Assembly: GCF_003470665.1 (NCBI RefSeq)
Contig: NZ_QRJZ01000005.1
Location: 56,990-120,989, forward strand
DNA from: Collinsella sp. AM17-1
GTDB taxonomy: Bacteria > Actinomycetota > Coriobacteriia > Coriobacteriales > Coriobacteriaceae
Direction: 5' to 3'
Length of the DNA: 64,000 bases
The notes beneath the pieces were generated by a model. That model did no database searches, was not told the origin of the DNA, and saw only the letters and a list, made by a program, of their open reading frames with translations. The position numbers and the translations under genes were made by a program. Of the stretch, positions 1 through 64,000 are shown one piece after another (the stretch's first letter is position 1; the number at the start of each line of letters is the position of its first letter).

Positions 1-432
1 ATCACCGGTAACCTCACCCGCGATCCCGAGCTGCGCGCCACCGCCGGCGGAACCCAGGTTCTGTCCTTTGGCGTCGCCGTGAACGATCGTCGCCGCAACG
101 CGCAGACTGGCGAGTGGGAGGACTATCCCAACTTTGTCGACTGCACCATGTTCGGCACCCGCGCCGAGGCCGTGAGCCGTTTCCTGGCAAAGGGAAACAA
201 GGTCGCGATCGAGGGCAAGCTGCGCTACAGCTCTTGGGAGCGCGACGGCCAGCGCCGGAGCAAGCTTGAGGTCATCGTCGATGAGATCGAGTTTATGAGC
301 TCCCGTGGTGGCCAGGGTGGCTACGATCAGGGCGGTTACGCCCCCGCAGCTCCCGCGCCCGCAGCACGTCCTGCCGCACCGGTGGCTACGCCGCCCGCGG
401 TCGACGTCTACGATGAGGACATCCCGTTCTAA
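1..432 (+). CDS. ssb: Single-stranded DNA-binding protein (5' partial)
   Basis: The frame is open from base 1, so the first few residues lie outside the window. The OB-fold occupies roughly the first 105 visible residues, with the family strand ITGNLTRDPELR and later YPNFVDCTMFG. A Gly/Gln/Ala/Pro-rich flexible linker follows, and the protein ends in the acidic tip DEDIPF, which in this family docks replication and repair partners. The following genes rpsR and rplI make the classic rpsF-ssb-rpsR-rplI operon, so rpsF is expected just upstream (inference). Family assignment is secure. Confidence 0.95.
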   Translation: MTGNLTRDPELRATAGGTQVLSFGVAVNDRRRNAQTGEWEDYPNFVDCTMFGTRAEAVSRFLAKGNKVAIEGKLRYSSWERDGQRRSKLEVIVDEIEFMSSRGGQGGYDQGGYAPAAPAPAARPAAPVATPPAVDVYDEDIPF

Positions 433-504
433 GGGTTGTTCACCTATTTTTGAGTGAGAGGCGGCTTCGGTTCGCCGAAGTTGCCAAATGAAAGGTATTT
501 TGAC

Positions 505-771
505 ATGGCTAATGATTTTTCTGCACGTCAGCCGCGTCGTAAGTACTGCCAGTTCTGCAAGGAGAACACTGAGTTCATCGACTATAAGGACACTCAGCTT
601 CTCCGTAAGTACATGACCGACCGTGGCAAGATCAAGCCCCGTCGCGTCACTGGCGCTTGCACGCAGCATCAGCATGACATCGCCAACGCCATCAAGCGCG
701 CCCGCGAGATGGCTCTCCTGCCGTACACCGTCCCCGTGGTTTCCTCTCGTGGCAACCGCGATCGCGGCTAA
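505..771 (+). CDS. rpsR: 30S ribosomal protein S18
   Basis: An 88-residue S18 of the small ribosomal subunit, which sits on the platform next to S6. The core reads [16 protein letters not shown] followed by a [15 protein letters not shown] segment. The CxxC pair plus the later Cys and His residues suggest the zinc-binding (C+) form of S18. The start is ATG 505, preceded by AAAGG at 491-495. An in-frame GTG at 454 would add 17 residues with no S18 similarity and is rejected. It lies 72 nt after ssb and 15 nt before rplI, consistent with cotranscription. Confidence 0.96.
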
Positions 772-786
772 GAAGGGAGACGCATC

Positions 787-1326
787 ATGAAGGTTATTCT
801 TCTCGATGAGATCAAGGGCAAGGGCGGCGAGGGTGACGTCGTAGAGGTCGCTCAGGGTTACGCTGAGAACTTCCTGTTCCCCAAGAAGCTCGCTGTTGCC
901 GCCACCAAGGGCAACCTCAAGCAGCTTGACGAGCGTCGCAACAACATCGCCAAGCGCGAGGCCGTCCGTCTGGCTACCGCCAACGAGACCAAGGCTGCCT
1001 TTGAGGGCAAGACGGTCACCGTTGACGTCAAGGTCGGCGACGAGGGCATCCTCTTTGGCTCCGTTACCGCCGCTATGATCGCTGACGCCATCAAGGCTCA
1101 GCTCGGTATGGACATCGACCGCAAGCGCGTCGAGCTCGGTAAGCCCATCAAGGTTGCCGGTGCCCACACCGTTGCCATCTCGCTGTACCGCGAGATCAAG
1201 GCCGAGGTTGTCGTTCTCGTCGGCGTTACCGCCGAGGAGCTCGCTGCCGAGGCTGAGGTCGAGGAGGCCGCTGAGGTCGCCGAGGCCGAGACCGCCGAGG
1301 TCGAGACTGAGGCTGCTGCCGAGTAG
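787..1326 (+). CDS. rplI: 50S ribosomal protein L9
   Basis: A 179-residue L9, which binds 23S rRNA through its N-terminal domain and projects from the large subunit. It starts MKVILLDEIKGKGGEGD, the conserved N-terminal beta-hairpin with the Gly/Lys-rich turn, followed by the long connecting helix and C-terminal domain. It is about 30 residues longer than the usual 148-150. The extra is an Ala/Glu/Val-rich acidic tail (about residues 148-179), probably disordered. RBS AAGGGAG lies just upstream. It is the last gene of the ribosomal operon, closed by a strong terminator at 1361. Confidence 0.96.
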   Translation: MKVILLDEIKGKGGEGDVVEVAQGYAENFLFPKKLAVAATKGNLKQLDERRNNIAKREAVRLATANETKAAFEGKTVTVDVKVGDEGILFGSVTAAMIADAIKAQLGMDIDRKRVELGKPIKVAGAHTVAISLYREIKAEVVVLVGVTAEELAAEAEVEEAAEVAEAETAEVETEAAAE

Positions 1327-1360
1327 CATTTGCTGCAACGCAACAATCTTGTTCTAAGAA

Positions 1361-1398
1361 GGGCGCTCTGGGAAACCAGGGCGCCCTTTTGTTTTTTG
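1361..1398 (+). terminator. Intrinsic terminator of the ssb-rpsR-rplI operon
   Basis: 11-bp stem (1361-1371 with 1376-1386, one G-U pair), GAAA tetraloop, then a T-rich run from 1387. Confidence 0.92.
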
Positions 1399-1550
1399 CG
1401 CTGAGTGAGTTTCATGGTGAACGTTGCGTCGAAGTCCTATATACAGGACCGTTCATCCGTTTGGTTCGGTGATGATTGGCGGCGCGCGGCGCGTTTTGGG
1501 ACCGTGGCTGATACTATGGATGCTCGCAAGCGATATGAATGAGGATGCTC

Positions 1551-2942
1551 ATGGCATATGACGATAGGGAGACCGGGCTGACGGTTGAGGACCGCGGCTC
1601 CAAGTTGGGTCTTCCCCAAAACCAAGATGCAGAGGCCAATGTACTGGCCGCTATGCTGCTATCGCCCGAGGTGGTCGAAGAGGCCCAGGTCGAGCTGCAG
1701 CCCGATGACTTCTACCGGCCCATTCATAAGACCATCTATACCGCGATGGTCGATATGTACAACAGCCGCATTCCCATCGACTCCATCTCGCTGATCGATT
1801 ACCTGCGAAGCATCAACAAGCTTGATGCCGTGGGCGGCGAGGCCTACATTTTGGAGTTGATGGGTCAGACCCTGTCGCTCGTCAACTGGCAGCACCATGC
1901 CGCTATCGTTCGCCGCGATTCGATGCTGCGTGAGCTGATCGGCGCCACCAACGAGATCAACGCGCTGGCCTATAACGCTCCCACCGATACCAAAGAGGTC
2001 GTGGAGCTGGCCGAGAGCAAGTTGCTCAAGGTCACGGCGCGCGAGGTCAAGTCGAGCTACAAGACGCTGACCGAGTTTATGGTCGAGGCCTATAACGAGG
2101 CCGAGGAAGTGTGCCAGGCAGGCGGCCAGGCTGCGGGCGTGCCCACGGGCTTCCCGTCGCTCGACCGCATGCTCATGGGTTTTCGCGAGGGCCAGCTCAT
2201 CATCATCGGCGCCCGCCCTGCTGTGGGTAAGACGTCGTTCGCCCTGAATCTGGCGCTCAACGCTGCCGCTGCCGGTTATACCGTCGGCTTCTTCTCTCTG
2301 GAGATGTCGGGCAAGGAAATTGCCCAGCGCCTGATTTGCGCCTACGCCATGATCTCGATCAGCGACTTCCGTACGGGTCGCATTAGCCCCGAGCAGTGGG
2401 CCAATATCAACGAGGCCACGCAGACCTTGTCCAAGCTCGATATTCTGATTGACGATACGCCCGGCACCACGGTGACCGAGATCCGCGCCAAGAGCCGCCG
2501 CATGCTCCACAACAAGGAGAAGGCCATCATCATCCTGGACTACCTGCAGCTGGTGAGTCCTCCGCCTGGACGTCGCTCCGAGAGCCGTACCGTCGAGGTC
2601 TCCGAGATGTCGCGTGGTCTGAAGATCATGGCCAAGGAGCTCAAGATCCCGCTCATCGCGCTGTCGCAGCTCTCGCGTCAGGTCGAATCCCGTACCGGCA
2701 AGCGTCCGCAGCTTTCCGACCTTCGTGAATCGGGCTCCATCGAGCAAGACGCCGATATCGTTATGTTCTTGGATCGCTCCGCCGACGAGGCCGAAGCCTC
2801 GCGCGACGATCGACCCGACGAGGGCGTTACGCGTATCGTCGTGGCCAAGAACCGTTCGGGCCCGATCGGCGACGTCGACCTGATGTTCCTGCCGGCATCC
2901 ACCAAGTTCTATGAGCTTGATGGGGCACATGCCGAGGAGTAG
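1551..2942 (+). CDS. dnaB: Replicative DNA helicase DnaB
   Basis: Hexameric 5'-3' helicase of the replication fork, 463 residues. The N-terminal primase-interacting helical domain spans about residues 20-125 and begins near LPQNQDAEANVLAAMLLS. The RecA-like motor follows. Its Walker A GARPAVGKTS is near residue 220, the Walker B region IIILDYLQLV near 327, and later come the conserved DLRESGSIEQDAD and a KNRSGP motif. GAGG at 1541-1544 fits ATG 1551 best; in-frame ATGs at 1539 and 1545 are alternatives. No intein is visible. rplI-dnaB is a common bacterial order. Confidence 0.96.
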   Translation: MAYDDRETGLTVEDRGSKLGLPQNQDAEANVLAAMLLSPEVVEEAQVELQPDDFYRPIHKTIYTAMVDMYNSRIPIDSISLIDYLRSINKLDAVGGEAYILELMGQTLSLVNWQHHAAIVRRDSMLRELIGATNEINALAYNAPTDTKEVVELAESKLLKVTAREVKSSYKTLTEFMVEAYNEAEEVCQAGGQAAGVPTGFPSLDRMLMGFREGQLIIIGARPAVGKTSFALNLALNAAAAGYTVGFFSLEMSGKEIAQRLICAYAMISISDFRTGRISPEQWANINEATQTLSKLDILIDDTPGTTVTEIRAKSRRMLHNKEKAIIILDYLQLVSPPPGRRSESRTVEVSEMSRGLKIMAKELKIPLIALSQLSRQVESRTGKRPQLSDLRESGSIEQDADIVMFLDRSADEAEASRDDRPDEGVTRIVVAKNRSGPIGDVDLMFLPASTKFYELDGAHAEE

Positions 2943-2969
2943 GACAGGCGCCCGTTGCACGGGTATACT
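2941..2969 (+). promoter_or_regulatory. Candidate sigma-70-type promoter for purA
   Basis: A -10-like TATACT at 2964-2969 lies 17 nt after AGGACA (2941-2946), a weak -35 match overlapping the end of dnaB. It leaves a leader of roughly 60 nt before purA. Consensus reading only. Confidence 0.45.
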
Positions 2970-3026
2970 GGGAATGTTTTGTGCTTCTGCGTGCCGGCGT
3001 GGCGCGTAGACAGTCCATGAATGTAA

Positions 3027-4322
<1,296 letters not shown>

Positions 4323-4344
4323 TCGGGACTATTTGGTTATTGCG

Positions 4345-4386
4345 ATATACCCCTTTGCAGCCCGGACGGGCGGCCGAGGGGTATAT
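4345..4386 (+). terminator. Terminator-like hairpin after purA
   Basis: Perfect 10-bp outer stem (4345-4354 with 4377-4386) enclosing a smaller GC-rich hairpin. The T-run after it is short (TTTGC), so termination efficiency is uncertain. Confidence 0.55.
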
Positions 4387-4440
4387 TTGCTTGCAAAGGG
4401 CTCGCGTGGAGCGGGCCGTTAATCCATAGAGGAGGCACCC

Positions 4441-5745
4441 TTGAAGGCGGACACTCAAACCATCGACATCCTGTTGTTGGGCAGCGGCGGCCGTGAGCAT
4501 GCTTTGGCAGCTAAGCTCGCAGCATCACCGCGCGCCGGCAAGCTCTACATTGCGCCGGGTAACGGCGGCACCGCGAGCTGTGGCGAGAACGTTGTTCTCG
4601 ACGACTGCGATCCTGCGGCCGTGGCGGCGTTTGCGCAGAGCCATGGATGCGGACTCGTGGTAATTGGCCCCGAGGCTCCGCTCGTGGCGGGCGTGGCCGA
4701 CGCCGTGCGCGCGGCGGGTATTCCCTGCTTTGGCCCGGGTGCCGAGGGCGCCCAGATGGAGGGCTCCAAGCTGTTCTCCAAGCAGCTCATGGAGCGGGCC
4801 GGCATTCCGACGGCCGCCTACGGCTCGTTTACCGACGAGGCTTCGGCTCTTGCCTATGTGCGTGAGCAGGGCGCTCCGCTGGTCGTCAAGGCCGACGGCC
4901 TTGCCGCGGGCAAGGGCGTTATCGTGGCAACCGAGCTTGCGCAGGCCGAGGAGGCCGTGCGTGAGTGTTTTGGCGGCACCTTTGGCGATGCCGGCAGCAC
5001 CGTGGTTATCGAGGAGATGCTGACCGGCCCCGAGTGCTCGCTGCTGGCCTTTACCGACGGCAAGACCGTGCGCCCCATGGCCACCTCGCAGGACCACAAG
5101 CGCGCGCTCGAGGGCGACAAGGGCCCCAACACCGGCGGCATGGGCGTCTACAGCCCGGTGCCCATCGTGACCGACGAGGAACACGCCACCATGGTGAAGG
5201 TCATGGAGCAGACCGTGGCCGAGCTCGCTGCCGAGGGCATCGACTACCGCGGCTGCCTGTACGGCGGCTTTATGCTCACGCCTGCCGGTCCCAAGGTACT
5301 GGAGTTCAATGCCCGCTTTGGCGATCCCGAGACTCAGGTCGTGCTGCCGCGCCTTAAGAACGACCTGGTTGAGGTCATGCTCGCCTGCGCCAACTGCGAA
5401 CTCGATCAGATTGAACTCGACTGGCGCGACGAGTGGGCCGTGGCCGTTGTACTGACGAGTGCGGGCTACCCCGGCAGCTACGAGAAAGGCAAGGTCATCA
5501 CCGGTATCGCCGACGCCGAGGCCATGGAGAACGTGACCGTGTACCATGCCGGCACCGCCGTGGTGGATGGCCAGCTTGTGACCAACGGCGGCCGCGTGCT
5601 TGCCGTGACCGCGCTGGGCGATACGTTTGAGAACGCTCGCAACCTTGCCTACGAGGCTTGCGAGAAGATTGATTTTGAGGGCAAGACCCTGCGTCACGAC
5701 ATTGGCCTGCGTGCGCTGCGCGGCCGCGACGCCTGGGATGCCTAA
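4441..5745 (+). CDS. purD: Phosphoribosylamine-glycine ligase (GAR synthetase)
   Basis: Second step of de novo purine synthesis: ATP-dependent ligation of glycine to phosphoribosylamine. The 434 residues have the N-terminal [13 protein letters not shown] motif, an ATP-grasp fold with [13 protein letters not shown] near residue 145, and [11 protein letters not shown] near 290, which carries metal/ATP ligands. The start is TTG 4441, supported by a strong GAGGAGG at 4430-4436 and by the motif beginning only 12 residues in. The NUDIX gene follows within 25 nt and may be cotranscribed. Confidence 0.96.
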
Positions 5746-5766
5746 AATCCGAGAGGAATGAGACGG

Positions 5767-6462
5767 ATGGACGAGAAGAACGAAGAACTCGTGGACGCGC
5801 AGATCGTCGAGGAGGACAGCCGCATGTATGGGCACGCCGAGGGCGAGCCTGGTGGCGAGGTCGCTGACGAGCCGGCGCTGGTGCTGGGCGACGACGACCC
5901 GCACGATGCCGAGCTGCACGAGAAGATTCTTTCGGAGGAGTGCGCCTGGAAGGGCAAGATCCTCGACGTCCACCGTCTTGAGGTTGAGCTGCCCAACGGT
6001 CACCGCAGCGCCCGCGATATCGTTCGCCATCCGGGTGCGGCGGCCGTTGTGGCACTGACCGAGAGCGGCAAGATCGTACTGGTGCGTCAGTACCGCACCG
6101 CCATCGACCGCGTGACGGTCGAGATTCCCGCCGGCAAGCTCGACCCGGGCGAGGACCCGCTCGATTGCGCCAAGCGCGAACTGCATGAGGAGACGGGCTT
6201 TAGGGCTGGTCGTATTCGCTTTTTGACGTCGATTGTCACGTCCTGCGGTTTTTGCGATGAGATCATCCACATCTACTTGGCTACCAAGCTCGAGTTTGAT
6301 GCGCCCAACCCCGATGATGACGAGTTTGTCAACGTTGACCTGGTGCCGCTGCACGAGCTGATCGACGCCGTGCTCGACGGCAAGATCGAAGACGCCAAGA
6401 CCGTCGTGGGCGCCTTGGCCTGCGATAGCATCGCGCATCGCCTTGGGGGCGCGGAGCTTTAA
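5767..6462 (+). CDS. NUDIX hydrolase, ADP-ribose pyrophosphatase type
   Basis: A 231-residue NUDIX hydrolase. The complete Nudix box runs from GKLDPGEDPLDCAKREL into HEETGF near residues 121-143, with the REL-EE metal ligands intact. The preceding VALTESGKIVLVRQYR strand is typical of ADP-ribose/ADP-sugar pyrophosphatases. The first 60 or so residues are an unusual Glu/Asp-rich extension, probably disordered. ATG 5767 is chosen because GAGAGGA (5751-5757) is well spaced for it; ATG 5758 abuts the RBS. Substrate specificity is inferred from family resemblance only. Confidence 0.88.
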   Translation: MDEKNEELVDAQIVEEDSRMYGHAEGEPGGEVADEPALVLGDDDPHDAELHEKILSEECAWKGKILDVHRLEVELPNGHRSARDIVRHPGAAAVVALTESGKIVLVRQYRTAIDRVTVEIPAGKLDPGEDPLDCAKRELHEETGFRAGRIRFLTSIVTSCGFCDEIIHIYLATKLEFDAPNPDDDEFVNVDLVPLHELIDAVLDGKIEDAKTVVGALACDSIAHRLGGAEL

Positions 6463-6568
6463 CGAGCGGGAATGATCCCGCAGGTTTGTGTAAGTCAGCG
6501 AAAGTGCTCCATTTGAGACAAGGTGGCCTAAAAGAGGAGGGAAGCGTATGGATATACGCGACCGACGA

Positions 6569-6639
6569 TTGAAGGCCAGATTGTCCAAATGGGGCGCTTG
6601 CAGCGTCGAGACGAAACGCGGTTTGGTAAAACCGCGTAA
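6569..6639. repeat. 71-bp interspersed repeat, copy 1, with palindromic end
   Basis: About 55 of 71 bases match the reverse complement of 30503-30573. The shared 3' portion is a near-perfect hairpin (ACGCGGTTT, loop, AAACCGCGT). It sits immediately upstream of, and in frame with, the ABC transporter gene, so the first 33 codons of the longer open frame are translated repeat. Confidence 0.75.
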
Positions 6640-6646
6640 GGTGATT

Positions 6647-8419
6647 ATGCTGAAGAGGTTTCTTTCGTACTACAAGCCCCAGATGGGGCTTTTTGTTGCT
6701 GATACTGTTTGTGCTCTGGTGCTTGCCGCCATTGACCTGGCGTTCCCCATTATCCTGCGCAATTTGACCGGTGGGCTCTTTACTCAGGGTCAGGCTGTCA
6801 TTATGCAGGCGCTCGGCATGATTGCGGTGGGCTTGGTGCTGATGTATGCCGCCCGCTGCGCCTGCCGCTATTTTGTGAGCTATTGGGGTCACGTGATGGG
6901 CGCGCGTATGGAGTCCAAGATGCGCGAGGACCTGTTTGACCAGTATGAGCGCTTTAGCTTTGCGTACTTTGACCGCAACAGCTCGGGCGACATGATGAGC
7001 CGCGTGGTCAACGACCTGTTCGATATCTGCGAGGCGGCGCACCACGTGCCCGAGTGGATCATCATCTGCGGCATCGAGATTATCGGCTCGTTTGTGATCC
7101 TCTTTACCATCGCCCCGGTGCTGGCGCTCGCCATGGCCGTGGTGACGGCGGCGTTTGCGGTCATCATGTTTTGGCAGAACATGCGCATGCACGAGGTCTT
7201 TAGCGACAACCGCAAAAAGATCAGCGGCATCAATGCGCAGCTGCAGGATTCGCTGGCGGGCATGCGCGTGGTCAAGAGTTTTGCCAATGAGGAGACCGAA
7301 CGCTTCAAGTTCCGCGCCTCCAACAATCGCTATCTTTCGTCCAAGGAGAACATGTATCACGCCATGGGCGTCTATACCGCGACGTATGGCCTGCTCTCGG
7401 GTGTGCTCTATGTGATCGTGGTGCTGCTGGGCGGCTGGCTGGTCGCCCAGGGACAGCTGCAGGCGGTCGATATGGCGACCTTTGCACTCTATATTTCGCT
7501 GTTCTGCACGCCGCTCGAGACACTCGTCAATTCGGCCGAAACGTATCAGAAGGCCATCGCCGGCTTTAAGCGCATGGACGAGGTGCTCTCGACCGCGCCG
7601 GATATCCAGGACAAGCCGGGCGCTACGGATCTGCAGGTGACTGCCGGCGCCGTGGAGTATCACGACGTGTGCTTTAACTACGAGGACGTTGAGCTGGGCG
7701 AGGGCGATGCCGAAGAGCGTCCCGTTATCGACCATATGAATCTGTCCATCAAGCCCGGGCAGACCATCGCTTTGGTTGGCCCTTCGGGCGGCGGCAAGTC
7801 CACGACCTGTTCGCTGCTGCCGCGCTTTTATGACGTGGCTGCCGGATCCATTAGCATCGACGGCCAGGACGTGCGCGATGTGACGCAGCAGAGCCTGCGT
7901 CGCGCCATCGGCCTGGTGCAGCAGGATGTCTATCTGTTTGACGGCACGATTGGCGAGAACATCGCCTACGGCAAGCCGGGCGCTACGGCAGGAGAGATCG
8001 CCGAGGCCGCCCGTCGCGCCAACATCGATGCCTTTATCGAGTCGCTTCCACAGGGTTATGACACGGTCGTGGGCGAGCGTGGCAGCCGTCTTTCGGGCGG
8101 ACAGAAGCAACGCGTTGCCATTGCGCGCGTGTTTCTCAAGAACCCCAAGATCCTGATTTTGGACGAGGCGACGAGTGCTTTGGATAACGAGAGCGAGGAG
8201 GCGGTGCAGGAGTCACTCGAGGAGCTGGCACGCGGCCGTACCACAATCATCATTGCCCACCGTCTTTCGACCATTAAGCATGCCGATGAGATTGCGACCG
8301 TTGAGCATGGTCGCGTTGTGGAGCGTGGCACGCACGAGGAGCTTCTCGCCCGTGGCGGCACCTATGCCCGTTACTATCGAATGCAGTTCGAAGGTGCGCG
8401 TGCGCACGAGCTCGACTGA
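6647..8419 (+). CDS. ABC transporter, fused membrane and ATPase domains (exporter type)
   Basis: A 590-residue half-transporter of the MsbA/multidrug exporter class, expected to work as a dimer. Six membrane segments lie in about residues 10-300. The nucleotide-binding domain has Walker A GPSGGGKST, Q-loop LVQQDVYLFDGT, signature LSGGQKQR, Walker B ILILDEATSALD and switch His in IIAHRLST. An upstream in-frame ATG at 6548 has a strong GGAGG and would add 33 residues, but those codons lie largely in the repeat at 6569-6639. The family-like N-terminus MLKRFLSYYKP at 6647 is therefore preferred. Substrate unknown. Confidence 0.93.
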   Translation: MLKRFLSYYKPQMGLFVADTVCALVLAAIDLAFPIILRNLTGGLFTQGQAVIMQALGMIAVGLVLMYAARCACRYFVSYWGHVMGARMESKMREDLFDQYERFSFAYFDRNSSGDMMSRVVNDLFDICEAAHHVPEWIIICGIEIIGSFVILFTIAPVLALAMAVVTAAFAVIMFWQNMRMHEVFSDNRKKISGINAQLQDSLAGMRVVKSFANEETERFKFRASNNRYLSSKENMYHAMGVYTATYGLLSGVLYVIVVLLGGWLVAQGQLQAVDMATFALYISLFCTPLETLVNSAETYQKAIAGFKRMDEVLSTAPDIQDKPGATDLQVTAGAVEYHDVCFNYEDVELGEGDAEERPVIDHMNLSIKPGQTIALVGPSGGGKSTTCSLLPRFYDVAAGSISIDGQDVRDVTQQSLRRAIGLVQQDVYLFDGTIGENIAYGKPGATAGEIAEAARRANIDAFIESLPQGYDTVVGERGSRLSGGQKQRVAIARVFLKNPKILILDEATSALDNESEEAVQESLEELARGRTTIIIAHRLSTIKHADEIATVEHGRVVERGTHEELLARGGTYARYYRMQFEGARAHELD

Positions 8420-8438
8420 TTGATATGACAGGAAGTTT

Positions 8439-9398
8439 ATGGCTGACAAGAACCCTTTGACTCCGGAAGAAGTGACGGAGTTATTCTCCGAAATCGATGC
8501 ATCCGGTGTCTTGGATCCCACGCTTGCCAAAAAGCGAACCGAGCGCATGCGTGAGAAGGAGGCTGCGGCCAAGCGCGGTGACAAAGCGGCGCTAGCGCAG
8601 CTGCGCAGCGAGGACCGTACGAGCCAGGCAAAACATATCGACCCGCTGTCCGAGGACGATCCTTCGGGTTCGCAGGTGAGCCATACCATTACGAAGACTG
8701 CCATGGCCGTGGTTATCGGCATCTTGGTGCTGATTCTTGGCATGCAGATTGGCTACGGTGTGATGCGACGCCTGAACACCGCGAACCTCTCCGAGAGCGT
8801 TTCGGTGGATACCGTCTCGACCGCGCTGAAGGGCGGCCTCGAGTGGGGCAACGGCTTTACGCAGTTCCCGCTCGACTTTACCGTCGATGAAGCCGATGAG
8901 CGTACGGGCACGGTCGAGGTGACGGTGTTGGACACATCGTCTGCCAACGAGCTCGAGCTGCTGTCCAACGGGCAGATTCAGGCCGCTGCGCTTGCGACCA
9001 ACGCGCTGCTCAACGATAAGATCGATCGCGTGGTGTATAACGTTCACGCCTATATCGACGAGGATAGCAACATTCAGCACGATTCCTTCTTTGGCATGTT
9101 TCCCGCGCGGGGTCATCAGAGCGCCATCCTGACGTTCGTGTGGACCAAGAGCTCATCCAACGCCACGAATATCGACTGGAAGATGCGCATCGTGAGTATG
9201 GATGACACCATCGCCGAGCGCATTCAGAAGCAGGTGAACTCGGTGTCGTCGTTGATTGAGGACCCGGTGGTGAGCCAGACCAAGATTGACGAGGAAAAGG
9301 CCGAACGTGACCTGGAGCATCGTCTGCATGGCCGCGAGATTTTCCGCGGCGGCAAGCCCGATCGCACACCGTCCGATCTGCTGGAGCGGGACAAATAA
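8439..9398 (+). CDS. Single-pass membrane protein of unknown function
   Basis: 319 residues, family not recognised. Residues 1-80 are charged and cytoplasm-like. One membrane helix (AMAVVIGILVLILGMQIGYG) spans about 88-107. A soluble region of about 210 residues follows that alternates beta-like stretches (GTVEVTVLDTS, AILTFVWTKS) and ends in a Lys/Asp/Glu-rich tail. The topology suggests the C-terminal part is outside the cell. It lies 20 nt behind the ABC exporter and before a strong terminator, so the two are probably cotranscribed and could be functionally linked (inference). RBS AGGAAG precedes the ATG. Confidence 0.8.
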   Translation: MADKNPLTPEEVTELFSEIDASGVLDPTLAKKRTERMREKEAAAKRGDKAALAQLRSEDRTSQAKHIDPLSEDDPSGSQVSHTITKTAMAVVIGILVLILGMQIGYGVMRRLNTANLSESVSVDTVSTALKGGLEWGNGFTQFPLDFTVDEADERTGTVEVTVLDTSSANELELLSNGQIQAAALATNALLNDKIDRVVYNVHAYIDEDSNIQHDSFFGMFPARGHQSAILTFVWTKSSSNATNIDWKMRIVSMDDTIAERIQKQVNSVSSLIEDPVVSQTKIDEEKAERDLEHRLHGREIFRGGKPDRTPSDLLERDK

Positions 9399-9404
9399 GA
9401 CGCC

Positions 9405-9446
9405 ATCATCCCGCGTGAGTTACAAGCCCACGCGGGATGATTTTTA
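9405..9446 (+). terminator. Intrinsic terminator after the exporter operon
   Basis: Perfect 13-bp stem (9405-9417 with 9429-9441), 11-nt loop, followed by TTTTT. Confidence 0.92.
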
Positions 9447-9570
9447 AATCCCCGTCCCAGAAAAATCATTTATGCATAGGAAGTCATAATTATCATTTCG
9501 TAAACATTTCGATGAAATTAACGCCATGGAGCATACTTGCGGTTACAATACCGCGAGGCCTAACTACCAA

Positions 9571-9603
9571 CCTTTAAGCCGGTCCCGTGAGACCGGGAAG
9601 GAG
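9571..9603 (+). promoter_or_regulatory. PyrR-binding-type RNA element sequestering the carA RBS
   Basis: CCTTTAA at 9571-9577 is followed by a GGTC-CCGTGA-GACC hairpin and then AAGGAG at 9598-9603. This matches the layout I know for PyrR binding loops: a CCTTTAA 5' side, a conserved GTCC-N-GUGAGAC loop region, and an AAGG 3' side. CCTT (9571-9574) can pair with AAGG (9598-9601), which is also the carA Shine-Dalgarno. UMP-bound PyrR would then stabilise the stem and block translation (inference). No pyrR gene lies in the window. Confidence 0.7.
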
Positions 9604-9607
9604 AATT

Positions 9608-11053
9608 ATGGCGAACAACCATACCGCGGGCACTGCTGCCCGCACCATCGCGCCCAGCGAACTTTGCCAGCGTATGCTGGCAAAAACCAGTAAGGGCATC
9701 TGCGGTCCCTGCATCCTGTACCTTGAGGATGGGACCATTTTTTATGGACGTTCATGCGGCGCCGAGGGCACCGCGACCGGCGAAGTCTGCTTCAACACCT
9801 CGCTCGAGGGCTATTTTGAGGTCATGACCGATCCGAGCTATGCCGGCCAAATCGTAACCATGACCTATCCGCAGATCGGCAACTACGGCATCGACGAGAC
9901 CGACGTCCAGTCAGCCTTCCCCGGCGATGCCGCTCGCCCTGCGAGCGCTCCCGCCATGCGCGGCATGATCGTGCGCGACATGTGCGCCACGCCTTCTAAC
10001 TGGCGCTCGGCCGTCAGCGTGCCGGAGTACCTGCGTGCTCACGGCATCGTCGCTATCGAGGGCGTCGACACCCGCGCTCTTGTGCGCCACCTGCGCGACA
10101 ACGGCTCAAAGATGGGCATTATCTCGACCGAGATCTTCGACATCGACGAGCTTGCCGAGCGTCTGGCCGCAGCGCCGACGCTGGTGGGCGAGAATCTGGT
10201 CAAGACCGTGAGTTGCCCCGCGCCTCACGAGTTTGCAGCTGCCGACCTGCCCGCTACGCATGACTTTGCGCTTGCCCCTGCCGCTCCTGCCCGCCACAAC
10301 GTGGTCGCCTACGACTGCGGCGTGAAGCGCGGCATTCTGGAGGGCCTCGTCCGCGCCGGCTGCGACCTTACTGTCGTGCCGTGGGATACGCCCGCGAGTG
10401 AGGTGCTCGACATGAATCCCGACGGCGTCTTTTTATCCAACGGACCCGGCGACCCCGATGCCGTGGTGGAGACCTACGAGCAGGTGCAGCAGCTGATCGG
10501 CAAGGTGCCGGTCTTTGGCATTTGCCTTGGTCACCAGATGATTAGCTTGGCGTGCGGCGCCCAAATGGAAAAGCTTAAATTCGGTCACCGTGGCGGTAAC
10601 CAGCCGGTTATGAACCTGGTGAGCCGTCGCGTGGAGATTACCGCGCAAAACCACGGCTTTGGCCTGCTGTTCCCCAGTCTGGGCAAACTGATCCCGGAAC
10701 TTTCCGGCGGCGAGACCGAGCATGTGGCCGATGGCGACCTGCGCGCCTGGGTGCGTCGCGGCATCGCGCCGGTCGTGATGAACGAGCGCTTCGGCCGTAT
10801 TCGCCTGACGCACGTGAACCTCAACGACGGCACCGCTGAGGGCATCCAGCTGCTCGACGCACCGTGCTTCTCGGTGCAGTACCACCCCGAGGCCTCGCCC
10901 GGCCCCACCGATGCCCACTATCTCTTTACCGCCTTTACGCGACTCATGGACGGCGAGGAGAACTACCTGGACATCGACACCGCGAAGGACCGCCTCGCCG
11001 GCTGGAATTTCGCCGAGTCCGAGAACGCCGCGATCGAGACCGAGGAGAACTAA
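9608..11053 (+). CDS. carA: Carbamoyl-phosphate synthase small (glutaminase) subunit
   Basis: Supplies ammonia from glutamine to CarB for carbamoyl phosphate (pyrimidine and arginine pathways). 481 residues against a usual 360-390. The N-terminal CarA domain begins near residue 35 ([15 protein letters not shown]). The class I amidotransferase domain has the Cys nucleophile in [10 protein letters not shown] and the His/Glu in [10 protein letters not shown]. Extra length comes from about 30 N-terminal residues and about 40 residues inserted between AQNHGF and [11 protein letters not shown] 9608 has AAGGAG at 9598-9603; an in-frame GTG at 9587 lies inside the regulatory hairpin and is rejected. 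Confidence 0.95.
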
Positions 11054-11054
11054 C

Positions 11055-14369
<3,315 letters not shown>

Positions 14370-14382
14370 TGTGACCTGTCCG

Positions 14383-14471
14383 GCCGGGGCGGGAGGGGCC
14401 GAGATTTCCCCCTTTCGCTCCGGCTGCAAGCAGAGTCGCTCAGGAGGAAACTCGGCCCCTCCCGCCCCGGC
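14383..14471. repeat. Long inverted repeat after carB
   Basis: Perfect 21-bp GC-rich arms (14383-14403 and 14451-14471) around a 47-nt loop whose ends extend the pairing imperfectly. No T-run follows, so it is not a standard terminator. It may be an mRNA-stabilising hairpin or a repeat remnant. Confidence 0.85.
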
Positions 14472-14546
14472 CTGCGGTGACTTGGCTGCACCGTGTGCTG
14501 CCGAAGGGGCTTTGCGCGATGACTAGGGCTGAAAAAGAAGGTGAGT

Positions 14547-14592
14547 GTGGGCGCCGTCGTTCGTTTGAACGACAGCGCCCACGTTTTGGATT
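14547..14592. terminator. Bidirectional terminator between carB and gntR
   Basis: Arms 14547-14562 and 14567-14582 pair over 15 of 16 positions around a GTTT loop. T-rich sequence follows on the plus side (TTTTGG then TTT); on the minus side a pyrimidine-rich run lies a few bases out. Confidence 0.75.
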
Positions 14593-15374
14593 TATTGGGC
14601 TGTGGCGGTGAAGGTTGTTTTGTCGGCGGCGATGTGCACGTGCAGCTTTGCCTGACCATCGCAGCTGATGAGCACGCCTACCTCGAACGGGGTTCCCGTC
14701 TTGTCGTAGGTCGAACGCACGATGCGCATCGCCGCCTTGCCGGTGTTCTGTCCCAAAAGGCGCGCCTCATGCTTGTCGAGGTTGACCGTCTCGTAGACGG
14801 CATCGACGCTTGCGGGCAGGATGCCGGTCTTTTCCGCGATATAGGCGTAGAGCGAGCCATCCACGTCTTTGCGCGTGAGCTCGGGGCAAAGTGACACGGG
14901 GATATAGACGTAGTTGAGCTCCATGGGTTTGTCGTTGGCGAGACGCAGGCGGCGAATCTCCCAGACGGGTGTCCCTTCGGGCACTTTGAGCCCGGAGGCG
15001 ATGCCGCGGACGGCCGGTATGCTTGAAAAGGCGAGAATCTGCGAGCTCGGAACCCGTCCCGCTTCGCGCATCCGCGCGCTGAAATTCAGGGCCAGGTCGA
15101 TGCCGGGTGCTGAGGTTTGGGGCTTGATGAACGTGCCCTGCCCGCGTTTGCGCACCACGCGCCCCTCGATGACGAGATCTTGGAAACAACGGCGCACGGT
15201 CGCGCGCGATAACTCCAGCCGCTCACAGATTTCGAGCTCGCGTGGCAGCGGCGTCTTGGTGTCGAACGCCTGGCTGGCGATAAGCAGAGCGATTCGATGT
15301 TTAAGTTGGACATAGAGCGGCGTATCACCGCTGCGATCGAAGGGTTCGGAGGCGAGAAACGAGATCATGTCCAT
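14592..15374 (-). CDS. GntR/HutC-family transcriptional regulator
   Basis: 260 residues. The N-terminal GntR winged helix-turn-helix lies at about 15-85 (PLYVQLKHRIALLI, LELSRATVRRCFQDLV, GQGTFIKP). A C-terminal UTRA ligand-binding domain at about 95-255 is typical of HutC-type sugar or metabolite sensors. ATG 15374 is preceded by GGAGG with 6-nt spacing; the longer frame to 15407 adds residues upstream of this RBS. It is divergent from the mannose-family PTS operon across a region with operator-like palindromes, so it probably controls that operon (inference). The effector is unknown. Confidence 0.9.
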   Translation of the reverse strand: MDMISFLASEPFDRSGDTPLYVQLKHRIALLIASQAFDTKTPLPRELEICERLELSRATVRRCFQDLVIEGRVVRKRGQGTFIKPQTSAPGIDLALNFSARMREAGRVPSSQILAFSSIPAVRGIASGLKVPEGTPVWEIRRLRLANDKPMELNYVYIPVSLCPELTRKDVDGSLYAYIAEKTGILPASVDAVYETVNLDKHEARLLGQNTGKAAMRIVRSTYDKTGTPFEVGVLISCDGQAKLHVHIAADKTTFTATAQ

Positions 15375-15457
15375 GGGGTACCTCCATGTCGTGAGCATAC
15401 GTGACATGGTCTGACACTGCGGGACAAACCGGTGATATCAGGCCCGATTCTTGTTGA

Positions 15458-15472
15458 TATGTATGGTACATA
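15458..15472. promoter_or_regulatory. Candidate regulator half-palindrome in gntR-PTS intergenic region
   Basis: TATGTA-TGG-TACATA, a perfect 6+6 palindrome with a 3-nt centre, about 85 nt upstream of gntR. Possible operator or promoter-overlapping site. Confidence 0.35.
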
Positions 15473-15547
15473 AGGAACATAAAACATTTACCAGGCAATC
15501 TACCTGCTATTTTAAAAATAATTGGAAGAAAAAATAATTTAGGCACA

Positions 15548-15598
15548 AAAATAGTTGCTACCGTTAACCGATGAATAGTTGCCGTTCGCAACTATTTT
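15548..15598. promoter_or_regulatory. Candidate GntR operator cluster upstream of the PTS operon
   Basis: AATAGTTGC occurs at 15550-15558 and again at 15574-15582, and its inverse GCAACTATT at 15588-15596. The last two form a 9-bp inverted repeat around CGTTC. The outer copies extend to 11 bp (AAAATAGTTGC with GCAACTATTTT). Placement about 85-135 nt before the first PTS start suggests regulator binding or a leader hairpin. The rest of the 308-nt intergenic stretch shows no gene. Confidence 0.5.
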
Positions 15599-15682
15599 CT
15601 TGTACCGAACATGCCCCAGCGCAACAATAATCTCGGCAAAAAGCAAAGCCGTGCGATACACGGCAGGTCGAGAGGAGACCGC

Positions 15683-16117
15683 ATGCGGTATCTGGTAATG
15701 GTCAGTCACGGAACGCTCGCTCCCGGACTGCACAGTGTCCTCAAGATGCTCGGCAATGACGCCCCGAACATCTTGTCGACGAGTCTCGTGGACGGCATGG
15801 GCGCTGACGAGTATGTCGAGAACGTCAAGGCGATGCTCGCTCCTGTTACCGCCGATGACGAGGTTGTCCTGCTCGGTGACATCCTGGGCGGATCGCCGCT
15901 CACCAATGCTATGAACACGCTGGCCGAGAAGGGCCTGCTCGCCCACACCATTGCCTTCGGCGGTATGAATCTGCCCATGGCTATGACCGCCATGATGGGG
16001 CTTGCCACCATGGACCTGGATTCCCTCAAGCAGATGATGCTGCAGGAGGGCAAGAACGGTATGTCCGAGCTCGTGGTCCCGACCGATGACGCCGACGACG
16101 AGGACGACGACATCTAG
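15683..16117 (+). CDS. PTS mannose/fructose/sorbose-family EIIA
   Basis: 144-residue cytoplasmic EIIA that takes phosphate from HPr. The phospho-acceptor His is in MVSHGTLAPG (residue 9), followed by the alpha/beta fold with VVLLGDILGGSPLTNA, diagnostic of the mannose-family IIA. The C-terminus is a run of Asp/Glu (about 132-144). ATG 15683 has AGAGGAGA upstream; the extended frame from 15611 covers intergenic sequence. First gene of a IIA-IIB-IIC-IID operon. The sugar cannot be assigned from sequence alone. Confidence 0.93.
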   Translation: MRYLVMVSHGTLAPGLHSVLKMLGNDAPNILSTSLVDGMGADEYVENVKAMLAPVTADDEVVLLGDILGGSPLTNAMNTLAEKGLLAHTIAFGGMNLPMAMTAMMGLATMDLDSLKQMMLQEGKNGMSELVVPTDDADDEDDDI

Positions 16118-16196
16118 GCAGCGCATCCGCCCCAATTTTTGTGATGGAGCGGGGGTTAAGAGGAAAGACCCCCGGTGATAAGGAAAGGGAGAACGC

Positions 16197-16685
16197 ATGA
16201 TTTCGTTCATCCGCATTGACGACCGTATGATCCATGGACAGACCGTTACCCGTTGGGCCCTCGAGTATCCCTGCGACGGTCTTATCGCCGTCAACGACGC
16301 CGCGGCGTCCAATCCCGTGCTCAAGGAGGCCTACAAGAGTGCCTCGGGCAAGAAGACGTTCGTGTGGACCAAGGAGCACTTCAAGGAGGTCTCCGAGAAG
16401 GTTATCAAGTCTCCGACCAAGTACTTCCTGATTACCAAGAACCCGCAGGACATGAAGGAGCTTCTCGTCGACTTCGGGTTCGATCCGGGTATGCGCCATA
16501 TCATCGTCGGCCCCTGCAACGACCGTCCCGGCGCCACCAAACTCGGCAACAACCAGTCGATCACGCAGGAAGAGGCCCAGGCGCTCGAGGATCTCACCAA
16601 CGCCGGCTACACGGTCGAGTTCGCCCTTATCAAGGAGAAATCCATTGGTGAGTGGCCCAAGTTCCGCGGTCAGTTTGGCTTCTAG
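16197..16685 (+). CDS. PTS mannose/fructose/sorbose-family EIIB
   Basis: 162-residue EIIB that transfers phosphate from EIIA to the incoming sugar. The N-terminus carries the active-site His in FIRIDDRMIHGQTVTRW (His13), the family hallmark. The remaining alpha/beta sandwich is complete. It sits 79 nt after IIA with a GGAAAGGGAG ribosome-binding site. In many bacteria such sets transport mannose, sorbose, N-acetylgalactosamine or fructosyl-lysine-type compounds; nothing visible decides between these. Confidence 0.93.
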   Translation: MISFIRIDDRMIHGQTVTRWALEYPCDGLIAVNDAAASNPVLKEAYKSASGKKTFVWTKEHFKEVSEKVIKSPTKYFLITKNPQDMKELLVDFGFDPGMRHIIVGPCNDRPGATKLGNNQSITQEEAQALEDLTNAGYTVEFALIKEKSIGEWPKFRGQFGF

Positions 16686-16756
16686 TTAGGCGCCAGCTGC
16701 ATTTTGGTACCTACAGCCCTGGGGAAAGGGGCTGAGGAATAAAGAAAGGGGAAAGC

Positions 16757-17614
16757 ATGGCAATCAATGCATTCCAAGCCGCGCTGTTCGGCCTGTTCGC
16801 CTGCCTGGCATCACTGCCTGGCATGGGCGGCACGACGATCGGCAACTACACTCTGGGTCGTCCTCTGGTCGCCGGCCTCATCGTCGGCATCATCATGGGC
16901 GATATGCAGACGGGCATCCTCGTCGGCGCTGCCATCCAGGTTGTCTACATCGCTCTCGTGACCCCCGGCGGAACCGTCTCCGCCGACGTCCGCGCCGTGT
17001 CCTATATCGGCATCCCGCTGGCGATTCTCGCCATCAAGAACTCGGGCATCGATCCCGCTTCCGCCGAGGCTGCCGGCATGGCCGCATCCCTCGGTGCCGC
17101 CGTCGGCACGCTCGGCACTGTGCTCTTCTATGGCACCGCCACCATCAACCTGGTGTGGCAGGGCATGGGCTGGAAGTGGCTCGAGAAGGGCGATCTCCAC
17201 AAGCTCTACCTGGTCAACAACGTTCTGCCTTGGATTGGTCACATCGTCTGCTCGTTCCTCCCGACGTTCATCATCACCATGGGCGGCACCGCAATGGTCG
17301 ACCTCATGAAGACCTACATGCCCATGGACGGCATCGCGATGAAGACGCTGTTCACCGTCGGCTCGCTGCTGCCTACCGTCGGTATCGCCATCCTGCTCAA
17401 GCAGGTCATCTCCAAGCCGACGGACTTCCTCACGTTCTTCTTCGGCTTCACCCTGTCCGCTGTCATGGGATGCAACCTGATTGCCGCTGCCGGCATCGGC
17501 TGCTTCTTCGCCCTGATCAACTATGAGATCGCTTCGCTCAAGATCGACCTCGCAAACGCTCCCAAGGCAGCTATCGCCTCGGGCTCCGATGATGAGGAAG
17601 AGGAGGACATCTAA
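16757..17614 (+). CDS. PTS mannose/fructose/sorbose-family EIIC
   Basis: 285-residue integral membrane component that forms the sugar channel with IID. About seven or eight hydrophobic segments are visible, with typical text such as GRPLVAGLIVGIIMGDMQTG and AAIQVVYIALVTPGG near the N-terminus. The protein ends in an acidic tail (DDEEEEDI), echoing the IIA tail. Its stop overlaps the IID start by one base, indicating coupled translation. Confidence 0.93.
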   Translation: MAINAFQAALFGLFACLASLPGMGGTTIGNYTLGRPLVAGLIVGIIMGDMQTGILVGAAIQVVYIALVTPGGTVSADVRAVSYIGIPLAILAIKNSGIDPASAEAAGMAASLGAAVGTLGTVLFYGTATINLVWQGMGWKWLEKGDLHKLYLVNNVLPWIGHIVCSFLPTFIITMGGTAMVDLMKTYMPMDGIAMKTLFTVGSLLPTVGIAILLKQVISKPTDFLTFFFGFTLSAVMGCNLIAAAGIGCFFALINYEIASLKIDLANAPKAAIASGSDDEEEEDI

Positions 17615-18441
17615 TGGCAGAGAAGAAGAAACTCTCTAAGAAAACGCTTGCCAAGTCGTTCCGCAACTGGTCCTATGGCAACCTGACTTGCTTCTCGCAG
17701 GAGCACATGCAGACCTTCGGTTACCTGTGCGCCATGCTTCCGATCGTCGAGGAGCTCTACGACACGCCCGAGGAGCAGAAGCAGGCCCTCCAGACCTACT
17801 CCGCGTTCTTCAACACCGAGCCGCAGATCGGCACCATGATTGTCGGCGTCACCGCCGGCCTCGAGGAGGCTCGCGCAAACGGCGAGGCCATCGACGACGA
17901 CGCCATCAACGGCATCCGCGCCGGCCTCATGGGCCCGCTCGCCGGCCTTGGCGACTCGCTGATCGTCGGTACCCTGATCCCGATCCTGCTCGGTATCGCC
18001 CTCGGTCTCTCGACCGGCGGCTCCCCGCTCGGCGCTATCTTCTATATCGTCGTGTGGAACCTGCTCATGTACCTCGGCATGCGCTTTGCCTACAACCAGG
18101 GCTATGAGCTCGGCGGCAAGGCGGTCGAGGCACTGGTCGGCCCCAAGGCAAAGGCTCTTCGCGATTCCATCGTGATGGTCGGTACCATGGTCATCGGTGC
18201 AGTCGGTGCTACCTGGGTCTCCATCACCTGCAGCCCCAACCTGGTGCTGCCCGGTGGCGGTAAGTTCCAGGACACGCTCGATGGCATCTATCCGCACCTG
18301 CTGCCGATGGTCTTCATCATCTTCTGCTGGTACATGATGACCAAGAAGAAGGTCAACCCCATCGTTATGATGCTGATCCTCGTTGTGATCGCATTCGCGG
18401 GCGTTGTTATTGGCTTCTTCGACCCGGCGCTGAGCTACTAG
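17614..18441 (+). CDS. PTS mannose/fructose/sorbose-family EIID
   Basis: 275-residue membrane component unique to the mannose-family PTS. The long N-terminal cytoplasmic part contains the family stretch CFSQEHMQTFGYLCAMLP, and the conserved GLMGPLAGLGDSL follows near residue 110. C-terminal hydrophobic segments complete it. ATG shares its A with the IIC stop codon. It is the last gene of the operon, followed by a strong terminator at 18464. Confidence 0.94.
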   Translation: MAEKKKLSKKTLAKSFRNWSYGNLTCFSQEHMQTFGYLCAMLPIVEELYDTPEEQKQALQTYSAFFNTEPQIGTMIVGVTAGLEEARANGEAIDDDAINGIRAGLMGPLAGLGDSLIVGTLIPILLGIALGLSTGGSPLGAIFYIVVWNLLMYLGMRFAYNQGYELGGKAVEALVGPKAKALRDSIVMVGTMVIGAVGATWVSITCSPNLVLPGGGKFQDTLDGIYPHLLPMVFIIFCWYMMTKKKVNPIVMMLILVVIAFAGVVIGFFDPALSY

Positions 18442-18463
18442 TCATCATCCTTTGACCCCCTGT

Positions 18464-18502
18464 AAGGCCGTGCGGCCTCAACCGCACGGCCTTCTGATTT
18501 TG
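18464..18502 (+). terminator. Intrinsic terminator of the PTS operon
   Basis: Perfect 12-bp stem (18464-18475 with 18482-18493), 6-nt loop, then CTGATTTT. Confidence 0.85.
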
Positions 18503-18511
18503 CGCCGCCCT

Positions 18512-18572
18512 TCAAGGGCAATATGGCCAGCGACCTCCATCGCCTACACGACACCCGCTATATTGCTCTTGA
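18512..18572. repeat. Imperfect 16-bp inverted repeat
   Basis: Arms 18512-18527 and 18557-18572 match in 14 of 16 positions, and both mismatches could be G-U pairs in RNA. It lies between the PTS terminator and the small membrane protein gene. Function unknown. Confidence 0.6.
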
Positions 18573-18638
18573 AAGATGACGTATTCGAAAAACGATGTTC
18601 TTGCACCATGATGCACGCTTTGCACGAGGAGGACCCAT

Positions 18639-18965
18639 ATGCACGAGAAACACGGACACGACCTTTCGCGCGACGACTTGATCCGCGAGGCAAAGATGCA
18701 GACCGATGCTATTCAGCGGCTCAACGTTTGGCTGCGCCTGGGCTATTCGCTCGTGGCGATTGGCTTTTTGATGGGGATGTGGGGTATGCAGGGAGGCCCC
18801 GGCTGGGGTGTCCCCGTGGGCATCGTGTGCCTGGTGGTGGGCACTCCGCTTTCGATCGTGCTTAAGGTTGGCACGACCAACGCCAAAAAGAATGTCGAGC
18901 GCATGCTCGAGGCCGCGGGTATCGACGTTGAGGAGCTTATGCGACGCAAGAAGGACGAGCAATAG
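18639..18965 (+). CDS. Small two-helix membrane protein, hypothetical
   Basis: 108 residues, family not recognised. The hydrophilic N-terminus is His/Asp-rich (MHEKHGHDLSRDDL). Two hydrophobic segments follow at about 33-50 (LGYSLVAIGFLMGMWGM) and 58-75 (GVPVGIVCLVVGTPLSIVL), with a Gly/Pro turn between. The C-terminal helix is charged and ends RRKKDEQ. GGAGG lies 7-8 nt before the ATG. It precedes a MarR-family gene by 68 nt, so the two could form a small unit. Confidence 0.75.
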   Translation: MHEKHGHDLSRDDLIREAKMQTDAIQRLNVWLRLGYSLVAIGFLMGMWGMQGGPGWGVPVGIVCLVVGTPLSIVLKVGTTNAKKNVERMLEAAGIDVEELMRRKKDEQ

Positions 18966-19033
18966 ACTTCCGCGTTGGGGTATCATAAATAATTGTTGCG
19001 AATGTTAACTAATGTACGGCAAATGACGGTTTT

Positions 19034-19510
19034 ATGGCCCTTCTAGAGTTGCAAAGGACAATATCCCCAGTGGATTACGATGACGTCGCTCGAAAACTGA
19101 TTGTGTACTCACGTTCCCTTGCCAAGGGATCCTTGAGTGCTGCCGGCGGCGCCAGTGTGGGCGAGGCACCGGTTTTACAGTATCTATCGGGTATTGACGG
19201 TGATGTCATTCCCTCCGAGATTGCCAAGAAGCTGAAATTCTCCCGTGCGCGCATGTCGCATATCTTGGATTCACTCGAGAGCAAGGGTTACGTTCAGCGC
19301 AGGACTGATCCAAACGATCGTCGGCGTGTGTTGGTGAGCATTACCGAGGAAGGCCGCGATTTTGCGGCGAAAAAAAATGCCGAGAGTGTGGCATCGCTCT
19401 CGAAACAGCTCTCAGCGCTTGGCGAGCACGATGCTCAGGAGCTCGTGCGCATCCTGAATAAAGCCTACAGCCTTACCTATGATGCCGACGACTACCTGGA
19501 CAATCTATAA
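19034..19510 (+). CDS. MarR-family transcriptional regulator
   Basis: 158 residues with the MarR winged helix. The recognition region reads IPSEIAKKLKFSRARMSHIL near residues 58-77. The wing SKGYVQRRTDPNDRRRVLVS carries the DxRxR signature, and amphipathic dimerisation helices lie at both ends. The usual role is a small-molecule-responsive repressor of a neighbouring efflux or stress gene; the likeliest local target is its own promoter or the small membrane protein upstream. No strong Shine-Dalgarno is seen before ATG 19034. Confidence 0.9.
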   Translation: MALLELQRTISPVDYDDVARKLIVYSRSLAKGSLSAAGGASVGEAPVLQYLSGIDGDVIPSEIAKKLKFSRARMSHILDSLESKGYVQRRTDPNDRRRVLVSITEEGRDFAAKKNAESVASLSKQLSALGEHDAQELVRILNKAYSLTYDADDYLDNL

Positions 19511-19600
19511 GGATGAAGGCAGACATTTAGGTGCATCATGAAATGCATCCGGGGCAATTGTGCCCATCAGCCACCGTCAACATCTCATTCCAAACAAAAT

Positions 19601-19642
19601 CAGCCAACGTACGTCATAGCAATCCCCGGTAGGTCGAGGGTG
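19601..19642. repeat. 42-bp direct repeat, copy 1
   Basis: Begins CAGCCAACGTACGTCATAGC and ends GGTAGGTCGAGGGTG; a near-identical copy lies at 19706-19748. Each contains the palindrome ACGTACGT. The 72-codon open frame spanning both copies looks like translated repeat, not a gene. Confidence 0.8.
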
Positions 19643-19705
19643 CCCCGCGGCGGTCTGGTGTTTTCATCTGAACGACTTTGCGAAGCAACCGGAGCTCATT
19701 TATTT

Positions 19706-19748
19706 CAGCCAACGTACGTCATAGCATTATCCGGTAGGTCGCAGGGTG
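19706..19748. repeat. 42-bp direct repeat, copy 2
   Basis: Second copy of the repeat at 19601, 105 nt downstream. Differences are confined to a few positions in the middle and one extra base. It runs into the long hairpin at 19745. Confidence 0.8.
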
Positions 19749-19816
19749 GCGGCTGAGCCTTTCCCTCGGGAAACTTCGCGAAGCCCAGTTCCCGAGGGAA
19801 AGGCTCAACCGCCACC
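19745..19816. repeat. Long hairpin between marR and purE
   Basis: Arms of about 30 nt (19745-19775 and 19787-19816) pair with one bulge and one mismatch around an 11-nt loop. No T-run follows. Together with the direct repeats it fills the 400-nt gap before purE, in which I see no gene. Confidence 0.85.
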
Positions 19817-19911
19817 ACAAAGACCGCAGGGACGGGAGCAGCTATACTACTCTCAGTAGTTAAGGGTCGCGGATTCGCCGCGTCACCGCTCTCAACAGGA
19901 GGTCTTTGTTT

Positions 19912-20376
19912 ATGGCAGATCAAAAGCCGGTTGTCGGGATCATCATGGGCTCTAAGTCCGATCTGGGCGTTATGGAAGGCTGCACCGCCGAGCTCGAGGC
20001 GCTTGGTGTGTCCTATGAGCTCGTCATTGCGAGCGCACACCGCACGCCGGCGAAGGTCCACGAGTGGGCCTCGACTGCTGCCGATCGCGGTATCAAAGTA
20101 ATTATCGCCGCCGCCGGCAAGGCCGCTCACCTGGGTGGCGTCGTGGCTGCCTTTACGCCGCTGCCGGTTATCGGCGTGCCCATGAAGACGAGTGACCTGG
20201 GCGGTATGGATTCGCTGCTGTCGATGGTGCAGATGCCTTCGGGCGTGCCCGTGGCCTGCGTTGCCATCAACGGCGCCAAGAACGCCGCCATCTATGCCAC
20301 GCAGATTCTGGGTGCTTGCGACCCCGAGTACCGCAAAGTTATCGAGAAGATGAAGCAGGAGATGGCCGACGCCTAA
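19912..20376 (+). CDS. purE: N5-carboxyaminoimidazole ribonucleotide mutase
   Basis: 154-residue class I PurE converting N5-CAIR to CAIR in purine synthesis. The N-terminal signature VGIIMGSKSDLGVM and the following SAHRTP (catalytic His region) are intact. GAKNAAIYATQIL is the typical C-terminal helix. AGGAGG at 19897-19902 supports ATG 19912; the in-frame TTG at 19906 is too close. A possible -10 TATACT lies at 19843. purK is not adjacent. Confidence 0.96.
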   Translation: MADQKPVVGIIMGSKSDLGVMEGCTAELEALGVSYELVIASAHRTPAKVHEWASTAADRGIKVIIAAAGKAAHLGGVVAAFTPLPVIGVPMKTSDLGGMDSLLSMVQMPSGVPVACVAINGAKNAAIYATQILGACDPEYRKVIEKMKQEMADA

Positions 20377-20412
20377 GCGGCTTGCCACTCCGCTGTAATC
20401 ATAGGGAGAGTC

Positions 20413-21417
20413 ATGTCCGACTATCAGGGAAAACGTTTCTCGGCTTCTCAGATCCCCGATCCATCCAAGTCGGGATCGGCCCGCTCCATGCAGCAGGGTC
20501 GGGCATCCTCTCCTCAACAGGCTCGTGCGCCGCGCCCCGTAACGCCGACGTCCCATCGCCGTCAGGATACGCCGGCTGCGTATCGCCCCTCGTCATATGG
20601 CACGGCAAAGAAGCGGACCCGGACGACGAGGCAACCGAGCGGCGCTCCGTCCAGCTACACCGAGCCGCCGCGCAAGAAGCGCCGCTCCATCATCCCCATT
20701 CTGCTCATCATCGTGGGCATCGGTCTGATTGTCGCCGCCGCCGCCATCTTTATCAATGCTCAGATTGGCTATAAGCAGGCGAGCGATTCATACCAGAAAA
20801 TCGAGAAGCAATATGTAAGCGATAAGGACGCTAGCGGCGTGCCGATTATCGACTTCGATGCGCTTGCTCAGACAAACCCCGAGATTGTGGGTTGGATTTA
20901 CGTGCCGGGAACCAACATCAACTATCCCGTGGTGCAGACCAACAACAACTCCAAATACCTCAACACGCTGTTCGACGGTACGGCCAATGCGTCCGGGGCC
21001 ATTTTCCTGGATAGCGATGACACCGCGCCGGGAATGGTTGACCAGCAGACCACGATCTACGGCCACCACATGAATGACGGGTCGATGTTCAACGTGATTT
21101 CGGACACCACCGACCAAGCGACATTCGATAGCATCGAGTACGTGTATTACATCACGCGCGATGCAACGTATAAGCTGCGACCGCTGGCGACCAAGGTCGT
21201 CGAGGATACGTATGCCAAGGCGCGCACGCTTAATTTTGAGGGTGACGACGGGCTCAAGAACTACCTGTCCGAGATGCTCGACGGTGCTTCGGCAGTGGCG
21301 AGTGATGCAGGCGATCGCGCTGCCTCGGCAACCAAGGTCGTGACGCTCGTGACCTGTCGCTCGCTGTCATTTAGCAATACGCGCGCCGTCATGGTGCTCA
21401 CGCCGGTCGAGGAATAG
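20413..21417 (+). CDS. Class B sortase
   Basis: 334-residue cysteine transpeptidase predicted to anchor surface proteins or pili. The first 90 residues are Ser/Pro/Arg/Gln-rich and cytoplasmic. One membrane helix (SIIPILLIIVGIGLIVAAAA) spans about 95-115, leaving the catalytic domain outside. Catalytic residues are visible: His in TIYGHHMNDGSMF (about 217), Cys in VTLVTCRS (about 314) and Arg in SNTRAVMV near the end. No sortase substrate or pilin is adjacent, so it may be a housekeeping enzyme. The N-terminal extension is unusually long. Confidence 0.92.
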   Translation: MSDYQGKRFSASQIPDPSKSGSARSMQQGRASSPQQARAPRPVTPTSHRRQDTPAAYRPSSYGTAKKRTRTTRQPSGAPSSYTEPPRKKRRSIIPILLIIVGIGLIVAAAAIFINAQIGYKQASDSYQKIEKQYVSDKDASGVPIIDFDALAQTNPEIVGWIYVPGTNINYPVVQTNNNSKYLNTLFDGTANASGAIFLDSDDTAPGMVDQQTTIYGHHMNDGSMFNVISDTTDQATFDSIEYVYYITRDATYKLRPLATKVVEDTYAKARTLNFEGDDGLKNYLSEMLDGASAVASDAGDRAASATKVVTLVTCRSLSFSNTRAVMVLTPVEE

Positions 21418-21485
21418 ATTGTTAAGAGTAGCTAAAAGAGCCCCGTCCCAAATGAGCTGCTCGATGACGGTAAAAGGAGGAAATG

Positions 21486-21902
21486 ATGCTCGAGAATGGC
21501 AAAACGATGCCTTCGATTGATGCTTGGCTGCGCGAGGCCAAAGCCGATTCGTCGGCGCCTGCGTGCGGTATGTATCTGACGCATAACGGTGTGGTGCGTG
21601 CGACGCCCAAGGCCGAGGTGCGCGGAGTCGAGACCGATGGCGTGGCGCCGGGCCACAGGGTGGGAGGCATGGTCTTTGACTACGACGCCGAAAAGGTGCG
21701 GTCTGCTATTGAAGCCACGCGCGCGATGCCAGGCATCGGCTATGTGCGCGTGTGGCTAGCGAGCGGCGAGCTTTCCGTGGGCGACGATATCATGCTCGTG
21801 CTCATTGGCGGAGACATTCGTCCGCACGTGGTCGATGCCCTGCAGTCGCTTGTCGGCACCATCAAGAATGAATGCGTGAACGAGGTAGAGCGCGAGGCAT
21901 AG
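21486..21902 (+). CDS. MoaE-like protein (divergent molybdopterin synthase large subunit homologue)
   Basis: 138 residues. Weak but extended resemblance to MoaE: an N-terminal GMYLTHNGVVR segment, then VGGMVFDYDAEKVRSAI, then GELSVGDDIMLVLIGGDIRP and a C-terminal helix ending TIKNECVNEVE. In MoaE the last region is a K-x6-K/WKKE active site; here one Lys remains and the second is absent, as is the His of the HR pair. No other Mo-cofactor genes lie nearby. It may be catalytically altered. GGAGG supports ATG 21486 over ATG 21483. Confidence 0.6.
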   Translation: MLENGKTMPSIDAWLREAKADSSAPACGMYLTHNGVVRATPKAEVRGVETDGVAPGHRVGGMVFDYDAEKVRSAIEATRAMPGIGYVRVWLASGELSVGDDIMLVLIGGDIRPHVVDALQSLVGTIKNECVNEVEREA

Positions 21903-21937
21903 GGCTTTGCGATCGATTCGAGCCCATCTGTAGCAAG

Positions 21938-21973
21938 AGCCCGCTGGCAGTTAGATTGAACTGCCAGCGGGCT
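21938..21973. terminator. Bidirectional terminator-like hairpin
   Basis: Perfect 15-bp stem (21938-21952 with 21959-21973) with a 6-nt loop, between convergent genes. The T-runs are weak on both sides. Confidence 0.75.
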
Positions 21974-22011
21974 TACTTGTCCGTTGGAACCGACCTGCAG
22001 CAGCGCCAGCG

Positions 22012-23241
22012 CTATACGCGTGTGGCGTCCTTGGGGCTCATGGTCATGCTCTGGAAGCGATTTTCCATGTATTCATTATCGAAGTACGTGCCGTAGAACT
22101 GCGCAACGGGAATATCGTTGACCGTGCCGTTGACGCGCTGATACCAGTAGTCGAGCGATTGCAGCGTCATGACGCCGTCGACCAGCATGATGATGGTAAA
22201 GATGACGGTGGCTGAGTAACGACTCTTCCAGGGAATCATGTTAATGAGCTTGAGCAATCTTGGCAGCAGCAGCTTGATCCAGATGAGTCCGCCCAGGCCC
22301 CACAGGCAGGCGAAGCCTGTGCAGGTGCGTCCGCCCGTAAGCACGGCGAGTGGATCGGGCATGCCAAAGAGCTTCATATGCGAGTAGCTCCACGAGACCA
22401 CACCGAACGAGGTCTGCATAAACCAGCCCACGAACACCTCAAAGCTTGCGCCAAGTAGGGCGCTCACCAAAAAGATAATGATGGGGTTCTTTTTGTAGAA
22501 GCGGTTGAGCACCATGGTCATGAGTACGGCGCCAAATCCGTAGATGGGGCTGAAGGGGCCAAACAGCATGCCGGCGCGGTTCTGGTAGACGCCCGGGTCG
22601 TTGACCGTCATATGCCAGATGTCCTCCAGGATGAGGCCCAGCACGCAGCAGACAAAGAATACCCAGAACAGGTTGAAGTAGTTGAGCTTGATGTAGCCTT
22701 CGCCGGTCTCATCGCGGCCGAGCATGCCCTCGGCGGCGGCGTCGCGATCGAGCATCTCCTGCAGGCGGCGCTGCAGCTCGCGCTCCTGACGAAGCGTGGG
22801 GTCGACGGTGGCCGAAAGCGCGACGAGGATGCCGAGCTGGATGGCGGGGCGCAGCAAGAACGGTCCGATACCCTGGAGCATCACGTCGACCAAAAGCTCA
22901 ATGACGGTAAATGCGATAAGGATATAGGACAGGCGCGCGGCGTTGCGGCGCTGGTCCTTGATGAGGTCCAGGCCGAAGATGATTAGGATGACGGCACTTG
23001 CCGCAGAGAGCATGATGCCGGCGACGATAAGGCCGACTGCGACGAGCGTGTTGTCGCCGAGGTTGGCGGCGGCGTTGCCGTTGATGAGCGCGGTGATGAC
23101 CTGCCACATAAAGGCGCCGACCGAAGGGAGCGTGCCCACGCCGGACAGGATGCACAGGACGGCGTACACCTTAATGATGAGGGGGATCTTCTTGACCTCC
23201 GTGGCGCTGGGGACGCTGGGGTCGAGTTCGTTTCGATCCAT
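22012..23241 (-). CDS. Polytopic membrane protein, putative ABC permease of the CmpB type
   Basis: 409 residues with about nine membrane segments. The C-terminal half (FWVFFVCCVLGLILEDIWH, NRAGMLFGPFSPIYGFGAVL, FEVFVGWFMQT) resembles the family usually annotated putative ABC-transporter type IV / CmpB-like. The N-terminal half has four helices and a charged cytoplasmic loop with RQERELQRRLQEMLDRD. ATG 23241 follows GAAAGG; the frame extends a further 59 codons upstream without an RBS and is rejected. No ATPase gene is adjacent, so transport is unproven. Confidence 0.7.
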   Translation of the reverse strand: MDRNELDPSVPSATEVKKIPLIIKVYAVLCILSGVGTLPSVGAFMWQVITALINGNAAANLGDNTLVAVGLIVAGIMLSAASAVILIIFGLDLIKDQRRNAARLSYILIAFTVIELLVDVMLQGIGPFLLRPAIQLGILVALSATVDPTLRQERELQRRLQEMLDRDAAAEGMLGRDETGEGYIKLNYFNLFWVFFVCCVLGLILEDIWHMTVNDPGVYQNRAGMLFGPFSPIYGFGAVLMTMVLNRFYKKNPIIIFLVSALLGASFEVFVGWFMQTSFGVVSWSYSHMKLFGMPDPLAVLTGGRTCTGFACLWGLGGLIWIKLLLPRLLKLINMIPWKSRYSATVIFTIIMLVDGVMTLQSLDYWYQRVNGTVNDIPVAQFYGTYFDNEYMENRFQSMTMSPKDATRV

Positions 23242-23488
23242 ACATAACCTTTCTCGTTTTGCTGTAGGTACAAGGATACGCCGCCGACCTGCCAAAAGAC
23301 AGGACGAACGTCCCAATTGCAACAATGCAAGCCCCAACGGCGGGCGAGACGCGTCGTAACGGAAGTATGCGGGATCGTCGGCCCCGAGGCGGTTGCCCAA
23401 TAAAATGTTTGGCTGCAAAACGGATTATTAGCTCGGTGGGCTTTTAAAAAGCGCTGTTCATGCGCGGGAGTGCTTGTCTTGCCGTGCG

Positions 23489-23494
23489 TATAAT
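23489..23494 (+). promoter_or_regulatory. Candidate -10 element for purF
   Basis: Perfect TATAAT preceded by TGCG, resembling an extended -10; no convincing -35. About 40 nt upstream of ATG 23536. The rest of 23242-23488 shows no other feature I can support. Confidence 0.5.
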
Positions 23495-23535
23495 AGGGCA
23501 GGTAACGCCAAATAACGAGGCTCTGAGGGGATGCC

Positions 23536-25206
23536 ATGTCTCAAGAAACCATCCACGCGGCCGAGCGTGCCGCGGGACAGGTGAAGACCATGTCGACGTA
23601 TGATCCGGACTCCGACCAGCTGCATGAGGAATGCGGCATTTTTGGTGTGTGGGCACCCGATCGCGATGTGGCTCGACTGACGTACTTTGGTCTGCGCGCG
23701 CTGCAGCATCGCGGCCAGGAATCGGCGGGAATCGCCGTGGGTGATGGCGGCACGGTTATGGTCCGCAAGGATCTGGGCCTGCTCGACCGCGTGTTCTCCA
23801 ACGCCGACCTGTCGACGCTCTCCGGTCAGCTGGCCGTGGGTCATGTGCGCTACGGCACTGCCGGCGCCAAGAGCTGGGAAGCCTCTCAGCCGCATCTTTC
23901 CACCATCAACAGCGTCATTATCGCGCTTGCTCACAACGGCACTCTGGTCAACACCGACGAGCTGCGCCGCCAGCTGATCGAGCTGGGCGTGCCGTTCCTC
24001 TCCAATTCGGATTCCGAGGTCGCGACCAAGCTTATCGGCTACTTTACTCAGCGTACAGGCCATCTACGCGAGGGTATCCGCAAGACGATGGAGCTCGTGC
24101 GCGGCGGCTACGCCATGACGCTCATCAACGAGCAGGCGCTCTACGCATTCCGCGATCCTCACGGCATTCGCCCGCTGGTGCTTGGCAAGCTCGTGGACGA
24201 GGGCCTGGATCAGGCTGACGCCGCTTCTGTTTCGCAGCTGCCCTCGCAAGACGGCGCCGCGACGGTTGACGCCACCACCCATGTCACCCGCGCCGGCGGC
24301 TGGGTCGTCGCCTCCGAGACTTGTGCGCTCGATATTGTGGGCGCCGAGTACGTCCGCGACGTCCGTCCCGGTGAGATTTTGCGCATCAGCGCCGAGGGCC
24401 TTGTGTCCGAGCAGGGCGTGCCTGCCGCCGAAGAGCCTGCTAACTGCATCTTTGAGCAGGTCTACTTCGCTCGCCCCGATTCCATCATGAACGGCAAGAG
24501 CGTCTACGCCTGCCGTTATGACATGGGTCGTCAGCTGGCACACGAGGAGCCCGTCGAGGCCGACCTGGTCATCGGCGTGCCCGACTCCGGCCTGCCGCCC
24601 GCGGAGGGCTATTCGCATGAGAGTGGCATTCCCTTTGGTGAGGGCCTTATCAAGAACCGCTACGTGGGTCGTACGTTTATCGAGCCTACGCAGGAGCTGC
24701 GCGCCATGGGCGTGCGCATGAAGCTCAACCCGCTGCGCGACAACATCGAGGGCAAGCGCCTGGTCGTCATCGACGACTCCATCGTGCGTGGCACCACTAT
24801 GGTGCAGCTCGTCAAGATGCTACGCAACGCTGGCGCCAAGGAGATTCATATCCGCATCAACTCGCCCGAGGTCATCTGGCCGTGCTTCTACGGTATCGAT
24901 ACCGACGTGCAGTCGCAGCTTATCAGCGCCAACAAGACGGTCGACGAGATTTGCGAGTATATCGGCGCCGATTCGCTGGCCTTCCTTTCGGTCGAGGGCC
25001 TGCTTAAGGTCATGCCCAAGGGCGGCTACTGCGACGCGTGCTTTACCGGTCGTTATCCCGTGGCGATTCCCGAGAGCTTTGGCCGCGACAAGTTTATGGA
25101 GGGCTTTAAGCCCCGCAACCTGGACAAGCCGCTGTACTTTGACGACGACGCCGTGGTCGAGAAATACGACGACCGCAGCTGGGAAGAGGAGCACGGCGAG
25201 GCCTAA
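23536..25206 (+). CDS. purF: Amidophosphoribosyltransferase
   Basis: First committed enzyme of purine synthesis, making phosphoribosylamine from PRPP and glutamine. The N-terminal glutaminase nucleophile is Cys33 in HEECGIFGVW, so a propeptide must be removed. An alternative start at ATG 23590 (with a GGTGAAG upstream) would leave only 14 residues. The C-terminal PRPP domain has VVIDDSIVRGTT near residue 415. Fe-S ligand cysteines typical of the Bacillus-type enzyme are visible (NCIFEQVYFARPDS, PCFYGID, YCDACF). 556 residues is slightly longer than usual. Confidence 0.96.
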   Translation: MSQETIHAAERAAGQVKTMSTYDPDSDQLHEECGIFGVWAPDRDVARLTYFGLRALQHRGQESAGIAVGDGGTVMVRKDLGLLDRVFSNADLSTLSGQLAVGHVRYGTAGAKSWEASQPHLSTINSVIIALAHNGTLVNTDELRRQLIELGVPFLSNSDSEVATKLIGYFTQRTGHLREGIRKTMELVRGGYAMTLINEQALYAFRDPHGIRPLVLGKLVDEGLDQADAASVSQLPSQDGAATVDATTHVTRAGGWVVASETCALDIVGAEYVRDVRPGEILRISAEGLVSEQGVPAAEEPANCIFEQVYFARPDSIMNGKSVYACRYDMGRQLAHEEPVEADLVIGVPDSGLPPAEGYSHESGIPFGEGLIKNRYVGRTFIEPTQELRAMGVRMKLNPLRDNIEGKRLVVIDDSIVRGTTMVQLVKMLRNAGAKEIHIRINSPEVIWPCFYGIDTDVQSQLISANKTVDEICEYIGADSLAFLSVEGLLKVMPKGGYCDACFTGRYPVAIPESFGRDKFMEGFKPRNLDKPLYFDDDAVVEKYDDRSWEEEHGEA

Positions 25207-25210
25207 AACC

Positions 25211-25251
25211 TGCCATATGGGGACAGGTATATTTTGGTAGGTTTTACCTGC
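25211..25251. repeat. Partial copy of a GGGACAGGTTTATTTTGGCAGGTT-type repeat end
   Basis: The sequence GGGGACAGGTATATTTTGG followed by TAGGTTTTACC matches one end of the inverted-repeat element at 37587-37750 with few differences. It is a solitary half-copy between purF and purM. Confidence 0.5.
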
Positions 25252-25363
25252 TGTTTTGTTGATATGACGGCGGGTGCTGTTATGGCACACGCCGAAATGA
25301 ACGCAATTATGAGCACCGTTTGGCGCCCGCGCGGCGCCACGGTAGTGGGAGAGGAAGGCTCAG

Positions 25364-26467
25364 ATGAGCGACAGCAAGCATGTGACGTACGAGGACGCCG
25401 GCGTCGATACCGCCGAGGGCGGTCGCGCCGTCGACGCGATTAAGCAGATGGTCAAGGACACCAATCGTCCCGAAGTTATCGGCGGCATCGGCGGCTTCGG
25501 TGGCCTGTTCTCGGCTGCCGCGCTTAAGGATATGGAAGACCCGATCCTGATCAGCGGTACCGACGGCGTGGGCACCAAGCTCGTGCTCGCCCAGATCATG
25601 GACCGTCACGAGACGGTGGGCCAGGACCTGGTCGCTATGTGCGTCAACGACATTTTGGCTTCGGGCGCCGAGCCGCTGTTCTTCCTGGACTACGTTGCCA
25701 TCGGTCACATCGAGGCCGAGCACATGGCAAAGATCATCAAGGGCGTGGCCGATGGCTGCAAGCTCGCGGGCTGCGCGCTCGTGGGCGGCGAGATGGCCGA
25801 GCACCCCGGCGTCATGGCTCCCGCCGACTACGACCTCGCCGGCTTTACCGTGGGCGTCGTCGACCGTCCCAAGATGCTCGACCCCGCGAACGTTCGCCCC
25901 GGCGATGTGATCCTGGGTCTGCCTTCCACCGGCGTGCACTCCAACGGCTACTCGCTCGTGCGCAAGGTCATCGGCGTCGACGGCATCAAACCGGGCACGC
26001 CCGAGGCCGCCGCTAAGGCCGAGGAACTGAGCCGTCCGCTCGAGGAGCTTGGTGGTGCATCGCTGGCAGACGCCCTGCTGGCCCCCACGCGCATCTACGT
26101 CAAGCCGATTCTGGAGCTGCTCCGCGGTGGCGCCAACGTTCACGCCATTGCCCATATCACCGGCGGCGGCATCACCGAGAACCTCAACCGCGCGCTTGCC
26201 GACGACGTCGACGCCGTGGTCACCCGCAACGGTGCCGAGATGGGTTGGGACGTTCCGCCCGTCATCACCTACGTGTCGCGCCAGGCCGAGCTCGCGCCCA
26301 ACGAGGCATGCAAGACCTTCAACATGGGCGTCGGCCTGTGCCTGATCGTCGCCCCCGAGGACGAGGCCGCGGTTGCCGAGGCCCTGGTCGCGCTGGGCGA
26401 GAAGCCGTTCCGCGTGGGCGAGTGCGTCGAGGGTTCCGGTAAGGTCGTGTACTCCGATGAGCGCTAA
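25364..26467 (+). CDS. purM: Phosphoribosylformylglycinamidine cyclo-ligase (AIR synthetase)
   Basis: 367 residues. ATP-dependent ring closure giving AIR. Conserved text is intact: N-terminal TYEDAGVDTAEGGRAVD, GTDGVGTKLVLA near residue 65, CVNDILASGAEPLFFLDY near 90, and HITGGGITENL near 265 in the C-terminal domain. RBS GAGAGGAAGG precedes ATG 25364. Its end overlaps purN by 11 nt, so purM-purN are translationally coupled, and purF immediately upstream suggests a purF-M-N operon. Confidence 0.97.
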   Translation: MSDSKHVTYEDAGVDTAEGGRAVDAIKQMVKDTNRPEVIGGIGGFGGLFSAAALKDMEDPILISGTDGVGTKLVLAQIMDRHETVGQDLVAMCVNDILASGAEPLFFLDYVAIGHIEAEHMAKIIKGVADGCKLAGCALVGGEMAEHPGVMAPADYDLAGFTVGVVDRPKMLDPANVRPGDVILGLPSTGVHSNGYSLVRKVIGVDGIKPGTPEAAAKAEELSRPLEELGGASLADALLAPTRIYVKPILELLRGGANVHAIAHITGGGITENLNRALADDVDAVVTRNGAEMGWDVPPVITYVSRQAELAPNEACKTFNMGVGLCLIVAPEDEAAVAEALVALGEKPFRVGECVEGSGKVVYSDER

Positions 26468-27155
26468 CGATCAGATGGCTGCTAGTGAGGGCCTGGGCTT
26501 TGTGCCCTACACCCGTCCGACCGGCACCGATACGGCAGAGCCGCTCAAGATCGGTGTGCTCATCAGCGGTTCGGGTACCAACCTGCAGGCGCTGATCGAT
26601 CTGATCGCCGCCGGCAAGCTCAACGCTTCGATTGAGCTTGTGGTGTCGAGCCGTCCTTCGGCCAAGGGCCTGCAGCGCGCTGAGCGCGCGGGCATCCAGA
26701 CGCTCACGCTGTCCAAGGATGTCTACGCCGACCCTATTGCCGCCGACGAGATCATCGCGCACGAGCTTCTCGAGCGCGGCTGCGAGTATGTGGTCATGGC
26801 CGGCTACATGCGCATGGTGCACACGCCGCTGCTGGCGGCGTTTCCCAACCGCGTGGTCAACTTGCATCCGGCGCTGCTGCCGAGCTTTACCGGTGCGCAT
26901 GCGATTGACGATGCCTTTGCGCGCGGCGTCAAGGTAACTGGCGTGACCGTGCATTTTGCCAACGAGATCTACGACAACGGTCCCATCATCGCCCAGCGCA
27001 CACTGGCTGTTGAGGAGGGCTGGGATGTCGACACGCTCGAGGAGCACATCCACGCGATTGAGCACGTGCTGTATCCCGAGGTCGTGCAAATGCTCGCCGA
27101 CGGTCGCATCCACGTGCTGGAGAACGGCAAGGTGGCAGTTGACCCGGCGCGCTAG
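26457..27155 (+). CDS. purN: Phosphoribosylglycinamide formyltransferase
   Basis: Transfers formyl from 10-formyl-THF to GAR. 232 residues against the usual 190-215 because of about 30 extra N-terminal residues. The core starts KIGVLISGSGTNLQALID and contains the catalytic Asn-His-Asp set in VVNLHPALLPSFTGAHA and TVHFANEIYDNGPII. ATG 26457 overlaps the purM 3' end by 11 nt. ATG 26475 is a possible later start. The frame upstream of 26457 lies inside purM and is not used. Confidence 0.95.
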   Translation: MSANDQMAASEGLGFVPYTRPTGTDTAEPLKIGVLISGSGTNLQALIDLIAAGKLNASIELVVSSRPSAKGLQRAERAGIQTLTLSKDVYADPIAADEIIAHELLERGCEYVVMAGYMRMVHTPLLAAFPNRVVNLHPALLPSFTGAHAIDDAFARGVKVTGVTVHFANEIYDNGPIIAQRTLAVEEGWDVDTLEEHIHAIEHVLYPEVVQMLADGRIHVLENGKVAVDPAR

Positions 27156-27224
27156 TCGCTTGAAAAAGGGTCTCCTTGGTTTCCTTGAGATGTAAAAGCT
27201 TCATCAGAACCAAGAAATCTGATA

Positions 27225-27258
27225 GGGCCTCGTCCGTGTGCGGGCGGGGCCCTTTTGC
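27225..27258 (+). terminator. Intrinsic terminator of the purF-M-N cluster
   Basis: 12-bp GC-rich stem with several G-U pairs (27225-27236 with 27241-27252), GTGT-type loop, then TTTTGC. Confidence 0.8.
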
Positions 27259-27282
27259 GTGGCCTTTCATGTTTGCTATACT
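27254..27282 (+). promoter_or_regulatory. Candidate promoter of the toxin-antitoxin pair
   Basis: TTTGCG at 27254-27259 and TATACT at 27277-27282 with a 17-nt spacer, ending 24 nt before the antitoxin ATG. Confidence 0.5.
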
Positions 27283-27306
27283 GCTAGCAGATAGAGAGGA
27301 GCCGCT

Positions 27307-27651
27307 ATGGGTACAGCAACGGTGCAGCTCAACACGCGAATCGATCCTATGCTCAAGGCTGGTGGCGACGCGGTCCTAACTCGCAATGGATTGGGGGCGA
27401 GCGATGCTATTCGTGCGCTTTGGGTCTATCTTGTCGAGCATCAAACGTTGCCGGGATTTATGGTGGCGGATAAGCGCGAGGCGCCCCGTGCGGAGAGCCT
27501 GGCCGAGCAGGGGTGTGGCCTAGCTTTTTCCTCGTTGGGGCTAAGCGCTTCGGATTTTGCGCCAGGTGGATCATCTGCGGAAGACTGGGATGCCGTACGA
27601 GATGATATGTATGACGCGATGATTGCCGACATCGAGGCGAATTGCCGATGA
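27307..27651 (+). CDS. RelB/DinJ-like antitoxin
   Basis: 114 residues. The N-terminus TATVQLNTRIDPMLKAGGDA followed by GLGASDAIRALWVYLVEH is the ribbon-helix-helix DNA-binding motif of the RelB/DinJ family. The C-terminal half is acidic and probably wraps the toxin. RBS GAGAGG precedes ATG 27307. Its stop overlaps the start of the PIN-domain gene by 4 nt (ATGA), the usual coupling in toxin-antitoxin modules. RelB/DinJ antitoxins normally pair with RelE/YafQ, so the PIN partner is unusual. Autoregulation is expected from the family. Confidence 0.85.
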   Translation: MGTATVQLNTRIDPMLKAGGDAVLTRNGLGASDAIRALWVYLVEHQTLPGFMVADKREAPRAESLAEQGCGLAFSSLGLSASDFAPGGSSAEDWDAVRDDMYDAMIADIEANCR

Positions 27652-28115
27652 TCGAGGCAAAGCGGCTCTTGGTGGACACGAATGTTTGGCTTGATTACTA
27701 CCTGCAAGAGGGCGCATTCGACAACGTGAGAAGATTGGTTGAACTGGCCGAAGCGGGAAAGATCGACCTTCTGTACGCGCCAACGACGGCAAAGGACGTG
27801 TTCTACATCTTGCCTCGGCGTCTAGCTCGACGGAATGTGAATGGGATTAACGCTTCGTTCGGTCCGGCTGCATGGGCATGCGTCGAGCATATGATGCAGG
27901 TGGCAACGGCTTCCCCGCTTTCGATGGCGGAGTGCGAGATGGCGCGCATGCTTGGCAAGCGCATGCCGGACCTCGAGGACAATCTCATTATCGCCTCGGG
28001 CGATACGGCGGATGTTGACTACGTAGTCACGAGCGACCGACGCATGTTGGAGACGATGCCCGAGGTATGCTTGACGCCCGCGCGCGCACTCGAGCTCATC
28101 GGGATCCTCGGCTAA
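27648..28115 (+). CDS. PIN-domain toxin (VapC-like ribonuclease)
   Basis: 155 residues. The PIN fold begins RLLVDTNVWLDYYLQ, giving the first acidic metal ligand (Asp in VDTN). A central acidic residue lies in MAECEMARMLG, and the C-terminal acidic cluster is DLEDNLIIASG with VVTSDRRML. This set is typical of Mg-dependent PIN ribonucleases. ATG 27648 overlaps the antitoxin stop; an in-frame TTG at 27642 is less likely. Toxicity is inferred from the pairing. RNA target unknown. Confidence 0.87.
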   Translation: MIEAKRLLVDTNVWLDYYLQEGAFDNVRRLVELAEAGKIDLLYAPTTAKDVFYILPRRLARRNVNGINASFGPAAWACVEHMMQVATASPLSMAECEMARMLGKRMPDLEDNLIIASGDTADVDYVVTSDRRMLETMPEVCLTPARALELIGILG

Positions 28116-28180
28116 CCTTGCATACCCCGTTTCGCTATCATATTGAGCATTGTGGCCCTCATGCAACTTTGGAGGACGGT

Positions 28181-28645
28181 ATGGCGGATAACGAAGCACT
28201 GTTTACGCCTGAGCTGGTGTTTTTTGATTGGGAGTGTGCGACGCCCGCCGAGGTGTTTGCGCGACTCGAAGGCGAACTTGCCCCACGCGGCTACATCTGC
28301 ACCGGTTGGCTCGACGCCGTCCGCACGCGCGAGGATGCCTATCCCACGGGCCTTGCCATGCCGGCGGCCAACATCGCCATCCCACACACCGACCCGGGGT
28401 TTGTGGCCAAGCCCTATATCGCGGTGGTAAAGCCCGCCGCGCCCGTGACGTTCAATGCTATGGCCGGCATGGGTGCCCCCGTGCCGGCGCAGATCGTCAT
28501 CAATTTGGGTATTGCCGAGCCGGGCGGCCAGGTCGAGGCCCTGCAAGCGCTCATGAATATCTTTATGGACGCGGACGTCGCAGCCGATGTGCTCGGCCAG
28601 ACCACGCCCCAAGGCATGGTCGACGCCATCCGCCGCCACTTTTAA
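28181..28645 (+). CDS. PTS fructose/galactitol-type EIIA domain protein
   Basis: 154-residue stand-alone EIIA of the mannitol/fructose/galactitol class (PTS_EIIA_2). The phospho-His is in NIAIPHTDPGF near residue 70. The fold begins TPELVFFDWECATPAEVFAR and ends with the usual C-terminal helix. GGAGGACGGT precedes ATG 28181; the frame upstream to 28067 overlaps the toxin gene. No IIB or IIC gene is adjacent, so it either serves a transporter elsewhere or acts in regulation, as PtsN-like proteins do. Confidence 0.85.
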   Translation: MADNEALFTPELVFFDWECATPAEVFARLEGELAPRGYICTGWLDAVRTREDAYPTGLAMPAANIAIPHTDPGFVAKPYIAVVKPAAPVTFNAMAGMGAPVPAQIVINLGIAEPGGQVEALQALMNIFMDADVAADVLGQTTPQGMVDAIRRHF

Positions 28646-28649
28646 AGCC

Positions 28650-28703
28650 GGCACTTGGGGACTGTCCCTAACTGCCGGCAGAAAAGGAACGTCCCCAAGT
28701 GCC
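28650..28703. repeat. 13-bp inverted repeat with GGGGAC core
   Basis: GGCACTTGGGGAC (28650-28662) and its inverse (28691-28703). The TTGGGGAC core also occurs in the perfect palindrome at 30686. It follows the EIIA gene directly and could act as a transcript-end hairpin. Confidence 0.75.
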
Positions 28704-28715
28704 AGGGTTGCCCCT

Positions 28716-28744
28716 TTGTCGCGGGGGCTGCGTTGTGACACAAT
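28716..28744 (+). promoter_or_regulatory. Candidate promoter of the foldase gene
   Basis: TTGTCG at 28716-28721 and CACAAT at 28739-28744 with a 17-nt spacer, 36 nt before ATG 28780. Confidence 0.5.
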
Positions 28745-28779
28745 GGCGTTTGTTCGATTCGTGATGCGAAAGGCCAACT

Positions 28780-30000
28780 ATGGCAAACAAGAAAAAGAAC
28801 TCCGAGGCCGCACCGACGCCCGAGCAGCAGGCCCGCGCCGCGTCGAGCTCTCGTAAGAAGCAGCGCAAGACGTACGTGTCTAAGACCGTCAAGATCGTTC
28901 TGGTGGTCATCGGCGTGCTGGCGATGCTGCTTTCCGTCTCGGCCATGGCATGCTCCGGCCTTATGTCGCAGGCAGAGGATACCTCGGGCTACAAGCTTAC
29001 CGGCGGTGTGGCTGCCACTATCAACGGCACCAACCTCACCGAGGACACCGTGACAAAGCAGATCATGAGCATGCGCACGTCTTACGGCTACACCAAGGAC
29101 AAGGACTGGGCGCAGTATCTGGTCGACAACGACCTCACGCCCAAGAAGTACCGCAAGCAACTCATCGACTCCTACACGCAGCAGATTCTGCTCCAACAGG
29201 CACAGAAGGAGAACGGCGTGACGGTGTCGGACGAGGAGGTCGAGAAAGCCTGGAAGGACGCGTGCAAGAGCGCGGGCGGCGCCAAGACCTTTAAGAAGAC
29301 CCTTAAGACCTACGGCTACACCGAGGACACCTATAAGAGCTCGCTCAAGGAGAGCCTGGCGCAGCAAAAGCTCAAAGATGCCGTGGCGCCCACCAGCAAG
29401 CCCAAGGACAGCGAGATCGTCGATTACATCAACGAGAACCTGTCGAAGTACAACGATGCCCGCCGCTCGTCGAACATCCTGATCAAGGTTGATTCCGATG
29501 CGTCCGATGAGGACAAGGCTGCCGCCAAGGCTAAGGCGCAGGAGTGCCTGAACAAGATCAACTCCGGCGAGCTGAGCTTTGAAGACGCCGTGAAGCAGTA
29601 TTCCGACGACACCGGCTCCAAGGAGAAGAAGGGTGACGTGGGCTGGGACAAGCTCACCACCTTTGTCGACAGCTACCAGACGGCACTCGAGGGGCTCAAC
29701 AAGGGCGATGTGAGCGACGTGGTCGAGTCGACGTACGGCTATCACATCATCAAGTGCACCGACTACTTCCATGTCGATAATCAGGTCGATGACATCAACC
29801 AGGTGCCCAAGGCCATCAAAAAGTACGTCTCCAACGTGGTGAAGACGCAGGCGGCCAGCACTGCGTATAGCGAGTGGCTAGAGCAGTACAAGAAGGATGC
29901 TGACATCACCGTCAATCCCATGCCCAAGGACGTACCCTATAACGTGAGCCTGAAGGGCGTCACCAAGAGTTCGACCGACGATTCGTCGACGACTGAGTAA
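28780..30000 (+). CDS. Membrane-anchored parvulin-type peptidylprolyl isomerase (PrsA/SurA-like)
   Basis: 406 residues, extracytoplasmic foldase. The basic N-terminus is followed by a membrane helix at about 36-58 (KTVKIVLVVIGVLAMLLSVS). A Cys just after it (AMACSG) could be a degenerate lipobox, but the -3 residue is Ala. A SurA-N-like helical region (residues 75-200) leads to a parvulin domain at about 220-330 with RRSSNILIKVDSD, GELSFEDAVKQYSDDTGS and STYGYHIIKCTDY. The C-terminus is Ser/Thr-rich. It is probably needed for folding secreted proteins, perhaps sortase substrates (inference). Confidence 0.88.
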   Translation: MANKKKNSEAAPTPEQQARAASSSRKKQRKTYVSKTVKIVLVVIGVLAMLLSVSAMACSGLMSQAEDTSGYKLTGGVAATINGTNLTEDTVTKQIMSMRTSYGYTKDKDWAQYLVDNDLTPKKYRKQLIDSYTQQILLQQAQKENGVTVSDEEVEKAWKDACKSAGGAKTFKKTLKTYGYTEDTYKSSLKESLAQQKLKDAVAPTSKPKDSEIVDYINENLSKYNDARRSSNILIKVDSDASDEDKAAAKAKAQECLNKINSGELSFEDAVKQYSDDTGSKEKKGDVGWDKLTTFVDSYQTALEGLNKGDVSDVVESTYGYHIIKCTDYFHVDNQVDDINQVPKAIKKYVSNVVKTQAASTAYSEWLEQYKKDADITVNPMPKDVPYNVSLKGVTKSSTDDSSTTE

Positions 30001-30054
30001 TCATGGGGCGGTGCTCGCGCGAGTGCCGCCCACGCTATTAGAGAGGATTTGCAG

Positions 30055-30498
30055 ATGACCAACGAAGAGCTGCAGAAGGAAATGATCGCGGCCATGAAGG
30101 CCAAGGACAAGGTTCGCCTGTCCATCATTCGCCAGGTCAAGGCCGAGGTGAAGAATATCGAGGTTAACGAGCGCCGCGATGTGACCGAGGAAGACGTCAA
30201 TAGCATGATCAAGCGTCTGATTAAGCAGACGAGCGAGACGCTGGAGATGTCCATCAAGGCCGGCACCGACCAGGAGCGTACCGACAACCTGACCGAGCAG
30301 GTCAAGATTCTGGAGAGCCTGCTGCCCGCGCAGGTTTCGGGCGAGGAGCTCGAGGCCCTGATCGAGCAGGTCATCGCCGAGCTGGGCGCCACGTCCAAGA
30401 AGCAGATGGGCCAGGTCATGGGCGCGCTCGGCAAGGCCACCGGCGGCAACTTCGATAAGCCGGCAGCAGCAAAGATCGTCGGAGCCAAGCTCGCGTAA
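30055..30498 (+). CDS. GatB/YqeY-domain protein
   Basis: 147-residue stand-alone YqeY. The whole length matches the family pattern: N-terminal helical segment with AMKAKDKVRLSIIRQVKAEV, then KQTSETLEMSIKAG, ESLLPAQVSGEEL and the C-terminal GQVMGALGKATGGNFDK. The same domain forms the tail of GatB, where it contacts tRNA; the role of the free form is not established. ATG 30055 follows GAGAGG; an in-frame TTG at 30049 is possible. A terminator follows at 30578. Confidence 0.92.
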   Translation: MTNEELQKEMIAAMKAKDKVRLSIIRQVKAEVKNIEVNERRDVTEEDVNSMIKRLIKQTSETLEMSIKAGTDQERTDNLTEQVKILESLLPAQVSGEELEALIEQVIAELGATSKKQMGQVMGALGKATGGNFDKPAAAKIVGAKLA

Positions 30499-30502
30499 TT
30501 TG

Positions 30503-30573
30503 TTACGCGGTTTTACCAAACCGCGTAACGGCTCGACGCTGCAAACCCGTACACACGGCAATCTGACGTTCAA
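30503..30573. repeat. 71-bp interspersed repeat, copy 2 (inverted)
   Basis: Reverse complement of the repeat at 6569-6639, about 55 of 71 bases identical. Its first 26 nt form a perfect 11-bp hairpin (TTACGCGGTTT, loop TACC) starting 5 nt after the YqeY stop. Confidence 0.75.
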
Positions 30574-30577
30574 TTTC

Positions 30578-30615
30578 AAGGGCGCGACCATAAGGTCTGC
30601 GCCCTTTCATTTCAC
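30578..30615 (+). terminator. Terminator after the YqeY gene
   Basis: AAGGGCGC-GACC pairs with GGTC-T-GCGCCCTT (30578-30606), followed by TCATTTC. It is nested inside a wider inverted repeat AAACCCGTACAC (30543-30554) and GTGTACGGGTTT (30630-30641). Confidence 0.75.
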
Positions 30616-30685
30616 GTCACCTTGCTCGCGTGTACGGGTTTTCGCTGACTTATGCTCAACAAGGGCGGTTGTATTATTTTCGGTG

Positions 30686-30750
30686 CTCATTGGGGACAGA
30701 CTTAAATGAGTACCCACGGGGGGTACTCATTTAAGTCTGTCCCCAATGAG
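30686..30750. repeat. Perfect 30-bp inverted repeat
   Basis: Arms 30686-30715 and 30721-30750 are exact inverse copies around a 5-nt loop, starting CTCATTGGGGACAGACTTAA. No T-run follows. It lies between the YqeY gene and the amino acid ABC operon, in a 372-nt gap otherwise holding only the repeat and terminator listed. Confidence 0.95.
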
Positions 30751-30870
30751 TGAGCGCCAATGAGTGGGTGAAAGGTTGCGGGTTCTTTACGGGAATGCAG
30801 TGTGGGCTGCGGGAACGCGTTTCTTTCCGTACAATGATGCAATTCGTGTAAACGCAGGGAAGGGACATTC

Positions 30871-31602
30871 ATGGCAGACATGATCGAGATCAAACATCTC
30901 AACAAGTACTTTGGCGACCTGCATGTGCTCAAAGATATCAACCTCACCGTCAAGCGCGGCGAGAAGCTCGTAATGATCGGGCCTTCCGGTTCGGGTAAGT
31001 CGACGCTCATCCGTTGCGTCGATTATCTGGAGGAGCCCACGTCGGGCGAGGTCATTATCGACGGTACGCCGCTCACCAAAAAGAACCACCTGGAGATGGC
31101 TCGCAAGTATAGTTCCATGGTGTTTCAGCAGTTCAACCTGTATCCCAACATGACGGTGCTCGGCAACCTGACGCTCGCGCCCATCAAGCTGCAAAAGAAG
31201 AGCAAGGAGGAGGCGACCGAGATCGCCATCGCCGCACTCAAGCGCGTCGGCATGGCGCATAAGGCCGGCGAGTATCCGCAGAATCTCTCGGGTGGTCAGC
31301 AGCAGCGCATCGCCATCGCCCGTGCCCTGTGCACCAAGCAGCCCATCATCCTGTTTGACGAGCCGACTTCGGCGCTCGACCCCGAGATGGTCCAGGAAGT
31401 CCTGGACGTTATGATTGAGCTCGCGCAGGAGGACATCACCATGATCTGCGTGACGCACGAGATGGGCTTTGCGCGCCAGGTGGCCGACCGCGTCATCTTT
31501 ATGGAGGACGGCCGCATTCTGGAGGAGGGCACGCCCGAGCACTTCTTCGATAACCCCGAGAACCCGCGCTGCCGCGAGTTCCTGTCCAAGATTCTGCACT
31601 AG
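30871..31602 (+). CDS. Polar amino acid ABC transporter, ATP-binding protein
   Basis: 243-residue ATPase of the GlnQ/HisP type. Walker [10 protein letters not shown] lies near residue 37, signature LSGGQQQR near 140, Walker [14 protein letters not shown] near 160 and switch His in [17 protein letters not shown] lies before ATG 30871. First gene of a four-gene set (ATPase, binding protein, two permeases) closed at 33899. The amino acid transported cannot be told from sequence; family members handle glutamine, glutamate, arginine, cystine and others. Confidence 0.95.
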
Positions 31603-31610
31603 GCGCGGTG

Positions 31611-32486
31611 ATGGACATGACGGATATGACGAGGGCGGCCGTGTCGCGCCGTCACTTTTTGCAGCTGGCGGGTGCCGGCATGCTTGCGCTGACGGGGACC
31701 GCGCTTACCGGTTGCGGCAACTCCACCAGCGGCGAGGGCTCCGACAAGGGGTCCAAGCTTGCGGCCATTAAGTCGCGTGGACATCTGAATGCCGGCGTCA
31801 AGAAGGACGTTCCCGGCTATGGCTATTACGACACCGCCAAGGGTCGCTTTGAGGGCATGGAAGTCGATTTGTGCTACCAGATCGCGGCCGCCGTCTTTGG
31901 CGTGAGCTACAAGGATGCTCGCGCCCAGGAGCTGGTCGAGTTTACCGACGTAACGCCCAAGACGCGCGGCCCGCTGATCGACAACGGCCAACTCGATGTG
32001 GTCGCGGCGACCTACACCATCACCGACGAGCGCAAGAAGAGCTGGGATTTCTCGACGCCGTATCGCACCGACTACGTGGGGCTCATGGTCAAGAAGCGTT
32101 CGGGCTTTACCTCGATTGAGGACCTGGACGGCAAGGTCATTGGCGTGAGCCAAGGTGCCACCACGCAGGGCCTGATCGAGCAGATGATCAAGGACAACGG
32201 TTTTAGCTGCAAGCCCGAGTTTAGGGCCTTTAGCGGCTACCCCATCATCAAGAGTTCGCTCGACGCCGGCAATATCGACGTCTTTGCCATGGACCGCTCT
32301 ACGCTGGCAGGCTACATGAACGAGACCGTCGAGCTGCTGCAGCCCGAGGTCAAGTTTGGCGAGCAGGGCTACGGCGTGGCGACTAAGAAGGGCTGCGACC
32401 TTTCGGCCGTGGTCGATCAGGTTGTCTGCGATCGCCTGGCCGACGGCTGGCTCGACCAAGAGGTCAAGACCTGGGGTCTTGTGTAG
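31611..32486 (+). CDS. Amino acid ABC transporter, lipoprotein substrate-binding protein with Tat-like signal
   Basis: 291-residue family 3 solute-binding protein. The signal reads SRRHFLQLAGAG with a twin-arginine motif (Arg13-Arg14). It is followed by a hydrophobic stretch and the lipobox LTGC (Cys35), so it appears to be a Tat-exported lipoprotein. The mature part has the usual two lobes (GRFEGMEVDLCYQIAAAVFG, DVVAATYTITDERKK, KVIGVSQGATTQ). ATG 31611 and GTG 31608 are both possible starts; the ribosome-binding site is weak, consistent with coupling to the ATPase gene 8 nt upstream. Confidence 0.92.
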   Translation: MDMTDMTRAAVSRRHFLQLAGAGMLALTGTALTGCGNSTSGEGSDKGSKLAAIKSRGHLNAGVKKDVPGYGYYDTAKGRFEGMEVDLCYQIAAAVFGVSYKDARAQELVEFTDVTPKTRGPLIDNGQLDVVAATYTITDERKKSWDFSTPYRTDYVGLMVKKRSGFTSIEDLDGKVIGVSQGATTQGLIEQMIKDNGFSCKPEFRAFSGYPIIKSSLDAGNIDVFAMDRSTLAGYMNETVELLQPEVKFGEQGYGVATKKGCDLSAVVDQVVCDRLADGWLDQEVKTWGLV

Positions 32487-32510
32487 GCGCTCGGCGTAGG
32501 AAGGAATCAA

Positions 32511-33257
32511 ATGCTCGAAGGATTGTTTGACGCCGACCGCTGGTCGACGACATTTCAAAACATGGGGCCCTTCTGGGAGGGCTTTGGCGTGACGCTGCAG
32601 GTGGTCGTTGCCGGTCTGCTGCTGTCGCTGGTGCTGGGCACGCTGCTGGGCGTGTTCTCTACCACCCGCTCGCGCGTGCTGCGCGCCATAAGCCGCGTGT
32701 ACGTGGAGTTTTACCAGAACACTCCGCTGCCCGTGCAGGTGCTCTTTATGTACATGGCCGGCCCGCAGTTTTTGCAGGCCATAACCGGTGCCGACCAGCC
32801 GGTGCGCATTGCGCCGTTCGTGTTGGGCTTCTTGGGCGTGGGCCTGTATCACGCGGCCTATATCTCGGAGGTCATCCGCACCGGTATCGAGGCGGTTCCG
32901 CGCGGTCAGATGGAGGCGGCCCAGAGCCAGGGCTTCACCCGTGCGCAGGCATACTGGTACATCGTGCTGCCCCAGACGTTCAAGATCATTCTGCCGCCAC
33001 TGTGTAACCAGGCGCTCAACCTGGTCAAAAATACGTCGGTGCTGGCGCTTGTGGCCGGCGGCGACCTTATGTACTGTTCCGACAACTTTGTGAGTCTGTA
33101 CGGTTACCTGCAGGGGTACATCGTCTGCTGCCTTATGTACTTCATTATCTGCTTTCCGCTCGCCATGCTGGTGCAGTGGCTCGAGCGCCGCTCCAAGGAG
33201 CGTCCGCGCGGTGTGAGCCTGGCCGAGCTGGGGCTCGACAACGTAGAGGAGGCCTAG
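32511..33257 (+). CDS. Amino acid ABC transporter permease (HisM/GlnP type), first subunit
   Basis: 248 residues with about five membrane helices. The EAA-loop signature that contacts the ATPase is PRGQMEAAQSQGFTRAQ near residue 135. Upstream is the typical YVEFYQNTPLPVQVLFMY. RBS GGAAGGA lies before ATG 32511. The C-terminal tail is charged and cytoplasmic. It pairs with the next gene to form a heterodimeric permease. Confidence 0.94.
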   Translation: MLEGLFDADRWSTTFQNMGPFWEGFGVTLQVVVAGLLLSLVLGTLLGVFSTTRSRVLRAISRVYVEFYQNTPLPVQVLFMYMAGPQFLQAITGADQPVRIAPFVLGFLGVGLYHAAYISEVIRTGIEAVPRGQMEAAQSQGFTRAQAYWYIVLPQTFKIILPPLCNQALNLVKNTSVLALVAGGDLMYCSDNFVSLYGYLQGYIVCCLMYFIICFPLAMLVQWLERRSKERPRGVSLAELGLDNVEEA

Positions 33258-33260
33258 CGC

Positions 33261-33899
33261 ATGGAAATCTTCAACGCGACCAACCTGCTCTACATTTGGG
33301 GCGGCTTTGTTAAGACCATAGAGATCTCGGTGCTGTCGATCTTTTTCTCGCTCATCTTTGGCACGGTGCTGGCGCTCGTTAAAAGCTATGCGCCCCGCCC
33401 ATTCCGTATTCTGGTGAGCGCCTATATCGAGCTGTTCCGCTGCACGCCGAACCTGCTGTGGATCCTGTTTATCTACTTTACGGTGCAGGGTTTGGACATT
33501 GTGATTTCGACCATTGCCTTTACGCTGTTTACCAGCGCCGTTATGGCCGAGATTGTGCGCGGCGGTCTCAACTCGATTCCGCGCGGCCAGTTTGAGGCAG
33601 CGCAGAGCCAGGGTTTTGGCTTCTTTGCCACCATGCGCTACATCATTCTGCCGCAGACGTTTAAGACGATCATTCCGGCGCTGTTTAGCCAGTGCGCGAC
33701 CGTCATCAAGGACAGCTCGTATCTTTCGGGTATTAACGTGGCCGAGCTCATGTACACGGCAAACGTCGTGATGGCCCATGCGATCGACCTGTCGCAGGTG
33801 CTTATGCTCTACAGCCTGGTGTTTGCGATGTACTTTGTGCTCAACTTTGGTATCTCGCTGCTGGTCCGAGCCTATCAGCGCCGTATTGTGGCCGCATAG
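33261..33899 (+). CDS. Amino acid ABC transporter permease, second subunit
   Basis: 212 residues with the same fold as its neighbour: AYIELFRCTPNLLWILFIY near residue 55 and the EAA loop PRGQFEAAQSQGFGFF near 112. It starts 3 nt after the first permease stop, with GAGGAGG as ribosome-binding site inside the upstream gene. Last gene of the transporter operon. A long imperfect palindrome begins 1 nt after its stop. Confidence 0.94.
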   Translation: MEIFNATNLLYIWGGFVKTIEISVLSIFFSLIFGTVLALVKSYAPRPFRILVSAYIELFRCTPNLLWILFIYFTVQGLDIVISTIAFTLFTSAVMAEIVRGGLNSIPRGQFEAAQSQGFGFFATMRYIILPQTFKTIIPALFSQCATVIKDSSYLSGINVAELMYTANVVMAHAIDLSQVLMLYSLVFAMYFVLNFGISLLVRAYQRRIVAA

Positions 33900-33900
33900 T

Positions 33901-34004
33901 CCTGCTTCCCCAAGCACGGCACCTTGCCCCTCAATCGTCGCTTGCGTACATTTAGTACGCGGCGCTCCTCTTTCGGGGCAATCTGCCGCACTTGGGAAAC
34001 CAGG
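33901..34004. repeat. 104-nt imperfect palindrome after the ABC operon
   Basis: The outer 21-nt arms match at about 17 positions. An inner TTGCCCC/GGGGCAA pair and a central GCGTAC-ATTTA-GTACGC hairpin continue the symmetry. No T-run. Probably a folded transcript end or an interspersed element. Confidence 0.7.
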
Positions 34005-34070
34005 ACGGTCGTAAGTGACAAAATGGGGATCAGGAATCGCCTATTTTTCATTTGTTAGAAAGGAATCGCG

Positions 34071-34694
34071 ATGAGCGATCTGGAGAATAAGAAGAATCCT
34101 GTGGTCATTACCATCGCGCGCGACTTTGGCGCCGAGGGCCACGAGATTGGTCGCATGCTTGCCGACGAGTTGGGGATTCCGCTGTACGATAACGAGCTTC
34201 TGGTGCGCGCGTCGCTGCGCGCGGGCGAGTCGCTCGATAAGATGGCCGCCTATGACGAGCGTCTGGCCGTGGAGAACATGGCGTTTCTGCCCGACCGCTA
34301 CGACGCCCGCTCGTACTCGGACAAGTTGTTCCAAAAGATGAGCCAGGTGATTTTGGACCTGGGCGAGACCGAGAGCTGCATTATCGAAGGCCGTCTGTCC
34401 GATTACCTGCTGCGTAACAACCCCAACCATATTGCCGTGTTGGTGACCGCCCCCTTTGAGGACCGCGTCGAGATTGTCCGCAAGAAGCGTGGCCTTAACA
34501 AAAAGAAGGGCGCCAAGCTGGTCAAGCAGCAGCAGAAGGCGCGCGAGGTGTTCTATAAGCGCTATAGCGCCGGAAAGTGGAAGATGACGAGCGGCAAGGA
34601 TATCGTCGTCAACCGCGCTAAGCTGGGACGCGAGGGCTGTAAAGACGTCATCGCCGCTGCCTACCGCTACAAAGTGGCTCAACTCGAAGGCTAG
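34071..34694 (+). CDS. Cytidylate kinase-like family protein
   Basis: 207 residues of the cytidylate-kinase-like (Cytidylate_kin2) family, distinct from canonical Cmk. The N-terminus VVITIARDFGAEGHEIGRML replaces a standard Walker A. LADELGIPLYDNELLVRAS and CIIEGRLSDYLL follow, and the Lys-rich region RKKRGLNKKKGAKLVKQQQ looks like a lid. Substrate is unknown; some members are fused to or neighbour membrane transporters. RBS AGAAAGGA. It is a single gene followed by a strong terminator and then the first alternating-repeat array. Confidence 0.8.
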   Translation: MSDLENKKNPVVITIARDFGAEGHEIGRMLADELGIPLYDNELLVRASLRAGESLDKMAAYDERLAVENMAFLPDRYDARSYSDKLFQKMSQVILDLGETESCIIEGRLSDYLLRNNPNHIAVLVTAPFEDRVEIVRKKRGLNKKKGAKLVKQQQKAREVFYKRYSAGKWKMTSGKDIVVNRAKLGREGCKDVIAAAYRYKVAQLEG

Positions 34695-34700
34695 CCGACC

Positions 34701-34748
34701 AAAAACCACCACAAAGGGTACAGGCACCTTTGTGGTGGTTTTTGTTTT
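34701..34748. terminator. Intrinsic terminator after the cytidylate-kinase-like gene
   Basis: Perfect 17-bp stem (34701-34717 with 34727-34743), 9-nt loop, T-run on both strands. The AAACCACCAC stem sequence recurs in the hairpin at 35034. Confidence 0.93.
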
Positions 34749-34799
34749 AGGCCGAGGGGAAGGCCTTGGCGGCAGTGCCTATCCTCGGCTTTTGCATAG

Positions 34800-35015
34800 T
34801 CTCGATCTGTAACACCAAGCCAGCGAAAATGGCTCTAACTGTTACAGATTTAGATGAACCGTTCGGCCGTCAGCCCAACGTCTTGATCTGTAACACCAGG
34901 CGGCATATTTGGTCTCTAACTGTTACAGATTGAGATGCGGCGTGGGCGGCCGGCACAATATCTCGATCTGTAACAACTGCAGGGCTCAACGGACTCCAGC
35001 TGTTACAGATTGAGA
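34800..35015. repeat. Alternating inverted-repeat array 1 (6 repeats, 5 spacers)
   Basis: A 15-nt repeat TCTCGATCTGTAACA and its inverse TGTTACAGATNNAGA alternate at 34800, 34840, 34881, 34921, 34961 and 35001. The period is 40, 41, 40, 40, 40 nt and the spacers are 25, 26, 25, 25 and 25 nt. The TGTAACA core is invariant here; variation is confined to the outer positions. Spacers inside convergent repeat pairs (the first, third and fifth) differ from spacers between pairs, which contain a GGCCG-like core. It occupies most of the 461-nt gap between the kinase-like gene and nfnB. No open frame is convincing. Confidence 0.93.
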
Positions 35016-35033
35016 CAAAACGACCGGGCAAGT

Positions 35034-35077
35034 CCCAAACCACCACAAAGGTGTCTGCCCCATCGTGGTGGTTTGGG
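35034..35077. repeat. Hairpin related to the terminator at 34701
   Basis: 13-bp inverted repeat CCCAAACCACCAC (35034-35046) with 35065-35077; the adjoining AAAGGTGTCTG resembles the loop side of the 34701 terminator. Probably a decayed copy. Confidence 0.65.
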
Positions 35078-35084
35078 CGGCCGG

Positions 35085-35127
35085 CATAGAAAAAGCCCCC
35101 GCCGGGCGTGTGCTCGACGGGGGCTTT
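35085..35127 (-). terminator. Terminator of the nfn operon
   Basis: 10-bp stem AAAGCCCCCG (35092-35101) with 35118-35127. On the minus strand it is followed by TTTTTCT. Confidence 0.88.
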
Positions 35128-35155
35128 GCCGTTTGATGGCTAGCACTGCAGGTGA

Positions 35156-36565
35156 TTACTCGCCCAGCAGGCTCTTGGTGATGGAAGCGGCGGCCTTCTT
35201 GCCGGCGCCCATCGCCAGAATGACCGTAGCGGCACCGGTGACGATGTCGCCGCCGGCCCAGATGCGGGGATCGGTGGTCTGGCCGGTCTCCTCGTCGGCA
35301 ACGATGTAGCCCCACTTGTTGAGCTCCATCTTGCCGCCGATCTTCTTTGCGAAGGGGTTGGCGTTGGTGCCGATAGCCGAGATAGCGACGTCGCAGGGGA
35401 TCTCCTCGATGGCGCCCTCGATGGGCACCGGGCGGCGACGGCCGGACTCGTCAGGCTCGCCGAGCTCCATCTTCTGGACCTTGACGGCGCACACGGAGCC
35501 GTCTTCGCCAGCGACAAACTCGAGCGGGGAGACGAGCGGCAGAACCTCGACGCCCTCGGCCTTAGCATGGTGCAGCTCGGCGCGACGGCAGGGCATCTCG
35601 TCCTCGGTACGACGGTAGGCGATGATGGCGTGCTCGGCGCCCAGACGCTTGGCGGTACGGACGGCGTCCATAGCCACGTTGCCGCCACCAAAGACGACGA
35701 CGTTCTTGCCGTGCTTGGTGGGGGTGTCGTACTCGGGGAACTTGTTGGCCTTCATCAGGTTCACGCGGGTGAGGTACTCGTTAGCGAAGAAGACGTTGGG
35801 CAGGTTCTCGCCGGGGACGTTGAGGAACTTGGGCAGGCCTGCGCCGGTCGCCACGTAGATGGCGTCGAAGCCCTGCTCGAACAGCTCCTCGGCCGTGGCC
35901 ATATTGCCCACGACGGAGTTGTACTCAAACTTGACGCCCATGTCCTCCAGGCCGTCAATCTCGCGCTTGACGACTGCCTTGGGCAGGCGGAACTCGGGGA
36001 TGCCGTAGACCAGCACGCCGCCGCCGGTGAAGAAGGCCTCGAAGACGGTAACGTCAAAGCCGTTACGGGCGAGCTCGCCGGCGCAGGTGATGCCGGACGG
36101 GCCGGAGCCGACGACGGCGACCTTCTTGCCGTTCTTGGGGGCCATCTTGGGCGTGGAAGCGAGCTCGGGGTGGTCACCCAGGAAGCGCTCGAGCTGGCCG
36201 ATGGCCACGGGCTCGGACTTCTTACCACGGATGCACTTGCCCTCGCACTGGTTCTCCTGCGGGCAGACGCGGCCGCAGATGGCGGGAAGCATGGAGTCCT
36301 CGCGGATGGTATCGAGAGCGCCGCCGAAGTCCTTCGCGCGGATCTGCTCGATAAAGCGGGGGATGTTGATGTTGACGGGGCAGCCCTCAACACAGAACGG
36401 CTTCTTGCAGTTGAGGCAGCGCTCGGCCTCGGCCAGCGCCATCTCCTCGGTGAAGCCCTTGTCGACGGGGCGGAAGTCGCAGGCGCGCTCGGCAGCCGGC
36501 TCCTCGTTATCGGGGGTGCGGGGCGACTTCATATCGGCAACGAAACGGCCGTTAACTAGTGGCAT
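35156..36565 (-). CDS. nfnB: NADPH-binding large subunit of NfnAB transhydrogenase (GltD-like)
   Basis: 469 residues, homologous to the small subunit of glutamate synthase. The N-terminal domain has two Cys clusters for [4Fe-4S] centres (CLNCKKPFCVEGCPVNINIP; CGRVCPQENQCEGKC). FAD (VAVVGSGPSGITCAGELARN, about residue 148) and NADPH (VVVFGGGNVAMDAVRTAKR, about 290) Rossmann motifs follow. No glutaminase subunit is adjacent. Pairing with a DHODH-electron-transfer-like partner indicates NADH-dependent reduced ferredoxin:NADP oxidoreductase, which bifurcates or confurcates electrons. The start overlaps nfnA by 10 nt. Database entries often name it glutamate synthase (gltA). Confidence 0.9.
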   Translation of the reverse strand: MPLVNGRFVADMKSPRTPDNEEPAAERACDFRPVDKGFTEEMALAEAERCLNCKKPFCVEGCPVNINIPRFIEQIRAKDFGGALDTIREDSMLPAICGRVCPQENQCEGKCIRGKKSEPVAIGQLERFLGDHPELASTPKMAPKNGKKVAVVGSGPSGITCAGELARNGFDVTVFEAFFTGGGVLVYGIPEFRLPKAVVKREIDGLEDMGVKFEYNSVVGNMATAEELFEQGFDAIYVATGAGLPKFLNVPGENLPNVFFANEYLTRVNLMKANKFPEYDTPTKHGKNVVVFGGGNVAMDAVRTAKRLGAEHAIIAYRRTEDEMPCRRAELHHAKAEGVEVLPLVSPLEFVAGEDGSVCAVKVQKMELGEPDESGRRRPVPIEGAIEEIPCDVAISAIGTNANPFAKKIGGKMELNKWGYIVADEETGQTTDPRIWAGGDIVTGAATVILAMGAGKKAAASITKSLLGE

Positions 36566-37395
36566 GCGCAGCTCTTTTCCTCATAAGCCTTGAGGGACTC
36601 GCCCTCTTCGGAACGGTAAGCGGCCTGGCGGGCACGAAGGTCATCCCAGTCGACCAGGGTGGCATCGAAGTCGGGGCCGTCGACGCAAGCGAACTTGGTC
36701 ACGCCGCCCACCTCGACGCGGCAGCAGCCGCACATGCCGGTGCCGTCAACCATGATGGGGTTGAGGGACGCGGTGATGGGGGTGTCGTACTTCTGGGCGG
36801 TGAGGGTCGAGAACTTCATCATCGGAACGGGGCCGACGCAGAAGACCTGGCTCACGGCCTTGTCCTGCAGCAGGCGCTCCAGCGGAGCGGTGACAACGCC
36901 CTGCTCGCCGTAGGAACCGTCATCGGTGGTGATGTGGATGTGGTCCTCGTCGAGGAGCTCGCGGAACTGGTCCTCCATGAGCAGGAGGTCCTTGGTGCGG
37001 GCGCCCATGATGGCGTGCACCTCGTGACCGGTCTCGACCAGGTGCTTGGCGACCGGGAAGGCAATTGCCAGGCCGACGCCGCCGCCAATGACGGCGCAGG
37101 GGCCCTCGGCCATCTCGGTGGGAACGCCCAGCGGGCCCACGACGTCGCGCAGCGACTCGCCGGCCTCGTAGGTGGACAGCATCTCGGTGGTCTTGCCGAT
37201 CACCATGAAGATGAACTCGACCCAGCCCTCGTCACCGTTCCAGCCGGCCAGGGTAAACGGGACGCGCTCGCCCGTCTCGTTGGCGCGGACCATGAGGAAC
37301 TGTCCAGCGTGCGCATGCTTGGCGATTGCAGGCGCCTCGATGCGGAACTTGAACACCTTCTCCGAGAACTGCGTCTTCTCCAGGATCTTATACAT
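36556..37395 (-). CDS. nfnA: NADH-binding small subunit of NfnAB transhydrogenase (PyrK-like)
   Basis: 279 residues of the ferredoxin-NADP reductase superfamily. An N-terminal FAD-binding barrel (VRANETGERVPFTLAGW) and a NAD-binding half (CAVIGGGVGLAIAFPVAKHL) are followed by the C-terminal [2Fe-2S] motif GTGMCGCCRVEVGG with a further Cys in KFACVDGP. Followed by the GltD-like subunit, it forms the two-gene nfn operon, which couples NADH, ferredoxin and NADPH pools in anaerobes. RBS AGAGGGG lies before ATG 37395. Confidence 0.9.
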   Translation of the reverse strand: MYKILEKTQFSEKVFKFRIEAPAIAKHAHAGQFLMVRANETGERVPFTLAGWNGDEGWVEFIFMVIGKTTEMLSTYEAGESLRDVVGPLGVPTEMAEGPCAVIGGGVGLAIAFPVAKHLVETGHEVHAIMGARTKDLLLMEDQFRELLDEDHIHITTDDGSYGEQGVVTAPLERLLQDKAVSQVFCVGPVPMMKFSTLTAQKYDTPITASLNPIMVDGTGMCGCCRVEVGGVTKFACVDGPDFDATLVDWDDLRARQAAYRSEEGESLKAYEEKSCACH

Positions 37396-37500
37396 AGAAC
37401 CCCTCTCTTGTTAGGGCTGCCGAACCGTGCCTCCACGGAAATGGACGGTAGCCCGAATAAAACCGTACGCGCACAGGCGTTGTGCAGACATACGGTGCAA

Positions 37501-37506
37501 ATTATA
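37501..37506 (-). promoter_or_regulatory. Candidate -10 element for nfnAB
   Basis: TATAAT on the minus strand, about 105 nt upstream of the nfnA start; no clear -35. The 374-nt gap up to pth is otherwise filled by the repeat element at 37587. Confidence 0.45.
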
Positions 37507-37586
37507 CCCTCATGGACATGCCGTTTACGTGTATCTTCGGCGGTTGGGAAAAGGGTTTATCCCGTCTGACCAACCAAAAAGGGGCG

Positions 37587-37750
37587 GGTTTATTTTGGCA
37601 GGTTTTATCAGGCAAAACGGCAAAGGGGGCCGGCCTCGCGCTTTGATGAGGCCGACCCCCTTTGGGGCGTTATGCATGTATGGTGGCAGCGTGTTTATTG
37701 CGGTGCGGCTGCTGCGGTGTTTCCGCATATAGAACCTGCCAAAATAAACC
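37587..37750. repeat. MITE-like element with 19-bp terminal inverted repeats
   Basis: GGTTTATTTTGGCAGGTTTT at 37587 and its inverse at 37732-37750 (18-19 bp matching) enclose a 17-nt-arm hairpin (37621-37637 with 37648-37664) resembling a terminator. A half-copy of the terminal sequence occurs at 25211. No transposase. Confidence 0.75.
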
Positions 37751-37769
37751 TGTCCCTAAATAGTAGGTT

Positions 37770-38399
37770 CTAGTGCTTGCCGTTGGCGGAAGCGGCGCCG
37801 TTTACGTGATCGCGGGCGTAGATTACGCCGTGGACGATGGCCAGACCGGCGGCGTCTGCGGCGCGGGCGCAGGTGTCCTGGAAGTCCTCGGCCTCGCGGG
37901 CGCGCAACTGCTTGAGCACGTAGTCTGCCACGGGCATTTTGCCGGGAGGGTTGCCGATGCCGGTGCGGATGCGGCTAAAGTCGCGGCTGCCCATCTTGTC
38001 GATGATGGATCGCAGGCCGTTGTGGCCAGCATGGCCACCGCCCACCTTAACACGCACGTCGCCGGCGGGAATATCGAGCTCGTCGTGGATTACGAGCAGC
38101 TCCTCGGCCTTGATCTTGTACTCGCGGCAGAGCTTGGAGATGGGGCCGCCCGAGGTATTCATGTACGACTGCGGCTTGACCAGCACAATCTGGCGCTTGC
38201 CGCCCTCTTCCTCGGCATCGTTGATATTGATGAGTGCGACCTCGGCGCCGGCCTGGTTTTTCCAGTACGTGACGCCGGCCTGACGGGCCAGCTCGTCGAT
38301 CGCCTTAAAGCCGGCGTTGTGGCGGGTCTCGGCATATTCCTCGCCCGGGTTGCCAAGTCCGGCAACCATGCGAATCTTAAGCGGCTGCGCAGCTGCCAT
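37770..38399 (-). CDS. pth: Peptidyl-tRNA hydrolase
   Basis: 209 residues. Releases tRNA from peptidyl-tRNA that drops off ribosomes. Family motifs are intact: RMVAGLGNPGEEYAETRHNAGF with the catalytic His, then KPQSYMNTSGG, LLVIHDELDIPAGDVRVK with the catalytic Asp, and GGGHAGHNGLRSI. AAAGG is well spaced for ATG 38399; ATG 38405 would abut it. The C-terminal 25 residues are a less conserved tail. The repeat element at 38514 lies upstream. Confidence 0.96.
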   Translation of the reverse strand: MAAAQPLKIRMVAGLGNPGEEYAETRHNAGFKAIDELARQAGVTYWKNQAGAEVALININDAEEEGGKRQIVLVKPQSYMNTSGGPISKLCREYKIKAEELLVIHDELDIPAGDVRVKVGGGHAGHNGLRSIIDKMGSRDFSRIRTGIGNPPGKMPVADYVLKQLRAREAEDFQDTCARAADAAGLAIVHGVIYARDHVNGAASANGKH

Positions 38400-38513
38400 G
38401 TTCATCCTTTCGTTGATTTGTCGTCTGCTATGGTGAGCGACCCTGTTGCCGCTGTCAAATGGAGGGCAATTGAGGTTGTTTGGGGGCGTTTGGACAGCCG
38501 TCGAAATCCAAGG

Positions 38514-38718
38514 TGGACAGTTAGTTCAGATACGTATAAGTTCCGAGGCCTTGAAGTGCTCAATTCAATGCTGGTACGTTGTTTTGGAGCTTTAGTTAGT
38601 CCATATGGCGCTGTTTTTGAAGTCTATCCTGCCTTCAAATAGGGCGAATGGTATAGAGATAACTGCAAAACAGCCTAATTCAATGTGTCCATTTATACGT
38701 ATTTGAACTAACCGTCCA
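38514..38718. repeat. 205-bp element with 26-bp terminal inverted repeats, copy 1
   Basis: TGGACAGTTAGTTCAGATAC-type end at 38514-38539 and an inverse end at 38693-38718, with two mismatches. A related element with near-identical ends lies at 40042-40224, and the two bracket the gene at 38752-39879. The internal sequences are only weakly alike. It fills the gap between pth and that gene. Confidence 0.85.
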
Positions 38719-38751
38719 GCCCTGTTCGACGGCGCGCGGGTGATTCGCCGT

Positions 38752-39879
38752 TTAGACCGGCGCAAGGCCGATTCCGGCCCGCAGGGCGTTGAGCCAAGCG
38801 GCCTGACGCTTGCGATAGCCCTTGATGCGATATCGGAATCGGACTCCCGCGAGTCGATGCATCGTTTGGGCGAAGGCTTCGAGTGCAACAAGGTCTTTCA
38901 TTTGGTCGCGATTGATAACCAGGACGTGGATGCCCATTGCCTTGAGGCCATTATTTCGATTGCCATCGTGGATGCGAGCGTTTTGAAGCTCATGTCCAAT
39001 TCCGTTGTATTCGTTGTCGACTCTGGCTGCCGGGCAATATAGGTCGCAGATGGCATAAGGGATGCCGGAGGACATGTTGACCGCAAGGGTGTCGAAATCG
39101 ACACGGTAGTTGAGCAGCAGGCCTCCCATGGGCAAGCTGCAACACCCGAATCCGCCAAAGCGCATGGGTGCGCCCAGGACGGCGAACATCAATGATTCCG
39201 CTGGGGATGCGGATCCGGCCCGGGCGAGTTTGACAGCCGTACGAAACGAGGCGTAGGAACTGCTTTTGGCAAACCGTGCGACTGCCTCGAGCTCTTCGAT
39301 GGTTGTGGCGGGTTCGCATTTGTAGTGTGCCTGTTCGTAGCGGGTTTCGGCTTGCTTTTCGGGTGTCGGTTGGTCGCCCTGGCAATCGAGGTCGTCCATC
39401 GCTTCGAAGCTGTTGGCCTTGGGCCACGTGTCGTCATAGGCGATGGGGTAAGTTGCCTCGGGCGGAAGTGAGTAGGTTCCGAGCAGCTCCATGAGAAGCA
39501 TCAAGGTTTTGGCAACTGATTCATTTTTGGAACAAAGCATGGCTGTCATGGCAGGAGACGTTGCGTAGATGTCGGCCTCGACGTGCATAATTGCACCTTC
39601 AGGAAGCGGAGCGGAGAGAATATGCTGAAGAAGTCGCTTGTCGGGGCGTCTGTTGTCTTCGTTTGAAACGAGAAGATCGAGCAGTTCGGAATCATCTTCA
39701 TTCCAGGCGTCGAGTATCGAAAGTGCGCCAAAGTCTATCGCGTCATTGTTGGGAATACAGCTAGCCAAGGCATGTGCTTGCTGTTCGCTATCAACGAAGT
39801 CCCAGGGTAGGGCAGAGTACGCCCGTCGTGCGCGACGAATTGCGCGAAGGGCGGAGAAATGTGAAATCACGGTCGTCAT
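38752..39879 (-). CDS. Uncharacterised protein with Vsr/DUF559-like nuclease-fold C-terminus
   Basis: 375 residues; the whole protein is not a family I can name. The C-terminal 110 residues (YAICDLYCPAARVDNEYNG, then GNRNNGLKAMGIHVLVINRD) resemble the core of Vsr/DUF559-type PD-(D/E)xK proteins, often found at the end of AbiEi-like antitoxin proteins: an Asp, then an E-Y-x-G, then an R-x-x-x-L-x-x-x-G-x-x-V/I strand. The N-terminal part lacks a clear wHTH. It is bracketed by two repeat elements with matching ends, suggesting accessory or mobile character. No obvious RBS. Function unknown. Confidence 0.65.
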   Translation of the reverse strand: MTTVISHFSALRAIRRARRAYSALPWDFVDSEQQAHALASCIPNNDAIDFGALSILDAWNEDDSELLDLLVSNEDNRRPDKRLLQHILSAPLPEGAIMHVEADIYATSPAMTAMLCSKNESVAKTLMLLMELLGTYSLPPEATYPIAYDDTWPKANSFEAMDDLDCQGDQPTPEKQAETRYEQAHYKCEPATTIEELEAVARFAKSSSYASFRTAVKLARAGSASPAESLMFAVLGAPMRFGGFGCCSLPMGGLLLNYRVDFDTLAVNMSSGIPYAICDLYCPAARVDNEYNGIGHELQNARIHDGNRNNGLKAMGIHVLVINRDQMKDLVALEAFAQTMHRLAGVRFRYRIKGYRKRQAAWLNALRAGIGLAPV

Positions 39880-40041
39880 AGCTATAACGTACTAAGTTGG
39901 CGGCAGAATGCGACCGCCATACCGTTCTTTTCGCTTAGCGGGGCGCTGCGCGCCATGAACGGCTGGGTGTTATGAAATCGGTGGAATCGGTTGAGGGGAT
40001 TGCAGGAAATTGAGCTCTGCCGCGAAGGTTGAGGATAGCTA

Positions 40042-40224
40042 CTGGGCAGTTAGTTCAGATACGTATAAGGCGGCGGGCGTTCGAGGGCGATTTGAGGATA
40101 AATATGCAGCGGTTGTACTCGAAAACGATGAGCTTCGGGCGGCATGGCATCCGCCGGGGAGCTCAGAAGGCTCCGAACGGACCTTTGGAGCTTTAAAAAA
40201 TACGTATCTGAACTAACTGTCCAG
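40042..40224. repeat. 183-bp element with terminal inverted repeats, copy 2
   Basis: Ends CTGGGCAGTTAGTTCAGATA (from 40042) and an inverse ending CTGAACTAACTGTCCAG (to 40224) match the element at 38514-38718. It lies upstream of the nuclease-like gene and downstream of prs. The rest of 39880-40041 shows nothing I can identify. Confidence 0.85.
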
Positions 40225-40243
40225 GGCGGATTGGCGAGGAATA

Positions 40244-40276
40244 GAAAAAGGGTCGGAAGCGAGCTTCCGACCCTTT
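40244..40276 (-). terminator. Terminator of prs
   Basis: 14-nt arms (40247-40260 with 40263-40276) with a minimal loop. On the minus strand it is followed by TTTCTATT. Confidence 0.9.
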
Positions 40277-40309
40277 AAAAACATCAAAGATGATGCGATA
40301 CGCGTTGGA

Positions 40310-41296
40310 CTACAGCGCGAAGTCGCCGCCGACGAGCGTGGAGACGGGCTCCTCGTGGTAAACGGCGGAGATGGCCTGAGCGAACTCCTCGGCGACCGAG
40401 ATGGTCTTGATTTTGCCGCCGACCTCGACGGGGATGGCGTCGGTGACGACGCACTCGACGATGGGGGCGTCGTTCAGACGCTCGATGGCCGGACCGGAGA
40501 AGATGCCGTGGGTGGCGCAGACGTAGATGTCGCCGGCGCCCATAGCCTTGAGCTCCTTGACGTTGGCGCACAGGGTGCCAGCGGTGTCGATCATGTCGTC
40601 GTTGATGATGCAGGTCTTGCCCTTGATGTCACCGATGATGCCCATGACCTCGGCGGCGTTGTGGCGCGGACGGCCCTTGTGGGCGATGGCCAGGTCGCAG
40701 CCGAGCATGTCGGACAGCTTCTTGGCGGCCTTGGCGCGACCCACGTCGGGGGAGACGACAACCAGGTTGTCGGTGTCGAAGTGCATGTCGTTGTAGTACT
40801 GGCCAAACAGCGGCAGTGCGGACAGGTGGTTAACCGGGATATCGAAGAAGCCCTGGATCTGGCCCTGGTGCAGGTCGAGGGTGATGATGCGGTTGACGCC
40901 GGCACGCTCGAGCAGGTTGGCGACGAGGCGGGCGGTGATGGGCTCGCGCGGGCCGGCCTTGCGGTCCTGGCGGGCATAGCCGTAGTGGGTGATAACGGCG
41001 GTGATGGAGCGGGCGGATGCGCGCTTGGCAGCGTCGGTGGCGATGAGCAGCTCCATGAGCATGTCGTTGACGTTGCCGCCGGCCACGGACTGAATCAGGA
41101 AGACGTCGGCGCCGCGGACGGTCTCGTCGTAGCGGGCGTAAATCTCACCATTGGCGAACTGCTTTAGCGTAAGGCCCGAAAGCTCGACCCCAAGGTACTC
41201 AGCAATCTTCTGAGCGAGGGGACGGTTGGAGGAACCGGAATACACGCGGATGGACTTGCGCATATTCTCCGACTTCTCGGGATCATTAATCGGCAT
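40310..41296 (-). CDS. prs: Ribose-phosphate pyrophosphokinase (PRPP synthetase)
   Basis: 328 residues. Makes PRPP from ribose 5-phosphate and ATP for purine, pyrimidine, His, Trp and NAD synthesis. Class I features: SGSSNRPLAQKIAEYLGVEL, NGEIYARYDETVRGADVF, the catalytic HYGYARQDRK loop near residue 110, and the PRPP-binding CIINDDMIDTAGTL near 228. RBS GGAGAAGGG precedes ATG 41296. It lies downstream of glmU on the same strand, a common arrangement, but a terminator at 41436 separates them. Confidence 0.97.
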   Translation of the reverse strand: MPINDPEKSENMRKSIRVYSGSSNRPLAQKIAEYLGVELSGLTLKQFANGEIYARYDETVRGADVFLIQSVAGGNVNDMLMELLIATDAAKRASARSITAVITHYGYARQDRKAGPREPITARLVANLLERAGVNRIITLDLHQGQIQGFFDIPVNHLSALPLFGQYYNDMHFDTDNLVVVSPDVGRAKAAKKLSDMLGCDLAIAHKGRPRHNAAEVMGIIGDIKGKTCIINDDMIDTAGTLCANVKELKAMGAGDIYVCATHGIFSGPAIERLNDAPIVECVVTDAIPVEVGGKIKTISVAEEFAQAISAVYHEEPVSTLVGGDFAL

Positions 41297-41435
41297 TACC
41301 CTTCTCCTTTATACATCGAATGCCATATAGATGCCTTGTTGCATTGTAACCGCGCGGCGGGGTTTATCGGGTCCTGATAACGTCTTTACCGCCAACGGAC
41401 ACGAACCGACCACTCATCCGGTTGCGCAGGTCACG

Positions 41436-41473
41436 ATAGAAAAAGGAGCCGCCCCCATGGAGCAGCTCCTTTT
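41436..41473 (-). terminator. Terminator of glmU
   Basis: AAAAGGAGC (41441-41449) with GCTCCTTTT (41465-41473). On the minus strand the T-run TTTTTCTATC follows. Confidence 0.85.
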
Positions 41474-41488
41474 GTGCTTGGTAAAACG

Positions 41489-42901
41489 TTATACCCCGTC
41501 GTCCTCGTGCAGACGGCGGCGATAATCGGCGGCCCAGCCCTCAATATTTACCTGACGGGCGCGGCCCAGGCCGAGTGCGTCAGCCGGGACCGGATCGGTG
41601 ATGACGGAGCCGGCGGCCACGAGCGCGCCGTCGCCGATCTGGGCGGGCGCGACCATCATGGTGTCGGAGCCAATGAAGGCGTCCTTGCCGATGACGGTCT
41701 TGTGCTTGTGGACGCCGTCGTAGTTGCAGGTGATGGAGCCCGCGCCCACGTTGACGCCGGGGCCCATGGTGGTGTCGCCGATGTAGGACAGGTGAGGCAC
41801 CTTGGAACCCTCGCCGATCGTGGACTTCTTGATCTCCACGTGCGTGCCGGCCTTGGATCCGTCGAGCATGTGGGTGCCCGGGCGCAGGTAGGCGCGCGGG
41901 CCGCAGTCGACGCCATTCTCGATGACGGCCTCGATGGCGATGGTCTCATCGATGGTGCAGCCGCTGCCGACGGTGGTGTCGGTGAGGCGGCTGTTGGGGC
42001 CGAGCTGGCACTCCTCGCCCACGGTGACGTGGCCGATCAGGTGCGTCTGCGGCCACACGACGGTGTCGCGGCCGATGGTGGCGTCGGGGCCGATCCAAGC
42101 CTGCGTGGGGTCGATGAACGTGACGCCCTCGGCCATCCAGTGCTCGTTGATGCGGTCGCGCGCGATGGCGGTAAGCTGCGCGAGCTGGATGCGGCTGTTG
42201 ACGCCCAGGCCGTCGCGGTAGTCGTCGCAGTGGAAGATGGAGACTGCCTGGCCGTGACCCTTGAGGATTTCGAGCATGTCGGGCAGGTAGTACTCGGACT
42301 GCGCGTTGTCGTTGCCGATCTCGTTAATGTGGGCGGCGAGCTGCGCGCCGTCGAAGGCGTAGCAGCCGGCGTTGCACTCGAGTAGCTCGGCGGCCTGCTC
42401 GGGCGTGCAGTCCTTCTGCTCGATGATGCGCTCGATCTGACCATCGGCGCCCAGCTTGATGCGGCCGTAGCCAAAAGGATCGGGCGGGGTCATGGTCATG
42501 ACGGTGCAGGCGAGCTCGCCGGTGGCGACGGTCTGTGCGAACTTGGCGACGGTGTCGGCGGTGATGAGCGGCAGGTCGCCGTTGAGCACGACGACGGGGC
42601 CTTGCGTGATGCCGCAGGCCTCGAGCGCGACCTTTACGGCGTGGCCGGTGCCCAGGCGCTCGGTCTGCTCGACGCACTCGACTTTGGTGGCGCTGTTGGC
42701 GTAGGCGCCGTCGATGAGGGCGCGCATCTCGTCGGCGTGGCTGCCGATGACAACCACGACGCGGCTGCAGCCGGCCTTGATGGTAGCGTCGACGATCCAC
42801 TGGACCATGGGCTTACCCAGGATCTTGTGCGAAACCTTGCAGTGGTTCGACTTCATGCGGGTGCCCTCGCCGGCAGCGAGGATAATTGCGGTTGCGTCCA
42901 T
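41489..42901 (-). CDS. glmU: Bifunctional UDP-GlcNAc pyrophosphorylase / glucosamine-1-phosphate acetyltransferase
   Basis: 470 residues. The N-terminal uridyltransferase has ATAIILAAGEGTRMKS and GTGHAVKVALE (about residues 3-230). The C-terminal left-handed beta-helix acetyltransferase has hexapeptide repeats and YIGDTTMGPGVNVGAGS. It makes UDP-GlcNAc for peptidoglycan. ATG 42901 is preceded by AGGAG; the frame continues 70 codons upstream through the divergent intergenic region and is trimmed. The protein ends soon after the helix, with a short polar tail. Confidence 0.96.
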   Translation of the reverse strand: MDATAIILAAGEGTRMKSNHCKVSHKILGKPMVQWIVDATIKAGCSRVVVVIGSHADEMRALIDGAYANSATKVECVEQTERLGTGHAVKVALEACGITQGPVVVLNGDLPLITADTVAKFAQTVATGELACTVMTMTPPDPFGYGRIKLGADGQIERIIEQKDCTPEQAAELLECNAGCYAFDGAQLAAHINEIGNDNAQSEYYLPDMLEILKGHGQAVSIFHCDDYRDGLGVNSRIQLAQLTAIARDRINEHWMAEGVTFIDPTQAWIGPDATIGRDTVVWPQTHLIGHVTVGEECQLGPNSRLTDTTVGSGCTIDETIAIEAVIENGVDCGPRAYLRPGTHMLDGSKAGTHVEIKKSTIGEGSKVPHLSYIGDTTMGPGVNVGAGSITCNYDGVHKHKTVIGKDAFIGSDTMMVAPAQIGDGALVAAGSVITDPVPADALGLGRARQVNIEGWAADYRRRLHEDDGV

Positions 42902-42956
42902 GTGATCTCCTGTTACGTTATAGAGACGTGTGTTTGGAAACGATACACGGCGCAAT

Positions 42957-43988
42957 ATGATACCGCAGGCATATGACGAGCGCGTAACGATTGGTTTGCG
43001 GCGGTTGAGGCTTGCGCCGCCGGCGTGGCGTTTGCACTGCTTGTGTGCGGCGTTGGCGGTGCTGTGGAGCTGTCGTTTGAGCGAGGGGACGGGGGTACCC
43101 GTGGACAACATACGAGAGGGGTTTGGCGGCGAGCCCGTCGCGGCATTCTCGATGTCTCATCCGGCTGTGCCGGCACTCTATATAGTGCTGACGCTGGGGC
43201 TCACTATGTTCTCGATGCAGCCGGTGCTGATTGCGCTGTCACTTGCGGGCGGGCTGGCGTATGGATTTGCGACGCGTGGGGCTGCCCGCACGCTGGGCGC
43301 GCTCCGCTGGCAGCTGCCGGTAATTTTGATCGTTGCGGTGCTCAATCCGCTGTTTAGCGCCTCGGGCTCGACGGAGCTGTTCCGTATTGGCATGCGCGCG
43401 GTGTATCTGGAGAGCATGGTATACGGCCTGTGCATGGGCGGGCTGTTTGTGGCGAGCGTGCTGTGGTTTGAGGCGGCGGCGTCGATGCTCGAATACGACA
43501 AGGTGCTCGCGCTGCTGGGCAATGCCGCACCGGTGATTGTGCTCATGATCTCGATGTGCATGAGGCTTATCCCGCAGTTTTTGCGCCGCGGTCGTACGGT
43601 GTTGGCGGTGCAGGATGCGATTGATGTGCCGGGCCGCGCGCCGGCCGACCCCGTGCGCTCGCGCCTGCGGGCGTCGAGCGTGTTGATGGGCTGGGGCATG
43701 GAAGATTCGCTGGAGCGCGCCGACGCCATGCGCTCGCGCGGGTGGGGTGCTGTGTCGCGCCGTACGACGTATGCGCGGTATCGGCTGAGGCGCGCCGACG
43801 CTGCCGCGCTGGCTGGGCTTGCGGTGTTTGGCGTGGCCACGGCGGCAGTGGCGTGGACCGCGACGACGCAGTATTCGTTTTATCCGCAGCTCTCGGTGCC
43901 GGCGCCGTGGCCGGGCTATGTCGTGTACGCTGCCTGGATGGTGCTGCCTTGCGCGTTGCATGCGATTGATGAGAAGAGGTTTGGCTGA
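42957..43988 (+). CDS. ECF transporter T component (CbiQ/EcfT-like)
   Basis: 343 residues from ATG 42957. It is the membrane scaffold of an energy-coupling-factor importer. Several hydrophobic segments are followed by the cytoplasmic coupling region with LIPQFLRRGRTVLAVQDAID and SSVLMGWGMEDSLERADAMRSRGWG, containing the Ala-Arg-Gly-type motifs that touch the ATPases. The start is uncertain: GTG 42930, ATG 42957, GTG 43101 (with GGGGG upstream) and ATG 43152 are all possible, and conserved sequence begins around SHPAVPALY. The ATPase gene start overlaps its stop by one base. Confidence 0.85.
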   Translation: MIPQAYDERVTIGLRRLRLAPPAWRLHCLCAALAVLWSCRLSEGTGVPVDNIREGFGGEPVAAFSMSHPAVPALYIVLTLGLTMFSMQPVLIALSLAGGLAYGFATRGAARTLGALRWQLPVILIVAVLNPLFSASGSTELFRIGMRAVYLESMVYGLCMGGLFVASVLWFEAAASMLEYDKVLALLGNAAPVIVLMISMCMRLIPQFLRRGRTVLAVQDAIDVPGRAPADPVRSRLRASSVLMGWGMEDSLERADAMRSRGWGAVSRRTTYARYRLRRADAAALAGLAVFGVATAAVAWTATTQYSFYPQLSVPAPWPGYVVYAAWMVLPCALHAIDEKRFG

Positions 43989-45631
43989 TGGCTCGGTTGG
44001 ATAGGGGCCCGGTGTCGGGCACGGCGTGCGGCCCGGATATGCCGGCGATTGAGGTGCGGAGCCTGAGCTTTGCCTACCCCGGGGCTGATGCTGCGGTGCT
44101 CGAGGGGCTCGACTGGTCTGTTCCCCAAGGTGCATTTGCGCTGCTTGTCGGTGGTACCGGGTCGGGTAAGTCAACGCTGCTCTCGCTGCTCAAGCCCGAG
44201 ATTTCGCCGACGGGCGAATGCGCTGGCGAGCTGCGCGTGCTGGGCGAGAGCGTTGCCGACATGAACGTTCGGGCGTCCGCGGAGCGCGTGGGCTATGTGT
44301 TTCAGGACCCCGAGAACCAGATCGTGTGCGAGGCCGTGTGGCACGAGATGGCGTTTGGCCTGGAAAATCTGGGTATGTCGCGCGACGAGATGCGCCGTCG
44401 CGTAGCCGAGACCAGCTATTTCTTTGGGCTGGAGGATTGGCTCCACCGCGATACCGATACGCTTTCGGGCGGACGCAAGCAGCTGCTGTCGTTGGCGGCC
44501 GTGCTGGCCTTGCGCCCGCGCGTGCTGCTTCTCGACGAGCCCACGTCCCAGCTCGATCCTGTTGCCGAGAAAAATTTTCTGCACGCGCTGTTTCGTGTGA
44601 ATCGCGAGCTGGGCTGCACGGTTGTTGTGGCTACGCATCAACCGCGCCCAATGCTCGAGTATGCGACGTGTGCGTACCGGATTGAGGACGGTCGCGTGCG
44701 CGAGGTGGCGGATATGGCTTCTTTGGGACGCCGAGAATCGCTGTTTTCCGACGACATGTTGGGGTGGGGTGCCGTCCGATGTGCAAAAAACGGAGTATTC
44801 AGCAGGCGTGAGGACAATTTGGGCTCTCTGGAGCCGCCCGGGGACGTATCGAGCGCGAAAAAAAGTTCGGAATTGGACAAATCGTCCGAATTTGTGGCGC
44901 AAACGTCGCTCGAGAACGGCTCGGAAGCCTTCCCGCGCACGGATGGGAGCAGAATACTCCAAAAAATGCACGGCGGGTCGGCTACCACCCTGGCAGGGAG
45001 CTGGTTTCGCTACGATCGCGCGGGCGGTTGGGTGCTGCGCGGGCTCGACGTGGCGTTTTCGGCCGGTGCGGTGCATGCGATCGTGGGCGGCAACGGATGC
45101 GGTAAGTCGACGATGCTCTCGGTGCTGGCGAAGACCGCCAAGCTGCAGCGCGGTCGCATGGTGCGCGGAGCGGCCTCGGCGGCGCTGCTGCCTCAGAACC
45201 CCAAAGCATTGCTGGTTGCCGAGACGGTTCGCGATGAGCTGATGGAATGGGCCTCGACCTGCGGATATGACGAGAACTTGGCGCGGGAGCGTGCGGCGAG
45301 CTTGGGGCTGTCGGGTCTGGATGGGCGCCATCCGTACGATCTTTCGGGCGGACAGCGTCAGCTGCTTGCGTTGGCAAAGCTGCTGTTGATCGGCCCCGAA
45401 CTGCTATTGCTCGATGAGCCCACCAAGGGTTTGGACCTGGCCAGCCGCCGCATCATCGCCCGCGCCCTGCGTGACCATGCGAAGGCTGGCGGCACCGTCA
45501 TCATGGCCACGCACGATCTGGATTTTGTCGAGCAGGTTGCCGATGACATTGCCATGATGTTTGACGGTGAGATTGCCTGCATGGAGCCGCCGGCCGACTT
45601 CTTTGCCGACAACGTGTTTTATAGGGCGTGA
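43988..45631 (+). CDS. ECF transporter fused double ATPase (A-A')
   Basis: 547 residues holding two complete ABC cassettes in one chain. Cassette 1 has VGGTGSGKST near residue 54, LSGGRKQLLSL and LLLDEPTSQLDP. Cassette 2 has VGGNGCGKST near 367, LSGGQRQLLAL and LLLDEPTKGLDL. The linker at about 245-325 is Ser/Glu/Lys-rich and low in complexity. Fused ATPases occur in some ECF importers. It sits between the T and S components in a compact operon. Confidence 0.92.
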   Translation: MARLDRGPVSGTACGPDMPAIEVRSLSFAYPGADAAVLEGLDWSVPQGAFALLVGGTGSGKSTLLSLLKPEISPTGECAGELRVLGESVADMNVRASAERVGYVFQDPENQIVCEAVWHEMAFGLENLGMSRDEMRRRVAETSYFFGLEDWLHRDTDTLSGGRKQLLSLAAVLALRPRVLLLDEPTSQLDPVAEKNFLHALFRVNRELGCTVVVATHQPRPMLEYATCAYRIEDGRVREVADMASLGRRESLFSDDMLGWGAVRCAKNGVFSRREDNLGSLEPPGDVSSAKKSSELDKSSEFVAQTSLENGSEAFPRTDGSRILQKMHGGSATTLAGSWFRYDRAGGWVLRGLDVAFSAGAVHAIVGGNGCGKSTMLSVLAKTAKLQRGRMVRGAASAALLPQNPKALLVAETVRDELMEWASTCGYDENLARERAASLGLSGLDGRHPYDLSGGQRQLLALAKLLLIGPELLLLDEPTKGLDLASRRIIARALRDHAKAGGTVIMATHDLDFVEQVADDIAMMFDGEIACMEPPADFFADNVFYRA

Positions 45632-45635
45632 TGGG

Positions 45636-46349
45636 ATGACGGATTATCGCGTCGCGCGCCTGCTCGCAAAACTGGAGATCCCGCTGCTGCTGGCGGTGCC
45701 AGCCGTGATGGCTGCGGCGTTGCTGGCGGGCGTTGAGCAGGCGGCGCTCGCCATGCTTGTCGTGGTGGCGCTGGTGCTTGCGCTGTTCTTTGCAGGCTAC
45801 GAGGCGTCGCGACCGGGCCTGCGCCAGATTATGCCAACGCTGGTTCTGGCGGCGTTGGCCGCGGCGGGGCGCATCTTGTTTGGCCCCATTCCCGACTTTA
45901 AACCCGTGAGTGCCATCGCCATTATCGCGGGGACGACGCTTGGCCGCCGCAATGGTTTTATGGTTGGCGCGCTGGCGGCGCTGAGCAGCAATTTCTTTTT
46001 TGGACAGGGCATGTGGACGCCGTGGCAGATGTATGCCTGGGGGCTCGTGGGATACGTTGGCGGTGCGCTGGCGCATGCCGGCGCTTTTGATCGCGCCGAT
46101 GGCGCCGTGCGCATGCCAGCACTGCTGGCGTACGGCTTTGCGTCGGGCCTGCTCTATGGCGTCGTGATCAACGCGTATGACATCATTGGTTTTGTACAGC
46201 CGCTTACTTGGGCGGGTGCCGTGGCGCGTCTTGCCACGGCGGTGCCGTTCGATATCACGCACGGCCTTGCGACCTGCGTGTTTTTGGTCGCCCTGTACAA
46301 GCCTTGGTGTCGCCGCATCAACCGAGTCGTCGTGAAGTACGGACTGTAG
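45636..46349 (+). CDS. ECF transporter S component (substrate-binding membrane subunit)
   Basis: 237 residues with about six membrane helices. The central text GRILFGPIPDFKPVSAIAII then GTTLGRRNGFMVGALAALSS is typical of ECF S components with an unassigned vitamin-like ligand. ATG 45636 lies 4 nt after the ATPase stop; the longer frame from 45561 overlaps that gene. No riboswitch is visible upstream of the operon (only 55 nt separate it from glmU), so the ligand, possibly a cobalamin-pathway compound or another vitamin, cannot be fixed. Confidence 0.82.
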   Translation: MTDYRVARLLAKLEIPLLLAVPAVMAAALLAGVEQAALAMLVVVALVLALFFAGYEASRPGLRQIMPTLVLAALAAAGRILFGPIPDFKPVSAIAIIAGTTLGRRNGFMVGALAALSSNFFFGQGMWTPWQMYAWGLVGYVGGALAHAGAFDRADGAVRMPALLAYGFASGLLYGVVINAYDIIGFVQPLTWAGAVARLATAVPFDITHGLATCVFLVALYKPWCRRINRVVVKYGL

Positions 46350-46396
46350 GGCTGGTTGCGCCGGGGCGGGAATCAATACTGCCGAAGTGCCATTTT

Positions 46397-46548
46397 AAAA
46401 CTATGCCGGTTTACGGGGCCAGATTGGCACAAGCAGACCATGCCGGCTATTTTTGAAATAGAGCAAGCCGTTTACCTGCGGTTTTATTATTTCGGAATTG
46501 CGTATGGTTGGGGGTTCGCGATTCAGCCCCGTAAACCGGCATAGTTTT
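46397..46548. repeat. 152-bp MITE-like element A, copy 1
   Basis: Perfect 23-bp terminal inverted repeats (46397-46419 and 46526-46548) beginning AAAACTATGCCGGTTTACGG. The element at 63638-63789 has the same length and ends; its inside aligns in inverted orientation (shared TACCTGCGGTTTT and GGTTCGC). No coding capacity. Confidence 0.9.
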
Positions 46549-46652
46549 GAAATAGCCGGCTGATACGACGGGCATCGTGGCCCTCAGAGAGCCAAATTGA
46601 TCCGTTTTCTTTCGCCTCCAGACGTTCCCAGGGAATCAGCTGAACCCGCCCG

Positions 46653-46811
46653 CCACGGAATCGGCCTATCTACTACGTTTGGCCCGACACCCCCAAACAC
46701 AACCGCGTTTTATGAAAAACCGCAGGCTTTCTACCTGCGGTTTTCTTTTTGCGTTGTTCGCTGTGGTTGAGGGTAGTGGCTTAAACGTAGTAGATGGGCC
46801 AGTTTCGTGAC
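46653..46811. repeat. Palindromic element B, copy 1
   Basis: Imperfect inverted repeat with core arms CTACTACGTTT (46670-46680) and AAACGTAGTAG (46783-46793). The centre is a 11-bp terminator-like hairpin (46716-46726 with 46734-46744, then TCTTTTT). Homologous flanking sequence reaches about 46590 and 46880. Elements A and B together fill the 535-nt gap between the ECF operon and exoA. Confidence 0.8.
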
Positions 46812-46884
46812 AAGCGGGCTGCGTGGATGATCTCGCGAAGTGAAAATGATTCCTTTTCCTCCGTCCCCAGGAGATCAGTTGGGG

Positions 46885-47703
46885 CTAGAGCTCTAGCGTG
46901 AGGGTGACGGGGCAGTGGTCGCTGCCAAAGATGTCGCCGCGGATGCCGGTGTCGCGTACGTTGTCGGCGATTGCGTCGCTTACCAGGAAGTAGTCGATGC
47001 GCCAGCCGGCGTTGTTCTTGCGGGCATTAAAGCGGTAGCTCCACCAGCTGTAGACGCCCTCGACGTCGGGGTTTGCCGCGCGCCAGGTATCGGTAAACCC
47101 GGCGTTGAGCAGCTCGGTGAACTTGCCACGCTCCTCGTCCGAAAAGCCAGCGTTGCCGCGGTTGGACTTGGGGTTCTTAAGGTCGATCTCCTCATGCGCC
47201 ACGTTAAAGTCGCCGCAAGTTACGACGGGCTTGCTGGACTCGCGTTCAAGCGCGCTCAAAAAGCCGCGATAGGCATCGTCCCAGGCCATGCGCACATCGA
47301 TGCGCGCGAGCTCATTTTGGGCGTTGGGCGTATAGACGTCGACAAACCAGAACTTGTCGAACTCCAGCGCGCAGACGCGGCCCTCGGTCGCGGCTTGGGC
47401 AACGAGCTCGGCAGCCTCGCCTTCGCCGGCGTAGGGTAGCAGCGCGTCGGCGCGCAGCACGCGTAGCGGTTCCTGGCGGCTAAAGACCGCAGTGCCCGAA
47501 TAGCCTTTACGCTCGGCGTAGCTCCAGGTTTGGCGATAGCCGGGCAGGTCAATATCGACCTGGCCTTCTTGCAACTTGGTCTCTTGCAGCGCTAGGATGT
47601 CGACATCGAGCTCCTGCACGATCTGGATAAAGCTCGGGTCCTTTTTGAGCACGGCGCGCAGGCCGTTGACGTTCCACGAGGCGAAAGTGTAAGTCTGAGG
47701 CAT
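46885..47703 (-). CDS. Exodeoxyribonuclease III family AP endonuclease
   Basis: 272-residue exonuclease III/ExoA-type repair nuclease. Catalytic motifs in order: FASWNVNGLRAV (Asn), ILALQETKL (Glu), VDVYTPNA (Tyr), TCGDFNVAHEEIDL (Asp/Asn) and the terminal GSDHCPVTL (Asp-His). The sequence is closer to the Gram-positive ExoA/human APE1 branch by its LKNPKSNRGNAGFSDEER insert. It is divergent from the sirtuin gene with a 135-nt shared upstream region. Confidence 0.95.
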   Translation of the reverse strand: MPQTYTFASWNVNGLRAVLKKDPSFIQIVQELDVDILALQETKLQEGQVDIDLPGYRQTWSYAERKGYSGTAVFSRQEPLRVLRADALLPYAGEGEAAELVAQAATEGRVCALEFDKFWFVDVYTPNAQNELARIDVRMAWDDAYRGFLSALERESSKPVVTCGDFNVAHEEIDLKNPKSNRGNAGFSDEERGKFTELLNAGFTDTWRAANPDVEGVYSWWSYRFNARKNNAGWRIDYFLVSDAIADNVRDTGIRGDIFGSDHCPVTLTLEL

Positions 47704-47838
47704 GGTGTCCTTTCGACGGGGTTGGCAGGCTTAAGATTAGCGCAACAGGGGCGGGGTGGGCTCCGCGCATGCTGACTTAAAGGTCGCATGCTGGGACATC
47801 GCTCGACGCCGCCCGATCAACAAGGACGGAGGGCTCAT

Positions 47839-48591
47839 ATGACGCAGGCAATATCGGATCCCAAGCAGGCCTCCGCGGCGTTGGCGGAGCTGTTCGACAC
47901 CCACGAGCGCGTGGTTTTCTTTGGCGGCGCGGGCGTTTCCACGGCGAGCGGCATTCCCGATTTTCGCAGCGTGGACGGCCTGTATCATCAGCAGTTTGCC
48001 TATCCGCCCGAGACTATGCTCTCGCATAGCTTTTATGAGGCGCATCCGGCCGAGTTCTTCGACTTCTACCGCACCAAGATGATTGCGCTTGGCGCCAAGC
48101 CCAACCGCTGCCACACCAAGCTGGCGGAGCTGGAGCGTGCCGGCAAGCTAAATGCCGTGGTGACGCAAAATATCGACGGCCTGCATCAGATGGCCGGCTC
48201 ACAGCGCGTGTTCGAGCTGCACGGATCGGTCCATCGCAACATTTGCCAGTCGTGCGGCGCGGTCTATAGCGCCGAGTGGATTTGCTCGCGCGAGCACGAG
48301 GACGCTGCGGGCGTGCCCGTGTGCCCCGCGTGCGGTGGTCGCATCAAGCCCGATGTGGTGCTATACGAAGAGCCGCTCGACGAGCATGCGTTGACCGGTG
48401 CCGTTGCCGCCATCGCCGCGGCCGATGCCCTCATTGTGGGCGGGACCTCACTCGTGGTGTATCCGGCGGCAGGCCTTACGCGATACTTTACCGGCGATAC
48501 GCTGGCCATATGCAACCTTGCTCCCACCGATCAGGATGCAAATGCCGACCTGCTGATTTCTTGCGACATCGCGGCCGCGTTTGCGTTCTAG
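47839..48591 (+). CDS. cobB: NAD-dependent protein deacylase (sirtuin)
   Basis: 250 residues. Sir2 motifs are complete: FFGGAGVSTASGIPDFRSVDG, TQNIDGLHQMAG, catalytic His in FELHGSVHRN, and a zinc ribbon with CQSCGAVYS and CPACGG. It lacks the Tyr/Arg desuccinylase signature that I would expect in the small helical region, so simple deacetylation is most likely (inference). ATG 47839 follows GGAGGG; the longer frame from 47788 is rejected. Symbol by family analogy. Confidence 0.93.
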   Translation: MTQAISDPKQASAALAELFDTHERVVFFGGAGVSTASGIPDFRSVDGLYHQQFAYPPETMLSHSFYEAHPAEFFDFYRTKMIALGAKPNRCHTKLAELERAGKLNAVVTQNIDGLHQMAGSQRVFELHGSVHRNICQSCGAVYSAEWICSREHEDAAGVPVCPACGGRIKPDVVLYEEPLDEHALTGAVAAIAAADALIVGGTSLVVYPAAGLTRYFTGDTLAICNLAPTDQDANADLLISCDIAAAFAF

Positions 48592-48685
48592 CCCGCGTGC
48601 GCGGATACAATAGAAAGACTGAGTGCAAAGCGACCCCGCCGCCAGCGCCCGAGCGCGGCGGCGTGGGCATTTTAGGAGGATGTTC

Positions 48686-50422
48686 ATGGCGAACGACAGC
48701 AAGACATGGCGGTGCGGAAAGTACGAGCTCAGCTTTGACCGTCCGCGCATCATGGGCGTCCTCAACGTGACGCCCGATTCGTTTAGCGACGGCGGGGAGC
48801 ACTTCGACCCGGATGCCGCGATCGAGTATGGCCTGGCGATGCTCGACGCCGGCGCCGACATCATCGACGTGGGCGGCGAGTCCACGCGCCCCGGATTTAC
48901 CCCGGTCAACCCCGACGAGGAGGCTCGCCGCGTGCTGCCCGTGGTGCGCGCGCTGGCCAAAGAGGGCGCCATCGTCTCGATCGACACGCGTCACGTGGCG
49001 GTTGCCAAGGCGGCCGTGCGCTGCGGCGCCTCGATCGTCAACGACGTGACCGGCTTCACCGACCCCAAGATGGTCGAGTTTGTTAAGACGAGCACCTGCG
49101 GCGTCATCGTGATGCATGCCGGCGAGGTCGCCGCGCCCGCGCGCACGCACGCAACGGTGCAGCTCGATACCTCGGCAGCGGCGTTTGTTGCCGAGAAGGC
49201 ACGCGAAGCGGCTGCCGAGGCCGCGCGCGAGGCCGAGAAGCCGGCCCGTCGCCGTCGCGGCAAGTTGCTGGGCGAGCCTAAGCCGGAGGCCAAGCTTCCG
49301 GGCGGCGTGGTGCAGCCCTCGTTGCCGTTTGGTGAACCGGAGCCCACGTCTGAGCCCGCAAGCGAGCAGGAGGCGCCCGCCGCCGAGCAGGCTACTGCCG
49401 CCGAGACCGTCGCGCCCGAGGCCGCGCCCGCAGCCACCGAGGCCGCATCGGAGCCCAATGACCACCTGGCCGCCATGATGCGCCGCAGCGCCCGCCGCGA
49501 GGAAGCCTACGTGCCCACCTCGCAGCTCCGCCGCTTCACCCTGCCCGATTCGGCGCCCATCATGCGCCGCGTCATGGGCTTTCTGTCCGACCAGGCCCGC
49601 GCGCTCATCCACGCCGGCGTGTCGCGCGACCGCATCTGCATCGATCCCGGTCCGGGCTTTGGCAAGACGGCCAACGAGGACATCGTCATCCAGCGCGAGA
49701 CTGCCAAGATGGCGTCACTGGGCTATCCGCTCATGTGCGCCGTATCGCGCAAGCGCTTTGTGGGCGCCGTCTCGGGCGTGACCGAGGCCGCCGAGCGCGA
49801 TGCCGCTACGTTTGGCGTGTGCCTGGGCGCCATCCAGGCCGGTGCCAACATCGTGCGCGTGCACGACGCCGCGGGTTTTGCGCAGTTCCTGAACGGCTAC
49901 TGGGCAGTTGCCAAGCCGCAGCCGCGCCGCGCGTTTGTGGCCGTGGGCTCTAACCTGGGGCATCGCTGTGACAACATCCGCGCCGCACGCGACATGATCG
50001 CCGAGATTCCACTCACCTGCGTGTCCAACTCCTCCAAGATCTACGAGAGCGAGCCGGCCTACGAGATGCGCCAGGATGCGTTTGCCAACGCCGTCATCGA
50101 GATTAAGACCGAGCTGGCGCCGTTGGTGCTGCTCGACGAGCTCATGAAGATCGAGGCCGAGCTGGGCCGCGACCGTTCCAAAAAGGCCAAGGCCAACGGT
50201 CCGCGCACCATCGACCTGGATCTGCTGTGGATGGACGGCGAGACCCACGGCGGCAAAAAGCTGCGCCTGCCGCATCCGCTGATCGGCGAGCGCGACTTTG
50301 TGCTGGTGCCGCTCGAGGATCTGATGCACGACCCGGCGCGGTTCTTCCGCTACAACGGCGTCGAGGTCAAGGAGCCCGAGGATCGCGTGGGCCATATCGT
50401 GGGCGAATTGGGGCGTATGTAG
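48686..50422 (+). CDS. folP: Fused dihydropteroate synthase / HPPK with a large internal insertion
   Basis: 578 residues carrying two folate enzymes. DHPS: IMGVLNVTPDSFSDGG near residue 23, DVGGESTRPGF near 64, GVIVMHAG near 140, CIDPGPGFGKT near 316 and SRKRFVG near 353. Between VMHAG and LSDQARALIHAG lies an insertion of about 135 residues (about 148-285), rich in Ala, Glu, Pro and Arg, exactly where the substrate loop usually sits. HPPK starts near 415 (AFVAVGSNLGHRCDN) and has GPRTIDLDLLW and LRLPHP. AGGAGG favours ATG 48686 over 48680. The second part corresponds to folK. Confidence 0.93.
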   Translation: MANDSKTWRCGKYELSFDRPRIMGVLNVTPDSFSDGGEHFDPDAAIEYGLAMLDAGADIIDVGGESTRPGFTPVNPDEEARRVLPVVRALAKEGAIVSIDTRHVAVAKAAVRCGASIVNDVTGFTDPKMVEFVKTSTCGVIVMHAGEVAAPARTHATVQLDTSAAAFVAEKAREAAAEAAREAEKPARRRRGKLLGEPKPEAKLPGGVVQPSLPFGEPEPTSEPASEQEAPAAEQATAAETVAPEAAPAATEAASEPNDHLAAMMRRSARREEAYVPTSQLRRFTLPDSAPIMRRVMGFLSDQARALIHAGVSRDRICIDPGPGFGKTANEDIVIQRETAKMASLGYPLMCAVSRKRFVGAVSGVTEAAERDAATFGVCLGAIQAGANIVRVHDAAGFAQFLNGYWAVAKPQPRRAFVAVGSNLGHRCDNIRAARDMIAEIPLTCVSNSSKIYESEPAYEMRQDAFANAVIEIKTELAPLVLLDELMKIEAELGRDRSKKAKANGPRTIDLDLLWMDGETHGGKKLRLPHPLIGERDFVLVPLEDLMHDPARFFRYNGVEVKEPEDRVGHIVGELGRM

Positions 50423-51124
50423 ATGATCGAGATGAATGCTGTTGCCGCCGGCACCGAGCTCGACGCGGCGCGTGACGCGGGCCGCGAGGGCGTGTCCGCA
50501 GGCTGGTGCGCGTGGAGTGCGGGCGATGCTTCGCTGACGTTTTCGCTGATCGTGCGCCCCGATGTGAATATGCACGCCTTCCACGGCCTGCCGTTTGTGG
50601 CCGCGATGGGCATGATGGATGCGCTCGTGGGCACGGCTTCGACGCCGGGGTTGGGCCTTGCCGGCAAGGTGGGTATCCAGTGGCCGAGCGATATCATGTG
50701 CGGTGCACCTGTGTTTGAGACGTCGCTCGCGCGTGTTGCCGTGAACGGCGGTGCCGGTGCCGCGGGTATGTTTGCCGCGGTGACGGTGGATGTTGAGCGT
50801 GCGGCGCTGGGTGAGCTTGGCGTGGATATGGCAGATGAGGCGCTGATCGAGGCATTGGCCGCCGCTGTGCTGGTCCGCGTGGACACCTGGGCGGTTGCCG
50901 CCAACACACCACAGGGCGCTGCCGGCCCGCTGGCTCCGGTGCTGGGCGAGTACTTTGACATGGTGCCACTGCTAGGTCGTCAGGTCGCGGCGGTGTCGCC
51001 CAACGGTTTGCCGCTTGCGGTCGGTGTGTTTGCGGGCCTGGACATCTGGGGTCGCGCGACCATCAAGACTGATGCCGGCGAGCAGGAGTTTCCGCCCGAG
51101 GCCGTACGGATTCGCGGACTGTAA
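50423..51124 (+). CDS. Degenerate biotin-protein ligase-like protein
   Basis: 233 residues starting directly after the folP-folK stop. It resembles the BirA catalytic and C-terminal domains: LTFSLIVRPDVNMHAFHGLP, then IQWPSDIMCGAPV where active ligases read KWPNDL, then a C-terminal SH3-like part (LPLAVGVFAGLDIWGRATI). The glycine-rich GRGRxGR biotin-ATP loop is missing, and the catalytic Lys after WPND is not evident. Either it is a non-catalytic homologue or a diverged ligase. Context gives no function. Confidence 0.6.
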   Translation: MIEMNAVAAGTELDAARDAGREGVSAGWCAWSAGDASLTFSLIVRPDVNMHAFHGLPFVAAMGMMDALVGTASTPGLGLAGKVGIQWPSDIMCGAPVFETSLARVAVNGGAGAAGMFAAVTVDVERAALGELGVDMADEALIEALAAAVLVRVDTWAVAANTPQGAAGPLAPVLGEYFDMVPLLGRQVAAVSPNGLPLAVGVFAGLDIWGRATIKTDAGEQEFPPEAVRIRGL

Positions 51125-51222
51125 CGCGAGGCGCTCGCGCTCAAAGATAACGATGACAACGAAGCCCTCTTCGGCCTGTGCCGGGGAGGGTTTCGCCTAT
51201 CTGGGGAATGGGTTGCCAGCGC

Positions 51223-51265
51223 CCTATTCCTCAAAACTGAATAATTTTCGTTTTTGAGGAATAGG
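51223..51265. repeat. 43-nt palindrome, copy 1
   Basis: CCTATTCCTCAAAA and its inverse around a 15-nt A/T-rich loop (CTGAATAATTTTCG-like). A near-identical copy lies at 51309-51349. Confidence 0.88.
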
Positions 51266-51308
51266 AAACATGCACGATATCGCTGCGCTGGGCGTATTCG
51301 AGGAGTCT

Positions 51309-51349
51309 CTATTCCTCAAAATTGAATAATTTTCAGTTTTGAGGAATAG
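51309..51349. repeat. 41-nt palindrome, copy 2
   Basis: Same 13-bp arms and nearly the same loop as the copy at 51223; both lie between the BirA-like gene and coaX (convergent). Their transcripts could end genes, but no T-run follows. Confidence 0.88.
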
Positions 51350-51406
51350 GCTTGGCGAACGTTTGCGGGGCTGTGACATCGGGCGTGCTCGACTTAAGCC
51401 CCTGCT

Positions 51407-52180
51407 CTATCCCAGCTTCTGCATGCGGCGGTAGATTTCGCAGATGCCCTTGATGGTGAGCTGTCCGTCGACCACGTCGAAGGCATCGGTCGAATCGGCG
51501 ACGATGCCGGCGAGACCGCCCGTGGCGATAACGGTGGCATCCTCGCGGTCCAGCTCGCGCTTCATGCGCGCGACCAGGCCCTCGGCCATGGCGGCAGCGC
51601 CCACCACGGCGCCGACCTTGATGCACTCTTCGGTGTCGCGACCGATGGCGTGCTCGGGCGCCTCGAGCGGCACGCTGGCGAGCTTGGCGGCACGGGCGGC
51701 AAGCGCGTCCATGGAGATGCGGATGCCCGGCGCAATCGCCCCGCCAATGTAATAACCGTCCTCATCGATGACGTCGATATTGGTCGCGGTGCCAAAGTCC
51801 ACCACGATTGCCGGCGCGCCGTAGAAAGTCTCGGCTGCGACGGCGTTGGCGACGCGGTCGGCGCCCACGGCCTGGGGGCGCGCCGCGCGCAGCTTGGTCA
51901 CGGCGGCCGTCTGCGGCCCGATGACGATGGCGTCCGCGGCAATGCGGTCGGCCACGGCGTGCCACTCGCGCGAGAGCTGCGGCACCACGCCCGCAAAGGC
52001 GATCGCGTCAACCGCATCGAGCGAGAGGCCGTACATCTTAAAGAAACCCATCAGGCGCACGTGGATCTCGTCGGCGGTATAGGAGCGGTCGGTGGGCATA
52101 CGCCACGACTGCACCAGCTCGTTTCCGTCAAACAGGCCCATGGCCGTCTGCGTATTTCCCATATCGATAGCGAGCAGCAT
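51407..52180 (-). CDS. coaX: Type III pantothenate kinase
   Basis: 257 residues. First step of coenzyme A synthesis; the type III enzyme has a high ATP Km and is not inhibited by CoA. Motifs: LLAIDMGNTQTAMGLFDG (phosphate-1), GADRVANAVAAE, VVDFGTATNIDVIDEDG and YIGGAIAPG. ATG 52180 follows GGGAG; the open frame continues upstream through the tRNA region and is artefactual there. Confidence 0.96.
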   Translation of the reverse strand: MLLAIDMGNTQTAMGLFDGNELVQSWRMPTDRSYTADEIHVRLMGFFKMYGLSLDAVDAIAFAGVVPQLSREWHAVADRIAADAIVIGPQTAAVTKLRAARPQAVGADRVANAVAAETFYGAPAIVVDFGTATNIDVIDEDGYYIGGAIAPGIRISMDALAARAAKLASVPLEAPEHAIGRDTEECIKVGAVVGAAAMAEGLVARMKRELDREDATVIATGGLAGIVADSTDAFDVVDGQLTIKGICEIYRRMQKLG

Positions 52181-52376
52181 GTCTACTCCCGGTGTCGGCA
52201 TAAAAGGACGCGCACCATTGTATACGTGCCGTCGACGGCGCTCGGCTGCGATTCGTTTACGGTGATAGGGGCTGAGGGGTTTAAATATGAAGGAATTATG
52301 CTCTACGAGATTTTCCTTGCCGTTTACCGAACTCCCGCGTAATATTCTTTCTTGCGCACATGAGGCGCCCAGACAT

Positions 52377-52453
52377 TGCGGGGTGGAGCAGTCTGGTAGC
52401 TCGCCGGGCTCATAACCCGGAGGTCGTAGGTTCAAATCCTGCCCCCGCGACCA
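52377..52453 (+). tRNA. Initiator tRNA-fMet (CAT anticodon)
   Basis: 77 nt including an encoded CCA end. The anticodon loop CTCATAA sits on a stem with the three consecutive G-C pairs (GGG/CCC) specific to initiator tRNAs. The D-loop has AGCAGTCTGGTAGC and the T-arm GGTTCAAATCC. The 1-72 position is T-G, so there is no Watson-Crick pair, as expected for an initiator. It is close to the E. coli fMet sequence as I recall it. Confidence 0.96.
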
Positions 52454-52542
52454 AGAACTTGCAGCTCGTCGGCTTAGCCGGCGAGCTTTTTTGTTATTCC
52501 GGGACCGTGTTTTCGGTCCAATTCTCGGCCTCTCAAACAAAA

Positions 52543-52597
52543 TCTCGATCTGTAACATCTAGACCCGATTTGGGCGGCTAGGTGTTACAGATCGAGA
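52543..52597. repeat. Alternating inverted-repeat array, minimal copy (2 repeats, 1 spacer)
   Basis: TCTCGATCTGTAACA at 52543-52557 and its inverse at 52583-52597, start-to-start 40 nt, spacer 25 nt. The pairing extends outward to 22 bp (52536-52604). The left flank TCTCAAACAAAA is shared with array 2 at 54412. It lies between the initiator tRNA and the AlbA-domain gene. The remaining 52605-52855 holds only a small palindrome TCCAATTGGA at 52707 and no gene. Confidence 0.92.
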
Positions 52598-52855
52598 TTT
52601 TGTTGTTGCTCTCCTTTATGAGTGAATCTTGACTCTTTTTATTATGTGAGGCGGACGGGCTATCGATAATCACGGGCCGGATGGATTGACTTGTCGATTG
52701 ATAGACTCCAATTGGAAGGAGCTGCGACGACCCTTAACGATCCTTAACTAGAAACAGTGACGTCTTAATAAACAATAGAGGGGCCGCTATGCAAGGGCCG
52801 TTCATGCGATGTCTTTGACTTACACTTCTTTATGGAGCCATGTAAGGAGGCGGCA

Positions 52856-54298
52856 ATGCAGCAACCCATCGCGACAAACGATGTGATTCTATTTTCCACT
52901 CTCAGGGAGAATCAGTACTTCGATCGAAAGAGCGCCCGCAAGGATGACAAGGAGATTGCGAAGCATATTAGTGCATTCGCCAACTCGGCGGGAGGCAAGC
53001 TCGTTATCGGTATCGAGGATAATGGTGAGGTAACGGGCTTCAAGCGTAACGGCGCGCGCGACATTGAGAAATTCGAGCGCGCTGCGCTCACGACTTGCAC
53101 GCCAACCCCTATTGTCCGCAAAGACCGAATCCCCGTGGTCAATTCTTCGGGCGAGGAGGACTTCGTTCTCGTTTTGGACATCGATGCCTCGACCAACCAC
53201 TCTGTTGCTCGCGTGAGCGACGGCGAGGTTTTCTTGCGGCAGGACGACAAGAGCGTGAGGCTCAGCCGCGAACAGGTATTTGCCCTCGAGTACGATAAGG
53301 GGCAGAGAATCTTCGAGGACGAGCTTGTTGAGGATTCCTCCCTAGATGACGTGGACCATGAAGTGCTTGATCGCTACAAAGGGATTCTTGGAACCGAAGT
53401 TTCCGACGAGCAGGTCCTTAGAAGTCGTCGTTTTATGCGTGACGGAAAGCTGACCGTTGCTGGAGCCCTGCTATTCGCGCTGGATCCGTCCGCGATGATG
53501 CCACAGGCGCGAGTCCGTGTCCTGCGCTACGACGGCGTCAAAATGGAGACGGGCGAGCGTCTCAACATCACGAAAGAACGAAGCTTCTGTGGGCCGCTGC
53601 CTAAGGTGATCCAAGACGCCTACGAACTCATCTCGAGCATGCTCCGCGAATTTCAGTTCCTGGGGCCCGACGGGAAATTCCAGACCGTGCCTGAGTATCC
53701 TGAGTTCGCCTGGTTCGAGGGCTTGGTCAACGCGGTGACACATCGCGACTACTCGTTTCGCGGCGACTACATCCGGGTCTCGATGTTCGACGACCGTTTG
53801 GAAATCATCAGTCCAGGCGCGCTTCCCAATATCGTGACGCTCGACAACATGAGGACCACTCGTTACTCGCGCAACCCACGCATCGCGCGCACGCTGGTTG
53901 AATTTGGTTGGGTTCGGGAGCTAAACGAGGGCGTCAAGCGCATTTATACCGAGATGCAAAACTCTCTGCTCAATGATCCGGTCTACACGGAACCTGATGG
54001 GGCAAGGGTTCAGCTAACGCTTGAGAACAATATCGTTGCCAGAACCGTAAGGAGAAGCGAGGCTCTCGAGGACAAGGTATCACCGGAGGTGATCGCCTCA
54101 TTGGGGGAGTATGAGCTCGCCGCCGTCAGGTTGGCCTTTGCGAACGGAAGAGTGACAGCAAGGGAGCTTGCAGCGCACATCGGGAGAAATCGCCGCACAG
54201 CAAGCCGGGTGCTTGGTAAGTTAATTGAGGAAGACGGGCTGCTCGAATGGCACGGCTCATCCCATAACGACCCAAAACAGTTCTACACGATAAGGTAA
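52856..54298 (+). CDS. AlbA/Schlafen-domain ATP-binding protein
   Basis: 480 residues. The N-terminal AlbA_2 (Schlafen AlbA-like) domain lies at about 8-125: ENQYFDRKSARKDDKEIAKH then ISAFANSAGGKLVIGIEDNG. A middle region with EGLVNAVTHRDYSFRGDYIR and DRLEIISPGALPN resembles the GHKL-type ATP-binding half of these proteins. The C-terminal winged helix (ELAAHIGRNRRTASRVLGKL) is at about 440-460. Such proteins are usually called ATP-dependent DNA helicase-like or transcriptional regulators; experimental function is unclear. Strong AAGGAGG supports ATG 52856. It is flanked on both sides by the alternating TGTAACA repeats. Confidence 0.85.
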   Translation: MQQPIATNDVILFSTLRENQYFDRKSARKDDKEIAKHISAFANSAGGKLVIGIEDNGEVTGFKRNGARDIEKFERAALTTCTPTPIVRKDRIPVVNSSGEEDFVLVLDIDASTNHSVARVSDGEVFLRQDDKSVRLSREQVFALEYDKGQRIFEDELVEDSSLDDVDHEVLDRYKGILGTEVSDEQVLRSRRFMRDGKLTVAGALLFALDPSAMMPQARVRVLRYDGVKMETGERLNITKERSFCGPLPKVIQDAYELISSMLREFQFLGPDGKFQTVPEYPEFAWFEGLVNAVTHRDYSFRGDYIRVSMFDDRLEIISPGALPNIVTLDNMRTTRYSRNPRIARTLVEFGWVRELNEGVKRIYTEMQNSLLNDPVYTEPDGARVQLTLENNIVARTVRRSEALEDKVSPEVIASLGEYELAAVRLAFANGRVTARELAAHIGRNRRTASRVLGKLIEEDGLLEWHGSSHNDPKQFYTIR

Positions 54299-54313
54299 GG
54301 TGGTCGATCTATT

Positions 54314-54376
54314 TCGCACCTCTGTCGCAGTAATGTCGCACCTCTGTCGCAGTAATGTCGCACTTCTGTCGCAGTG
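54314..54376. repeat. 22-nt tandem repeat, about 2.9 copies
   Basis: Unit TCGCACCTCTGTCGCAGTAATG repeated at 54314, 54336 and 54358 (the last incomplete, one change). It starts 16 nt after the AlbA-domain stop codon. Confidence 0.9.
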
Positions 54377-54423
54377 GCTTCGATGACGCGTGGATATAGT
54401 CCCTCGGCAAATCTCAAACAAAA

Positions 54424-54719
54424 TCTCAATCTGTAACGGGTAGGGGTCAAAAGCGGGCCTAGATGTTACGGATTGAGATTGTTGAGGATGGGCCGAGGGG
54501 AATGTCTTGATCTGTAACACGTGGGGCCGTTTTTGGCCGATAGATGTTACAGAACGAGATTTTTCGGCAGCCGGCCCCCGTTTATCTAATTCTGTAACAC
54601 GAGGGATGGATTTTGCCGAGTAGCTGTTACAGATTTAGATGTTCTAGCGGGCCGGGTTGGTTTGTCTCGATCTGTAACAGTAAGACCCGGTTTTGCTGAG
54701 TAACTGTTACAGATCGAGA
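54424..54719. repeat. Alternating inverted-repeat array 2 (8 repeats, 7 spacers)
   Basis: The 15-nt repeat and its inverse alternate at 54424, 54464, 54505, 54545, 54585, 54625, 54665 and 54705 (period 40, once 41). Spacers are 25 nt except one of 26. The first pair is TGTAACG/TGTTACG; all others keep TGTAACA. The pair-internal spacers have a central TTTT or AAAA run and often pair internally; the inter-pair spacers carry a GGCCGG-like core. The 563-nt gap between the AlbA-domain gene and the flavoenzyme holds this array plus the 22-nt tandem repeat, and no gene. Confidence 0.94.
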
Positions 54720-54861
54720 CAAACCGACGGGCCGCCCCGCCCCATCCACCTACCGCTACCTGCTATCCGCCGATTTCCGTTGTGCCGCTGTGCCCTCATG
54801 CCATATCCTCTAGACAACTACGCGGCATCATCGCCGCCGCGCCTACAAGAGAGGAATGTCC

Positions 54862-56892
54862 ATGACTGCACCTGCATCCAAGCTGCTCCAGCCCATTACG
54901 GTTGGCCCCCTTGAGCTCAAAAACCGCATTATGTTCCCGCCGCTGACCACCGGCTACGAGGAGCGTGACGGTTCCATCGGCGAGCGCAGCCTGGCTTTTT
55001 ACGAGCGCCTAGCCCGTGGCGGCGTGAGCTACATCGTTATTGGCGACGTCGCTCCCGTCATGACCGCGAGCCCCACGCCCAAGCTGGCGACCGACGCCCA
55101 GATCCCCACGTTTAAGGCGCTGGCCGACGCCGTTCACAAGCACGGCGCCAAGGTCGCGCTGCAGCTGTTCCACCCCGAGTACGACGTGCCCGGTGTCGGC
55201 CGCATGGTCATGGGATCCATGGCCGCCGCCAAGGCCGCGCAGGAGGCCAAGGCCGCTGGCGACGAGGAGACCTTTGCCGCCAAGATGGCCGAGTCCAACG
55301 AGATTCGCAAGCAGGCCTACGCCAAGCTGCACCACGACATGCAGCACTTTGTGAACGAGGCGAGCGTAGAGCAGCTCACCCAGATCAAGGAGGCCATCGC
55401 CGCCTCGGCCGCCCGCGCGCAGCAGGCCGGCATCGACGCCATCGAGGTCCACGGCGATCGCTTGGTGGGTTCGCTGTGCTCGGCCATCCTCAACAAGCGT
55501 ACCGACGAGTACGGCGGTTCGTTCGAGAACCGCGTTCGCTATGCGCTCGAGGTCGTCGCCGCCATTAAGGAAACCGCACCGCAGCTGATGGTGGAGTACA
55601 AGCTCCCCGTGATCATGGAGAACCCCGACGGCACGCCGCGCGGCAAGGGCGGCCTGCAGCCCGACGAGGCCTGCGAGTTCGCCAAGCTGCTCGAGGGTGC
55701 GGGCATCGATATGATCCAGGTCGCACAGGCCAACCATACCGGCAACATGGGCGACACCATTCCGCCCATGGGCGCCATGCCCTACAACTGGACGCTGCCC
55801 GTGGCCGAGCGCGTCAAGGCCCTGGTCTCCGTGCCGGTGGCAACCGTCGGCCGCGTGGTCTCGGTCGAGGCCGGCGAGAAGATTCTGGAAGACGGTTCGG
55901 CCGATATCATCGCGTACGGCCGCTCGCTCATGTGCGACCCCGACATTGCGCTGAAGGCCGCCACGGGTGAGCCCATTCGCGAGTGCCTCAACTGCAACAA
56001 GGGCTGCGTCGATGCGATTCAAAACCGCAAGTACATCTCGTGCGTGCTCAATGCCGAGAACGGCGACGAGGCGACCATCGCCATCAAGCCGGGCGAGGGC
56101 GACAAGAAGATTGCCGTGGTGGGCGGCGGTATTGCCGGCCTGGAGGCCGCACGCGTGGCGGCCAAGCGCGGCTACGACGTGACCGTCTATGAGGCGAGCG
56201 ATCACTTGGGCGGCCAGATTGTGCTGGCGGCCGCGCCTCCGCGCAAGGATGAGATCATGCGTTCGGTCGAGTACTACGAGAAGATTCTGCCCGGCCTGGG
56301 CGTGAAGGTCGAGCTCAACCATGCCGCTACGGCAGAGGACCTCAACGCCGCCGACGCCGCGATTGTGGCCGTGGGCGCGCACGACGTGGTCATCCCCGTT
56401 CCGGGCGCCGACTCGGAGAAGGTCGTCTCGAGCTGGGACGTGCTGGCCGGCAAGGTGGAGCTCAGCGGGTGCGTCGCCGTCATTGGCGGTGGCCTGGTGG
56501 GCACCGAGACTGCCGAGTACCTGCTGCAGCACGGCTGCGAGGTGGCGATCGTCGAGATGCTCGACAAGATTGCCGCGGGCGAGTCCGAGACCATTCTGCC
56601 GCTGATCATGAGCGACTTTGCCGAGCACAACGTGGAACAGCACGTGAAGACCCGCCTGACCGCCATTACTGACGAGGGCGTGGAGGCCGTTCGCACCGCC
56701 GAGGACGGCGCCGAGGAGCCGGTAAAGATCGCCTGCGATTACGTGGTGATGGCCGTGGGCTCCAAGGCCAACGCGTTTGACCTGGATGGCGTGACGGTGC
56801 CCGTGACCTGCGTGGGCGACTGCTCGGGCGAGCGCACCGCCGACATTGCGAGCGCCATTCGCACGGCATATCACGCGGCCAACGAGCTGTAG
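54862..56892 (+). CDS. FMN/FAD/[4Fe-4S] enoate-reductase-like NADH:flavin oxidoreductase
   Basis: 676 residues of the 2,4-dienoyl-CoA reductase / 2-enoate reductase / BaiCD family. The N-terminal old-yellow-enzyme TIM barrel (residues 5-350) has LKNRIMFPPLTTGYEERDGS and VGRVVSVEAGEKIL. The [4Fe-4S] site is CLNCNKGCVDA with a later Cys near residue 393. The FAD domain is VVGGGIAGLEAARVAAKRG near 418 and the NAD domain VIGGGLVGTETAEYLL near 540. An insertion around 115-165 is Ala/Glu/Lys-rich. It probably reduces an activated double bond in fermentation; substrate unknown. AGAGGA supports ATG 54862 over GTG/ATG 54856. Confidence 0.9.
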   Translation: MTAPASKLLQPITVGPLELKNRIMFPPLTTGYEERDGSIGERSLAFYERLARGGVSYIVIGDVAPVMTASPTPKLATDAQIPTFKALADAVHKHGAKVALQLFHPEYDVPGVGRMVMGSMAAAKAAQEAKAAGDEETFAAKMAESNEIRKQAYAKLHHDMQHFVNEASVEQLTQIKEAIAASAARAQQAGIDAIEVHGDRLVGSLCSAILNKRTDEYGGSFENRVRYALEVVAAIKETAPQLMVEYKLPVIMENPDGTPRGKGGLQPDEACEFAKLLEGAGIDMIQVAQANHTGNMGDTIPPMGAMPYNWTLPVAERVKALVSVPVATVGRVVSVEAGEKILEDGSADIIAYGRSLMCDPDIALKAATGEPIRECLNCNKGCVDAIQNRKYISCVLNAENGDEATIAIKPGEGDKKIAVVGGGIAGLEAARVAAKRGYDVTVYEASDHLGGQIVLAAAPPRKDEIMRSVEYYEKILPGLGVKVELNHAATAEDLNAADAAIVAVGAHDVVIPVPGADSEKVVSSWDVLAGKVELSGCVAVIGGGLVGTETAEYLLQHGCEVAIVEMLDKIAAGESETILPLIMSDFAEHNVEQHVKTRLTAITDEGVEAVRTAEDGAEEPVKIACDYVVMAVGSKANAFDLDGVTVPVTCVGDCSGERTADIASAIRTAYHAANEL

Positions 56893-56967
56893 TTGAACAT
56901 CGCGGCCAGGCGGGGCGGTAGCACGGATCTGTCTCGCCCGGCTGTGTCCCGTCGGGTGTCAACCGGT

Positions 56968-57010
56968 GCGGGGCCTGCAAGCGCGGCAGGTCCCGCCCTT
57001 TTTGTTTTGC
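56968..57010 (+). terminator. Intrinsic terminator after the flavoenzyme gene
   Basis: 11-bp stem GCGGGGCCTGC (56968-56978) with 56986-56996, one G-U pair, followed by CCTTTTTGTTTT. Confidence 0.88.
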
Positions 57011-57262
57011 TCCGGTGGATGGCAATGCGAGGTAATCATGAGGAGTGAGGACGTCTACTGCCTTGCGGATCACTCAAAATTATTGGGGGAGGGGTTAATA
57101 ACCATACCCTCTATACCAAAGGACATAAAGAGATGCCAATTTTGTTGACAAGCGAATGACGATTAGCTGCGAGCCAGCTACCAGCGTAAATAATCGATAA
57201 AGAAATGTCGTAATTTGGTGCCAAATGCCCAGATAATGCCGCGTCTATTTTAATTAACTGCT

Positions 57263-57291
57263 TTGAGCAAACAGTAAAATGCTACTATCTA
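57263..57291 (+). promoter_or_regulatory. Candidate promoter of the two-HTH protein
   Basis: TTGAGC (57263-57268) and TATCTA (57286-57291) with a 17-nt spacer in an AT-rich 250-nt leader that also holds the palindrome ATTTGG-TG-CCAAAT (57213-57226), a possible operator. No gene is visible in 57011-57332. Confidence 0.55.
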
Positions 57292-57341
57292 ACTTGCACG
57301 TAAGAAAGCAGATTAACGGTTAAGGCTAAGAAGTGGCAGGT

Positions 57342-57737
57342 ATGTCGGAAGCAACTAGGACTCGCACGCATGCGCCCGAGGTTAGGCAGCGCGCCGTCGA
57401 GATCCTCCAAGAGGGGGTCGGTCATCGCGCCCTCGCCGCGGAGCTTGGCATTCCCCAGGCCACGGCTCGTCAGTGGGCCCGCGCATATGCCGTGGGCGGT
57501 GCCGACGCCGTTTTCAATGCCGGTTCGCATCATCACACCTATTCGTACGACGTAAAGCTCGCTGTGGTTAAGGACCGTCTGGAAAACGGCTTGACGGTTC
57601 GCGAGGCCATGATCAAGCACAAGATTCCCAGCGAGTCTTCGGTCAAGGCTTGGTGCCGTCAGTACCGCGAGAGCGGTGAGTCCGCACTGGTCGATAAGCC
57701 GCGCGGTCGCAAGCCGCGCGTTAAAAAGACGGAATAG
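57342..57737 (+). CDS. Orphan helix-turn-helix protein related to IS transposase OrfA
   Basis: 131 residues from ATG 57342 (GTG 57333 is also possible). Two consecutive HTH units: VRQRAVEILQEGVGHRALAA then ELGIPQATARQWARAY, and LAVVKDRLENGLTVREAMIK then IPSESSVKAWCRQYR. This is the pattern of IS3/IS150-type OrfA and InsE proteins. The basic C-terminus is DKPRGRKPRVKKTE. No orfB, terminal inverted repeats or target duplication is seen, so it is probably a domesticated DNA-binding protein. It has its own promoter-like site and terminator directly before the hydrogenase operon. Confidence 0.75.
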   Translation: MSEATRTRTHAPEVRQRAVEILQEGVGHRALAAELGIPQATARQWARAYAVGGADAVFNAGSHHHTYSYDVKLAVVKDRLENGLTVREAMIKHKIPSESSVKAWCRQYRESGESALVDKPRGRKPRVKKTE

Positions 57738-57749
57738 CAAACGGGATGG

Positions 57750-57774
57750 TGCGCCCACAGGGGCGCATTTTTCT
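57750..57774 (+). terminator. Terminator after the two-HTH gene
   Basis: 7-bp GC stem TGCGCCC/GGGCGCA (57750-57767) followed by TTTTTCTT. Confidence 0.9.
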
Positions 57775-57917
57775 TGCCGCGCCTCTGCTCCAAAGCAGGC
57801 GTGCCCTTACCCCGTACGCCTAAAACTCCCCAGTTGACCGAAAACCCGCCGCCGCTACTCCTCAACTGAGCTATAACGTTAAACAATTGCAGCGTTTTTG
57901 CATGGGGGAGTGATGGT

Positions 57918-60800
57918 ATGACGCTACTGTATTTCCTTACCCTGTTTCCGCTGGTACCGGCGTTGGGCATGCTGCTTGCGCGCGGTGACCGAGCCCGTGA
58001 CGCGGTAGGGCTTGTAGGCTCTGGCATCATTATGGCGGTGACAGTTGTAGTCGCCGTCATGTTTTTTGGCACGGGCCCGCAGAGCTTCGAGGTGGCACCC
58101 GGCACCTCGCACGTGCTCTCCATCATCAGCTCCGTCATCGACGTCATCCTGTGCGCCGTCATCCTGTACAACGCGTACAAATATAGGAACGCGCTCACCA
58201 CGGTGCTCGGCGTAGTCCAGTTGGTGGGCTCGCTCGCCTTTGCAGCCATGACGCTGCCCGCGGCCGAAGCCGTCACGGCAACGCCGCTCTACCTGGACTA
58301 CATGAGCGTGATCATGGTCCTCGCCGTCGGCATCGTCGGCAGCTTAATCTGCGTGTATGCCCTGGGCTACATGAAGGACTTCCAGGCCCACGACGAGCAC
58401 GAGGCAGCGCTGCGCGGGCAGGCGGCGCCCGACCGACGCCCGCAGTTCCTGGCGCTTATGTTCCTGTTCCTCTCGGCCATGTTCGTCATCGTGACAAGCG
58501 ACAACCTTGAGTGGCTGTTCTGTGGCTGGGAAATCACCACCGTGTGCTCGTTCCTCATGATTGGCTACACGCGCACGCCCGAGGCCATAAAAAACGCTTT
58601 CACCCAGATCATCCTCAACATGCTGGGCGGCATCGCGTTTTTGGCCGGACTCATGTACCTGCACGTTAACGGCATGCCGCTGACCATCTCGGGCATGATC
58701 GAGCTTTCCAGCGCCGGAACCGCGCAATCCGCGCTGCTGGTGATGCCGGTCCTGTTGCTGTCGCTTGCCGCGCTCACCAAGGCCGCACAGATGCCGTTCC
58801 ACACTTGGCTATTGGGTGCCATGGTTGCCCCCACGCCCACGAGTGCCCTGCTGCACTCGTCAACCATGGTCAAAGCCGGCGTGTTCCTGATGGTCAAGCT
58901 CAGCCCGCTCTATGCCATCTATCCCGTGACCGGCTTTATGGTCACGAGCGTGGGTGCCATCACGTTTTTGCTCGCTGCCCTCATGGCCATCTCGCAGAGC
59001 AACGCCAAACGCGTCCTCGCGTACTCCACCATTTCCAACTTGGGCCTCATCAGTGCTTGCTTGGGTGTCGGCGCGCCCGAGGCCGTATGGGCCGCCATCT
59101 TCCTGATCCTGTTCCACACGGTGGCCAAGTCGCTGCTGTTCCTGTGCGTGGGCACGGCCGAGCATCATATCGGCAGCCGCAATATCGAGGACATGGACGG
59201 TATGTTCAGCCGCATGCCGCACCTTACGCGTCTGATGATGCTGGGCATCATGGGCATGTTCGTGGCACCGTTTGGCATGCTCGTGTCCAAGTGGGGCGCC
59301 CTGGTGGCGTTCGCGCAGACCGGCAACGTGCTCATGATCATGGTGCTTGCCTTTGGCTCGGCCGCGACGTTCTTCTTCTGGGGCAAGTGGCTTGCCAAGC
59401 TTTCGGGCGTCGACCCCACGGCTCAAAACGTTGAGGTCAATGTCCATAAGACCGAATGGATGGCCCTCAACACCATCGCCGCGCTGCTGATTCTTTGCTG
59501 CGTGGCGTTCCCGCTCATCTCGAGCGGCCTGGTGTCGCCTTACTTGGCCATGGTGTTTGGCCGCGTGCCGTACGTTATTGGCAAGGACTCCATGTATCTG
59601 ATGGTGGTTATCGTGGCGTTTATCGCCGTGGTGCTGCTGACTTCATTCCGCGTGAGCAACAAACCGCACGTCAACGTGTACCTTTCGGGTGTGGGGACCG
59701 ACAAATATCGCCATTTCCGTGGCTCGATGGGACACGAGGTGAAGGCCGAAAAGCGCAATTGGTACTCGGAGGACGCCCTTGGCGAGAAGCGTATTGGCCC
59801 CGCGGGTAGCGTCGTGTGTTGCAGCATTATCTTGTTTGCGCTGCTGTGTTGCGCGTGGATTGGGCCCGAGCGGCTTGCCATGAGCGCGCCCTCGGTGCTG
59901 CGCGGCAAGTATTTCGAAGGCTCGGGCGTCGTGGGCATTTTTATTGGCACCGTGGCGTTTGCTTTGCTGGCGCCGCTTGTGGGCGGCCTGATCGACGGCC
60001 TTGACCGTAAGCTTTCGGCTCGCATGCAGGGCCGCGTGGGTCCGCGTCTGCTGCAGCCCTTCTACGACGTTGCCAAACTGCTGCGCAAGGCCCCTGCCAG
60101 CGTAAACACCATGGACGATACCTATATGGCACGTGCGCTCATCTTTACCGTGGTAGGCGGCGGCATCTTTGTGTCGGGTTCCAACACGCTGCTGTGCGCT
60201 TTTATGGTGACGCTCGCCGCGATCTTTGTGGTGCTGGCGTCCGCCTCGACGCAAAGCCCGTTTGCGCAGGTCGGCGCCGATCGCGAGCTGCTGCAGGTTA
60301 TGAGCTACGAGCCCGCCGTTCTGCTGATGAGCGTGGGCCTGTACCTTGCCACCGACAGCTTCGATTCCATTGCCGTGACGGGGCAGTCAGCCCCCATCAT
60401 CGTGTACAGCGCGCCCATTTTCCTTGCGCTGCTCGCGGTGCTTACCATCAAGCTACGCAAGTCGCCGTTCGACCTTTCGTACTCGCATCACGCGCATCAG
60501 GAGATTGTCCAGGGCGTCGCCACCGAGATGAGCGGCAGCACGCTGGCCAAGATGACCCTTATGCACTGGTGCGAGACCGTGCTGTTTTTGATGTGGGTGG
60601 GCATGTTCTTTGTCTGGGACAACCCGGTGAGCTGGGCCGTAGCCCTGGTCGTGATGGCCGCGACGTATTTTGTCGAGGTACTGATCGATAACACCTTCGC
60701 CCGTAGCACCTGGCGCAGCTGCTTTAAGCTCGGCTGGGGCGTGGCGCTGGTGTTTGGCCTGCTCAACCTTATGCCCATCCTCGTCGACGTGTTTATTTAG
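57918..60800 (+). CDS. Ech-type hydrogenase membrane subunits A and B fused in one protein
   Basis: 960 residues. Residues 1 to about 620 are a NuoL/EchA-like antiporter subunit: LEWLFCGWEITTVCSFLMIG, LTKAAQMPFHTWLLGAM, APTPTSALLHSSTMVKAGV with conserved Lys/His of the proton path, and IFLILFHTVAKSLLFLCVG. From about 665 the chain becomes a NuoH/EchB/HycD-like subunit: LARMQGRVGPR-type turn (RMQGRVGPRLLQPFYDVAKL), then DRELLQVMSYEPAVLL and RKSPFDLSYSHHAHQEIV. These are normally separate genes. The single frame shows no stop between them. RBS GGGGGAG before ATG 57918. Confidence 0.9.
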   Translation: MTLLYFLTLFPLVPALGMLLARGDRARDAVGLVGSGIIMAVTVVVAVMFFGTGPQSFEVAPGTSHVLSIISSVIDVILCAVILYNAYKYRNALTTVLGVVQLVGSLAFAAMTLPAAEAVTATPLYLDYMSVIMVLAVGIVGSLICVYALGYMKDFQAHDEHEAALRGQAAPDRRPQFLALMFLFLSAMFVIVTSDNLEWLFCGWEITTVCSFLMIGYTRTPEAIKNAFTQIILNMLGGIAFLAGLMYLHVNGMPLTISGMIELSSAGTAQSALLVMPVLLLSLAALTKAAQMPFHTWLLGAMVAPTPTSALLHSSTMVKAGVFLMVKLSPLYAIYPVTGFMVTSVGAITFLLAALMAISQSNAKRVLAYSTISNLGLISACLGVGAPEAVWAAIFLILFHTVAKSLLFLCVGTAEHHIGSRNIEDMDGMFSRMPHLTRLMMLGIMGMFVAPFGMLVSKWGALVAFAQTGNVLMIMVLAFGSAATFFFWGKWLAKLSGVDPTAQNVEVNVHKTEWMALNTIAALLILCCVAFPLISSGLVSPYLAMVFGRVPYVIGKDSMYLMVVIVAFIAVVLLTSFRVSNKPHVNVYLSGVGTDKYRHFRGSMGHEVKAEKRNWYSEDALGEKRIGPAGSVVCCSIILFALLCCAWIGPERLAMSAPSVLRGKYFEGSGVVGIFIGTVAFALLAPLVGGLIDGLDRKLSARMQGRVGPRLLQPFYDVAKLLRKAPASVNTMDDTYMARALIFTVVGGGIFVSGSNTLLCAFMVTLAAIFVVLASASTQSPFAQVGADRELLQVMSYEPAVLLMSVGLYLATDSFDSIAVTGQSAPIIVYSAPIFLALLAVLTIKLRKSPFDLSYSHHAHQEIVQGVATEMSGSTLAKMTLMHWCETVLFLMWVGMFFVWDNPVSWAVALVVMAATYFVEVLIDNTFARSTWRSCFKLGWGVALVFGLLNLMPILVDVFI

Positions 60801-60812
60801 GAGGCGGCATCC

Positions 60813-61406
60813 ATGGATCATAAAATGTCGCGCTCACCGTGGGTTATTCATTACGACGGCTCGAGCTGCAACGGATGCGATATCGAGGTGCTGGCCTCGC
60901 TTACCCCACTGTTCGATGCGGAGCGCTTTGGCGTGGTCAACACCGGCAACCCCAAACATGCGGACATCTTTTTGGTGACGGGCTCGGTCAATGCCCAGAA
61001 CCTGCCCGTCGTGCGTCAGATTTACAACCAGATGCTCGAGCCCAAGTGCGTGGTGGCGTGCGGCATCTGCGCGTGCTCGGGCGGCGTGTTCCGCGATGCC
61101 TACAACGTGATCGGCGGCGTGGACCGCGCGATTCCCGTGGACGTGTACGCGCCCGGGTGCGCCATTCGCCCCGAGACGGTGATCGATGCCATCGTGGAGG
61201 CGTGCGGCATCTTGGACCAGAAGGAGGCCGTGATGCGCGCCGGCGGCGATCCGCTCACCGTGGGCGGCGCCGCCACCTGGGACGGTGGCGTTGAGCTGGG
61301 CGAGGACGGGTTTGTGGCCGCGGCTGAGGCCGGCGACGCGCCCGCCGCTGGCGACGCACCTGCTGGGACGCCCGCCGCGTCCGTCGCTGCAAAGGAGGCC
61401 GAGTAA
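60813..61406 (+). CDS. Ech-type hydrogenase small subunit (EchC-like)
   Basis: 197 residues of the NuoB/hydrogenase small subunit family. It carries the proximal [4Fe-4S] cluster: Cys19 and Cys22 in DGSSCNGCDIEV, then Cys in VVACGICACSGGVF and Cys in VYAPGCAIRPE. The last 50 residues are an Ala/Gly/Pro/Asp-rich tail without Cys, absent from most homologues. GGAGG lies before ATG 60813. Its stop overlaps the next start by one base. Confidence 0.93.
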   Translation: MDHKMSRSPWVIHYDGSSCNGCDIEVLASLTPLFDAERFGVVNTGNPKHADIFLVTGSVNAQNLPVVRQIYNQMLEPKCVVACGICACSGGVFRDAYNVIGGVDRAIPVDVYAPGCAIRPETVIDAIVEACGILDQKEAVMRAGGDPLTVGGAATWDGGVELGEDGFVAAAEAGDAPAAGDAPAGTPAASVAAKEAE

Positions 61407-62107
61407 TGCAAGAGGCAATCTATACCATCGTTGGGATCGACGAGCTCCTGTCGCATGTCCAGGCGCTTAAGGGCGTCGGTGCGCGCTTTGTGCAAATGCA
61501 CGCCGAGCGTAACGTCGACGACGGCTCGTATCGCTTGGTCTATACGTTTATCAACGTTCGTGCTGCTCAGGAGCATATTGCGCAGGGCGGCAGCTATGCG
61601 ATCGAGAACCTGGTGGTCGAAGGCATCGACCAGTACCAGGAGATTCCGTCCATCAGCTCGTATTATCCGGCAGTATTCCCGTTTGAGAACGAGGCGCATG
61701 ACCTGTTTGGTCTTGCCATCACCGACATGCAGATTGACTTTAAGGGCTTTTTCTACCAGGTCTCGACTGCCGAGCCCATGAGCGTTATCACGCCCGAGGT
61801 GAAGGCTGCGCGCGAGAAGGCCATGAAAGTCCGCGCGGCCGCCGAGGCCAAGGCGCGCAAGACCGCAGCCGAAAAGGCCGCCGCCGCTGCGGCTGCTGCA
61901 GGGGAGGGCGCTGCGGGCGCTGCCGTCGCTCAGCCCGCTGCGGCTGCCGGCTCCGATGCTCAGCACGATGAGGCTGCTGCGAAAGCCGCGCTCAAGGCTG
62001 CCGAGATGGAGGCAAAGCTCGCTGCCATGGATCCCGAGAAAGCAGCCAAGGTCCGCGCGGCGCTTGCCGCCAAGGCCGCCCGCGACAAGCAGAAAAAGGA
62101 GGCGTAA
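61406..62107 (+). CDS. Ech-type hydrogenase 30-kDa subunit (EchD/NuoC-like) with Ala/Lys-rich tail
   Basis: 233 residues. The first 130 match the NuoC/EchD fold, ending in the family's ISSYYPAVFPFENEAHDLFG, then FKGFFYQ. From about 130 on the chain is a long Ala/Lys/Glu-rich, probably helical or disordered extension (EKAMKVRAAAEAKARK and similar). EchD is normally about 120-130 residues, so the tail is extra. ATG shares its base with the upstream stop. Confidence 0.9.
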   Translation: MQEAIYTIVGIDELLSHVQALKGVGARFVQMHAERNVDDGSYRLVYTFINVRAAQEHIAQGGSYAIENLVVEGIDQYQEIPSISSYYPAVFPFENEAHDLFGLAITDMQIDFKGFFYQVSTAEPMSVITPEVKAAREKAMKVRAAAEAKARKTAAEKAAAAAAAAGEGAAGAAVAQPAAAAGSDAQHDEAAAKAALKAAEMEAKLAAMDPEKAAKVRAALAAKAARDKQKKEA

Positions 62108-62112
62108 GGCCC

Positions 62113-63201
62113 ATGGCGCATCGCTCCGTCATTCCGTTTGGCCCGCAGCACCCGGTGCTGCCCGAGCCGCTTCATCTAGACCTGGTAATCGAGGACGACC
62201 GCGTCATCGAGGCAATTCCGCAGATCGGTTTTGTGCACCGCGGGCTCGAGAAGCTCACCGAAAAGCGTGACATGCATCAGTTTGGCTACATCGCCGAGCG
62301 CATCTGCGGTATTTGCGCCGTGGGTCACAGCTGCGGCTATGCCAGCGCCTGCGAGCGCATGCTCGACATCGAGGCGCCCGGCCGCGTGCAGTATATCCGC
62401 ACCATTTTGCACGAGCTTTCGCGCATTCACTCGCACCTGCTGTGGCTGGGCCTGCTTGCCGACGCCTTTGGTTTCGAGGCGTTGTTCTATCGTTCGTGGA
62501 CCCTGCGCGAGCAGATTCTCAAGATCTTTGAGAGCACTTGCGGCGGGCGCGTGATTCTGTCGATTAACGAGATCGGCGGCCTTAAACACGACATTGAGGA
62601 CTCCGAGCTGGCGGGCATTGTCCAGACGCTCGATGCCATGCGTCCCGACTACGAGGCCCTGGTGCATACGTTTTTGGACGACAATAGCTGCGGCGAGCGC
62701 CTGCACGGTGTAGGCGTGATCAGCAAGAAGGACGCGCTGGAGCTTTCGATGGTCGGCCCGTTCGGTCGCGCCTCGGGCGTGGACTACGACGTGCGCATGT
62801 TCGGTGACGGCGCCTATGCGGATCTGGCTGCGTTTGAGCCGATCGTGGCTACCGACGGCGACTGCTATGCCCGCTGCCAGGTGCGTTGTGCCGAGGTCAC
62901 GCAGGCCATGGACATTATCAAGGAGCTTGTGGGCAAGATTCCGCACGACGGTATCGGCGGACGCACCAAGCTCACGCCGGCCGACGGCGCACGCGGCGAG
63001 GTTGTGATTGAGCAGCCGCGCGGCGAGGCGTACTACTATGTGCGCGGCAACGGCACCAAGAATCTGGACCGTTTTCGCGTGCGCACGCCGACGTCGCAGA
63101 ACCTGGCGGGTCTGACGCATGCACTGCAGGGCGTGCTCCTTGCCAACGTGCCCATGATTATCCTGACCATCGACCCCTGCATTAGCTGCACGGAAAGGTA
63201 G
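62113..63201 (+). CDS. Ech-type [NiFe] hydrogenase large subunit (EchE-like)
   Basis: 362 residues with both nickel-binding Cys pairs, RICGIC (63-68) and DPCISC (354-359), so a real hydrogenase and not NuoD. Intermediate family text: GFVHRGLEKLTEKRDMHQ and YIRTILHELSRIHSHLLWLG. The protein stops three residues after DPCISC (TER), so there is no cleavable C-terminal extension and no maturation protease should be needed, as known for Ech enzymes. No hyp maturation genes lie in the window. Confidence 0.95.
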   Translation: MAHRSVIPFGPQHPVLPEPLHLDLVIEDDRVIEAIPQIGFVHRGLEKLTEKRDMHQFGYIAERICGICAVGHSCGYASACERMLDIEAPGRVQYIRTILHELSRIHSHLLWLGLLADAFGFEALFYRSWTLREQILKIFESTCGGRVILSINEIGGLKHDIEDSELAGIVQTLDAMRPDYEALVHTFLDDNSCGERLHGVGVISKKDALELSMVGPFGRASGVDYDVRMFGDGAYADLAAFEPIVATDGDCYARCQVRCAEVTQAMDIIKELVGKIPHDGIGGRTKLTPADGARGEVVIEQPRGEAYYYVRGNGTKNLDRFRVRTPTSQNLAGLTHALQGVLLANVPMIILTIDPCISCTER

Positions 63202-63208
63202 GCGCGGC

Positions 63209-63550
63209 ATGAGTTTGCTGACATTTGCCAAGACGGCCTTGGGTTCTATGGTCAAGCAGCCGGTAACGGTGTGCTATCCGCAGGAGAAGCTCGCGGCGCC
63301 CGAGCGCCTGCGCGGGCACATCGTTAACGACATGGACGTGTGCATTTGCTGCGGCATGTGCGCGCGTCGCTGCCCGGCGGGCGCGCTCGCGGTCGATCGC
63401 AAGGGTGGAACGTGGTCGATCGACCCGTATGCCTGCGTGGTGTGCGGTGAGTGCATCGAGAGCTGCCCCAAACACTGTCTGACTATGGACACCGCCCGCA
63501 CTCCGGTTGCGGCGGACAAGACTCCCACGGTAGAAGCCAAGCCGGAGTAG
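63209..63550 (+). CDS. Ech-type hydrogenase ferredoxin-like subunit (EchF-like)
   Basis: 113 residues with two [4Fe-4S] motifs, CICCGMCARRCPAGAL and CVVCGECIESCPKHCL, about 33 residues apart. It passes electrons between soluble ferredoxin and EchC. The C-terminal 20 residues are a polar tail. Last gene of a five-gene ech operon (AB, C, D, E, F) with spacings of -1 to 12 nt. A long GC hairpin follows at 63572. Confidence 0.93.
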   Translation: MSLLTFAKTALGSMVKQPVTVCYPQEKLAAPERLRGHIVNDMDVCICCGMCARRCPAGALAVDRKGGTWSIDPYACVVCGECIESCPKHCLTMDTARTPVAADKTPTVEAKPE

Positions 63551-63571
63551 CGCTGGAATAGGGCTGGAATA

Positions 63572-63605
63572 GGGGCCGGTGGGGCAAAAATGCCCCACCG
63601 GCCCC
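63572..63605 (+). terminator. Hairpin after the ech operon
   Basis: Perfect 15-bp stem (63572-63586 with 63591-63605) with an AAAA loop. No T-run follows, so it may protect the transcript end instead of terminating. Confidence 0.65.
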
Positions 63606-63637
63606 GCGCTTAAACGCGCGGTTGGGCCGCCACGAAC

Positions 63638-63789
63638 AAAACTATGCCGGATTACGGAGCTGGATAGCGAACCTCCGACCATATCGAAAATTGCAAAAAC
63701 AAAACCGCAGGTAGATAGCCTGCCGTTTTTCAAAAAATGAAGGTATGGATGAGGGCCCCGACTTTAGCCCCGTAATCCGGCATAGTTTT
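63638..63789. repeat. 152-bp MITE-like element A, copy 2
   Basis: 23-bp terminal inverted repeats (one mismatch) beginning AAAACTATGCCGGATTACGG; same length as the copy at 46397-46548. Its interior aligns with that copy in the opposite orientation. Confidence 0.9.
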
Positions 63790-63818
63790 GAAATACCACC
63801 ATATCCGTAGCATCCCTT

Positions 63819-63955
63819 GATCTCCCGTGGACAGAGGGAAACGGATCATTTTGGCCTTGCGAGGGCTGCCGCGTGACCCGTCTGCCACGAAATGGGCCCA
63901 TCTACTACGTTTAGGCCGCCACCCTCAACCATAACGAACAACGCAAAGGTGGCGC
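63819..63955. repeat. Element B, copy 2 (one arm, near window end)
   Basis: Aligns with the reverse complement of about 46738-46878 over some 130 nt, including CCCATCTACTACGTTTA and CCCTCAACCA. As at the first locus it directly follows element A. Sequence from 63956 to the window end shows no gene I can identify. Confidence 0.8.
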
Positions 63956-64000
63956 GCGCAGACGTGGTGTAAGAGCGTCCCGAGGTCCGTCGCTGCAAGT

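Follow-up and report, generated by a model that had tools for sequence, protein, structure and literature searches.

Arrays in the window and layout of the repeat unit

The window (the whole stretch of 64,000 nucleotides analysed here) carries at 54424-54719 eight half-sites starting at 54424 (+), 54464 (-), 54505 (+), 54545 (-), 54585 (+), 54625 (-), 54665 (+) and 54705 (-). The first-pass annotation had described eight copies of a 15-nt motif flipping in orientation from one to the next, and this was borne out when the steps between them were re-measured as 40, 41, 40, 40, 40, 40 and 40 nt. The half-sites make up four units, none of which is assigned to a strand. Unit 1 (54424-54478) consists of an arm, a 25-bp spacer with an A4 centre and an inverted arm, each arm differing from the consensus at two positions. 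Unit 2 (54505-54559) follows the preceding half-site at the 41-bp step, unit 3 occupies 54585-54639, and both arms of unit 4 (54665-54719) are perfect.

Searching the window for the 15-mer with up to three mismatches gave 17 matches, of which 16 are half-sites in arrays and the one left over, at 34913, is an overlapping, spurious hit; 0.92 matches were expected and the largest number in 100 shuffles was three. Beyond the first-noticed array, six half-sites lying between convergent genes (34800-35015) make up another array of this family, with three units, and two form a single unit with both arms perfect (52543-52597), again without strand assignment. In G001, the nearest genome compared, an array lies upstream of the flavin oxidoreductase ortholog, and the spacer of its first unit is identical to that of the single unit.

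A gene encoding SLFN/AlbA_2 and HATPase_c_4 domains (52832-54298) separates the single unit from the four-unit array, and the orthologous G001 array has no gap corresponding to this gene. The same 11-bp flank, CTCAAACAAAA, precedes both the single unit (52543) and the four-unit array (54424). Directly after the AlbA_2 gene, a 22-bp direct repeat with the core GCACYTCTGTCGCAGT occurs three times (54316-54375); these repeats are perhaps the operator sites of the AlbA_2 gene product. On the minus strand, at 52558 and 54520, the arms provide in-frame ATG codons (MLQI...), which stretch mechanical ORF calls into the arrays. The array at 34.8 kb is bordered on both sides, at 34704-34740 and 35038-35073, by a second, palindromic repeat (AACCACCAC...GTGGTGGTT round a GGGACAGGCACC-like core).

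The rules of the layout were decoded from 114 sequences, some of them overlapping, which contained 141 arrays of at least two half-sites when steps of 38-43 were allowed. The number of half-sites was even in 139 of the 141 arrays, the forward arm stood first in 140 and the reverse arm last in 140. The step within a unit equalled 40 bp in 398 of 405 cases, and the step between units (n = 266) was 40 bp in 171 cases and 41 bp in 90. Parity, arm order and the 40-bp steps therefore define the unit as an arm, a 25-bp spacer and an inverted arm. The arm consensus is TCTHRATCTGTAACA. The logo of 703 distinct half-sites begins with A/T positions, followed by R, TCT H R ATCTGTAACA, two free positions and W R G, then by G/C-rich positions and three A/T positions that correspond to the spacer centre. 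By inspection, TCTCGATCTGTAACA contains no stem longer than 3 bp, the symmetry lying between the arms and not inside one arm.

The three central positions of the inner spacers are A/T in 95-98% of cases across the family, whereas the interspacers (157 of 25 bp and 86 of 26 bp) merely have a G/C-rich centre without consensus. Hence, of the two spacer classes proposed at first, the A/T centre of the inner spacers holds family-wide and the GGCCGG core applies to the 54424-54719 locus only. Distances of 30, 30 and 20-21 bp separate the A/T tracts that lie beyond the arms and at the centre. The A/T profile calculated from the spacers alone has a 10-bp period (0.487 vs. 0.079), matched by a fraction of 0.0015 of column shuffles, this phasing having been noticed first and tested afterwards. 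A loose pattern, TGTAACA-N20..30-TGTTACA, occurred at 31 places in G001, all 31 with exactly 25 letters between the words, and a control pattern gave none. Random spacing of other genomic copies, named in the first-pass annotation as the mark of an inert repeat, was not what we found, spacing being fixed genome-wide (31/31; 398/405).

Distribution and genomic surroundings

The strict pattern was searched for in 43 genomes of the genus, of which 22 had 19-51 units, two had one unit and 19 had none. Class-wide, 22 of 396 genomes matched, one of them by a single match, and all belonged to one genus of 153. The perfect 55-bp unit compared with named genomes matched 98 stretches and, among the matches listed (80), the names were C. 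aerofaciens, Collinsella sp. and uncultured Collinsella. The RF3 gene was at least 95% identical to that of G001 in 21 array-bearing genomes and 81-84% identical in 18 others with a full match; distribution and RF3 identities thus assign the family to the C. aerofaciens group. No description of these repeats was recognised among the papers listed in literature searches, chiefly outside subscription journals. The accessible text of PMC8040213 mentions Collinsella once, concerning an L7/L12 leader, and a text search of the accessible part of PMC3733652 gave no mention of the genus.

The 18 arrays of the complete G002 chromosome comprise 90 half-sites; when at most two mismatches are allowed, arrays contain 89 of the 93 half-sites found. 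One isolated half-site comes from a unit split by an IS1249-like element; at 3659-5074 of the G002 locus L195 such an element lies within a unit spacer, with GCAGCTAGG common to both edges as judged by eye. All 18 arrays are located outside called genes, as defined by our own codon-usage caller, whose initial version had overlooked the AlbA_2 gene in the window. Measured from the origin, 16 of the 18 are no more than 0.7 Mb away (KS p 0.09). A role as terminus sites (matS-like) was rejected, with dnaA and the skew minimum at 1.75 Mb in G002 and the arrays away from the skew maximum at 0.66 Mb.

The 30 proteins scanned, nearly all of them array neighbours in the window and G001, comprise enzymes of metabolism, transporters, regulators and translation factors, and no single family recurred at most arrays. 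Seven G002 arrays lie between convergent genes, four between divergent genes and seven between co-directional genes, compared with 180, 222 and 775 for the other gaps of at least 60 bp. This corresponds to an enrichment at orientation switches with OR 3.0 (p 0.02), or OR 2.5 (p 0.08) for gaps of at least 150 bp. In the redundant set the counts were 32, 29 and 19 vs. 48, 42 and 224 (chi-square 61). We play this preference down because it is weak in the one complete genome, despite the strong signal in the redundant set.

Arrays occupy identical intergenic places in different genomes, unit counts differ by whole periods, and within one group the units lost are not the same from genome to genome. 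Upstream of RF3, an array is present in 11 of 21 genomes, and the remaining 10 have a clean empty site with a GGCCGG-like core. The 34.8-kb place is filled in 12 of 20 scored genomes, two of the 22 loci having been left out (an IS interrupts one and the other lies at a contig end). As seen by eye, the empty alleles at this place keep one of the two flanking palindromes, as recombination between them would leave. The filled and empty states at both places are independent (19 genomes, Fisher p 1.0). Such free variation at two loci implies that no single array is needed.

The palindromic core GGGACAGGCACC is found 23-36 bp from five of the 18 G002 arrays and within 300 bp of 0.9% of 5000 random places; a related word, GTGCCTGTCCCC, is present also in array-free Collinsella. 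At 2240-3715 of the G001 locus L118, by eye, an IS3-type element is inserted in a palindromic repeat adjoining an array. One IS110-family transposase gene recurs near two different G001 arrays, at distances of 0.6 and 1.6 kb (L124, 2267-3439; L121, 15538-16710). A prophage attachment site was considered for the viral contig L134, which has an array in its host flank, but it was rejected, likeness to the host locus continuing for about 75 bp past the array. An integrase-like ORF, named by eye, adjoins the array on this contig.

Divergence and pairing within the units

Among 564 orthologous unit pairs, the arms differed at 760 of 16920 positions (4.5%), the spacers at 1863 of 14100 (13.2%) and the flanks at 11863 of 86096 (13.8%); the pairs come from related sequences and hence are non-independent. 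Arm columns 1-3, 12 and 14 (numbered from 1) changed in 0-0.3% of comparisons, against 14-18% for columns 4 and 5 and 2-6% for the three columns at the spacer centre. Only pairs with no more than 10 of 25 spacer mismatches (eight in the neighbour-gene sets) were used, which lowered spacer divergence.

The loci L016-L113 were chosen for holding a perfect unit, which favours conserved arms, and loci fetched via a neighbouring gene as well as pairs of imperfect units served as controls. At two loci of the former kind, with units paired by spacer alone, arms diverged by 6.0% and spacers by 14.2% in 239 of 264 pairs. The other 25 pairs, with over 15 of 30 arm positions mismatched, had been set aside; 75% of their arm positions differ, like random DNA. 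Within the array limits of the same loci, where zero pairs were dropped (n = 166), the values were 7.8% vs. 15.4%. Taken separately, the 34.8-kb place gave 4.7% vs. 14.8% and the RF3 locus 11.2% vs. 16.1% (79 pairs, four of them with more than 15 of 30 arm mismatches). The imperfect-unit pairs from the first set (n = 399) gave 5.8% vs. 15.0%. The arms look selected in place because they diverge less than spacers and flanks, also in loci fetched through neighbouring genes. Selection on the arms in place looks the simplest account of their slow change; arm exchange between units through recombination could also keep them alike.

The spacers of 81 non-redundant units contained 308 self-complementary pairs against 384 ± 13 in shuffles, which indicates avoidance, and z-scores for self-complementarity in the interspacer columns were as low as -6.4. 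Both arms of a unit were identical in 29 of the 81 units, compared with 16.7 ± 3.0 for shuffled arms; the arms facing each other across an interspacer were not alike. We read this pattern as a probable symmetric DNA site in which longer palindromes would be selected against. The likeness of the arms within a unit could stem from the correction of quasi-palindromes at replication, or from a weak RNA role.

Shuffling of half-spacers by a recombinase with a crossover at the A/T centre was suggested by mosaic spacers. It is not claimed, because halves shared between loci exceeded the prediction from column composition only slightly (about 2.4-fold, by hand).

Rival accounts and a predicted protein-binding role

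A non-autonomous mobile element of the REPIN or BIME kind, in which the arms would be transposase-bound ends, the 55-bp unit would move or amplify and arrays would grow in tandem, is an unlikely yet possible account. BIMEs are described in the accessible text of PMC2817692 as extragenic clusters of REP sequences with regular spacing, alternating orientation and strain-variable length that bind IHF and gyrase; each REP is an imperfect palindrome, usually present in more than 100 copies per genome, and RAYT genes are often adjacent. The Collinsella arrays resemble BIMEs as so described in being extragenic (18/18 in G002), regularly spaced, alternating and variable between genomes, but their arm has no internal palindrome, G002 has about 90 half-sites and no Y1 gene lies near the arrays in G001 and G002. 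According to the accessible text of PMC3116915, REPINs are REP doublets that form hairpins, with 16-bp invariant inverted ends and a spacer of fixed length. Some of them stand in ordered tandem clusters, clustered REPINs are nearly identical, and their spacers keep pairing through compensatory changes. The Collinsella units likewise have inverted conserved ends, of 15 bp, and a fixed-length spacer (398/405); in contrast to REPINs as portrayed there, their spacers avoid pairing (308 vs. 384 ± 13) and vary from unit to unit. The initial statement that no family with this layout had been described was too strong, since BIME and REPIN clusters, as far as these texts go, are also regular, alternating and extragenic.

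Mobility would fit the two invariant inverted ends around a fixed-length spacer, the independent filling of two loci (11/21 and 12/20 scored genomes) and the difference in unit number by whole periods. Judged by eye, two of the filled RF3 alleles are bordered by short direct repeats, a hint of insertion. Y1 transposase genes (PF01797), with RAYTs and IS200 transposases pooled, were found in 22/22 array-bearing vs. 15/21 other genomes (Fisher p 0.009, ignoring relatedness). However, in G001 and G002, from which array-Y1 distances were taken, the nearest array is more than 100 kb from any Y1 match, and the CTGTAACA core is absent from about 1 kb around four G001 genes. The slow change of arms in orthologous copies that do not move is unexpected for spent copies, the arms as read from the sequence are not self-palindromic, and the spacers avoid the hairpin pairing that REPIN spacers retain. 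As array presence varies between genomes and Y1 genes are commoner in the array-bearing ones, the arrays may still have a mobile origin.

The first-pass annotation had also offered a processed RNA array, that is, units transcribed and folded into a row of hairpins that would be processed or would protect transcripts. The array folds much better than shuffles (RNA z -8.9), as is expected of any row of inverted repeats, and the arms within a unit resemble each other. In co-directional contexts, G.U exceeded A.C on the sense strand in 47 vs. 20 cells and in 12 vs. 2 ortholog groups (p 0.013), counts that rest on codon-usage gene calls and related sequences. An A-run lay on the sense strand in 51 vs. 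25 co-directional units, with no keto bias in the spacers. The corresponding G.U and A.C counts were 37 vs. 26 in convergent contexts, but the bias was absent in divergent ones (38 vs. 41), and four of the 18 G002 arrays lie between divergent genes. Standard stem pairs made up 90.3%, against 90.4% in shuffles, the covariation score was equalled by 91 of 500 shuffles, uncompensated mismatches were frequent at arm position 4 and the loops avoid pairing. In the Rfam search of four sources nothing but a tRNA reached its family threshold, and the matches over the units were far below it. With stem pairing no better than in shuffles, a tRNA as the sole Rfam family, no guide-like spacer matches and spacers inherited at orthologous places, the RNA proposal is improbable, the co-directional contexts leaving a hint of it.

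An inert tandem repeat, its regularity maintained by recombination, appears very improbable. The spacers do change at the rate of the flanks, entire units are lost and the array is absent from half of the genomes at each of two loci; against this, the arms change two to three times slower than the spacers within the same units, spacing is fixed across dispersed loci and the spacers obey composition rules.

A guide function for the arrays, as in CRISPR or TIGR systems, is hardly tenable: the spacers between repeats do alternate in two classes, but 618 of them, compared with 1.32 Mb of array-masked DNA, gave 21 matches with at least 16 identities (19 when shuffled) and 0 with at least 18 (2 when shuffled), two spacer cores were not found in IMG/VR, and the spacers are inherited and mutate in place. 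CRISPR arrays combine direct repeats, acquired spacers and adjacent cas genes, whereas the Collinsella repeats alternate around inherited spacers, and the 30 scanned proteins, nearly all array neighbours in the window and G001, contained no cas family. TIGR arrays of TIGR-Tas systems, as presented in the accessible text of PMC12045711, have two distinct repeats of 8-12 nt, 9-nt spacers and an adjacent Nop-domain gene. The likeness lies in alternating repeats and two spacer classes; the arrays studied here differ from that description in having one alternating 15-bp word, 25-bp spacers and no partner gene common to the loci examined.

A clade-specific family of phased, alternately oriented sites, with arms that change more slowly than their surroundings, is real. 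As for its function, we predict that a DNA-binding protein of the C. aerofaciens group recognises the arrays as clusters of phased, sequence-specific sites, a reading to which we assign a probability of about 0.45. It ranks as the likeliest, followed by a REPIN-like element and then by RNA. The arrays look like protein docking strips because the 15-letter word evolves more slowly than adjacent DNA; in orthologs the recognition word was more conserved than its surroundings, as would befit a protein site. Slow in-place change of the arms, rigid spacing and the 10-bp phasing of A/T tracts together argue for the phased protein-binding array suggested at the outset. The likeness of the arms within a unit and the sense-strand bias in co-directional contexts are not predicted by DNA binding alone, and the arm advantage at the RF3 locus alone is small (11.2% vs. 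16.1%).

If a protein does bind there, each 55-bp unit would be held by a pair of molecules facing each other across the A/T centre. With units 80-81 bp apart, successive pairs would sit on about the same face of the helix, and protein may then coat the intergenic array as a regular nucleoprotein strip that bends the DNA. Such a strip might organise the chromosome locally or keep adjacent transcription units apart, the most tentative step of this scheme. A more specific version is possible though doubtful, namely that the arrays are clade-specific chromosome-organising sites, about 18 dispersed per chromosome, at which a putative dimeric protein would bend or wrap intergenic DNA in strict 40-bp steps, the spacers being selected against palindromy so that the symmetric arms form no longer cruciforms.

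A stand-alone double-HTH protein, which lacks a catalytic domain and resembles IS3-type transposases in their N-terminal part, is encoded at 57333-57737 of the window and looks domesticated. It occurs in 40 of the 43 Collinsella genomes, being 91-98% identical in the array-bearing ones and 59-70% in the others, and a sequence search of the PDB gave no relative at E 0.01. As a candidate binder it was rejected, with no clear link to the arrays (22/22 array-bearing vs. 18/21 other genomes, p 0.11).

Because the number of units varies, the arrays might serve as typing markers in a common gut commensal. If mobile, they would represent a REPIN-like element with a spacer rule opposite to the known one. 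If protein-coated, they would show how one species group acquires and keeps phased binding sites throughout its genome, and their presence or absence among relatives would provide natural knock-outs for effects on expression and chromosome folding. Whether protein-bound or mobile, the arms would be a precise bait for finding the protein.
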